NCBI GenBank assembly: GCA_027682925.1
Contig: JAQCYU010000021.1
Location: 1-41,408, forward strand
Source: Coriobacteriaceae bacterium AF45-21
GTDB taxonomy: Bacteria > Actinomycetota > Coriobacteriia > Coriobacteriales > Coriobacteriaceae
Direction: 5' to 3'
DNA length: 41,408 nucleotides
Part shown: in pieces, positions 1 to 41,408 of the stretch
Position numbering within the stretch: position 1 is the stretch's first letter
How the letters are laid out: each line of letters opens with the position of its first letter
The notes under the pieces: model-generated
Told to the model about the DNA's origin: nothing
The model's database searches: none
What the model saw: the letters and a program-made list of their open reading frames with translations, nothing else
Position numbers and translations under genes: made by a program

Positions 1-1059
1 ACTGACGGTCTTGGAGCGTCGGCAGAGCCTCGGGCGATGGGAGCGCCGCCCTCGCCCGCGAGCGCGAACTGGAAGCTGTCGCCCTCCGCCCAGTCGCGGC
101 CCTCGAGCGTCTTGGTGAAGAGTCCCGCGGTGGAGACGTCCCTGCCCTCGGTGGCCGTCGAGCGTCTTGGTGAAGAGTCCCGCGGTGGAGACGTCCCTGC
201 CCTCGGTGGCCGTTCCGTACGTGTTGGTGAACGCCGCAGTCGCGCCTGCTCGGTCACGGCGCCCTCGGCCCCCTCGGCCGTGGTCGCGTAGCCCTCGGCG
301 GCATCCTCGGTCACGGTATAGTGCGCGCCCACGGGTAGGCCGGAAATGATCTTCTCCCCGCCATCCTTAAGCGTGAAGTTCGCCTTGCCGTCCGCGAACG
401 TCACGGCGTGCTCGCCCTTGCCGAAGGTGCCGGAGACGGGCTCGCCGTCCCCGTCGGTCAGCGCGACCGTGAAGCCGAACTCTCGCTGGCTGTCGCCGCC
501 GACGACCGTCTTCTTGACGGTGAGGCTGCCCTCGCGGGACACGCTGTTGTGGGTCGTGTTGGTCTGCGACTCGTTCTCGCCCACCTCGACCTTTGCGGTA
601 TTGGCGATGTCGTCGACCGTAGCGGCATCGGCAGAAACAATCACGTCGAAGCTCAACGTGCCCGTAGCGCCTGCATTCTGTTGACCAAGAGACCAGGTAA
701 GGGTGCGTGCCGCGGCATCGTAGGCGGCACCGTCGGCAGAACCCTCAACATAGTTAACGCCCTTGGGCAGGACATCGGTCACCGTCACGTCGGCCGCCTG
801 CGCGGCGCCCCTGTCGTCGACGCTGTTATTGGCCCAGCCGATGGTATAGGTGAGGGTATCGCCCACGCCCACCGGTTTGCCATCCACATCGACCTTGGCG
901 CCCGAGGCGTCCGCCTTGGTGACGGTCTTGGTGTTGTCGTGCGGCGTGAAGGTGTTGGTGAAAGTCTTCTTGCCCCGCTCGTTGGAGATCTCGCCTTAAG
1001 GCCGGCGCCAGTCTGAGTCACCGTGATGTCGAAGGTGTAGGCGTGCGCATCGTCCTCAA
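1..1059 (-). pseudogene. Adhesin fragment: DUF11-like domain and distal Cna_B/SpaA domain
   Basis: Reading the frame that begins GEISNERGKKTF gives a DUF11-like domain (VGVGDTLTYTIGWANN, VLPKGVNYVEGSADG, LTWSLG; about 940-560). A SpaA/Cna_B domain follows (SLTVKKTVVGG, FTLKDGGEKIISGLP, HYTVTEDAAEGY; about 540-250). A one-base break near 995 and another near 245 separate it from its neighbours. After the second break the frame TAAFTNTYG is again pilin-like and enters the 55-bp duplication. If one duplicate copy is removed the protein continues LFTKTLEGRDWAEGD, a typical next SpaA domain. The window edge truncates the gene. Confidence 0.7.
104..213. repeat. Perfect 55-bp tandem duplication inside the adhesin
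   Basis: Bases 104-158 are repeated exactly at 159-213. The unit starts cgagcgtcttgg and ends ctcggtggccgt. Fifty-five is not a multiple of three, so the second copy shifts the adhesin frame, and deleting one copy restores a good SpaA-type domain. It may be a recent slippage event or an assembly duplication. Confidence 0.95.
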
Positions 1060-2979
1060 TCAGACATCGCCGCTTGCTTTCTCGGTCACGGTCGCGTGGT
1101 AGGTGCCCAGATTGGTGAAGCTGAGCTCGCCAAAGGAAACCTTGCCGTCCTTGTCATTCTTCGCCTCGATTGGGTAGCCCTCGAGAACATTGCCCGCACC
1201 GTCGGTGAGGGAGAGCTCGAAGGTGAATTCCCCCTCCTGGAGGCCGGGCTTGCGGCCTCCAGCGAGCACCTTGGTGAGCTTGGGGACGGACGCCGTGGCG
1301 GGGGCGGGGTCGAAGGTGTTGGTGAAGGCGGCGGAGGCGACCTGATCGGCCGAGATGGAGCCATCGGCCCTGGATCCCTCGGCTCCGTTCACCGCGGTCG
1401 TGTAGCCCTCGGCGGCACGTTCGGTCACCGTGTAGGCAGTTCCCGCGGGCAGCCCCGTGATCCTCGCCGTCTGGCCATCTTTGAGCTTGAGGGTCGCCTT
1501 GCCGTCCTCGAACGTCGCGTCACCGTAGGTGCCGGATACTTTGCGGCCCATGGCATCGGTGGCCTCAACCACAAACTTAAATATCTTGTCCGCGTCGACC
1601 GCCAGGCCCTCGCGCGCCGCGACGGTCTTGGAGACGTCGAGCTCGCCCGTCTTCACAGTGTTGGTCACGGTGAAGCCGTCCTTGGCGCCGCCGGTGACCT
1701 TAGAGCTGTAGCCCTCGACGGGCACCTCGGCCACGGTGTAGCGGACCTCGGAGCCGGACTCGGAGTACTTGGGCAGGCCCTTGAAGGAGCCCTTCCAGCC
1801 GTTGGACTCGTTGAGCTCGATCGACTGGCCGGCGTCCTCGCCGTCGGCGAGCAGGCGCACGGTGGCCTTCTTGGCCGCCGGGCCGACCCACTTCTTCTCG
1901 ACGGGCACCGAGACCTTGGCCGTGGAGGCGTTGGTCACGGTGAAGCCGCGCTCGGCGTCGCCGGTGACCTTCGAGCTGTAGCCCTCGACGGGGTCCTCGG
2001 CCACGGTGTAGGCGATCACGGAGCCGAAAGCATCACGCTGCGGCAGGTTGGAGAAGACGCCCTCCCAGCCGTCAGACTCGCTCAGGGTGATCGAATCGAT
2101 GACGGTATCGCCGTTCTTGAGATTTATTTTGACCTTATTAGGATGGGGGATCTTAGGGTTCTCCCAGACCTTTTTGACTGGAATGTTGATGTTCTCGGAC
2201 CTGCCGATGACAACACCGCCGTTGGCGCCGATGCCGCCTCCCAACGGCGCCGTATTGCCGGAGATCGTCAGCGACGTCTGACCGGCGCCGAGGTTATACA
2301 CATCCTCGCTCATCACAGATTTAAGCGCGACGTTCGGCGTGGCGTCGGTAAAGGACAGAGGCTCGCCGTTGTCACCATCGGGCGTGAATCGCGGGACATC
2401 GTGGTTTGTTGCCGCATAAGTGCCTTCGGGGTTAAACAGCCCACCGTCTTTGTACCAGTTGACCTTTCCGCCGCCCGGAGCGCGGTTGGCCAAGGTCAGT
2501 TTGTATTTGGCGTCTTTGAAGCCGATGAAGACAAGGTCGTCTCCCGCCCCATTGGCCGTGTTCCTGGCGATCAGGCCGCCGTTCTGGACGTAGACCTTGG
2601 CATCTCCGGTCGGGCAGAACCACATGCCGCCGCCTTGCTCTTTCGCATGGTTATCAACAACGAGGGCGTTTTCGATGTGGAGCGTGCCATAGCCATGAGC
2701 CTCGTTACCTTCGCTATACACGCCGCCGCCCATGCTCCAAGCAGTATTGTCTTTGATCTCGCCTGCGCTGAGCGTGACGTTATTCGAATAGGTATAGACG
2801 CCTGAATAGGTATAGACGCCTCCGCCGGCGGAAGCGGAGTTGCCAGATATGGACCCGCCTTGCATGGTGAAAGCAGTATTCCCCCTTTTCCCGCCTTGGC
2901 AGCCCGGGTCGACCACACACACTCCGCCGCCTTTGCCGTTGCCAGACGCAACGTTGTTCTTAATCTCTCCATCCTCCAT
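1060..2979 (-). CDS. Adhesin fragment: beta-helix end, two Cna_B domains and SpaA-like domains
   Basis: The segment continues the beta-helix repeats (GGSISGNSA, GEIKDNTA, GGGVYS) to about 2230. Two consecutive Cna_B domains follow (starts near 2180 and 1920), each ending in the conserved VEGYSSKVTG and FTVTN strands. After that come SpaA-type pilin domains (TGELDVSKTV ... AAFTNTFDP; LTKVLAGG ... TVTEKASGD). Cna_B and SpaA domains usually carry Lys-Asn isopeptide bonds and form rigid stalks on Gram-positive surfaces. The stop at 1060 is a frameshift artefact, because the next frame continues IEDDAHAYTFDITVTQ. Confidence 0.7.
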   Translation of the reverse strand: MEDGEIKNNVASGNGKGGGVCVVDPGCQGGKRGNTAFTMQGGSISGNSASAGGGVYTYSGVYTYSNNVTLSAGEIKDNTAWSMGGGVYSEGNEAHGYGTLHIENALVVDNHAKEQGGGMWFCPTGDAKVYVQNGGLIARNTANGAGDDLVFIGFKDAKYKLTLANRAPGGGKVNWYKDGGLFNPEGTYAATNHDVPRFTPDGDNGEPLSFTDATPNVALKSVMSEDVYNLGAGQTSLTISGNTAPLGGGIGANGGVVIGRSENINIPVKKVWENPKIPHPNKVKINLKNGDTVIDSITLSESDGWEGVFSNLPQRDAFGSVIAYTVAEDPVEGYSSKVTGDAERGFTVTNASTAKVSVPVEKKWVGPAAKKATVRLLADGEDAGQSIELNESNGWKGSFKGLPKYSESGSEVRYTVAEVPVEGYSSKVTGGAKDGFTVTNTVKTGELDVSKTVAAREGLAVDADKIFKFVVEATDAMGRKVSGTYGDATFEDGKATLKLKDGQTARITGLPAGTAYTVTERAAEGYTTAVNGAEGSRADGSISADQVASAAFTNTFDPAPATASVPKLTKVLAGGRKPGLQEGEFTFELSLTDGAGNVLEGYPIEAKNDKDGKVSFGELSFTNLGTYHATVTEKASGDV

Positions 2980-4508
2980 GGTGAACTCGGCGTTGCCTCA
3001 ATGTGAACTGCTCCAGAGGGATCTAAGGACCCCGCCTCCAGTTTACTGCTCCTGTTGCCGGAAATCTGACCACCAGTCATCGTGAACTTGGCTCTTTGGC
3101 TATCGCCCTCCCCCTCACTGTACGCAAGGACCGCGCTGCCTCGATAGCCGCTGTTGCCCTCGATGCTGCCTCCGCTCATGTCAAAGCGGGCATTGCCCAC
3201 CAACATGACGCCAGAAGATGTGAGGTGATAGCCGTTAGTGTCTCCGGTAACGACGATTCCGTTCTTACGGATAACGCCGCCCTTCATGACAACATGAGCG
3301 CCGTCCTTCGCGTGGACAGCGCCGCAATACGCGTCCTTAAGTTCGCACTGCTCGATAACGCCGCCCGTCATGGTAAGCGAAGCCTTGTCTCCCGACACGT
3401 CGATGACGCCCGTATTGACGGTGTTCGCAGCGCCGTCGCACACAACGGCCTCGTCAGAGAGCACAACTGCTCCCTTGCTAGAAATAATGGCGCCCTTGTT
3501 GTAACGACCCCTCAGAGACGCTTTCCCCGACAGCTCGAGGGATGCCCTCTCGGCAACATTGACCAGTACGGAGACGTCACTATTCTTTGTTGCCAAGATG
3601 GTATAGGGCTCATCCGACGTGATCTTAATCATCTTCCCGATAGGAATCGTGAGCGTGGAGCCGAGCTTCACGTGCTTTTTCAGGGTGATGACGGTTTCCT
3701 TGCCATCGGGGGCCTCGTTGACCAGCTCCTGAAGGGTCTTGGTGCTGTCATTGCTCACGGTATCGCCGACGCCGTCATCGATGGACTCGCGCGTGTAGAC
3801 GATATCGACGCCAAAGAACGGGAGGTTCTCCGAGCCGGTGATGTCGTCCATGCTGTTTTCGATTGTGATCTTTTGAACCGTGCTGCCGTCAAACATACCC
3901 GAGGGTATTTTGGTGAGGCCGCGCCCGATCGTCACATCCTTCACGCCATCTACGCCCGAGAAGGCTGCCGTGCCAACGGAAGTCACGGAATCCGGAATGG
4001 AAAACTGCTCCGGCAACGTGCCGTAATAGAAGGCGTAGTTGCCAATTGTCTCAAGTGTCCTGGGGAGCTGGACGGCAACGTTGCTCTGGATAAAGGCCCA
4101 GTCACCGATACTCCTCAAGCTGTCGCAAAGCCCCACGATCTTAACCGGCGCGTAGCAGAACGCATAGCCCGGAATGCTCTGAAGCGAGGACAGGTCCACG
4201 GACGCCCGCAGCTTTTTGCACTTGTAGAAAGCCCCCCAGCCCATGTTTGTCACCTTGCTTAGATTGGGCACGCTCACCAGGCTGGCGCACCCCTGGAAAG
4301 CAGAGGATCCGATGCTCGTCAATGTGCCCGGGAAATCGATGCCGGTCAAACTCGAGCAATTCTGAAACGCCCCATCTCCGATGGACTCAATTTCGCTCAG
4401 CGCGGTGACGGACGTTAGAGAGGTGCATCCGTCAAACATGTGCGAGGGGATCTTCGTAACCGATGCGGGCAACGACACGCTTGTCAGAGACGTGCAGCCT
4501 TTGAGCAC
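2571..4508 (-). CDS. Adhesin fragment: LRR_5 repeats followed by beta-helix repeats
   Basis: About ten BspA/LRR_5 repeats (pattern AFxxCxSLxxVxLPxSVTxI) are followed by a short linker (near 3750) and then beta-helix repeats built on GGxIxxN with regularly spaced TMTGG, VMKGG and DMSGG turns. The true sequence of this segment ends near 2993, where a G appears to be missing (GAVHIE should continue GNAEFTMEDG). The last 140 or so residues of the open frame are a shadow. The ATG at 4508 is internal to the larger protein. Confidence 0.65.
   Translation of the reverse strand: MLKGCTSLTSVSLPASVTKIPSHMFDGCTSLTSVTALSEIESIGDGAFQNCSSLTGIDFPGTLTSIGSSAFQGCASLVSVPNLSKVTNMGWGAFYKCKKLRASVDLSSLQSIPGYAFCYAPVKIVGLCDSLRSIGDWAFIQSNVAVQLPRTLETIGNYAFYYGTLPEQFSIPDSVTSVGTAAFSGVDGVKDVTIGRGLTKIPSGMFDGSTVQKITIENSMDDITGSENLPFFGVDIVYTRESIDDGVGDTVSNDSTKTLQELVNEAPDGKETVITLKKHVKLGSTLTIPIGKMIKITSDEPYTILATKNSDVSVLVNVAERASLELSGKASLRGRYNKGAIISSKGAVVLSDEAVVCDGAANTVNTGVIDVSGDKASLTMTGGVIEQCELKDAYCGAVHAKDGAHVVMKGGVIRKNGIVVTGDTNGYHLTSSGVMLVGNARFDMSGGSIEGNSGYRGSAVLAYSEGEGDSQRAKFTMTGGQISGNRSSKLEAGSLDPSGAVHIEATPSSPWRMERLRTTLRLATAKAAECVWSTRAAKAGKGGILLSPCKAGPYLATPLPPAEASIPIQASIPIRITSRSAQARSKTILLGAWAAACIAKVTRLMAMARSTSKTPSLLITMRKSKAAACGSARPEMPRSTSRTAA
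2787..2822. repeat. In-frame 18-bp tandem repeat in the adhesin
   Basis: An 18-bp unit (aataggtatagacgcctg) occurs twice in tandem and encodes the doubled peptide GVYTYS-GVYTYS in the beta-helix region. Unlike the 55-bp duplication it preserves the reading frame. Confidence 0.85.
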
Positions 4509-5007
4509 GCCCGTTATGGTGTCGGCGAAGGCGACATCTTTTGGAAACTCGATGCTTGTGAGGGCCGTAGCCCCCCCCGAAGGCGCTCGGGCCCGAAATC
4601 ATTTTGAGGGTGGAGGGGAGATCGATCTCCGAAAGGCTTTTGCAGCCCGTGACCATCGAGTTGGCGCTAATCTTCTCGACGCCCTCATCGAAATAGAGTT
4701 TTTCGAGCGAGCCGGCGTTTTGCAGCGTGCAACTGAAGTCCTTGATGGAGCCAGGGATATGGAGCTCCTTGACCTTTACGAACTTCCGGAAATACCATCC
4801 GCGCATGTTTTCGAGCGTGTCGGGGAGCGTCAGCTGCTCAACGTTCTTGGCCACGATACTAGACGAGAAAAAAAGTTCGGTGACTTTGTAGGTCTGGCCA
4901 CCATGCGCGATGGAGCTGGGTACACTCACCGCGGTCACACTGTCGTCGGCAACAATACATGTGATTTCCGCCGTGCCCTTATCCGTGGTCTCGCACGAAT
5001 AGGTCAC
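4432..5007 (-). CDS. Adhesin fragment: N-terminal region and first LRRs
   Basis: This open segment covers the region just after the signal peptide and the first BspA-like leucine-rich repeats (motifs such as LTLPDTLENMRGWYF and LHIPGSIKDF). The GTG at 5007 is not a real start, because the same frame continues upstream through residues EQFEITQDG into a clear signal peptide. The frame goes wrong at the C8 tract at 4571-4578. Everything the ORF encodes below that point is out of frame, while the adjacent frame resumes LRR sequence (TALTSIEFP). Confidence 0.6.
   Translation of the reverse strand: MTYSCETTDKGTAEITCIVADDSVTAVSVPSSIAHGGQTYKVTELFFSSSIVAKNVEQLTLPDTLENMRGWYFRKFVKVKELHIPGSIKDFSCTLQNAGSLEKLYFDEGVEKISANSMVTGCKSLSEIDLPSTLKMISGPSAFGGGYGPHKHRVSKRCRLRRHHNGRAQRLHVSDKRVVARIGYEDPLAHV
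4571..4578. repeat. C8 homopolymer (G8 in the coding strand) at a frame break
   Basis: Eight C residues on the plus strand lie exactly where the adhesin leaves its LRR frame. With seven, AFGG would continue ATALTSIEFP in frame. It is a candidate slipped-strand or base-calling site. Confidence 0.85.
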
Positions 5008-5148
5008 GCCGTCCTGGGTGATCTCAAACTGCTCCGCAGTATACGCAGTCCGCGATTCCGTGGCCGCATATGCGACACCGGCCGTCGCGCCAACGGATAA
5101 ACATCCGAAGCCGAGAACCAGCGCAAGGCAGAGAGCAGCGACTCTCTG

Positions 5149-5156
5149 CCCCCCCC
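5149..5156. repeat. C8 homopolymer (G8 in the coding strand) just before the adhesin signal peptide
   Basis: Eight C residues lie between the possible TTG starts and the hydrophobic core of the signal peptide (RVAALCLALVLGF). As given, the signal-peptide frame has no usable start codon. Seven G would join it to the TTG at 5215. Nine G would join it to the TTG near 5175, which has a purine-rich ribosome binding site upstream. Confidence 0.85.
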
Positions 5157-5306
5157 GCCGAAAACTTTCCTCTCCAATTCCCTTCTCCCCCTCTGGTGTC
5201 GCCTTCTCTTCCCAAGAGCGATCTATTGATTAAGGACAGTTAAAGACAACATTATGCCCAAAGAGGCCCATCATGGAGATAATCCACGTCTTCGCCCGAA
5301 ATGGTA

Positions 5307-5329
5307 ATTAATTGGCATGATTAATTGGC
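5307..5329. repeat. Short direct repeat upstream of the adhesin
   Basis: The 10-mer attaattggc occurs at 5307-5316 and 5320-5329, 13 bp apart, in the AT-rich region upstream of the adhesin. It could be a protein-binding site. Otherwise nothing gene-like is seen between 5216 and 5474. Confidence 0.4.
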
Positions 5330-5474
5330 GAACAACTGAACGAAGAGCAATCTACTAATGGCACATAAATGGCGGCGTCAACACCCGAAGTGCATAGTCT
5401 CCGATTCCCAGACAACACCACTTCGAGGCAAACGGTCCGACGCAAGGCCCAGGGCAGCCAGCTTCGAATTGGTT

Positions 5475-6667
5475 TTAGAGGCGGCCGAGGTCGCAGGATC
5501 GAGCAGCCGCTTCACCGGCACAGATGAGGTTGGTTGTGGCTTCTTGCACACCGAGCGCCTGGTCGAGGGGCATGGGCTTGCGGCAGATCGGAAGCACCAA
5601 GTCGATGCCCTGCTCATACACCGCATCCAGGTTGTCGGCACGACCGCCCACGACGGCAACAACCGGCTTGCCATAGCGCTTGGCACGGCGGGCCACGCCC
5701 ACCGGCGCCTTACCGGCGGCGGATTGCTCGTCCATATTGCCCTCGCCCGTTATGACCAGGTCGACATCGCGTACACGCTCGTCAAACCCCACGAGATCGA
5801 GCACCGTCTCCACACCCGAGCGTAGCTCCGCACCGAGCGCCAGCAGCGCGGCACCCAGGCCGCCGGCGCACCTGCGCCGGGCACGCCGAGCACCGAGCCA
5901 AATGTCCGTGCGCCCTCAGGTGTGCGCAACAACCCCTGGGCTCGAGCTCCGGCAATCGCAGCGTCGAGCAAGCGACCGTAGCCGACCATCCAGCTGTCGC
6001 ACCTGCTCAGCGCCTCGGCATCATCAGCCGGCAGACCCTTCTGTCCGCCGAACACCGCAAGCGCGCCGCGACGCCCCACGAGTGGGTTCTCGACATCCGA
6101 AAGCACAACGATACGAGCGCCATCCAAAGCCTGCAGCGCGGGCGCCAAATCAACGCTCGCCACCCGCTCAAGGCCTGCAAGACCGGGGGCGACATCGCAT
6201 CCCTGATCATCGACCACACGCGCGCCCAGCGCCTGCAGCATGCCGGCGCCACCGTCGTTGGTGGCACTGCCGCCCAGACCAATATAGAGTGTCTTTGCGC
6301 CCTTGCGAACCGCGCGAAGCATGAGCTCGCCCACGCCATAGGTTGTAGCAGCCAGCGCCGACGACTCCGTGCAAGGCGAATACCCAATGCCGGCCGCCTC
6401 GGCCATCTCGATGACCGCGGACTCGCGCTCGACATCAACCAGCATCCGGGCAGACGTGCGCTTGCCCAGGGGACCTGCCACCTCGCAGGTCACAATCTCA
6501 CCGCCGCACGCGGCAACGGCATCGAGCGTTCCCTCGCCACCATCTGCCAGCGGCAAAGCGCGCAGCTCGGGATCGGGCCAAACGCGGCGCACGCCTTCGG
6601 CAACGGCCTCCTCTGCCCGCGCACTCGACACGCTACCCTTAAAGGAGTCGATCGCCAGCAGCACACG
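5475..6667 (-). CDS. glxK: Glycerate kinase (GlxK/GarK family), frameshifted, fused in frame to TadA
   Basis: It should phosphorylate D-glycerate with ATP (to 2- or 3-phosphoglycerate) in the cytoplasm. Family motifs appear in order: LLAIDSFKGS at the N-terminus, PLADGGEGT, the glycine-rich GLGGSATNDGGAG, VLSDVENPLVG, and ITGEGNMDEQS...GKAPVGVA at the C-terminus. The frame breaks near 5866, where one base is missing in a GC-rich run (expected GAGAAGGLGAAL). The C-terminal 110 residues continue in the next frame to a TAA at 5475-5477. The corrected length of roughly 395 residues suits the family. There is no ATG at the kinase N-terminus. The only local candidate is a GTG at 6664, without a ribosome binding site, and the frame is open back into tadA, so the enzyme is probably made as a TadA-kinase fusion. 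Confidence 0.85.
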
Positions 6668-6799
6668 GCGGGGCCGGCGGCACGCAGGACCAAAGTCAAC
6701 CGCCGTGTCAGTATCCTCACCGGCACCTGCAAGTGCTGCGGCGTGAGCGGCGTGTGCTTCAAGATCGGCCCCACAACCGCAGCCAGCACCATCGGTGCC

Positions 6800-7253
<454 letters not shown>

Positions 7254-7304
7254 CGTTCGCCTTCCCTGTTGCAAATTCAAAACGATGCTATCATTACGAC
7301 TCAC

Positions 7305-7394
7305 GGAGAGATGGCAGAGCGGTTGAATGCGGCGGTCTTGAAAACCGTTGAGCGCGAGAGCGTTCCGGGGGTTCGAATCCCCCTCTCTCCGCCA
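7305..7394 (+). tRNA. tRNA-Ser (anticodon TGA)
   Basis: The acceptor stem GGAGAGA pairs with TCTCTCC (7384-7390), followed by discriminator G and an encoded CCA. The anticodon loop CTTGAAAA carries TGA, and the long variable arm (tgagcgcgagagcgtt) is the class II type of serine tRNAs. The T-arm GGTTCGAATCC is intact. It lies on the opposite strand between tadA and the TetR gene. Confidence 0.97.
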
Positions 7395-7397
7395 CTT

Positions 7398-7994
7398 TTA
7401 ATGATGCACCGGCGTCATGGTTCGCTCGAACAGTGCATCGACCACGTCGGCTATCTCAGGTCGACGCTCAAGATCGTGGCCCGATTCCCACCATATCGTG
7501 AAAAGTCGAATAATACCGCCGGCGACAAACTCAGACGTCGTCTCGAGTGACACGGGGGCCAGGGCATCCTCGGCAAGCACGTTCATCACACGCTCGCGGA
7601 TGGAGCGGGCAATGCGGTCGCAAATAACGTTGGTCAACATGCCCGACATGCTGCTTGCCAAAATGTTATCCATGAGCTGCTCGTGCGCCAGAATCAAATC
7701 CATGGCATCGTCCAAAATCGCGTGCCGAAGCGCGCGCACGTCCTCGGCAGACACTGCGCCGGCCTCATCGGGCTGTTTTTGCGGCAAGCCCGACATGAGC
7801 TCATCGATATAAAAGGCAAAGTAATCGTTCTTATCGCGAAAGTGCTTGTAGAACGTCGTGCGGCGAATCATGGCACGGTCGCACAGCATGGCAACCGTCA
7901 GGTCCTCAAAACGATGCTCCTCGAGAAGCTCGGTGAAGGCATCGAACAGGGCGCGGTAGGTTTTCTTAATGCGAAGGTCCACTGGTATCGCCAT
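7398..7994 (-). CDS. TetR/AcrR-family transcriptional regulator
   Basis: This is a 198-residue DNA-binding repressor. The N-terminal TetR helix-turn-helix is clear: IKKTYRALFDAFTELL, then FEDLTVAMLCDRA and the recognition helix RRTTFYKHFRDKNDYF. The C-terminal half is the usual variable helical ligand-binding domain. The start MAIPVDLRIKK was chosen because the frame upstream reads as junk, although the TGAGG before this ATG is unusually close and a TTG about 30 bases upstream is possible. It is divergent from lemA, so it may control lemA or itself. No ligand can be inferred. Confidence 0.88.
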   Translation of the reverse strand: MAIPVDLRIKKTYRALFDAFTELLEEHRFEDLTVAMLCDRAMIRRTTFYKHFRDKNDYFAFYIDELMSGLPQKQPDEAGAVSAEDVRALRHAILDDAMDLILAHEQLMDNILASSMSGMLTNVICDRIARSIRERVMNVLAEDALAPVSLETTSEFVAGGIIRLFTIWWESGHDLERRPEIADVVDALFERTMTPVHH

Positions 7995-8193
7995 CCTCAG
8001 GGCAAAGACAACGTTCGTCAATCTGTCGCATATCTTACACCTGTACCTCGCGCGCTTTGCCCCGGTGCCAACCCCGCCGAAAACATAACGCTTACCGGAA
8101 AGTTCGGCACGGCAAAACGTTGCGGGTATACTAGTAGCGTTATACCAACGGCAGCTGGCGCATGCCGCCGCGGCCATTCGAAACGGAGACATC

Positions 8194-8745
8194 ATGATTA
8201 CCGTCATCATCGGCATCGTTGTTGTCATTGTGATTGTCTGCGCCATCGCCGGCATCTACAACAACATGGTCACCAAGCGTAACCGCATCGATAACGCCTG
8301 GCAGAACATCGATACGCAGCTGCAGCGCCGCAACGACCTGATCCCCAACCTGGTCGAGACCGTCAAGGGCTACGCCAAGCACGAGCAGGAGACGCTCTCC
8401 GCCGTGATCAGCGCGCGCAACACCGCCGTCAAGGCCACCACGCCCGAGGCCAAGATGGAAGCCGACAACGTGCTGACCGGTGCGCTGCGCCAGCTCTTCG
8501 CCGTAGCCGAGGCCTATCCCGATCTTAAGGCAAACACCAACTTTACGCAGCTGCAGGCATCGCTCGAGGATACCGAGAACAAGATTAGCTATGCACGCCA
8601 GAGCTACAACGATTGCGTGCTCAGCTACAACAACGCCATTCAGACGTTCCCGGCTGTCATCTTTGCCGGCATCTTCCAGTTTAAGGAGCGCCAGGGCTTC
8701 GAGGCCGCCGAAGCAGCCCGCCAGGCCCCGACCGTCAAGTTCTAG
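8194..8745 (+). CDS. LemA family protein
   Basis: A 183-residue membrane-anchored protein. One N-terminal membrane segment (ITVIIGIVVVIVIVCAIAGIY, residues 2-22) is followed by the conserved LemA helical domain with NAWQNIDTQLQRRNDLIPNL, VETVKGYAKHE and the NKISYARQSYND helix. LemA proteins are mostly short helical-bundle proteins of unclear function exposed outside the membrane. It starts at ATG 8194 with GGAG six bases upstream, stands alone with its own terminator, and is divergent from a TetR gene. Confidence 0.95.
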   Translation: MITVIIGIVVVIVIVCAIAGIYNNMVTKRNRIDNAWQNIDTQLQRRNDLIPNLVETVKGYAKHEQETLSAVISARNTAVKATTPEAKMEADNVLTGALRQLFAVAEAYPDLKANTNFTQLQASLEDTENKISYARQSYNDCVLSYNNAIQTFPAVIFAGIFQFKERQGFEAAEAARQAPTVKF

Positions 8746-8781
8746 TAGTTTGACAGCGCATCCTTAATCGTCCAAATGTAT

Positions 8782-8827
8782 AAACCGCCCCGTCGAATGC
8801 ATACTTCGACGGGGCGGTTTCCTTTTT
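8782..8827 (+). terminator. Rho-independent terminator of lemA
   Basis: A perfect 15-bp stem (aaaccgccccgtcga with tcgacggggcggttt) with a short loop is followed by a T-rich run (tttcctttttc). It lies 37 bases after the lemA stop. Confidence 0.92.
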
Positions 8828-8829
8828 CG

Positions 8830-9094
8830 CGAGGTCCCCCTCTAAGCGCCGTGCATTTTTAGGAGTATTCAACATAACCAAGGGCTTCGGGCGCTACGAT
8901 AAATGCCAAAGACCGCGAATATCCCTGCAAATCAAACGCTGCCAGCCCGTAACCCCGCCCATCATCCGTAGAAAACATCGAGAAATCCCGATTTTTGCCC
9001 GAGGTCGGTATGCAGGGGCCTTCGATTGCAAAATACTCGCAAAAATGCACGTCGCCACCACCCCCACATGGCGCGAACCAAAACAAAAGCGCGG
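8830..9094. other. Unassigned intergenic sequence
   Basis: This stretch lies between the lemA terminator and a nested hairpin. A minus-strand frame is open across it (ending EALGYVEYS at 8859) but has no ribosome binding site, starts inside the hairpin repeat and resembles no family I know. I do not call a gene. It could be a decayed coding region or part of a larger intergenic repeat. Confidence 0.4.
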
Positions 9095-9193
9095 CCTTCC
9101 TTTCCGGCGCACTCCGCAGGACGAAAGAACCTCCGCCGCACGAAGTGCGCTGCGGAGGTTCTTGCATGTCCGAGGACGCGCCGGAAAGGAAGG
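9095..9193. repeat. Nested hairpin / palindromic element
   Basis: Outer arms ccttcctttccggcgc (9095-9110) and gcgccggaaaggaagg (9178-9193) are perfect 16-bp complements. Nested inside are perfect 12-bp arms aagaacctccgc (9125-9136) and gcggaggttctt (9152-9163), then cgcac/gtgcg around a gaa loop. It lies between the converging ends of lemA and ilvE. No T-tract follows on either strand, so it is not a plain terminator. Confidence 0.85.
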
Positions 9194-9222
9194 TTGCCCT
9201 CGGGCCGAACAGCTATGGCAGC

Positions 9223-10275
9223 TTACGCGACGGTGTAAACCCAGTCGTGCTTATCCTCGACAGCACCAGATTGGATGCCGGTCAGGGTCTCGCGGAGCTT
9301 CTTCATCACGGGGCCAATCTCGGTGTAGCCAGCCGGGAAGGTCACGGTCTCATCGGCACCATAGACCTTGTTGTCGATCTCGCCCACCGGGGAAATGACG
9401 GCAGCGGTGCCGCACAGGCCGCACTCAACAAAGGTGCCGGACTTGACCTCAGCCCACTCGACGGGACGCTGGTCAACGGTCATGCCCAGGTCCTCGGCAA
9501 CCTGAACAAGCGAACGACGGGTGATGGAGGGCAAGATGGAGTCGGTGTGCGACTGCGGAACGACGAGCGTGCCGTCCTCCTTCACGAACAGAACGTTCGC
9601 GCCGCCGGTCTCCTCGACATAGGTGCGGGACTCAGAGTCGAGATACAGGTTCTCGGCATAGCCCTCGCGATGGGCCTCCATAGTGGGCTTGAGGGACATG
9701 GCGTAGTTCAGGCCAGCCTTGATGTTGCCGGTGCCGTGCGGTGCGGCGCGGTCGTACTCGGAAACGCGCAGCTTGACGGGCTTGAGGCCACCCTTAAAGT
9801 ACGGACCGACCGGGGTCACGAGAATGCGGAACGTGTACTCAGGAGCGGGAGCCACGCCGATCACGTCACCAGAGCCGATCATAAACGGACGCACGTACAG
9901 GGTTGCACCGGAGCCGAAGGGCGGAACCCAGGCGGCGTTGGCAGAAACGACCTGCTTGACGGCCTCGACAAACTTGTCCTTGGGGAACGGGGGCATCTCG
10001 AGGCGCTGGGCAGAGTTATACATACGCTCAGCGTTCATGTCGGGACGGAAGCAGACGATGCTGCCGTCCTCGGCGGTGTAGGCCTTCAGGCCCTCAAAGA
10101 CCTCCTGGCAGTAATGGAAGATGCCGCCGCACTCGGAAACATGCAGGGTGTGGTCGGTGGTCAGGCCGCCCTCGTCCCACTTGCCATCCTTCCAATGAGC
10201 CTCGTAGCTGTAATCGGTTTTCATGTAGCCAAAGCCGAGGCTACCCCAATCGATATCCTTCTTCTCGACAGTCAT
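9223..10275 (-). CDS. ilvE: Branched-chain amino-acid aminotransferase (class IV PLP enzyme)
   Basis: A 350-residue fold-type IV aminotransferase that interconverts Leu, Ile or Val and their 2-oxo acids using 2-oxoglutarate/glutamate. Recognisable stretches are FHYCQEVFEGLKAY, RPDMNAERMYNSAQRL, the PLP-lysine region GNIKAGLNYAMSL, the cofactor-binding EETGGANVLFV, and FVECGLCGTAAVISPVG near the C-terminus. The start at 10275 has AAGGAG six bases upstream. The frame is open 50 codons further but reads as low-quality Arg-rich sequence. The gene is monocistronic here, with a 200-base upstream region lacking an obvious attenuator or riboswitch. Confidence 0.96.
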   Translation of the reverse strand: MTVEKKDIDWGSLGFGYMKTDYSYEAHWKDGKWDEGGLTTDHTLHVSECGGIFHYCQEVFEGLKAYTAEDGSIVCFRPDMNAERMYNSAQRLEMPPFPKDKFVEAVKQVVSANAAWVPPFGSGATLYVRPFMIGSGDVIGVAPAPEYTFRILVTPVGPYFKGGLKPVKLRVSEYDRAAPHGTGNIKAGLNYAMSLKPTMEAHREGYAENLYLDSESRTYVEETGGANVLFVKEDGTLVVPQSHTDSILPSITRRSLVQVAEDLGMTVDQRPVEWAEVKSGTFVECGLCGTAAVISPVGEIDNKVYGADETVTFPAGYTEIGPVMKKLRETLTGIQSGAVEDKHDWVYTVA

Positions 10276-10504
10276 ATGTCGCTCCTTACATACACAGTTG
10301 CATACTCGCGAACCCGCACGCAAAGACCGAAGCCGACCGCGTCGCAACGTCGCACGCCCGGAGCGTAGAGCCGGACGGGACACGCGAACGGCATCAAAGC
10401 CGATGGCACGTCGATTCGCATGCACGAGATTGTACTCCCCGTACGCGTCTGATAAAACGCTTTTCTTTAACTAAGTAAAGTATTTTCATTTGACCGAAAC
10501 TAAA

Positions 10505-10536
10505 GAGGCCCGCCACCGTAAGCGGTGACGGGCCTC
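10505..10536 (-). terminator. Rho-independent terminator of the DedA gene
   Basis: The stem gaggcccg-caccg pairs with cggtg-acgggcctc around taag. On the minus strand it is followed by tttagttt. It lies 29 bases past the DedA stop. Confidence 0.85.
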
Positions 10537-10564
10537 AACGGCACGGTTTGCGCGCTGGCTCGAG

Positions 10565-11212
10565 CTACGCGTTCTTTTTGCCCAGCTTAGCCTTAACCAG
10601 ACCGACCACAGTCGGGATGATCGACACGGCGACGATGCCGATAATCAGCAGCTCAAAGTGCTCCTGTACAAAGGGAATGCCGCCAAAGAAGTAGCCCAGC
10701 AGCGTAAAGACCGTCGACCAGGTAATGCCGCCCAGCACGTTAAAGATGACAAAGTTGCGCCAGTGCATGCCGCCCATGCCGGCGATAAAGGGCACAAAGG
10801 TGCGGATAAACGGGAAGAAGCGGCCCAGGAAGATGGCTAGGTGACCCCACTTGTCCAAGAAATCCTCGGACTTTTTGATGCGCTCGGGCGTCATGGCCTT
10901 CACCTTGCCCGAAGCAATGATCTTTTTGCCAAAGAAATGACCGATCATAAAGTTGCACTGATCGCCCAAGATGGCAGCGGCCCATGCGGTGGCCAGAAGC
11001 GCCACGATGTTAAAGCCGCCGTTGTGGGCAAAGAAGCCCGAGGCGAACAGCAGCGAATCGCCGGGAAGGAACGGGAAGAACACTACGCCCGTCTCGATAA
11101 AGATGATCAGGAACACGCAGCCGTAGGCCATAAGCGGGCCGGCGGCAATCCAACTGGCGATCGCGGTGCGCGGGTCTTTGAGCAACTCGGCGATAAAATT
11201 AATGAAACCCAT
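10565..11212 (-). CDS. DedA family membrane protein
   Basis: A 215-residue polytopic membrane protein of the DedA/VTT (SNARE-associated) family, linked in other bacteria to membrane homeostasis, undecaprenyl-phosphate or phospholipid flipping, and drug tolerance. Typical motifs are the early FIETGVVFFPFLPGDSLLF (E and PGD), LGDQCNFMIGHFFGKKI, FLGRFFPFIRTFVPFIAGMG and NVLGGITWS. A short charged tail ends KLGKKNA. The start MGFINFIAELL at 11212 has GAGAGG nine bases upstream. A 28-codon upstream extension of the frame looks spurious. Confidence 0.94.
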   Translation of the reverse strand: MGFINFIAELLKDPRTAIASWIAAGPLMAYGCVFLIIFIETGVVFFPFLPGDSLLFASGFFAHNGGFNIVALLATAWAAAILGDQCNFMIGHFFGKKIIASGKVKAMTPERIKKSEDFLDKWGHLAIFLGRFFPFIRTFVPFIAGMGGMHWRNFVIFNVLGGITWSTVFTLLGYFFGGIPFVQEHFELLIIGIVAVSIIPTVVGLVKAKLGKKNA

Positions 11213-11435
11213 GAAGTAAAACCTCTCAGTTGTGGGCGCGGATACGTCCAAGTTGACCAGTATACGGTTGCGGCGCCCCCTCGTGCGCAACCCCACAAAA
11301 GCATGACTCCATTACCAGCAAGTATGCATAACTGACACCTGTCACGTAAGCCGTGAAAGATTGCTCTTCCTAATCCCTAGCGAATCGCTATACTTTATTG
11401 AATCGCATTGCCATGGCGCTAAGGGAGGGCGGTCA

Positions 11436-12139
11436 GTGAGCTTTATCAATACCATTCGCGAGGACATCAAGACCGTCCAAGCGCAGGACCCCGCCGCGCA
11501 AAACGGTCTGGTCATTTTCCTTTCGTACCCCGGTCTTCACGCCAAGTGGAACCACGTACCGAGCATTGGCTCTGGGAGCACGGCCACCGATCGCTCGCCC
11601 GTGTGCTCTCGCAGCTCACCCGCCATATCACCGGCGTCGAGATTCACCCTGCCGCGCAGATTGGCAAGCACTTCTTTATCGACCACGCCATGGGCGTCGT
11701 TATTGGCGAGACCACCATTGTGGGCGACAACTGCGTACTCTATCAGGGCGTCACGCTCGGCGGTACCGGCAACGAGACCGGCAAACGCCACCCCACCCTG
11801 GGCAACAACGTCACCGTGGGCACAGGCGCCAAGGTGCTCGGCAACATCCGCATCGGCAACAACGTCAAAATCGGCGGCAACTCGGTTGTCGTCAAGGACG
11901 TGCCCGACAACTGCACCGTCGTGGGCGTGCCAGGACGCATCATCAAGCGCAACGGCTGCCGTGTGTTCGAGGAGAGTTTCGACGCCAAGCAGCATCGCGA
12001 GTACATGCCCGATGACGCCGCCGAGCAGAGTGCCCTCAACCGCCAGGGCATCACCGAGAATGCCCGCCGCGTCAAAGAACTCGAGCGAGAGGTGGCCGAG
12101 CTCAAGGCCCTCGTCGCCAAGCTCATGGACGAACGTTAG
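11436..12139 (+). CDS. cysE: Serine O-acetyltransferase (EpsC/CysE type), frameshifted
   Basis: It transfers acetyl from acetyl-CoA to L-serine, the first step of cysteine synthesis. The start is a GTG at 11436 preceded by AGGGAGG. The first frame gives [20 protein letters not shown] and [12 protein letters not shown]. One C is missing near 11555, after which the next frame continues [20 protein letters not shown] and the left-handed beta-helix hexapeptide domain ([50 protein letters not shown]). The corrected length is about 234 residues, the short EpsC form. The C-terminus adds a charged helix ([20 protein letters not shown]). No cysK is adjacent. Confidence 0.92.
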
Positions 12140-12180
12140 GAACGCAAGCGGCACAAAACAATATCGGCACCGACGCAAAA

Positions 12181-12220
12181 GGCGCGCCAGGGAATCAATC
12201 CCCGGCGCGCCATTCCTTTT
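12181..12220 (+). terminator. Rho-independent terminator of cysE
   Basis: The stem ggcgcgcc...ggcgcgcc, with gggaatcaatccc inside, is followed by attcctttt. Confidence 0.88.
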
Positions 12221-12221
12221 G

Positions 12222-12253
12222 ATGTGACATGCGGGACTGTCCCTTTGTCACAT
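12222..12253. repeat. Palindromic intergenic repeat, family A copy 1
   Basis: Arms atgtgaca and tgtcacat flank a core that reads aaagggacagtcccgc on the minus strand. It shares the AAGGGACAG core with five other elements in the window and abuts the stop codon of the ABC gene. Confidence 0.65.
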
Positions 12254-14258
12254 TATGCGAACTGACTCAGATAGAGGTCGGCGTAAGCACCCTCGGCAGC
12301 CAGCAGTTCCTTATGCGTGCCTTGCTCGATAATGTTGCCGTGGTCCATGACCAAGATCAGGTCGGCGTCCACGATCGTCGACAGGCGATGCGCGATCACA
12401 AAGCTCGTGCGCCCGCGCATGAGCGCGTCCATGGCGCGGCCGATAGCAAGCTCGGTGCGCGTGTCCACACTTGAGGTCGCCTCGTCCAGGATGAGAATCG
12501 CCGGGTTGTTGAGCAGCACGCGTGCGATGGTCAGCAGCTGACGCTGGCCCTGGCTGATGCTTTCGGCATCGTTGGCTACGCGCGTGTCGTAGCCTGAGGC
12601 ATGGTGCGCACAAAGAAGTCGACCTGGGCGGCGCGGGCGGCAGCCACGATCTCGTCGCGCGTTGCCTCGGGGCAGCCGTAGGCGATGTTCTCGGCAATCG
12701 TGCCGTCGAACAGCCAGGCGTCCTGTAGCACCATGCCAAACTGCTGTCGCAACTCGCCGCGATCCATGCGGCTCGTATCCACGCCGTCGAGCGTAATACG
12801 CCCGCCGTCAATCTCGTAGAAGCGCATGAGCAGGTTGATGAGCGTCGTCTTGCCTGCGCCCGTGGTTCCCACCACGGCAATCTTCTGGCCCGGCTCGGCG
12901 GTAAACGACACGTCGCGCATGAGCGGCTTGTCGGGCGCATAGCCAAAGCGCACGTGCTCAAAAGCGACGCGGCCCTCAATGCGACCCGGCAGCTTGGCGG
13001 CCTCGTCCGGCAGCGGATCGGCCTCCATCTCGGGCTCATCAAGCAGGTCGAACACGCGCTCCGCACTCGCCAGCGCGCTCTGCAGCGAGTTAAAAGTGAA
13101 CGACAGCTGCGTCATGGGTTCGGACGCCTCGTAGATAAACTGGAAGAACGCCTGGAACACGCCGACGGTCATGTGACCGGCGACCAGCATGCTGCAGCCC
13201 ACGAGCGCAATCACGATCTGCGCCAGGCGACCGATAAAGCGAACCGCGGGTCCGACGGCGTTAATCATAAAGTCGGCCTTGGTGCTCACGCGCGCCAGCT
13301 CGCCCGAGGCCTCGTGCACCTCGGCAGAGCTCTGGTGCTCGCGGTTGAATGCGCGAATCACCAAACGGCCCGAATAGCCTTCCTCGACCGCGCTCGTGAT
13401 TTTGGACACCCACTCCTGACGCTCGCCCGTCACATCATGCGTACGGCGCGAAACCACCTTGGTCACCAGCAGCGACAACGCCGTAAAGAACAAAAAGACT
13501 AGCGTAAGCGGCACGCTAAACACGAACATCACGCCCACGGCGCCCACCACGGTGCCGATCGACACAAGCAGCTGCAGCAATCCGCGCTGCATGCTCTCGG
13601 ACATCTTGTCCAAGTCGTTGGTCGCACGGCTGACGACCTCACCGGGACGATGCGCGTCAAAGAAGGCAAGCGGCAGACGGTTGAGCTTTTGTGCGATGCG
13701 GTTGCGTAGACGCAGGTTGAGGCGTTCGGCCACGCTCGACATCAAAAAGCTCTGGAGCGCATAGAACGAGGCAGCGGCAGTCCAGATCATAAAGTAGACG
13801 AAGATGGTCTTGCCGCAGTTCTCCCAGGTGATGTTGAAGGTGGTTCCGTTGGCAAACGCCACCTGAATGTGGCCCCACAGCTCATCGATCACGCGGGCGC
13901 TATATGCCGGTGCAGCGGTGTTAAAGATAACATAGAACACAATGCTCGCAAACACGATGTAGAAGCGCCAATGGTCGCCGACGGCCTCGCTCCACAGGCG
14001 GCGCACCGTCGCCCAGGTATCCCGGGGCGTCTCGCCCTCTTCTTCGTCGTCCACGTCGCGCATACGCTCTGCCTCGGCGCGGGCACGCTCGTCCTCGGCA
14101 CGCTCGTTTTCCTCGTAGAGCGCTTGGCGGCGAGCCTCGCGCTCGACTGCAGCCTTGGCGGCGTCATCCAGCTCGGTCGACGTGACAGCCGTTTCCTCGA
14201 CCAGCCCCGCGGCAACGGCGTCATCAACGCCGCCCTGCTTCTCGAGCTCCTCGGTCAT
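12253..14258 (-). CDS. ABC exporter half-transporter, canonical-Walker-B subunit, frameshifted
   Basis: A membrane-plus-ATPase half of a heterodimeric multidrug/lipid-type exporter. An unusual 85-residue, highly charged N-terminal extension precedes the six-helix membrane domain. The ATPase has Walker [10 protein letters not shown], a Q-loop ([15 protein letters not shown]), the non-classical signature ISQGQRQLL, Walker [13 protein letters not shown] with the catalytic Glu, and the switch His in IAHRLST. One G is missing near 12594 (MPQ should continue [11 protein letters not shown]), so the last 110 residues are in the next frame. The start ATG 14258 has GGAGG eight bases upstream. It begins one base after the stop of the partner half, so translation is coupled. 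Confidence 0.93.
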
Positions 14259-14259
14259 G

Positions 14260-15995
14260 CTACTCACCTCCCTTCATCTGCGATTCCGCGATGGCGCGGT
14301 ACACCTCGCAGGTTTCCATAAGCTCGCCATGCGTGCCCAGGCCCACGACCTCGCCATCCTTGAGCACGACAATCTGGTCGGCGTGCAGAATCGTCGAGAT
14401 GCGCTGCGCGATGATGAGCACCGCGGCGTCGCGCGTCTCGTCCTGCAGCGCATGGCGCAGGGCCGCATCGGTCTTAAAGTCCAGGGCCGAAAAACTATCG
14501 TCGAAGATATATAGATCGGCATGCTTCATGAGCGCACGGGCGATGGCCAGACGTTGGCGCTGGCCGCCCGAAAAGTTCGTACCGCCCTGCACCACCGGGG
14601 TATCGAGCCCCTGCGGCTGATCGAGCACAAAGGTGCTCTGGGCAACCTGCAGCGCATGAAGCATGTCCGCCTCGGTCGCGTCTTCGTTGCCAAAGCGCAG
14701 GTTGCTTGCACGGTGCCCGAGAACAGCCACGCCTTCTGCGGCACGTAGGCGATGCGCCCGCGAATCTCACCTTGCGAAAGCTCGCGCAAATCGACGCCGC
14801 TCAAGCGAATGGCACCCTTCGTGGCATCGTGGAAGCGCAACAGAAGCTTTGCCACCGTTGACTTGCCCGAGCCCGTCGAGCCCACAATCGCTGTCGTCTG
14901 ACCGCGACGACAGGTAAAGTTCAGATCGCACAGCGTGTCCTCGTCGGCGTCGTCAAAGCGAAACGACATATGATCGAACACGGCAACCGCATCAGCCCCG
15001 TCCTTTGAGTCGGACGCGGCCGCATCAAGCGTACGCTGGCCATCGACGATGCTCGGCTCAATCTCCAGCACTTGCTGTGCACGGCTTAGACATGCCGCGG
15101 CGCGTGGCAGCGTTAGCACCACCATCTGCGCCATCATCACAAAGAACAGGATCAGAAGCGCGTACTCCAGCACCGCCGAGATGCTCGCGATCTGCATGGC
15201 GTGGGCGCCCACGCGGTTGCCGCCAACCCACAGCACCGCTACCTCGGCGATGTTCATCAAAAAGAAGCTTGAGCTGTCGAGGCCCACAAACAGGTGGTTG
15301 ACTTTGATGGCGTTGGCGGCGTAGTCGCTGAACACCTCGTCCAGGCGCCGCTCCTCGTGACGCTCCTTGTTAAACGCACGGATGACGCGCACGCCCACGA
15401 TGTTTTCGCGCAGCACCACGTTCATGCGGTCGATAAAGCTCTGCAAGCGCATAAAGATCGGAGCCGCGTTGGCAACCGTAAAGACCGCCGCCACCAGCAC
15501 AATCGCAACCACGACGCCCAGCAGCGTGCCCATGGCGGGATCGATAAACCAGGCGAAGATGATGCCCGCCACGGCCAAAAACGGCACCGGCAGCACCAGT
15601 TGAATCGTCTGCAGAATCGCCTGCTGGATCACGTTGATGTCGTTGAGCGAGCGCGTGATCATCGATCCGGTGCCAAAGCGCTCAAAGTCGCTGGCCGCGA
15701 GCTCGAGCGACTTGTCGTACACGGCATTGCGGATATCGCAGGCCACGTTGGCGGCCAAGCGCGCCGAAAGATAGCAGCCCAGCACCGCGCCGCCGCTGGC
15801 CATGCCGGTCGCGATAAGCATGTAGAGGCCATTGCGCAAAATGTAGTCGACATCACCCGTGGTGATACCGGTGTTGACCATGTTCGCCAGCATCGTGGGA
15901 ACCAACAGCGTGCCGACGTTATCAACCAGCAGCACCAGCAGCGTCACTGCGATAAGCCCTCGATAGGGCTTCAGAAACCTCATTAACAGTCGCAC
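14260..15995 (-). CDS. ABC exporter half-transporter, degenerate-site subunit, frameshifted
   Basis: The partner of the next gene: a six-helix membrane domain (MRFLKPYRGLIAVTLLVL...) followed by an ATPase with Walker A GSTGSGKST, Q-loop YVPQKAWLFSGTV, classical signature FSGGQRQRLAIARAL and Walker B YIFDDSFSALD. Asp replaces the catalytic Glu, and the H-loop is IAQRIST with Gln for His. This pairing of one degenerate and one consensus site is the TM287/288 and BmrC/BmrD pattern. A G is missing near 14707 (GTV should continue ASNLRFGNEDA). The GTG at 15995 overlaps the end of marR by 13 bases and follows GAGGGGG. An ATG at 15983 is the alternative start. Confidence 0.93.
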
Positions 15996-16483
15996 GACTC
16001 CCCCTCACCTTGATTCTCGGCTTGGCTCTCGGCAGCGATATGCTGCTTAAATGCCTCGCACTCCTCACCGACCACCTGAGAGAATTTTCCGATCAAGCGC
16101 ATAATCTCGCGCTGCTCACACGGCTCAAGCGCGCCAAAGGCTCGCTGCTCGGCCTTGAGTGCCGGCAGCGCATAACGCTCGGCAAATCGCCTGCCCTCTT
16201 CGGTCAGGCTCACAACCTTGTTCTTACGACTGCCTTCGGCAAACTCCAACGTTGCGAAGCCCCGCGCCGTCAAGGTTTTAATGGCCGAGTTGATGGTCTG
16301 CTTGCTGTAGAACCATTCGCTTGTCAGACGGCTTACGGCAATACTGCCGCCCGCCGTGCTGGTATCGACGAGCATCCAGTAAGCGCAGTCCGAAAGGCCG
16401 CAGGCGCGCGAGAACTCCGAATAGATATGGTCGAGTCCATTGAGCAACCGGTCGAAGTCGACCAGCGTAACCGCACTATTCAT
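15983..16483 (-). CDS. MarR-family transcriptional regulator
   Basis: A 166-residue winged-helix regulator, first gene of the marR-ABC-ABC operon and so the likely local regulator of the exporter. The winged-helix is visible as AVSRLTSEWFYSKQTINSAIKTLTARGFATL followed by the beta wing (EGSRKNKVVSLTEEGRRFAERY). The C-terminus ends in an unusual Cys-containing tail (GESCDC) that overlaps the next gene. It starts at 16483 after GGTGGGATAG. Two direct repeats just upstream are candidate operators. Confidence 0.88.
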   Translation of the reverse strand: MNSAVTLVDFDRLLNGLDHIYSEFSRACGLSDCAYWMLVDTSTAGGSIAVSRLTSEWFYSKQTINSAIKTLTARGFATLEFAEGSRKNKVVSLTEEGRRFAERYALPALKAEQRAFGALEPCEQREIMRLIGKFSQVVGEECEAFKQHIAAESQAENQGEGESCDC

Positions 16484-16497
16484 CTATCCCACCATTC

Positions 16498-16551
16498 GAT
16501 TGTCCGATTTTTGACCAATTTTATATCTCTAGATTAGTCCGAGTTTTGACT
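16498..16551 (-). promoter_or_regulatory. Candidate MarR operator: two direct repeats upstream of marR
   Basis: On the plus strand gattgtccgatttttgacc (16498-16516) and gattagtccgagttttgac (16532-16550) are near-identical direct repeats with starts 34 bp apart, about three helical turns. They lie 15 to 68 bases upstream of the marR start. A TATAAA on the minus strand lies between them as a possible -10 box. The regulator assignment is inferred from position only. Confidence 0.55.
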
Positions 16552-16601
16552 ATCGTCAACAGGCTCTCCGCAAACGCGTGCACTTTTATGGCCTATCGGC
16601 A

Positions 16602-16638
16602 GAAAAAGACCGCCGGCGCGGGGGCGGCGCCAGCGGTC
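16602..16638 (-). terminator. Rho-independent terminator of the small hypothetical gene
   Basis: The stem gaccgccggcgc/gcgccagcggtc (16608-16638) is followed on the minus strand by tttttctg. Confidence 0.82.
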
Positions 16639-16664
16639 ACGTGAAAATCGGGTTTTATTGCCTG

Positions 16665-16955
16665 TTAGGCAGCGACGGCCTCGTAGACCGTAGCGCCCGC
16701 AAAGCTGTCATGCAGGCTCTTGCCGCAAATCCAAGGCAGCTCAACAACCTCGCAGACCGTATTGACCAGCTCGGAGCAGTCAGTAAAGTGGCCCTTGTCG
16801 TTGAGGGCCTCGCAATCCTGAACACGCCAATAGCCATCGGTGTGCGTGATGTAGTACTCGTGATCGTCAATCGTCACAAAAGCGCGCGTCTTGGAACGCA
16901 GCAGCTTCAGAAATCCTTCGAAGTCGGTCTCGACGACATCTCCAGCCTGGAACAT
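16665..16955 (-). CDS. Hypothetical 96-residue protein
   Basis: I do not recognise this family. The start MFQAGDVVETDFEGFLK at 16955 is well supported by AGGAGG eight bases upstream, and a terminator follows, so it is probably a real single gene. The protein is acidic and soluble, with no signal peptide or membrane segment. It has four cysteines (DCEAL, TDCSELV, TVCEVV, WICGKS) and aromatic-rich strands (HEYYITHTDGYWRV). It could be a small regulatory or binding protein. No function is assigned. Confidence 0.75.
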   Translation of the reverse strand: MFQAGDVVETDFEGFLKLLRSKTRAFVTIDDHEYYITHTDGYWRVQDCEALNDKGHFTDCSELVNTVCEVVELPWICGKSLHDSFAGATVYEAVAA

Positions 16956-17250
16956 GATAGTTACCTCCTGGCCCGGCGCCACCACGGCGCATTGATAAAC
17001 GTTGGTACTCCTTTAGTAAAACCTTTATCAGAGGTTATACGTTCGTCATTTAGGCAAGTGGTAAAAAACCGCAGGGTAGACGTGATAAAACGTTTAACCA
17101 TCCCATTTGTTTGTCACATTCTGAAGGTACTTTTATGCAAACCTACTTTCCCAATTGGAATCTATCCTTTTGGCCGGGCAATTGACCGTCTATCGTTTGA
17201 GCCCGACGGGTATGAACGGGGCATCTGCAACGCCACTACAAGGAGGCACC

Positions 17251-17771
17251 ATGGAGACTATCGAAGCGCTCATTCACCGCCGCAGCTGCCGCAAATACAG
17301 CGATCGTCCCGTCGAGGCCGAAAAGCTTGCACGTATTATCGAAGCCGGCCAATATGCACCGAGCGGCATGGGCCGCCAGCCGGTGACGTTTGTCGCCGTC
17401 ACCGATCCCGCGACCGTCGAGCGTCTCTCGCAGCTTAACGCCCAAGTCATGGGTAGCAACGGCGACCCCTTCTACGGAGCCAAAACGGTTGTGGTGGTAC
17501 TGGTCGACCGCAACGTGCCCACGCATCTGGAAGACGGCTCGCTCGCCATGGGCAACTTGCTCAACGCCGCCTATGCACTGGGTGTCGATTCATGCTGGAT
17601 TCACCGCGCGCATGAGGTCTTTGACTCGCCCGAGGGCCTGGAGCTGCTGGCCAGCTGGAGCCTGCCCGCCGACGGCAGCCTGCGCGGTGTCGGTCACTGC
17701 ATTCTGGCTATGCCGAGGACACGCTACCCGAGCCCAAACCCCGCCGCGACAACGTCGTCTACGTAAGGTAA
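17251..17771 (+). CDS. Nitroreductase family protein, C-terminal frameshift
   Basis: An FMN-dependent NAD(P)H nitroreductase-like oxidoreductase of about 173 residues. The N-terminus IEALIHRRSCRKYSDRPVE contains the Arg-Arg-Ser-Arg-type FMN phosphate contact of the family. AGQYAPSGMGRQP, DGSLAMGNLLNAAYALGVDSCW and the EGLELL segment follow. The start ATG 17251 has AAGGAGG five bases upstream. A G is missing near 17706. The restored frame reads GHCILGYAEDTLPEPKPRRDNVVYVR and stops at 17771, matching the usual GYA...PxPKPR ending, whereas the given frame ends in unrelated sequence at 17766. Confidence 0.9.
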
Positions 17772-17834
17772 CCCAAGAGCGTCATAGGGGTAGCTAATTT
17801 GGGACGAGGCTATTTTAGCCACCCCACTCGCAAC

Positions 17835-18409
17835 TTATCTTGCCGATGGAGTTGTCGTCGTTTCGTTCGTGTGGGTCGTTTCGGCGCCGTCGCCCTGTTC
17901 GCCCTCGTCCTTTTGAGCGTCGGCGATGGTGGAGGCTGCCGCGACCATGCCGCGCTGGGGCGCGACGCCCGTCTGGGTCTGAGCGCCCTCGACAACTTCT
18001 GTGCCTGCATGCGCGAGCTCGGGCGATTTAAACACCGCGTCCAAGTTGGCGCCACCGCCGGCGTAGCCAAGCGCAGCGAGTGCGATGACGATCACTGCAA
18101 CGACGACCGCGATCGGCACATAACGATGCCAACCAGCAGGATTGAGCCCACTGCGGCGAGCCGCCCCGCGGCTGATGTAGCCGAGCGTGCCGTCGTGCTT
18201 GAGCTTTGAGCCCACCACGCGTTTGCGGCCCCACAGCGAGGACTCTGCCTGCATTGCCAAGCGAGCACCTGTCGAAGGATAGCCGTATTTAGTGCGCTTG
18301 AACGAGCCGTCAAACCCCGAGGCGTGTTTGCCCCACGTCACCGATGTTGTGCGTCGGTTAACCGGCGCGGCACTCCGCCTTCTGCGGCTCGGTTTGTAGT
18401 CTCAGCCAT
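17835..18409 (-). CDS. Hypothetical single-pass membrane protein, probable N-terminal frameshift
   Basis: Not recognised as a family. One membrane segment (YVPIAVVVAVIVIALAALGYAG) separates a basic N-terminal part (KRTKYGYPSTGARLA, SLWGRKRVVGSKLKHDG) from an acidic, Thr/Glu-rich outer tail (GAETTHTNETTTTPSAR). The longest in-frame start is a GTG at 18341 without a ribosome binding site. An ATG at 18409 with GGGGG just upstream opens MAETTNRAAEGGVPRRLTDAQHR in another frame, and a one-base loss near 18350 would join them. The function is unknown, possibly an envelope-anchored protein. Confidence 0.6.
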
Positions 18410-18493
18410 ACGCCCCCGCACGCCGTAACCAAATCGAAACAATAACGCTTTGGACTGTAGCACACGCGTCGCGCGCGGTCACGGGCGCCTCGC

Positions 18494-19711
18494 TCAACGG
18501 TCATCGTCCTTCAGCAAGCGCCACAGCGTTGTTCGGCTTACGCCCAGCACCTCCGCCGCACGGGTCCGGTTGCCGTGGAGATGATCTACAACCAGATGCG
18601 CGATATCTCGCTCGGTATCGGCCAGCGGTCGCAGGATATACAGGTCGCTTTCGAGTGTCGGGGCGCCAAAGGTTGCGGTCTTAATCACGTCCTCTTGGGC
18701 GAGCACTTCCTCCGCCACAGCGCGGTCCACCGTGCCCGCCCCCACCAATATATACAGTCGTTCCGAGACCTCGCGGAGCTGCAGATAATTGCGCGGCCAG
18801 CGGTAAACATCGAGCGTCTTTGCCGCCGCGGCAGACAACGTGGGCGCTGCCGTCCCAAATGCATCAGCGAGATATTCCAAATAGCGCGCAACCTTCGTCG
18901 ACGCGGCTCCCTGCTCGGCGATTGCCGGCGCCACGCTCACCGCACAGGCGAAGCGCTCAGTCACAAAGGCAGCTTGATCACTTTCGCTGCCGCCCGGCAT
19001 GTCATTCGCCGTCAGCACCACATGGCAGCGCGTCGCCAACGCGGTGTCGGCCATCGTGGAAACGAGCTCGCGGAGACGCTGGGGGCCAACCGTGTTCCAG
19101 CCCTCAATGCAAAGTGTCAGCCCCGTTTGGAACAACGGCGATTCGGCGCTTTTGAGCACGTGGCGCCAACCGCGATCGGTAAGCTCATCGAGCGCAACGG
19201 CAACAAAGGGTTGATCGGCAAAAGGACCGTCCAGATAGAGGCGCTTGGCGATCTCGACCTGACCCGCTCCCAGCTCGCCCTCGAGCATAAGGGGCACGCC
19301 GCGCGCGTAGCTCTCGGCGACCGGCGCAGCTACCGAGGCCGCCCCCTCAACGATGCCGTACGCGCTCGATTCGTAGCGGGCCTCAACTTCGTCGGCGTTG
19401 AGCCACTCGATGCCCGCATGTGCCGCGGCGCCGCGCACCTCGCGGACCACGACGACCCAAAGGCCCCCGCCCTCTTTGTCGGTGGGGCGAACGGTCAGGC
19501 TCAGGCGCGTACCCGCACGCCCCATAACCAGACGCGCGCCGTCTCCTATACGGTCGAGGCGCTCAGCGACAAAAGTCGCCACATCCCGCTCAAGCGCCGC
19601 GTCATTCATGGTCGAGATCACGACGTCCCCACGCGCATCGATTGCCAATGCCGAGGCCCCGGCAGCAGCCAGGGCCTCGGTCAAGATGTTTAGCTTGGCA
19701 TCGCTATCCAT
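18494..19711 (-). CDS. Fis-type regulator with a degenerate AAA+ (NtrC-like) domain
   Basis: A 405-residue protein with the layout of a sigma-54 activator but lacking key residues. Residues 1-130 form an unclear N-terminal sensory region. The middle has a remnant AAA+ fold: GELGAGQVEIAKRLY stands where GETGTGKE is expected, so the Walker A Lys is replaced by Gln. It then runs PFVAVALDEL and LCIEGW in place of Walker B, and no GAFTGA loop is seen. The C-terminus is a good Fis-type HTH (HGNRTRAAEVLGVSRTTLWRLLKD). The start MDSDAKLNIL at 19711 has AGGGG eight bases upstream. It lies directly downstream of the YeiH gene on the same strand. It probably binds DNA without driving sigma-54 open-complex formation. 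Confidence 0.8.
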   Translation of the reverse strand: MDSDAKLNILTEALAAAGASALAIDARGDVVISTMNDAALERDVATFVAERLDRIGDGARLVMGRAGTRLSLTVRPTDKEGGGLWVVVVREVRGAAAHAGIEWLNADEVEARYESSAYGIVEGAASVAAPVAESYARGVPLMLEGELGAGQVEIAKRLYLDGPFADQPFVAVALDELTDRGWRHVLKSAESPLFQTGLTLCIEGWNTVGPQRLRELVSTMADTALATRCHVVLTANDMPGGSESDQAAFVTERFACAVSVAPAIAEQGAASTKVARYLEYLADAFGTAAPTLSAAAAKTLDVYRWPRNYLQLREVSERLYILVGAGTVDRAVAEEVLAQEDVIKTATFGAPTLESDLYILRPLADTERDIAHLVVDHLHGNRTRAAEVLGVSRTTLWRLLKDDDR

Positions 19712-19836
19712 GATTTGCCCCTGTCCGCGGCGACGTGCAACCGCCGACGGTCGCACGACCGAGTGTTTCAAAATTGAACGATATTGCTCACCAAACACTA
19801 TAGGGCAGAAGCCGCCGTCCTGCGAGTATATGAGTT

Positions 19837-19862
19837 GCCCCGCATCGCCATCCTGGCGGGGC
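19837..19862. terminator. GC-rich hairpin between the YeiH and regulator genes
   Basis: gccccgc (19837-19843) pairs with gcggggc (19856-19862) around a 12-base loop. There is no clear T-run, so it is a weak terminator or attenuator candidate downstream of the YeiH gene. Confidence 0.35.
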
Positions 19863-19925
19863 GATAAGAGCTCTTCGGGACTTATAAACCTGCGGACAAG
19901 CCATACCCGCAAGAGCTCCTATCGC
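19861..19925. promoter_or_regulatory. Inverted 15-bp repeat, candidate binding site
   Basis: gcgataagagctctt (19861-19875) and aagagctcctatcgc (19911-19925) are inverted copies with one mismatch, 35 bases apart. They lie in the gap upstream of the Fis-type regulator and downstream of the YeiH gene. Each copy contains the palindrome gagctc. Candidate autoregulatory operator. Confidence 0.5.
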
Positions 19926-19977
19926 TCCACCGCGAGGATGCGCTTGCCAGCATGCAGCATGCAAATTGGCTACTTCT

Positions 19978-21012
19978 CTACCAGATTCCCAGCACGTGCT
20001 GCATCCCCAAACTCATGCACGCAATGCCAATCCAGCAGCAAAAGCCCAATGCGATGGGCTTGCCGCCCTTTTTGACCAGCTCGACGATATCGGTATTAAA
20101 GCCAATAGCCGCCATAGCCATCACGATAAAGAACTTCGACATCTCCTTGATAGGCGCCGTAACGGATGCAGGAAGCTGAAGCACCGTGGTGATTACGCTC
20201 GCCAGCACAAAGAACAGCACGAACATGGGAAACGCGCGTTTAAGCGAGAACGTGCTTTTGGCGTCGCCGCCGGCCTTGCGCGCCAGATGCATCTGCCAGC
20301 ATGCGAGCACCAACGTAATGGGAATAATGGCCAGCGTCCTGGTGAGCTTGACCACTGTGGCGCTTTCGAGCACATTGGCGCCGGGATGCATGCTGTCCCA
20401 GGCGCTCGCCGCAGCCGTTACCGACGAGGTGTCGTTGATGGCGGTGCCGGCAAACAGGCCAAAGCCCTCGTTGGTCAGCCCGAGCATGCCGCCGAGCGTC
20501 GGAAACACGAGCGCCGCGATAACGTTAAACAGGAAGATGACCGAAATAGCCTGGGCAATCTCGCGATCGTCGGCATCGATGACGGGCGCGGTCGCGGCGA
20601 TGGCAGAACCGCCGCAAATCGACGAACCCACACCCACAAGCGTCGCAATCTTGCCCGGCACGTTCATGACACGGCAGAGCACAAAGGCGATGACAAGCGA
20701 GGTCGAGATCGTCGCCACGATAATCGGCAGCGACTGGGCGCCCTTGGACAGAATCTGGGAGAGGTTCATGCCAAAGCCAAGCAGGATAACCGCGTACTGT
20801 AAGACTTTTTTGGACGTATAAGTGACGCCGGCAGCGAGCTGTTCGCGACGATTCTTGGGAAAGACAAGTGCCAGAACCATGCCAAGGAGGATGGCAAATA
20901 CCGGCCCGCCGACCACCTCAATCTGTTTGCCGAGCAACGTCGCGGGGATGGCGATGATCAGGCAGAACAAAACGCCCTTCCAGCGCTCGCGTACGATATT
21001 CGCCAGTTGCAT
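19978..21012 (-). CDS. yeiH: YeiH family (UPF0324) putative sulfate/anion exporter
   Basis: A 344-residue membrane protein with about ten hydrophobic segments. Conserved family stretches include GGPVFAILLGMVLAL, QYAVILLGFGMNLSQIL, the glycine-rich VGVGSSICGGSAIAA, ISVIFLFNVIAALVFP, GLFAGTAINDTSSVTAA and a FFIVMAMAAIGFNTDI segment near the C-terminus. The family is described as putative sulfate exporters, with substrate not firmly proved. The start at 21012 has AAGGA eight bases upstream. The divergent GntR gene and the downstream Fis-type gene are both candidate regulators. Confidence 0.9.
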   Translation of the reverse strand: MQLANIVRERWKGVLFCLIIAIPATLLGKQIEVVGGPVFAILLGMVLALVFPKNRREQLAAGVTYTSKKVLQYAVILLGFGMNLSQILSKGAQSLPIIVATISTSLVIAFVLCRVMNVPGKIATLVGVGSSICGGSAIAATAPVIDADDREIAQAISVIFLFNVIAALVFPTLGGMLGLTNEGFGLFAGTAINDTSSVTAAASAWDSMHPGANVLESATVVKLTRTLAIIPITLVLACWQMHLARKAGGDAKSTFSLKRAFPMFVLFFVLASVITTVLQLPASVTAPIKEMSKFFIVMAMAAIGFNTDIVELVKKGGKPIALGFCCWIGIACMSLGMQHVLGIW

Positions 21013-21205
21013 ATGGGATTCCTTCTTTCTATTTCACGTTTGCGACGGCTAATGATACGGCAACGCTAAGCGCAATCCCGCGCAAACGCAGGCAAAGATG
21101 TCGCAAAAGTTCTCGGACAGCGATTGAATTACCCACCGCGGAGGGCTGACTCGCGGCATAATAAACAACTGACATATGAGTGTGAATGAACGGTTGCGAG
21201 GCGCT

Positions 21206-21907
21206 ATGGAAGAATCGATGCACATCGGCGAGCAGGAAACGAGCCTACAGGACCAGTCCTACCACACCATTCGACGCAAAATCGTCTACCTGGACTACAA
21301 GCCGGGCGAAAAGCTGGGCGTTAAACAGCTTTGCGACGACCTGGATATGGGGCGCACCCCTGTGCGCGAGGCGCTGGTGCGTCTGGCGCAAGAGGGCCTG
21401 GTGCGCACCGTACCCCAAAGCGGCACCTATGTCTCGCCCATCAACCTCACCCTTGCCGAAAGCGCCTGCTACATTCGCGAGCACCTGGAAAAGCAGGTGA
21501 TTGTGGAATGCTGCGCACGTGCCACCTCGGCGGGTATCGAGCAGCTCGACCGCACCATCGCACTGCAGGAAAAGGCGATGGCCGAAGAGGATCGCATAGG
21601 CTTCTTTTTGAGCGACAACCTCATGCATCGCATGATCTTTAGCATCGCATGCCGCAGCACCGTGTGGTCGTGGCTCGAGGAGACCAATGCCGACCTTGAG
21701 CGCTTCCGCTGGTTGCGCGCCGCCACGCAGGTTCTCGACAATCAGGACATCGTGAACGAGCACAAGCAGATTCGCCGCGCTATCGCCGGTCGCGACCCCA
21801 TCGAAGCGAGCTTTTTGGTCAGCAAGCACCTGCACATGATGTTCCGCAACCAAACCGAAGTTCTGGATCAATATCCCGAGTACTTCGAGACCAGCAAGCT
21901 CCGCTAA
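21206..21907 (+). CDS. GntR-family (FCD/FadR subfamily) transcriptional regulator
   Basis: A regulator of about 233 residues with an N-terminal winged helix (QDQSYHTIRRKIVYLDYKPG, LCDDLDMGRTPVREALVRLAQEGLV, the classic GntR signature) and an all-helical FCD-type effector domain (EHLEKQVIVECCAR, LMHRMIFSIA, HKQIRRAIAGRDPIEA with spaced His). Of the possible starts, 21206 (MEESMHIGEQ) has GAGG nearby, while 21176 lacks any ribosome binding site. It is divergent from the YeiH gene and probably controls it. The effector is unknown. Confidence 0.88.
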   Translation: MEESMHIGEQETSLQDQSYHTIRRKIVYLDYKPGEKLGVKQLCDDLDMGRTPVREALVRLAQEGLVRTVPQSGTYVSPINLTLAESACYIREHLEKQVIVECCARATSAGIEQLDRTIALQEKAMAEEDRIGFFLSDNLMHRMIFSIACRSTVWSWLEETNADLERFRWLRAATQVLDNQDIVNEHKQIRRAIAGRDPIEASFLVSKHLHMMFRNQTEVLDQYPEYFETSKLR

Positions 21908-21914
21908 CCTGCCA

Positions 21915-21953
21915 AAACCACCACAAAGGGGACAGGCACCTTTGTGGTGGTTT
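21915..21953. repeat. Palindromic intergenic repeat, family A copy 2
   Basis: Perfect 15-bp arms aaaccaccacaaagg and cctttgtggtggttt flank ggacaggca. It shares the GGGGACAGGCACC core with other copies and lies between the convergent GntR and glmS genes. Confidence 0.85.
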
Positions 21954-21959
21954 CTCCGC

Positions 21960-22002
21960 ACAAAAAGGCCCGGCTCCGCCTGATGACGCGGAGTCGGGCC
22001 TT
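21960..22002 (-). terminator. Rho-independent terminator of glmS
   Basis: The stem aaggcccggctccgc/gcggagtcgggcctt (21965-22002) is followed on the minus strand by tttttgtg, 26 bases past the glmS stop. Confidence 0.88.
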
Positions 22003-22027
22003 GGTCGTTAGAACGGCGGAACATCCG

Positions 22028-23875
<1,848 letters not shown>

Positions 23876-23985
23876 AGGATAAATCCCTTCGCTCGCGTGA
23901 CTGCAAGACGTCCACGCACAGGGGGCGCTGAGACGTATAACGTTCGAGTATTGTACTCACGCAAGCGCAAGCTGATATACCAGAA

Positions 23986-24009
23986 GTGGTATCTCAACTT
24001 AGATACCAC
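23986..24009. promoter_or_regulatory. Perfect 9-bp inverted repeat upstream of glmS
   Basis: gtggtatct (23986-23994) and agataccac (24001-24009) form a perfect inverted repeat with a 6-base spacer, about 110 bases upstream of glmS. A TACAAT on the minus strand about 35 bases downstream could be a -10 box. This is a candidate repressor or activator site, with the regulator unknown. Confidence 0.5.
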
Positions 24010-24028
24010 CCGATGCACACATGCCCAG

Positions 24029-24300
24029 CCGGTCCAAACCACCACGAAGGGGACAGGCACCTTTGTGGTGGTTTGGACCGGGGCGGCGGCTATCCCGGCG
24101 AAAGATCTCAATCTGTAACATCTGGGCCGCAATAAGCCGGCTTAGTGTTACAGATCGAGACATTACGGTTCGGCCCCAGCACTATGTCTCGATCCGTAAC
24201 AGGTAGAGCCGGTTTTGCCGTCCAGATGTTACAGATCGAGACAATTGAAGGCCCGGGCGTCTCAAACCACCACAAAGGTACCTGTCCCCTTCGTGGTGGT
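24029..24300. repeat. Composite palindromic element: inverted family A copies around four 17-bp motifs
   Basis: The left end (24029-24081) is a family A palindrome with 22-bp arms. The right end (24266-24300) is another family A copy in the opposite orientation. Between them the 17-mer tgttacagatcgagaca occurs four times in alternating orientation: 24104-24120 (-), 24146-24162 (+), 24185-24201 (-) and 24227-24243 (+), with starts about 40 bp apart. The whole block is an imperfect inverted repeat centred near 24173. No gene is present. Confidence 0.85.
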
Positions 24301-24327
24301 CGCGCTGGCAACGGCGTTTCCGCAGAT

Positions 24328-24368
24328 AAAACCTACCAAAATAAACCTGTCCCTAATTGGCAGGTTTT
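24328..24368. repeat. Palindromic intergenic repeat, family A copy 5
   Basis: Arms aaacctaccaaaat and aattggcaggttt flank aaacctgtccct. With its left flank gcgtttccgcagat it matches the inverted copy at 27516-27570 almost base for base. Confidence 0.75.
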
Positions 24369-24432
24369 GACACCCCAGGGGCGGGCGATGCTACAATCTG
24401 GCTTGTACTTGAAACGCATCAAAGGGGCCGCT

Positions 24433-25566
24433 ATGGCAAAGGTAAAAATCAGCGACGTCGCGCGCGAGGCAGGGGTCTCGCTGGGCACGGTATCCAACGC
24501 GCTCAACCACCCCGAAAAGTTGCGCCCCGAAACCCTTAAGCTCATCAACGAGACCATTAATCGCCTTGGCTACCTGCCCAACCAAAGCGCCCGTCAGCTC
24601 GCGGGCGGCACCACCAAGTCCTTTGGCCTGGTCCTTCCCCGTCTCGACCACGGCTTTTCGCTCCAGATTGCCAGCGGTGCCCACAACGAGGCACGCAAGC
24701 ACGGCTATGACTTGCTCATCGCCAATGCCGATAACGACGACATTCTCGAGGATCATTACCTGCGCTATTTTATGGGCACACAGATGTCCGGCGTCATGGT
24801 TCAGCCCATGGCGTCCCCCGACTGGCACCCCGCCATGGCCAAGATGCCCGTGCCGATCGTCCATCTGGACATCCACTGCTCCGAGCCCGGTTATTACGTG
24901 GCTGCCGACAACGAGGCACAAGGCCGCATTATCGCCGAGCTCGCCGTTGCCCGTGGCGCACGCCATATCACCGTTGTGGGCAGAGCGGCATTTATGCAGC
25001 TCACTTTGCGCGTACTTGGCATCCATAAGGCCCTCGCCCTGCATCCCGATATCAAGATCGAAGTCATCGACGCCGGCGAATGGAATACCGCTGCCGACGG
25101 CTACGGCATCGGTGCCCAAATCGCTGAGCGCCCCGCGGACGAGCGCCCCGACTTCGTGGTCGGCCTGACCGACGTATTGGCCTCGGGCGTTATCTCGGCG
25201 CTGACCGACAAAGGCATCTCCGTCCCCGAGCAGGTTCGCGTGGCCGGATGCGACGGCAACCCACTCGCTTGGAGCGGGGCGGTCCCGCTCACCACGGTAG
25301 CACCCCCAGGCTACGAGATTGGCCGCAAGGGCGTTCAATTGCTCATGGAGCAAATCGAGAACAAGGCGCCGGCGAAGACAAAGCATGTCCGCATCGGCTC
25401 TGCCGCGCGCACCGTCACCGCGGTCACGGCCATCGAGGACATCAACCGTCAGGAAATCGTGCGTCCCTTCTTGCTCGAGCGCGTAAGCACCCAAATTGCC
25501 AAGCCGCATCCGACGGGCCAACCCATAGTCCCGACAACCGACATCAACCTGGGCGCCTACCTGTAA
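24433..25566 (+). CDS. LacI-family transcriptional regulator
   Basis: A 377-residue sugar-type repressor. The N-terminal LacI helix-turn-helix is KISDVAREAGVSLGTVSNALNHPEKLRPETL with hinge YLPNQSARQLAGG. A periplasmic-binding-protein-like effector domain follows (FGLVLPRLDHGF, GVMVQPMAS, TVVGRAA, GLTDVLASGVISALTDKG, VRVAGCDGNPLAWSG, ITT-like TTVAPPGYEIG). The C-terminus is about 30 residues longer than usual. The start at 24433 has AAAGGGG seven bases upstream. No sugar genes lie immediately next to it, so the regulon is not evident. Confidence 0.93.
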   Translation: MAKVKISDVAREAGVSLGTVSNALNHPEKLRPETLKLINETINRLGYLPNQSARQLAGGTTKSFGLVLPRLDHGFSLQIASGAHNEARKHGYDLLIANADNDDILEDHYLRYFMGTQMSGVMVQPMASPDWHPAMAKMPVPIVHLDIHCSEPGYYVAADNEAQGRIIAELAVARGARHITVVGRAAFMQLTLRVLGIHKALALHPDIKIEVIDAGEWNTAADGYGIGAQIAERPADERPDFVVGLTDVLASGVISALTDKGISVPEQVRVAGCDGNPLAWSGAVPLTTVAPPGYEIGRKGVQLLMEQIENKAPAKTKHVRIGSAARTVTAVTAIEDINRQEIVRPFLLERVSTQIAKPHPTGQPIVPTTDINLGAYL

Positions 25567-25567
25567 A

Positions 25568-25608
25568 AAAAACGCCGCAACGGAAACAGCCCCGCTGCGG
25601 CGTTTTTG
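25568..25608 (+). terminator. Rho-independent terminator of the LacI gene
   Basis: aacgccgcaacgg (25571-25583) pairs with ccgctgcggcgtt (25592-25604), followed by tttt. The A-run on the left also allows function on the other strand. The 190 bases up to the HAD gene contain an AT-rich stretch and nothing else I can name. Confidence 0.85.
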
Positions 25609-25800
25609 CTGACCCCACGGGCCTTCCCCGTTTAGCCGAACCTGCGGCTACGGATTTTTATGGAATGTAATCCATTTTTCATTAGCTTTTTTGCAAAAAT
25701 GTATTCAATTCCATTTTTTAGAACAGTGCCTCCGCGCAGGCGCCGTTACCGTCACCGTCCTGCGGGATCGGGCGCGGGGCATGGCGACTCGCGGCAAACG

Positions 25801-26451
25801 CTAACGCACAGCCTTGACCGCCGCCGGCAGATCGAACAGCGTATCGAGCACGGCCTCGCAGCCATCCACCACGTCCTGCGGCAGCGGCACGATATCGGGG
25901 ACGGCAAAGACGTGGCAGCCGGCCGTGATGCCCGAGACGCAGCCGTTGCGGGAATCCTCGACCACGGCGCACTCCTCGGGGGCAAAGCCCGCGCGCTCGC
26001 AGGCGAGCAGGTACATCTCGGGGTCGGGCTTGCCGTGCACGACGTCCTCGCCGCAGGTCACCGTCTCAAACTTGTCAAAGAGGCCGACCGTCTTAAGGTT
26101 GCGCTCGGCGGTAACGTGGCGCGACGACGTCGCGAGGCCCACGTGATAGCCCGCAGCCAGCAGCTCGTCCAGGCACTCGGCAGCGCCAGCCTTAAGCTCC
26201 AGATCGGTCTTGACCATCTCGTCGCGAATCTCCCTATGGCGACGATAGATTGCCTCAGCGGTTTCGCTGCTGTCGTAATGCTCCTCAAGGATGCCCATGA
26301 CATCGGGCAGCGTACGACCGATAAACTGATGGATCAGCGCATCATCAATCGCGAATCCCAGCTCGGCCGCGCCCGCCTTCCACGCCTTGATACCCAAACG
26401 CTCGGTGTCGACCAGCGTTCCGTCCATGTCAAAAATAACGGCCTTGATCAT
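25801..26451 (-). CDS. HAD-family hydrolase (beta-phosphoglucomutase-like)
   Basis: A 216-residue haloacid-dehalogenase phosphatase or phosphomutase, subclass I with a helical cap. The motifs are complete: DMDGTLVDTE (motif I nucleophile Asp), ATSSRHVTAE (motif II Ser), GKPDPEMYLLACER (motif III Lys) and VVEDSRNGCVSGITAGC (motif IV). The pattern resembles sugar-phosphate phosphatases such as YqaB/GPH-like enzymes or beta-PGM. The substrate cannot be told from sequence. The start at 26451 is the first Met of the conserved N-terminus (IKAVIFDMDG). It is divergent from larE. Confidence 0.92.
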   Translation of the reverse strand: MIKAVIFDMDGTLVDTERLGIKAWKAGAAELGFAIDDALIHQFIGRTLPDVMGILEEHYDSSETAEAIYRRHREIRDEMVKTDLELKAGAAECLDELLAAGYHVGLATSSRHVTAERNLKTVGLFDKFETVTCGEDVVHGKPDPEMYLLACERAGFAPEECAVVEDSRNGCVSGITAGCHVFAVPDIVPLPQDVVDGCEAVLDTLFDLPAAVKAVR

Positions 26452-26624
26452 ATCGGTCCCCTATCTCTTCGCGCTGCTGTACTCCCGCAACTTTACCGCA
26501 CCTGTAAACTTGTATATAACGTATATAGCATATTGCACTTTCGTTACATAGATAGAAGTCTTATGACAAGCGGCTCGGTAGGATTATAGTTTTCGACCGA
26601 GTACTCAACGGCAAGGATCGATTC

Positions 26625-27503
26625 ATGCTTTCAGACACCACCGCACCTGCAGAGGGGCTTCAGGACAAACTCACAGCGCTCGAGCAGCTGCTTTTGGCAT
26701 ACGGACGCGTCGCCATCGGCTTTTCCGGTGGCGTCGACAGCAGCTTTTTGGCCGCAGTCTGCGCCCGCATCATGCCCGCCAGCACGCTTCTCGTTCACCT
26801 CACCACGCCGCTCATCGGCACGCCCGAGCAGGCTTCGTTTGAGCGGGCGGTTGACGGGCAGGCCGATGAGGGGCCGCATTTCAAGCTCCCCGTGCTCAAC
26901 CTCTCGGTCGATCAGCTGCAGCTCCCCCAGGTAGCCTGCAACGACGCCGACCGCTGTTACCACTGCAAGCGCGCCGGCTTTACCGCCATCGTCAACCACG
27001 CCAGGTCGCTGGGTTTTCCCACCGTCATCGACGGCAGCAACGCAAGCGACCGCGGCGACTACCGCCCCGGCATGCGCGCCGCCCAGGAGCTCGGCGTGCG
27101 CTCGCCGCTTATGGAGGTCGGCTTTACCAAGGACGAGGAGCGCGAGCTGCTACGCGCCTGGGGATACCCCGTCTGGAACCTGCCGGCAGGAGCCTGCCTG
27201 GCCACGCGAGTCCCCACGGGCGAGGAGCTCACGCGCGAGAAGGTCGATGTAATCCGCACCTGTGAGGACTACCTGCACGACCTTGGCCTGGACCAGGTCC
27301 GCGCACGCCTCGTCGGCGGCTGCATGCATATCGAGGCCGCGCCGGCAGACGTCGCCAAGATCGCCGCCCTCGGCAGCACCGCGGTCAACGACGAGGGCAA
27401 GGCCCCGCTTCCCGCCGCCATCGAATCTGCCCTGCGCAACCTAGGCTGCGGCCATATCTCCCCCGAGGTCACCCCCTACATCCACGGCAACATGAACCTT
27501 TAA
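26625..27503 (+). CDS. larE: ATP-dependent sacrificial sulfur transferase LarE
   Basis: LarE adenylates and sulfurises the carboxylates of pyridinium dicarboxylate mononucleotide to build the nickel-pincer cofactor of lactate racemase-type enzymes. The 292-residue protein has the PP-loop SGGVDSS (residues 34-40), CNDADRCYHCKR, DGSNASDRGDYRPGM, and the sulfur-donating Cys in AGACLATRVP. The start at 26625 has AAGGA eight bases upstream. The usual partners larA, larB and larC are absent from this window, so it is either an orphan or works with genes elsewhere. Confidence 0.93.
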   Translation: MLSDTTAPAEGLQDKLTALEQLLLAYGRVAIGFSGGVDSSFLAAVCARIMPASTLLVHLTTPLIGTPEQASFERAVDGQADEGPHFKLPVLNLSVDQLQLPQVACNDADRCYHCKRAGFTAIVNHARSLGFPTVIDGSNASDRGDYRPGMRAAQELGVRSPLMEVGFTKDEERELLRAWGYPVWNLPAGACLATRVPTGEELTREKVDVIRTCEDYLHDLGLDQVRARLVGGCMHIEAAPADVAKIAALGSTAVNDEGKAPLPAAIESALRNLGCGHISPEVTPYIHGNMNL

Positions 27504-27515
27504 GTTACGCCGTTT

Positions 27516-27570
27516 AACCTACCAAAAAGGGACAGGTTTATTTTGGCAGGTTTTATCTGGGGAAACGCAG
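27516..27570. repeat. Palindromic intergenic repeat, family A copy 6
   Basis: aacctaccaaaa and ttttggcaggtt flank agggacaggttta. With the right flank ttatctggggaaacgc it is the inverted counterpart of the copy at 24314-24368. Confidence 0.8.
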
Positions 27571-27572
27571 AC

Positions 27573-27608
27573 AGGGCCGCGACGCCTATAGCGTCGCGGC
27601 CCTTTTCC
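27573..27608 (+). terminator. Rho-independent terminator of larE
   Basis: agggccgcgacgc pairs with gcgtcgcggccct around ctata, followed by tttccttg. It may also stop the converging sugar operon. Confidence 0.88.
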
Positions 27609-27645
27609 TTGGAGAAGGATCGATTAATGGAACGGAGAGCCCGTT

Positions 27646-28097
27646 CTAGCCCTCGAGCCCGGCGTTGATGAGCTCGGCAATCTCGACAGGATCGGTGCTT
27701 TCGCGCACCCTGTCACGGAAGCCAGCATCCATCAGCATCACGGCAGCTTGGAGAGCAGACGCAGGTGCGTGGTTCCCGCTTCGCCGGCGGGCACGTACAG
27801 CGCGAGCGCCACATCGACGGGCACTCCATCAAAGCTCGGCCACTCAACAGGCTCGGACAGCTTGAGCACGGCCACGCCCGGCGTATGGATCGCATCGCTC
27901 TTGGCATGCGGAACGGCAAAACCGGCGACGAGGCCAGTCTCGGCCTCGTTTTCGCGAGCAATAAAAGCCGCCTCTACAGCAGACGCGTCATCGGCAAAAC
28001 CAAGCTCAACAGCCTGCTCGGACAGATAATGCAGCGCGTCCTCGCGCGAGGCGGCGGCGTAGCCAATCGTCACTTGGTTGGCAGATACAAACCCCAT
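27646..28097 (-). CDS. PTS sugar transporter subunit IIA (fructose/mannitol type), C-terminal frameshift
   Basis: It passes phosphate from HPr to the IIB domain encoded at the far end of the same operon. The phosphorylated histidine lies in GFAVPHAKSDAI. Conserved neighbours are the N-terminal SREDALHYLSEQAVELGFAD and the strand VAVLKLSEPVEW. As given the frame stops at 27738 after LLSKLP. A G is missing near 27743, and the restored frame reads KLAAVMLMDAGFRDRVREST and ends at 27646, for a normal 150 residues. It is the last gene of the operon, 12 bases after the transketolase C half. Confidence 0.9.
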
Positions 28098-28109
28098 GGA
28101 AAGCCTTCC

Positions 28110-29047
28110 TTACAACACGGACCTGACCGCAGCTTCGATGCCGTCGGCGTCCAAACCGTACTTATGCAGCAAATCGACCGCAGGGCCGGACTCGCCGTAC
28201 ACATCGCGCACGCCGACGCGACGCATCGGCACTGGATGCTGCTCCGCGAGCACCGAGGCAACGGCCTCGCCAAGACCACCGATAATCGAATGCTCCTCGG
28301 CGGTGACCACGCGACCGGTCTTCTTGGCGCTGGCAACCACCAAACGCTCATCGAGCGGTTTGATCGTATGCATGTTGATGACCTCAGCATCGATGCCGTC
28401 GGCAGCGAGCGCCTCGGCAGCCTCAAGCGCCTCGGCGACCATGAGGCCGCATGCAACGATAGTCACATCGGACCCCTCGCGCACGACTACGCCGCGACCA
28501 ATCTTGAACTCATAGTCCTCGTGATCGTTGATGACCGGTGTTGCCAAGCGGCCGAAGCGCATGTAAACCGGGCCCTCAAACTCATAAGCGGCGCGCACAC
28601 AGGCACGAGCCTCGACGTCGTCGGCGGGAACGACCACCGTCATACCCGGAATCGTGCGCATGAGTGCGATATCCTCGCAGCACTGGTGCGTGGCGCCGTC
28701 CTCGCCCACCGAAATGCCGGCATGGGTAGCGCCAATCTTGACGTTGAGGTGCGGGTAGCCAATGGAATTACGCACTTGCTCGTACGCGCGGCCGGCGGCG
28801 AACATGGCAAAGGTGCTCGCAAAGGCGACGTGCCCGTGGTCGCAATGCCGGCGGCGAGCCCCATCAAGTTACTCTCGGCAATGCCGGCGTCGTAGAAGCG
28901 CTCAGGGTGCGCACCCTTAAACTTACCCGTCTGCGTAGCGGCAGCCAGGTCGGCATCGAGCACTACAAAGTCATCGTGCTCATTGCCCAGCTCGACGAGC
29001 GCCTCGCCGTAGCTTACGCGCGTGGCGACTTTTTTGACCTCTGCCAT
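28110..29047 (-). CDS. Transketolase, C-terminal (pyrimidine-binding) subunit, frameshifted
   Basis: The second half of a split transketolase, which moves two-carbon ketol units between sugar phosphates using thiamine diphosphate. The N-terminal part (VATRVSYGEALVELG, FVVLDADLAAATQTGKF, HPERFYDAGIAESNLMGLAAG) is the pyrimidine-binding domain with its catalytic Glu region (GIAESN). A G or C is missing near 28833 (ATTG should continue HVAFASTFAMF). The next frame gives RAYEQVRNSIGYPHLNVKIG, HQCCEDIALMRTIPGM and the C-terminal domain (TIKPLDERLV, EEHSIIGGLGEAVA). Its ATG overlaps the stop of the N half, so the two are made together. Confidence 0.94.
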
Positions 29048-29877
29048 TAGAGCTCCTCTCCTGCTGCCGCGAGCCCGGCCATGGCCTGCTCAAACTGCTC
29101 GTCATTGGGCGCCTTGCCATGCCAGCCAACCTGGTTCTCCATAAAGGAGACGCCTTTGCCCTTCACCGTCTCGGCGATGATAGCGACGGGCGCGCCGGTC
29201 ACCTCACGAGCCCCAGCGAAAGCCGCCTCAATCTGCGCCATGTCGTTGCCATCGGCTAGCTCTATCACATGCCACTTAAAGGCGCGGAACTTGTCAGCGA
29301 GCGGCATCGCCGAGTTGACCTCATCGATCGTGCCGTCAATCTGCAAGCCGTTGTGGTCGACGACGGCAACAAGATTGTCGAGCGCATGGTTGCCGGCAAA
29401 CATGGCCGCCTCCCACACCTGGCCCTCCTCGCACTCACCGTCGCCCAGCAACGTGTAGACACGGTAGCCGTCGCCCCAGTGCTTAGCGGCAAGCGCCATT
29501 CCAACTGCAGCAGAGATGCCCTGACCGAGCGATCCGGTGGACATATCGATGCCCGGGGTGTCGTTCATGTTGGGATGGCCCTGCAGTCGGCTGCCAATAT
29601 GGCGGAGCGTCTCGAGCTCTTCGACGGGAAAATAGCCGCGATTTGCCAACACCGAATACAGGCCCGGCGCCGCGTGACCCTTGGAGAGCACAAAGCGATC
29701 GCGATCGGCCTTGCGAGGGTCGGCAGGATCGATATTCATTTCCTCAAAGTACAGATACGTCATGATGTCGGCAGCACCGAGCGATCCACCCGGATGTCCC
29801 GACTTGGCCGCGTGAACCGCAGTCACGACACCCTTCCTGACCTCATTGGCGACCTTCGCCAGCTCCTGGTTGGTCAT
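29047..29877 (-). CDS. Transketolase, N-terminal (ThDP-pyrophosphate-binding) subunit
   Basis: A 276-residue partner of the following gene. Motifs: AVHAAKSGHPGGSLGAADI (active-site His), DRFVLSKGHAAPGLYSVL, STGSLGQGISAAVGMALAA and the ThDP/Mg motif LLGDGECEEGQVWEAAMFA followed by VDHNGLQIDG. Splitting of transketolase into two genes is common in archaea, Firmicutes and Actinobacteria. The start at 29877 has GAGAGG eight bases upstream. Confidence 0.96.
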   Translation of the reverse strand: MTNQELAKVANEVRKGVVTAVHAAKSGHPGGSLGAADIMTYLYFEEMNIDPADPRKADRDRFVLSKGHAAPGLYSVLANRGYFPVEELETLRHIGSRLQGHPNMNDTPGIDMSTGSLGQGISAAVGMALAAKHWGDGYRVYTLLGDGECEEGQVWEAAMFAGNHALDNLVAVVDHNGLQIDGTIDEVNSAMPLADKFRAFKWHVIELADGNDMAQIEAAFAGAREVTGAPVAIIAETVKGKGVSFMENQVGWHGKAPNDEQFEQAMAGLAAAGEEL

Positions 29878-29900
29878 ACGAATTCCTCTCTTGAGAACAA

Positions 29901-29929
29901 CCCCGGCACCGGATGACGCGATGCCGGGG
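29901..29929 (-). other. Intercistronic hairpin between transaldolase-like and transketolase genes
   Basis: A perfect 8-bp stem, ccccggca with tgccgggg, lies in the 60-base gap between fsa and the transketolase N half. There is no T-run, so it is more likely an RNA processing or stability element than a terminator. Confidence 0.55.
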
Positions 29930-29940
29930 CAATCCACTCG

Positions 29941-30624
29941 TTAAGCCTGAGCGACGACCTTCTGCCAGTCAGCCTCGAACGAGGCAAGGCCCTGGTCGGT
30001 CAGCGGGTGATGCAGGCACTTCTTGAGAGCGGCCATGGGCACGGTCGCGATGTCGGCGCCAAGAAGAGCCGCCTGGGTCACGTGGTTGGGCGTGCGGACC
30101 GAAGCGGTGATGATCTCAACGGTGTCGTCGACGTTCTTGCCGGTCCAGTCATAGTTCTTGATGCAAGTCACAACATTGTCGAGCTGCGAGATGCCGTCCT
30201 CGGCGATGTCGTCAAAGCGGCCGACAAACGGGCTGATGTAGCGGGCACCGGCGTTGGCGGCCATAAGGGCCTGCGTCGGCGAGAAGACGAGCGTCATGTT
30301 GACGCGCACGCCAGCATCGGCCAGCGCACGGCAGGCGGCAAGGCCGGCCTCGCACACGGGAAGCTTGACCACGATGTTGGGGGCGAGGGCGGCAAGGCGC
30401 TTGCCCTCCTCGATCATACCCTCGGCAGTGGTCGCGGTAGACTCGGCGGACACGGGCAGGCCCTCGCAGAGCTCGGCAATCTTGAGCATATGCGGCTCAA
30501 AGTCGGCAAGCTTGCCGCCGGTCTTGGCGTACAGGGACGGGTTGGTGGTAACACCGGCCAGGCAGCCCCAGCTCTTGGCCTCGGCAATCTCGTCCAGATT
30601 GGCGGTATCGATAAAGAACTTCAT
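29941..30624 (-). CDS. fsa: Transaldolase / fructose-6-phosphate aldolase family (TalC/FsaA type)
   Basis: A 227-residue class I aldolase of the short transaldolase family. MKFFIDTANLDEIAEAKSWG and GVTTNPSLYAKTG are signature N-terminal sequences, the Schiff-base Lys lies in NIVVKLPVCEAG, and NMTLVFSPTQALMAANAGARYISPFVGRFDD and HVTQAALLGADIATVP complete the barrel. Members act either as transaldolase (dihydroxyacetone transfer) or as fructose-6-phosphate aldolase, and sequence alone does not decide between them here. Next to a split transketolase, transaldolase activity is likely. The start at 30624 has AAGGAG eight bases upstream. Confidence 0.94.
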   Translation of the reverse strand: MKFFIDTANLDEIAEAKSWGCLAGVTTNPSLYAKTGGKLADFEPHMLKIAELCEGLPVSAESTATTAEGMIEEGKRLAALAPNIVVKLPVCEAGLAACRALADAGVRVNMTLVFSPTQALMAANAGARYISPFVGRFDDIAEDGISQLDNVVTCIKNYDWTGKNVDDTVEIITASVRTPNHVTQAALLGADIATVPMAALKKCLHHPLTDQGLASFEADWQKVVAQA

Positions 30625-30701
30625 GGTGCAAACTCCTTCAAATGAATTGCTAGTAATCCTAAGGACAGTGGCCCGATCGTCGGTCAATCCAACGTCAGCG
30701 A

Positions 30702-30800
30702 GCGGGCAGCTGCCGTGGCAAGGTGGCGCGAAAGAGGAGCGAAGCGTACTTTGGTACGCGAGCGACGGCTTGAGCGCCAGATTGCCCGGCAGATGCCCGT
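30702..30800. repeat. Large imperfect hairpin, family C copy 1
   Basis: The outer arms (gcgggcagctgccg... at 30702-30729 and ...cccggcagatgcccgt at 30774-30800) pair imperfectly. The inner core gaaagaggagcg, gcgtac-tttg-gtacgc, agcgacgg matches the element at 40241-40351. It lies between the GatZ-like gene and fsa. Confidence 0.8.
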
Positions 30801-30814
30801 ACAGCGTCGACCGG

Positions 30815-30838
30815 TCCGGCGTTTGTCAAAACGCCGGA
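30815..30838 (-). other. Hairpin just after the GatZ-like gene
   Basis: tccggcgttt pairs with aaacgccgga around gtca, five bases past the GatZ-like stop. It has no downstream T-run on the minus strand. Candidate mRNA 3'-end stabiliser or attenuator within the operon. Confidence 0.5.
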
Positions 30839-30843
30839 ACTAC

Positions 30844-32118
30844 TTAGTCCTCGAGAGCCTTCTCGATGCGGCTCGTGACGCCCTTGAGGTTAAGGCCGAC
30901 GACGTACTGTTTGATCGGGCGCTTGATGTGCTCGATCACAAAGCGCTTGCCGTCGATGTCCTGGGCAGCGAGGTTGCGATAGAGCTTCTCGACCTGCTCC
31001 TTGACCTCAGGATCGTTAAAGGCGTAGTGGCCGGAGACATCCAGAATCTTCAGGCTGAGCTCGTCGTCGGCCAGAATGTCGTCAACCTGCAGGTTAACGT
31101 CGTCGCCGGTCATCCACTTGCGCCAACGCTCGGTCTTGATAGCCTTGACCAGCAGCGTGTGATACAGGTCGGAGGGATCGTCGCACAGGCCGTTGTCGAC
31201 CAGAATCTGCTCGGTAGCGCAGAGCTTGAGGTAGGCGCGGGTCTCCTCGGTGCCGTACTGAGGGGCGACATTTGAGGCCGTCACGTGAGCCGGGATGTGC
31301 TCGAGCAGCGTTGCGTCATCCAGATAGTCGGCGTTGTGCTCCTTCAGGCCCACGCCGTAGCGCTTTGCCATGTCGGCGAGCTCGCGGGCGTTCTTAAAGT
31401 TGTAATGGCCGACCTGCTCGGTCCAACGGGTAAGCGTGCCGGTCTGACCGACGATAAAGGTGGGCATGGGGCAGCCGCGCTTCTCGAGCTCGGGCTGCAG
31501 CTGAGAAATGAATTCCTCGTACTTATCGGTAGAGGTCAAGCCGCCATTGGTCTCCTCGGTACCGACCTCATAGGCGACCTCGGGCAGGTTATGCTCGCGA
31601 CGGTACTGCTCAAGGTAGTCGATAAGATCAATCGTGCGGCGAAGCACCACGTCGAGCGGAATAACCTTGCCGATCTGATAGGGGTCCTTGGTGGGGTCGA
31701 CCATCAGCAGGTCAAAGCCCGCCTCCATGTCGGCGACGAAGGACTTGCGGGCGAGCTCCATGGCCTCGTCCTCGGGCAGGTGGGCGTTACGCTCCTCGTC
31801 GCGCTGCCACGGACCGCCGTGATCGCGGCACAGGTAGTACGGACCGGTGTAACCCACCTCGTCGGCAACCTTCTTGATGTCGGCGGCAAAGCGCGTCTGG
31901 TCCCAACCGTTGACGTAGCCGGCGCCCATCTCGTCCATATCGACCTGGTTGCGGCTGGCGATAAACATGGGCGGGAAATCCTCGTCCTTGGCAAGCTCGA
32001 ACACGGCCTGAATCAGGTTGGGGCTCATGGGGCCAATGCCGACCATGGTTGCGTGATCGCCGCTATCCTGCAGCTTGAGCATGCCCTGAACGGCCTGGCG
32101 GATGGTGAGGTTGGACAT
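30844..32118 (-). CDS. GatZ/KbaZ-like (tagatose-bisphosphate aldolase non-catalytic subunit family)
   Basis: A 424-residue TIM-barrel protein of the GatZ/KbaZ family. Visible family features are FIASRNQVDMDEMGAGYVNG (compare the SNQV...GGYTGM stretch of GatZ), YLCRDHGGPWQRDE (compare GGDHLGPNCW), FDLLMVDPTKDP, a conserved YEVGTEETNGG, FIVGQTGTLT and the C-terminal YVVGLNLKGVTSRIEKALED. In E. coli GatZ and KbaZ stabilise the catalytic aldolases GatY and KbaY. No GatY/KbaY homologue is present here. Some family members have been reported to have sugar-phosphate C4-epimerase activity, which would fit a gene working without an aldolase partner. The start has AAGGAG seven bases upstream. It is the second gene of the operon. 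Confidence 0.85.
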   Translation of the reverse strand: MSNLTIRQAVQGMLKLQDSGDHATMVGIGPMSPNLIQAVFELAKDEDFPPMFIASRNQVDMDEMGAGYVNGWDQTRFAADIKKVADEVGYTGPYYLCRDHGGPWQRDEERNAHLPEDEAMELARKSFVADMEAGFDLLMVDPTKDPYQIGKVIPLDVVLRRTIDLIDYLEQYRREHNLPEVAYEVGTEETNGGLTSTDKYEEFISQLQPELEKRGCPMPTFIVGQTGTLTRWTEQVGHYNFKNARELADMAKRYGVGLKEHNADYLDDATLLEHIPAHVTASNVAPQYGTEETRAYLKLCATEQILVDNGLCDDPSDLYHTLLVKAIKTERWRKWMTGDDVNLQVDDILADDELSLKILDVSGHYAFNDPEVKEQVEKLYRNLAAQDIDGKRFVIEHIKRPIKQYVVGLNLKGVTSRIEKALED

Positions 32119-32211
32119 TTTGTTCTCCTTCTCCAGAGGATTTTTGACAAAAGTTCCCTGGGACCCAGATGTGGGCCCTATCAGTACGGATGGATTTTGT
32201 TGTGTAGGGGC

Positions 32212-32247
32212 GGTTGTGCGGAGTCAAATCCATCCCTCCGCACAACC
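32212..32247 (-). other. Intercistronic hairpin after PTS IIBC
   Basis: A perfect 12-bp stem, ggttgtgcggag with ctccgcacaacc, lies 16 bases past the PTS stop. There is no T-run on the minus strand. A second small hairpin (gggaccca/tgggccc, 32160-32178) lies nearer the next gene. Both fall in the gap before the GatZ-like gene. Confidence 0.6.
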
Positions 32248-32262
32248 GGAGTCCTTAAAGGT

Positions 32263-33734
32263 TTACTTGGCCTGCTTATCGAGCGTGGGCTTCATGGCAA
32301 TCAGGATTGCAGCGGCGACCACGGAGCCAATCACGATGTCCAGGCAGAACAGCGCGACGTTGTTGGTGGCAAGGGCGACGATAAAGCCACCGTGTGGGAC
32401 GTAGCAGTCGATACCCTGGAAGGCGGCGAGTGCCGCACCCACGGCAGAGCCGATGCAGATGCCGGGCAGGGTGTGGCCAAGGTCCTTGACCGCGAAGGGG
32501 ATAGCGCCCTCGGTGATGCCGATGCAGCCCATGAACAGTGCGGAGATACCCATCTGGCGATCGGCGTCATCGAACTTGTTCTTGGCGATGAGCGCAGCGA
32601 GGCCACAGGCGATCGGGGGAATGGCGACGGCGACGCGGAACATACCGTTGGGGCCATAGATGCCGGAGGCCATGATGGCCATAGTAAAGGTCGAAGCGGT
32701 CTTATTGATGGGGCCACCCATATCGAAGGCGGTCATAACGCCAATGACCAGGCCCAGGACGACGGCGGAGCCGCCCTGCAGGCTACCGAGCACGCTGGTG
32801 AGCCAATCCATCACAAAGCCAAGCGGCGTGGCCAGGATGTAGATGTAGGCCATGCCCAGGACGAGCGAGGTCAGAATCGGGATGATCAGGATCGGCATGA
32901 TGGTCTGGATGGTGTTGTTGACCTTCCAGGTCTTCATCCAGCGGACAAAGTAACCGCAGATGACAGCCATGATCATGCGCCCAAGAAGCCAGTCGAAACG
33001 CTGTTGCCGCTCGGAGTAACGACTGCGTTGTTGACCAGGTAGCCCAGGACAAAACCGGGGGCGAGCGCGGGCTTGCCGGCCATCGAGTAGGAGATGTAAG
33101 CCGCAAGCACCGGGATCATCATGGAGATGCCGGCCATGCCGATGGTGTTAAGACTCACCATCAGCGGATTCGTAACCTCCATGCCGTTGGCGCCGGCGGT
33201 ACCGGATGCCAACGAGAAGGCGAGGAACACGCCACCGATAACGACAATGGGGATAAAATAGGAAACGCCGGTATTGAATGCATTGAGCAGCGTCTTGCCA
33301 GGATCGGCAAAGATAGACTGCTTGGACGCCGGTGTCGGGGCCTGCGGGGCAGCGGAGACGGCCTTCTTCTCTGCCTTGGCCTCGGCCTTGGGCGCGTCAA
33401 CGGCGCCACCCGTCGCCTTGATGATCTCAACAGCCTGGTCGATGATCTTGACCGGATCGGCGATCACATCGGAAGTACCGACCTTGAGGAACTTGCCCTC
33501 GGCCATCTTCTGCTCAAAACGGTCCTCGTTCTCGACACCCACGTCGACGGACTCCAGGACCAGGTCGGCGGAGTCCACGTCTTCCTGCGTGAGCTCATTC
33601 TCGATACCCAGGCCACCCTGAGCCTCGACCTTGCACTCGATGCCACGGGCGGCGCATTCATCCTGAATCGCCTTCTGGGCCATATACGTGTGGGCAATAC
33701 CCACGGTACAGGCGGCAACGCCTACGATCTTCAT
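32263..33734 (-). CDS. PTS fructose-family transporter, fused IIB-IIC, frameshifted
   Basis: It imports and phosphorylates a sugar. The N-terminal IIB domain begins MKIVGVAACTVGIAHTYMAQKAI, with the phosphorylated Cys at the start of the loop. The usual family loop is CPTGIAHT, here CTVGIAHT. A Pro/Ala/Lys linker (APKAEAKAEKKAVSAA) follows, then the multi-helix IIC domain (FNTGVSYFIPIVVIGGVFLA; PALAPGFVLGYLV; TAFDMGGPINKTA; MGCIGITEGAIPFAVKD; YVPHGGFIVALAT). One base is missing near 32973 (STGFLGA should continue MIMAVICGYF). The start at 33734 has GAGGGA upstream. It is the first gene of the operon, and its IIA partner is the last. The exact sugar is not evident. Confidence 0.92.
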
Positions 33735-33893
33735 TGCTTCCCTCTTTTCATAGAGTTGCGTGCGCAAGACACCGTTTGCGGAGGCCTCCGGAGCATCCCC
33801 TGCCGTTTGGACTTGCTGTCTTTTCGACAAGACCAATATAGGTGCTCGTTTTTCTTAATGCCAGCTTATTTCGGTAAACGCGCAGGTCAGAGC

Positions 33894-33928
33894 GTTGGTT
33901 ATGCGATTTAGTTATGCGTTTAACCAAA
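33894..33928. promoter_or_regulatory. Candidate LacI-type operator region between the sugar operon and its regulator
   Basis: ttggtta and ttaaccaa form an inverted repeat at 33894-33928, and ttatgcg is directly repeated inside it. This is the only strong symmetry in the 415-base gap between PTS IIBC and the divergent LacI gene. The rest of the gap is AT-rich and holds no gene. Binding by the adjacent LacI protein is inferred. Confidence 0.5.
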
Positions 33929-34149
33929 AATGAATCCTGCGATTTTGCCCTCGATTTCAAAAGTCAAGAAGTATTTGATTTTCTCGGTAGACGGCAGATA
34001 CGCATGCCGGTCACAAATTTCGACCCCACCCGTATACCGCATTTGTTGCATACTCATATGAAAGGAGAAAGCCGCTCACCGAAGCGCATCCCTCACCAAG
34101 ACTCAAAGTCATCATGTTGGAAAATGCTCATCTGTCGGAAGGAGTCGCT

Positions 34150-35160
34150 GTGGCAAAACAGCGCGTTACGATTGCAGACGTCGCTCGAGAGGCGGGAACC
34201 TCGACGGCAAGCGTCTCGTATTACCTCAACGACAAACGAGAAAAGCTTAGCGAAAAGACGCAGACAAAGATTGCGCGCGTCATCAAGGAACTCGGATACG
34301 TTCCCAACGCCCAAGCGCAGACGCTCACCGGCAAGCAAACCCACGTCATTGCCATCATCATTTTGGATAACACCAACAAATGGGCGGGGCTCGTTCTCAA
34401 TGGCATGGAGCAGGTCATGCTCCCCGCGGGCTACCAGACGGTCGTTTGCACGAGCAACTTTAACCCCGAGACCGAGCTCATGTACGTCGACAAGATGCTC
34501 TCGCTGGGCGTCGATGGCTTTATCATCCAGCCCACGGCAAATTTCAAGGCCGTGCACGACCGCATTAGACGCGCCGGCAAGCCCGTCGTCTTTTTTGACG
34601 CGGCCATCTACAGCCCAGGCACCAGCTGGATCAAAACCAACCTCTACGACGGCGTGTACAACGCCACGCAGGCGCTTCTCGATGCCGGCTACGAGGACTT
34701 TTTCTCCATTGCCGCCAATATGACCGAAATGCGCACCCGCATGGAACGTTTTCAGGGATATGCCGAGGCATTAGCCGCGAATGGGCAGCTCTACAAAGCC
34801 ATCCCCATCGATCACAACAAGCCGTCAATCAACGAGCTCACCGAATACTTTAAATACAAGTTCAACCCCGCCAAGCGTACGCTCATCTTTGTCCAAAACC
34901 AATGGGCGCTCCCCCGCGTCTACAAGGCACTTCAGCCCATGGCCCATCTGCTTCCGCAGCAAATCGGCCTTTTGGGACTCAACTGCGAAGACTGGACCAA
35001 TCTCACCACACCGACCGTCTCCACCATCATCGAGCCCGTCGACCAGGAAGGCAGGGAGGCGGCCGAGATGCTCCTCGCGCTACTCGATGGCAGCAGCACA
35101 CCCGGTGAGCAGCGCATTCTCGAATGCAAACTCAATTGGCTCGGTTCCACCTCGATCTAG
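34150..35160 (+). CDS. LacI-family regulator, probable controller of the sugar operon
   Basis: A 336-residue LacI repressor. HTH: TIADVAREAGTSTASVSYYLNDKREKLSEKT, with hinge YVPNAQAQTLTGKQT. The effector domain is IIILDNTNKWAGLVLNGMEQ, GVDGFIIQPTANF, PVVFFDAAI, DAGYEDFFSIA, YAEALAANG, and a C-terminal LLGLNCEDWTNLTTPTVSTI. The GTG start at 34150 is preceded by GGAAGGAG at ideal spacing, whereas the ATG at 34114 has no ribosome binding site. It is divergent from the PTS/GatZ/transketolase operon and most likely senses its substrate or a phosphorylated intermediate. Confidence 0.92.
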   Translation: MAKQRVTIADVAREAGTSTASVSYYLNDKREKLSEKTQTKIARVIKELGYVPNAQAQTLTGKQTHVIAIIILDNTNKWAGLVLNGMEQVMLPAGYQTVVCTSNFNPETELMYVDKMLSLGVDGFIIQPTANFKAVHDRIRRAGKPVVFFDAAIYSPGTSWIKTNLYDGVYNATQALLDAGYEDFFSIAANMTEMRTRMERFQGYAEALAANGQLYKAIPIDHNKPSINELTEYFKYKFNPAKRTLIFVQNQWALPRVYKALQPMAHLLPQQIGLLGLNCEDWTNLTTPTVSTIIEPVDQEGREAAEMLLALLDGSSTPGEQRILECKLNWLGSTSI

Positions 35161-35289
35161 CCATGCGTCAAATATGAGGCAAATAAATCAGTAGCGTTTG
35201 TCCCAAATCTTAAGTATTTGTTCGACAGAACGGCCCCTGCCGGCTCCTGCTAGACTGGTAGATTCCCAATTGACTAGCCAGGAGTCTCC

Positions 35290-36272
35290 ATGTCGCGCAA
35301 GTCCGCCTACAAGCAAGTACTTTCCATCGGCACCGCCGTGGTGCTGGGGTTTGCGCTGTTCACGGGGTCGCTCGACGGAGCGCCCAAGCTGTTGTCGCCG
35401 CAAAGCGATGAGCAGGCAGCGGCTCTGGCCGAAAAACAAAACGAGAGCCCCAGCCGCACCGACGACGAGGCGGACCTGGTTGCCCGGCTCGAATCGGGAA
35501 CAGCGAACTCCTCGGACTCTCAAAATAGCCAAGACTCTGGCGATGACTCCGACTCCGCCGCGACCGATACCGATGACGACGCTTCCGCGGACAGCGCCGC
35601 CACCCCCATCGACGAGGTCGAAAATCCCGATCTCGACCGCGCGCGCGGCGTATACCTCACCAGCATTCCCGACTACGCCGGTAACCCCTACGTCGCCCTT
35701 CGCGCCGATGGCACGCATCCACTAGGCACGCCGTCGTTCACGCTCGATGAATACGAACGGGCCACCGAAGAAGGATGCTTTAAGAAGTTCTCTAAACTCG
35801 ACAGCCTAGGCCGCACCCGCAAAGCACTCGCCTGCATAGGACCCGAGTCGCTCGGCCAAGGCAAGCGCGGCGATATCTCGCGTATCCATCCCGCTGGATG
35901 CGCCAGCAGCGCTACGACTTTATTCCAGGCCAGAGCCTCTACAACCGCTGTCACCTTATCGCCTGGTCGCTCTGCGGCGAAAACGCCAACCGTAAGAATC
36001 TCCTCACCGGCACGCGCTATCTCAACGAGACGGGCATGCTACCGTTTGAAGAGCAGATTCTCAACTATATTCGCGATACGGGTAACCATGTGCTCTACCG
36101 CGTCACGCCCATGTATAACGAAGAGGAACTTGTCTGCCGTGGCGTGCGCCTTGAGGCGCAATCGGTCGAGGACCACGGCAAGACCCTCTGCTTCCACGTA
36201 TATTGCTACAACCTGCAGCCGCACGTGCAGATCGACTACACCACCGGCCGCAATCAGGCCTCGGGAGACTAG
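35290..36272 (+). CDS. Secreted DNA/RNA non-specific endonuclease (DNA-entry nuclease family), frameshifted
   Basis: An extracellular or membrane-anchored nuclease. A hydrophobic N-terminal anchor (YKQVLSIGTAVVLGFALFTG) is followed by a long acidic Ser/Asp/Thr-rich linker (residues about 60-105), then the beta-beta-alpha-metal nuclease domain. NRCHLIAWSLCGENANRKNL stands where EndA-type nucleases have the catalytic NRSHL...GENA..N motif, followed by LTGTRYLN, MLPFEEQILNYI and VLYRVTPMYN. The frame breaks near 35897. A one-base or four-base loss fits, and the four-base case would restore a GGATGGAT repeat and a typical GWMRQQRYDFIPG. The start has AGGAG six bases upstream. Confidence 0.9.
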
Positions 36273-36331
36273 GGCCGACCAAGCTGTCCCAAAACCTAAA
36301 ATGATCCGTTCTCCTCCGTCCCCCAGGGATC

Positions 36332-36367
36332 AAAAAGGGCCGCTCCGGATTACCCAGAGCGGCCCTT
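36332..36367 (-). terminator. Rho-independent terminator of the EF-G-like gene
   Basis: aagggccgctc (36335-36345) pairs with gagcggccctt (36357-36367), followed on the minus strand by tttttgat. Confidence 0.88.
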
Positions 36368-36401
36368 GCATCAACATGCGTGGCGCAGACAAAGCCACAC
36401 G

Positions 36402-38476
36402 TTACTTAGCGCGACCCTCCTCATAGCGCTCGACCAGCTTGGCCTGAACGTCATAAGGCACCTGCTCATAGCCTGCGGGCTTCATGGTAAAGTCGCCCGT
36501 ACCACGCGTGATAGAGCGCAGGCGCGTCGAATAATCCGTCAGCTCGGCCAGCGGCGCCTGGGCAATGACCACGGTATCGCCGCGCTCATCGGTCTCCATG
36601 CCCGTCACGCGACCGCGCGAGGCCGAGATATCGCCCATCACGGCGCCGGCGTAGCTCTCGGGGATCGTCACCGTGATTTCCTCGATGGGCTCTAGCACCA
36701 CCGGGTCGGCATCGGCGCACGCCTTGCGCAGGCCGATGCGAGCCGCCGCGCGGAACGCCATCTCGTTGGAGTCGACGCTGTGATACGAGCCATCGTACAC
36801 AGCCACGCGAATGCCCGTGAGCGGATAGCCGGCAATAATACCGTCCTTCATGGTCTCCTGGACACCCTTGTCCACGGCGGGGATCAGCGAGCGCGGAATA
36901 CGGCCACCTACGACCTCGTCCACAAACTCGTAGCCGTCGCTCGTGCCGTCGGGCCCAATGAGCGGCTCAACGCGCAGCCAGCAGTCGCCATACTGACCGG
37001 CACCGCCAGTCTGCTTCTTGTGGCGGCCCTGGGCACTCGCCGTGCGGCGGATGGTCTCGCGATACGGAATGCGGATCGGCACGCTCTTGGCCACGACCTT
37101 GGTGCGATCCTCCAAACGGTTGAGCAGCACCGAAACCTGCGCCTCACCAACGGCGGAGATAATGGTCTGGCCAGTCTCCTCGTCGCGGTCGATGCTCATG
37201 GTCGGATCAGCCTTGCAGGCCTTCTCGATAAACGTGTAGAGCTTCTCTTCGTCCCCGCGATTCTCGGCCTCGATGGCAATGCGGTACTGCGAGTTGGGAA
37301 ACTTAAACGCCGCAGCCTCGACCTTACCGGTAATCGAGAGCGTGTCACCCGTCTCGGCCGCCAGCTTGGGCGCCACGATGATGTCACCGGCATAAGCGTG
37401 GCCAACCTCGGTCATATCGCGGCCGCACATCACATACAGGTGGGCCAGACGATCGCTCTTGCGGGTACGCGCGTTGATCAGCTCAAGACCCGGCTCAAGC
37501 GTGCCCGTCAGCACCTTGATAAAGCTGATGCGGCCCTGCTGCGGATCGGCCAGCGTCTTAAACACAAACGCCACCGGACGGTCATCGTCACTCGAGATCT
37601 TAAGCGAATCGCCGTCGATAAGCGGCATCTCACCGTAGTCGGTCGGCGCCGGGAAGTACGTCGCGATGTCGTCCATCAGCGAGTTGACGCCCTGCTCCTT
37701 AATGCAATCGCCCGCAAAGACCGGCACAAAGATGCGCTCGGCAATCGCCTTCGACAGCAAGCCCTCAAGCTCCTCCTGCGTCAGCGTCTCCTCGCCTTCC
37801 AGGTACTTCATCATCAGCTCATCGTCGGCCTCGGCCACCAACTCGCACAGATGGTCATGGGCCTCCTCGGCCTGGGCACGATACTCCTCGGGAATCTCCG
37901 ACTCAACGGCTTCGGTGCCGTTGCAATGGCGCGCTTCATGCGCACCAGGTCGATGATGCCGTCAAAGTCCTCGCCCTCGCCCCAGGGAAGGGTCACGGCG
38001 CCCAGGCGCGTGCCAAAGCGCTCCTGCAGCAGGTCCATCGTGGTCGCAAAGCTGGCCTCGGAGCGCGACAGGCGGTTTACGAACACCGCACGTGCCAGAC
38101 GCAGGTCCTCGGCGGCATACCAGAGCTTAACCGTCGTAGGCTGCGGGCCGGCCTCGGCGTCGACCACAAACAGAGCCGTCTCGCAGACGCTCATCGCGGC
38201 AAAGGCGTCGCCGATAAAATCGGGGTAGCACGGGGCATCGAGCACGTTGATGCGGGCGTCCTTCCAGTCGATCGGCGCGATGGTCGTCGAGATGGAAAAC
38301 GCACGCTTGACCTCTTCGGGGTCATAGTCGAGCGTGGGCTTGGTGCCGTCGTGTCCGCCCAAGCGGGCGGTCTTGCCAGAAAGGTGGAGCATGGCCTCGG
38401 CGAGTGAGGTCTTGCCCACCCCGCCTTGGCCTACGAGCACCACGTTCCTTACGTTACCGGTCTTGGGAGCACCCAT
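36402..38476 (-). CDS. Elongation factor G-like protein with altered GTPase motifs, frameshifted
   Basis: An EF-G paralogue of about 690 residues. The P-loop is intact (VGQGGVGKTSL, residues 14-24). The G3 motif reads LDAPCYPDF, where EF-G has DTPGHxDF, and the G4 motif reads VNRLSRSEASF, where NKMDRxxADF is expected, so the guanine-specifying Asp is replaced by Ser. Domain II (GRISFIKVLTGTLEPG), domain III (GEAQVSVLLNRLED), domain IV (QTGGAGQYGDCWLRVEPL) and domain V (SASRGRVTGMETDERGD) are all recognisable. A G is missing near 37926 (AIATG should continue TEAVESEIPEEY). The start MGAPKTGN at 38476 has GGAGG six bases upstream. It is not next to rpsL/rpsG and is not the housekeeping fusA. 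Confidence 0.88.
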
Positions 38477-38715
38477 GATGACCTCCTTGCAGGGCCGCGC
38501 GCAATGCGCGACGCCAACGGGGAGAGTTCGCGGTCGGTGCCGTCCCGGGAGCAGCATGGTCGGCAGCCGAGCCGACTCACCCTCCAAATGTCCTATGCCA
38601 CCACCCTACCCTCACGGGCGACCGTCCATGCACACCTTTCGGCACACGTATGAATACAGGCGGCGAGAGGAAGAGACAAGTTTGTGAGGCGATTATTGAA
38701 CCCCGTCGATGCAAA

Positions 38716-38753
38716 CAAAAAGCCGACACAGACCGTAAGACCTGCGGCGGCTT
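38716..38753 (-). terminator. Rho-independent terminator of the amino-acid ABC operon
   Basis: aagccgccgcag pairs with ctgtgtcggctt on the minus strand, with two mismatches, followed by tttttg. It lies 34 bases past the ATPase stop. The rest of 38477-38786 shows no gene. Confidence 0.75.
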
Positions 38754-38786
38754 CGCCTCAATTAATAGTTGAGTAAATACCTGAGC

Positions 38787-39551
38787 CTATCCCTCGATAC
38801 GGCTCAAGAACTCACGGGTGCGCTGCTCACGCGGATGGTCGATGACCTGCTCGGCAGGACCCTCCTCGACAATGCGGCCGCCATCCATAAAGACCACGCG
38901 GTCGGCAACATCGCGCGCAAACTGCATTGCGTGGGTCACGATCACCATCGTCATGTTCTGCGCCGCCAAGTCCTTAATGACACGCAGCACCTCGGCCGTC
39001 AGCTCGGGGTCGAGCGCCGAGGTCGGCTCGTCAAAGAACAGGATCTCCGGGTCGAGCGCTAGGGCGCGGGCAATACTCACGCGCTGCTGCTGACCGCCCG
39101 AAAGCTCACACGGCACCTTGTTCTCGTTGCCCGTCAGCCCCATTTGCGCAATCAACTCGCGCGCACGAGCTTCCGCCTGCTCGCGCGGGCGCTTAAGCAC
39201 GCGGATCGGCGCGTCGATGATGTTTTTCATCACGGTATAGTGCGGGAACAGGTTGTAATTTTGGAACACCAGGCCGAATCGCGAGCGTGCCCGCTTGGAC
39301 ACATCGCCCTTCGCATATATCGCACCCGATCCCGCATCCGTCGCAACCACAAGGTCGCCAAACGAGAGCGAGCCTCCGTCGAGTGTCTCGAGCAGCGTGG
39401 CACACCGCAGCAGCGTGGACTTGCCGCCACCCGAAGGCCCGATAATCGCCACGACCTCGCCACGCTTCACCTCAAGCGAGATGTCCTTGAGCACCTCATT
39501 GCCGCCAAACGCCTTACGCGCGTTCGATATATTCATTACCGAATTAATCAT
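38787..39551 (-). CDS. glnQ: Amino-acid ABC transporter ATP-binding protein (GlnQ/HisP type)
   Basis: A 254-residue importer ATPase. Walker A GPSGGGKST, Q-loop LVFQNYNLFPHYTV, signature LSGGQQQRVSIARAL, Walker B ILFFDEPTSALDPE and switch His in VTHAMQFARDVAD are all canonical for the polar-amino-acid class. The start at 39551 overlaps the permease stop by 8 bases. A second in-frame ATG follows five codons later. Neither has a Shine-Dalgarno sequence, so coupled translation is likely. It is the last gene of the operon binding protein, permease, ATPase. Confidence 0.95.
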   Translation of the reverse strand: MINSVMNISNARKAFGGNEVLKDISLEVKRGEVVAIIGPSGGGKSTLLRCATLLETLDGGSLSFGDLVVATDAGSGAIYAKGDVSKRARSRFGLVFQNYNLFPHYTVMKNIIDAPIRVLKRPREQAEARARELIAQMGLTGNENKVPCELSGGQQQRVSIARALALDPEILFFDEPTSALDPELTAEVLRVIKDLAAQNMTMVIVTHAMQFARDVADRVVFMDGGRIVEEGPAEQVIDHPREQRTREFLSRIEG

Positions 39552-40197
39552 GGTAGTAATCCAATTTTTTCTCGGCGGCGCCCAGCAGCATCTCGACGAC
39601 GAAGTTAAAGACCCAGTAAATCAGCGCCGCGATCGCAAACGGCACCATGCTCACCTGCGAGGCGACCAGCGCCTTGGCCGTCGAGAACATCTCACCCACG
39701 CCAATGGCAAACGCCAGCGACGTGTCCTTGACCAGCGTGATGATCTCGTTGCCCATCGCCGGCAGAATACGCTTGGCGACCTGCGGCATCACGATATACA
39801 GAAACGTCTGCATGCGCGAATAGCCCAGCACCTCGGCTGCCTCGTATTGACCGCGCGGAATGGACTGCAGGCCCGAGCGATAGATCTCGGCAAAGTAACC
39901 GGCGTAGTTGATGATGAACGCCACGACGCACGCCGTCCATTTGGAATCGGGCGTGAGCGAGATGCCGAACACGTAGTACGGCGCAAAGTAGATGGCAAAC
40001 ATCTGTAGCATGAGCGGCGTGCCGCGCATCACCGAAATATAGATGCGCGCAATCCAGCGAAGTGGCGCAATTTTACTCATGCGCATGAACGCCACGGGGA
40101 TTCCCAGTGGAATCGACCCCAGCAGCGTCAGCACAAACAACTGCAAGCTGACCAAGAATCCCTGGCCAAGCATCTGCATCATGACCTGAATAGACAA
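39544..40197 (-). CDS. Amino-acid ABC transporter permease (HisM/GlnP type)
   Basis: An inner-membrane permease of about 217 residues. The membrane domain starts GFLVSLQLFVLTLLGSIPLG and carries the family stretches PLRWIARIYISVMRGTPLMLQ and the EAA loop RSGLQSIPRGQYEAAEVLGYSRMQTF, followed by MPQVAKRILPAMGNEIITLVKDTSLA. The start is uncertain: the TTG at 40197 has AAGAGAG upstream, the ATG at 40182 has only AGG close by, and an earlier TTG at 40236 lies inside the upstream hairpin flank. A single permease gene implies a homodimer. Confidence 0.93.
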   Translation of the reverse strand: MSIQVMMQMLGQGFLVSLQLFVLTLLGSIPLGIPVAFMRMSKIAPLRWIARIYISVMRGTPLMLQMFAIYFAPYYVFGISLTPDSKWTACVVAFIINYAGYFAEIYRSGLQSIPRGQYEAAEVLGYSRMQTFLYIVMPQVAKRILPAMGNEIITLVKDTSLAFAIGVGEMFSTAKALVASQVSMVPFAIAALIYWVFNFVVEMLLGAAEKKLDYYHD

Positions 40198-40240
40198 CCC
40201 AAGCTCTCTTTCACGGTAACGGAACAGCGAACCCAATGCT

Positions 40241-40351
40241 AAAGCGGGTTTTCCAGGTGCCCAAGTTTGCCGTGAAAGAGGAGCGCCGCGTACTAAATGT
40301 ACGCAAGCGACGGTTTGAACGGCAAAATCGGGTGCCTGGGAAAGCCGCTAT
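40241..40351. repeat. Large imperfect hairpin, family C copy 2
   Basis: The left arm 40241-40273 (aaagcgggttttccagg...tttgccgt) pairs with 40319-40351 (acggcaaaatcgggtgcctgg...). The core gtgaaagaggagcg, gcgtac-taaat-gtacgc, agcgacgg matches the element at 30702-30800. It spans the stop codon of the binding-protein gene and the gap to the permease. Confidence 0.85.
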
Positions 40352-41196
40352 TTGAGAACCCAGTTGTCGAAGGAAAGACCATAGCTTGAATACTTGTCGC
40401 ACAGGTCCTTGACTGTGCCGTCCTCGTAGAGCGCCTTGAGCGACTCGGTCACGGCGTCGGCCGACTTGGTGTCGCCCTTCTTAAAGCCGACGGCGTAGTG
40501 CTCGCTGGACAGCGGCTCATCAAGCTGCGTATAAGCATCAGGCTTGGCGGCAAGCTGATACTGGGCAATCGAAAGGTCGCAAGCCACGGCATCGACCGCG
40601 CCGCTCTCGAGCTGCATAAAGGCCGTGTTGTACTCGCCGATCGTGTCGAGCGTGGCAAACGTCGCCGCCAGATCCTTCTGGTCACCCTCAAGCACGTCCT
40701 GCGCAGCGGAATCAGTCTGGGTAATCACAGTCTTGCCGGCAAGATCGTCCCAGCCCTTGATGCCCGCATCTTTCTTTACCACCAGCACCTGCTCGTTGAG
40801 CATGTACGGCTCGGAGAACGTGTAGTCGTCCTCACGGCCCTCCATGGTAAAGCCGTTCCAGATGCAGTTGATGGCGCCCGAGTTAAGCAGCGTATCCTTG
40901 GCGTCCCAGTCGATGGCCTCGTATTTGACCTCCCAGCCCTGCTTATCGGCAACAGCCTTGGCCAGATCGAGATCAAAGCCGGTGTACTCGCCATCGTCGC
41001 CCACAAAGCCGTACGGAGGATAGGACTTATCAAAGCCCACCACGAGCTTCTTGGACTCCGCAGCGCCCTTCACGTCCTTGGCTGCAGCGGAACCCTTATC
41101 GGCACCACCGCCGCAACCGACAAGACCAAGGCCAAGCACCATGGCGAGCGAGCCGGCTAGACCAACAAACTGACGACGAGACATATCGGTATTCAT
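40348..41196 (-). CDS. Amino-acid ABC transporter substrate-binding lipoprotein
   Basis: A 282-residue extracellular binding protein. The N-terminus combines a twin-arginine-like motif (MSRRQFVGLAG) with a hydrophobic stretch and lipobox LVGC, so the mature protein is lipid-anchored. The SBP_bac_3 fold follows: KKLVVGFDKSYPPYGFVGDDGEYTGFDLDLAKAVA, VKYEAIDWDAKDTLLNSG, CIWNGFTMEGREDDYTFSEPY, and the C-terminal KALYEDGTVKDLCDKY. Polar amino acids are the likely ligand class, and the exact ligand is unknown. The start MNTDMSRRQF at 41196 has GGGGG eight bases upstream. It is the first gene of the operon. Confidence 0.95.
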   Translation of the reverse strand: MNTDMSRRQFVGLAGSLAMVLGLGLVGCGGGADKGSAAAKDVKGAAESKKLVVGFDKSYPPYGFVGDDGEYTGFDLDLAKAVADKQGWEVKYEAIDWDAKDTLLNSGAINCIWNGFTMEGREDDYTFSEPYMLNEQVLVVKKDAGIKGWDDLAGKTVITQTDSAAQDVLEGDQKDLAATFATLDTIGEYNTAFMQLESGAVDAVACDLSIAQYQLAAKPDAYTQLDEPLSSEHYAVGFKKGDTKSADAVTESLKALYEDGTVKDLCDKYSSYGLSFDNWVLK

Positions 41197-41214
41197 GGTG
41201 TTCCCCCTTGGTGG

Positions 41215-41234
41215 CACTTTAGTTAGGTAAAGTG
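41215..41234 (-). promoter_or_regulatory. Candidate operator in the binding-protein leader
   Basis: cacttta (41215-41221) and taaagtg (41228-41234) form a perfect inverted repeat with a 6-base spacer. The related palindrome cactttagtg lies at 41259-41268 inside the promoter spacer. Two copies suggest a repressor binding site. Confidence 0.55.
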
Positions 41235-41252
41235 AGTCATGTAACGTTCAGA

Positions 41253-41281
41253 ATCATACACTTTAGTGAGATGGAGTACAA
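41253..41281 (-). promoter_or_regulatory. Promoter of the amino-acid ABC operon
   Basis: On the minus strand TTGTAC (41281-41276) and TATGAT (41258-41253) are 17 bases apart, a sigma-70-like arrangement with a good -10 and a weak -35. The ABC binding-protein start is 57 bases downstream. Confidence 0.6.
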
Positions 41282-41317
41282 GGGAGGGCTTGCCCGGCGT
41301 GGGCGGGGAGCGGCGCG

Positions 41318-41408
41318 TAATTAAGTTTCCTGCTCTACAGTCCTGCGCAAGACGGAAAGCACATTAAGTGCTTTCCTTTGCGTGCGGAACTCGCGACAAA
41401 CTTAATTA
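41318..41408. repeat. 91-bp element with 11-bp terminal inverted repeats and an internal hairpin
   Basis: taattaagttt (41318-41328) and aaacttaatta (41398-41408) are perfect inverted repeats. Inside, ggaaagcac (41354-41362) and gtgctttcc (41368-41376) form a perfect 9-bp hairpin, extended by gcgcaag/tttgcgt. The element ends at the window edge and may continue. Confidence 0.7.

Follow-up and report, generated by a model that had tools for sequence, protein, structure and literature searches.

The block of alternating repeats between glmS and a LacI-family gene in the window (a stretch of 41,408 nucleotides from Coriobacteriaceae bacterium AF45-21) is a two-unit member of a family of intergenic arrays of the Collinsella aerofaciens group; C. 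aerofaciens is a common human gut bacterium. The reading that we favour, with moderate confidence, is that the arrays are binding sites of a putative protein, read as duplex DNA, and probably also joints at which strains lose or gain repeat units and gene modules. Judged from their sequences, the 17-bp sites are likely to be bound by such a protein, and recombination at the arrays is probably the cause of the differences between strains in repeat units and in whole genes. The anatomy and spacing of the arrays, their common positions, their conservation, the near absence of covariation, the junctions at the arms and the single-array alleles of modules are direct observations. The arrays point to a putative DNA-binding protein that would have as many as 79 sites in a genome when one mismatch is allowed, and they are concrete places to look for exchange of gene modules among strains.

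The four 17-mers in alternating orientation reported by the initial annotation were recovered at 24104 (−), 24146 (+), 24185 (−) and 24227 (+), with 3, 0, 1 and 0 mismatches, respectively; the copies are thus not equal, the first being the worst. The regular order with starts about 40 bp apart held as well, but the natural unit measures 59 bp and is made of two inverted 17-mers, the second starting exactly 42 bp after the first; the block consists of two such units with a 22-bp linker (Table 1). In 100 shuffles of the window the 17-mer gave a mean of 0.06 matches and never more than 1, and the whole unit (arm-N25-arm, up to 3 mismatches), which is found twice in the window, did not occur in 100 shuffles; chance is therefore excluded for the block pattern. 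The two halves had been called inverted copies of each other; their mirror symmetry is real but only partial, covering 27 nt at 89%, and in the orthologue of the nearest genome (G001) the mirror match on the reverse strand is about 76% over query positions 22–157. The capping by two inverted palindromes of a second family, A, was borne out, the 38-nt arms of both copies being 97% complementary, and the domains of the two neighbouring genes confirmed the placement between divergent glmS and LacI-family genes.

Table 1. Features of the glmS–lacI block in the window, and array-flanked gene modules that have a single-array allele in other strains
Feature	Position or size	Strand	Remarks
glmS, left neighbour, divergent	22028..23875	-	domains: glutamine amidotransferase and two SIS stretches
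Left A palindrome (REP-like)	24029..24081		arms lengthened by inverted copy of host flank CCGGTCC
Unit 1	24104..24162		arm 24104-24120, 25-nt loop, arm 24146-24162
Linker between units	24163..24184		22 nt
Unit 2	24185..24243		arm 24185-24201, 25-nt loop, arm 24227-24243
Right A palindrome	24263..24300		inverted relative to left A copy
LacI-family regulator gene, right neighbour	24433..25566	+	
AAA-ATPase gene module	1.3 kb		in L166, L186; missing in L013, L039, L190
FHA/kinase operon	3.4 kb		in L144, L162, L203, L228; missing only in G001 (L023, L024, L142)
LacI-bearing module	about 4.9 kb		in L184; missing in L209, L231
CAP-domain gene, 1115 codons	3.6 kb		in L220; missing in L146, L189, L208, L217

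Other repeats were also seen in the window. An inverted repeat, GTGGTATCT-CAACTT-AGATACCAC, lies upstream of glmS at 23986-24009, is present in similar forms in other Collinsella glmS-lacI spacers, and looks like a GntR-type operator. A further A palindrome is found at 21914-21954, between the end of a GntR/FCD gene and the end of glmS, and positions 98-213 hold 2.1 copies of a tandem repeat with a 55-bp unit.

When the search was extended to related genomes, as had been proposed, the block proved to be multicopy and conserved rather than unique. It matches 15 of 39 relatives, all 15 from the same genus (two of them with only two matches), and G001 carries 51 17-mer sites at no more than one mismatch, against 0 for the reversed control. 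At the same threshold, 22 of 43 genus genomes contain 33–79 arm sites and the other 21 contain 0–3, 18 of the latter holding none; the reversed control gave 0 throughout. A strict unit pattern retrieved 109 stretches from the GTDB representatives, all 109 in Collinsella records, and in one scan of viral contigs for phage carriage it retrieved none. We found no description of the array family in the literature on palindromic repeats of Collinsella and Coriobacteriia, as far as our partial coverage, without preprints, extends. Collinsella RNA candidates upstream of L7/L12, described in the part of PMC8040213 that we drew on, seem to be unrelated to the arrays.

The 162 arrays that are distinct in sequence when taken with 15-nt flanks (427 units) sort into 20 groups of matching flanks, 17 of which have at least two members; some groups contain both arrays of one module. 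Various genes adjoin the other arrays (dxs, Nramp, an RF3-like GTPase, glycogen phosphorylase and a Clp ATPase, with Nramp flanked by arrays on both sides), and by mechanical ORF calls they may be convergent, divergent or co-directional. A bias towards origin or terminus was considered and rejected, since the largest array-free stretch matches, by a rough estimate, the chance expectation. In G024 and G014 this stretch contains the nominal terminus, placed half a genome away from dnaA, which is expected by chance because the clusters are so few. A role in chromosome structure has no positional support from the arrays.

The 162 arrays hold one (19 arrays), two (57), three (59), four (21), five (3) or six (3) units, and the geometry of the unit is strict: the loop is 25 nt long in 418 of the 427 units (26 in 7 and 24 in 2), and the linkers measure 21 nt in 169 cases, 22 in 87 and 20 in 9. 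A raw orientation scan of 163 arrays found perfect alternation from '−' to '+' in 142, and an extra weak match or a site that is missing or cut in the remaining 21. The conserved site, TCTYRATCTGTAACA, is not palindromic, and the oriented unit has the consensus tgTCTCgATCTGTAACA.cTag..g.c.AAA.cgg.tCTA..TGTTACAGATcGAGACa. Loops run in both directions (201 forward and 217 reverse among 418 units), mixed within arrays. The loop centre and the positions ±10 and ±30/31 are almost always A or T; a 10-bp A/T period gave no dominant peak, and the phasing is suggestive only.

Conservation was measured in 683 orthologue pairs aligned through their flanks (flank identity 0.70–0.985). Changes per site amount to 0.028 in the arm core, as compared with 0.145 in the flanks and 0.196 in the variable loop, and to 0.098 at AAA, 0.138 at the outer arm edge, 0.146 at TAG/CTA and 0.241 at arm positions 6/7, next to which the core positions change at only 0.01–0.07; TAG/CTA is thus kept no better than the flank. 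These pairs are mutually dependent and the 17 flank groups are the safer count: the arm core rate lies below both flank and loop in all 17, and positions 6/7 exceed the core rate in 15 of them. Units were detected by arm similarity, asked of one partner per pair only, so that decayed units are missed. Since positions 6/7 are free between conserved neighbours, homogenisation of the arms, or mere gene conversion, is a poor account of this pattern, and recognition of specific bases is a better one. The substitution pattern thus points to base-specific contacts at the arm.

The same units could instead belong to a REPIN/BIME-type family, with inverted doublets that a REP-associated tyrosine transposase (RAYT) copies throughout the genome, a possibility that we consider unlikely. 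The array units do have two conserved inverted ends, a less conserved spacer and a clustered, tandem arrangement, as described for REPINs in the part of PMC3116915 that we drew on. Of 24 genus genomes, 22 carry Y1_Tnp genes, and the companion A palindrome resembles a RAYT-type REP, its half-stem AGGGACAGGCACC lying inverted on both sides of a Y1_Tnp gene in L073. However, no 17-mer (at up to 3 mismatches) was present in the 30 Y1_Tnp loci examined out of 50 matches listed, a set in which two loci are cut by contig ends and which lies outside the window's own genome, and Y1_Tnp is also found in genomes without arrays. On these grounds Y1_Tnp was rejected as the partner of the arrays. There is also little of the inter-locus resemblance that recent copying to new loci would leave: loops from different loci have a mean identity of 0.508, as compared with 0.501 for loops simulated by independent draws from the position table. 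Pairs with at least 0.8 identity make up 0.245% of the observed and 0.091% of the simulated set, a small excess that may reflect old relatedness, and no clear recent jump of an array between loci was seen in this comparison. Dead copies, moreover, would not be expected to keep their arm core conserved in place. The data give no support to an active MITE or REPIN, and from the earlier suggestion of a mobile MITE or BIME-like element only the BIME-like anatomy (alternating, dispersed, intergenic and multicopy) stands. The arrays occupy few common chromosomal places, and the terminal repeats with direct target duplication at an empty site that define a MITE were not visible at glmS-lacI, the single site inspected.

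Empty sites, which the initial annotation had advised looking for, do exist. At glmS-lacI, three of 13 close genomes (G001, G018 and G019) have the order A-array-A; the other 10 have no 17-mer there and A half-stems in all 10, the spacer sequence having been inspected in nine (without L099). Ten more distant loci retrieved with the lacI query (L104-L113) contain neither array nor A half-stem, a glmS start beside a lacI-like gene being recognised by eye in 7 of them. Where the array is present, the outer palindrome on the side of glmS is bordered by a copy of its own host flank in inverted orientation, which reaches 7–8 bp (8–9 by another count) beyond the A core. Among 54 distinct A palindromes only 3 show this copy, all from filled glmS-lacI sites (the window's being identical to that of G001); one of the remainder has a flank copy of 4 bp and 50 have 0–2. 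Such a copy would fit a fold-back copying event at the A hairpin during arrival of the array, and loss of the array from the array-free close genomes is a possible alternative to arrival. The array at this site differs between strains as one block bounded by A palindromes, so exchange here probably went through these palindromes and not through the arms. Across the family, 157 arrays have enough flank to be judged, and 47 of these have an A half-stem no more than 80 bp away (28 left, 29 right and 10 both). This is the case in only 9 of the 20 groups; A is thus a companion and not part of the unit.

A few further observations concern these palindromes and spacers. Distances from A to the array edge are often near 10, 20 or 30 bp, and values of 5–7, 18, 27–28 and 69 also occur. 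Near position 1358 of L096 and L097, the loop of an A palindrome has opposite orientations in the two strains. In L106 (G021, another Collinsella species), positions 1105-1321 hold an unrelated TTGCTAAGCA array, its copies in either orientation and mostly spaced by about 30 bp, upstream of a lacI-like gene whose left neighbour does not look like glmS. The glmS-lacI spacer of L105 (G016) has two copies of a ATGTCCCAAAAAGGG...TGGGACAT palindrome upstream of the lacI-like gene.

Returning to the arrays as binding sites, the putative protein would bind through two paired subunits separated by about four helical turns, the central A-tract may help the DNA to bend, and recombination between arms, whether by RecA, by slippage or by an enzyme, would cause the rearrangements. 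These steps could even be joined into one Collinsella DNA-binding and recombination system, in which a protein pair reads the two arms, with starts 42 bp apart, and bends the 25-bp spacer, allowing arrays to exchange entire gene modules. We regard this as quite unlikely; if true, it would be a chromosomal cassette system without an integron.

Five array-flanked modules have a single-array allele in other strains, a presence and absence of genes bounded by repeats as in the neisserial intergenic mosaic elements (NIME). The first module contains gene X, which encodes a 347-aa protein and is hugged by arrays on both sides (coordinates 1343-2386 in L163 and 15039-16080 in L228). Its product has only a sub-threshold DUF559 match (E 0.024), with no PDB match up to E 1 and no NCBIfam match. 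The amidohydrolase gene neighbouring this locus is present in 22 of 22 array-bearing genomes, and X is at the locus in 19 of them, cut by the contig end in G001 and G053 and frameshifted in G024. The three genomes without X (G009, G010 and G014) keep a single array of 1–2 units in its place, and the G010 allele, judged against the filled alleles of other strains, joins the left-array loop to the right-array arm end and flank inside an arm. With X missing from 3 of 22 array-bearing genomes and frameshifted in another, and with Nramp flanked in a similar manner, X was rejected as a necessary partner of the arrays.

For the four further modules (Table 1), the interior DNA has no match in the single-array alleles, except for the LacI one, with paralogous matches of 68–70%. 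The end of the FHA/kinase operon is carried by L146, L189, L208, L217 and L220. In L166, the left array's final unit and the 25 nt following it are found again, without any change, where the AAA module ends on the opposite side. For every module the single-array alleles are unpolarised as to gain or loss. Separately, two repeated genes at G024:C1:77544 and G024:C1:910324, with weak matches to DnaA-type ATPases, lie about 310–320 bp from array sites and are IS-like by copy number.

Rearrangements within arrays were checked by comparing 182 distinct arrays all against all, with segments matched at 84% identity. Of the arm adjacencies, 2955 were kept and 99 (48 of them distinct) were disrupted although the two neighbours persisted; none of the loops was a chimera. 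In a looser test at 80% identity, segments with both neighbours conserved comprised 594 loops that were alike and 108 that differed, and 435 linkers that were alike and 98 that differed, 2 linkers looking chimeric; thus replacement of a single segment, or its divergence, occurs too. One loop in L181 lies in reverse orientation at an unchanged position; the inversion is exact in comparison with three arrays and holds at 80% identity or more with four others.

Such data could also be taken for a dedicated site-specific recombination system, integron- or dRS3-like, whose arms are the crossover sites that exchange modules, and the 48 distinct junctions at arms, the inverted L181 loop, the modules with single-array alleles and the dRS3 precedent (in the part of PMC3898611 consulted) all speak for it. 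We nevertheless find it highly doubtful. The same junctions are expected from ordinary recombination, since the arms are the main shared homology, and crossovers were read closely only at gene X. TCTAGA stands at either end of the inverted L181 loop, and the breakpoints may therefore lie there instead of in the arms. Furthermore, the family search, which was for Y1_Tnp, identified no recombinase, and the 17-mer itself is non-palindromic.

Whether the arms also act as a hairpin was judged from 374 distinct units, in which positions 7/53 are occupied by G-C in 125, A-C in 92, A-T in 87 and G-T in 68. The arms hardly covary as a hairpin, and since the common 7/53 variants go together only weakly, there is no strong demand for one. 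Symmetric loop positions are less complementary than expected, because the loops carry direction. A structured RNA or terminator transcribed from the spacer, the large structured RNA of the earlier proposal, is accordingly extremely improbable: the block does fold very stably as single-stranded DNA (z = −16.4), a plain result of its inverted arms, but the arms show few signs of compensatory changes, the loops are anti-complementary, Rfam at gathering scores gave no match in 22000-25700 of the window, and arrays lie between genes of all relative orientations.

Taken together, among known systems the arrays share with REPINs and BIMEs the inverted doublets of a conserved 16–17-mer around a less conserved spacer, also clustered, and differ from them in sitting at shared loci with little or no copying between loci, with hardly any arm covariation and with the 17-mer beside none of the Y1_Tnp genes examined. 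Our best reading by analogy is that they work most like the NIME/dRS3 arrays of Neisseria, without being members of that family. In the parts of PMC3898611 and PMC9778887 that we drew on, NIME are intergenic arrays of short repeats separated by other sequence, for which exchange at adjacent loci has been suggested, and identical dRS3 repeats are suggested as the site of pilC1 integration or deletion; the Collinsella arrays are likewise intergenic, consist of short repeated sites and show gene presence and absence at them. As given there, dRS3 is a 20-bp repeat with inverted ends, ATTCCC-N8-GGGAAT, and its RS partners are families of 30–160 bp, whereas the Collinsella site does not fit the dRS3 pattern, being a non-palindromic 17-mer in strict pairs around 25-nt locus-specific loops. 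The copy numbers also differ, with 646–725 dRS3 in the meningococcal genomes tabulated in the part of PMC3898611 consulted, as compared with the 33–79 sites of the array-bearing Collinsella genomes.
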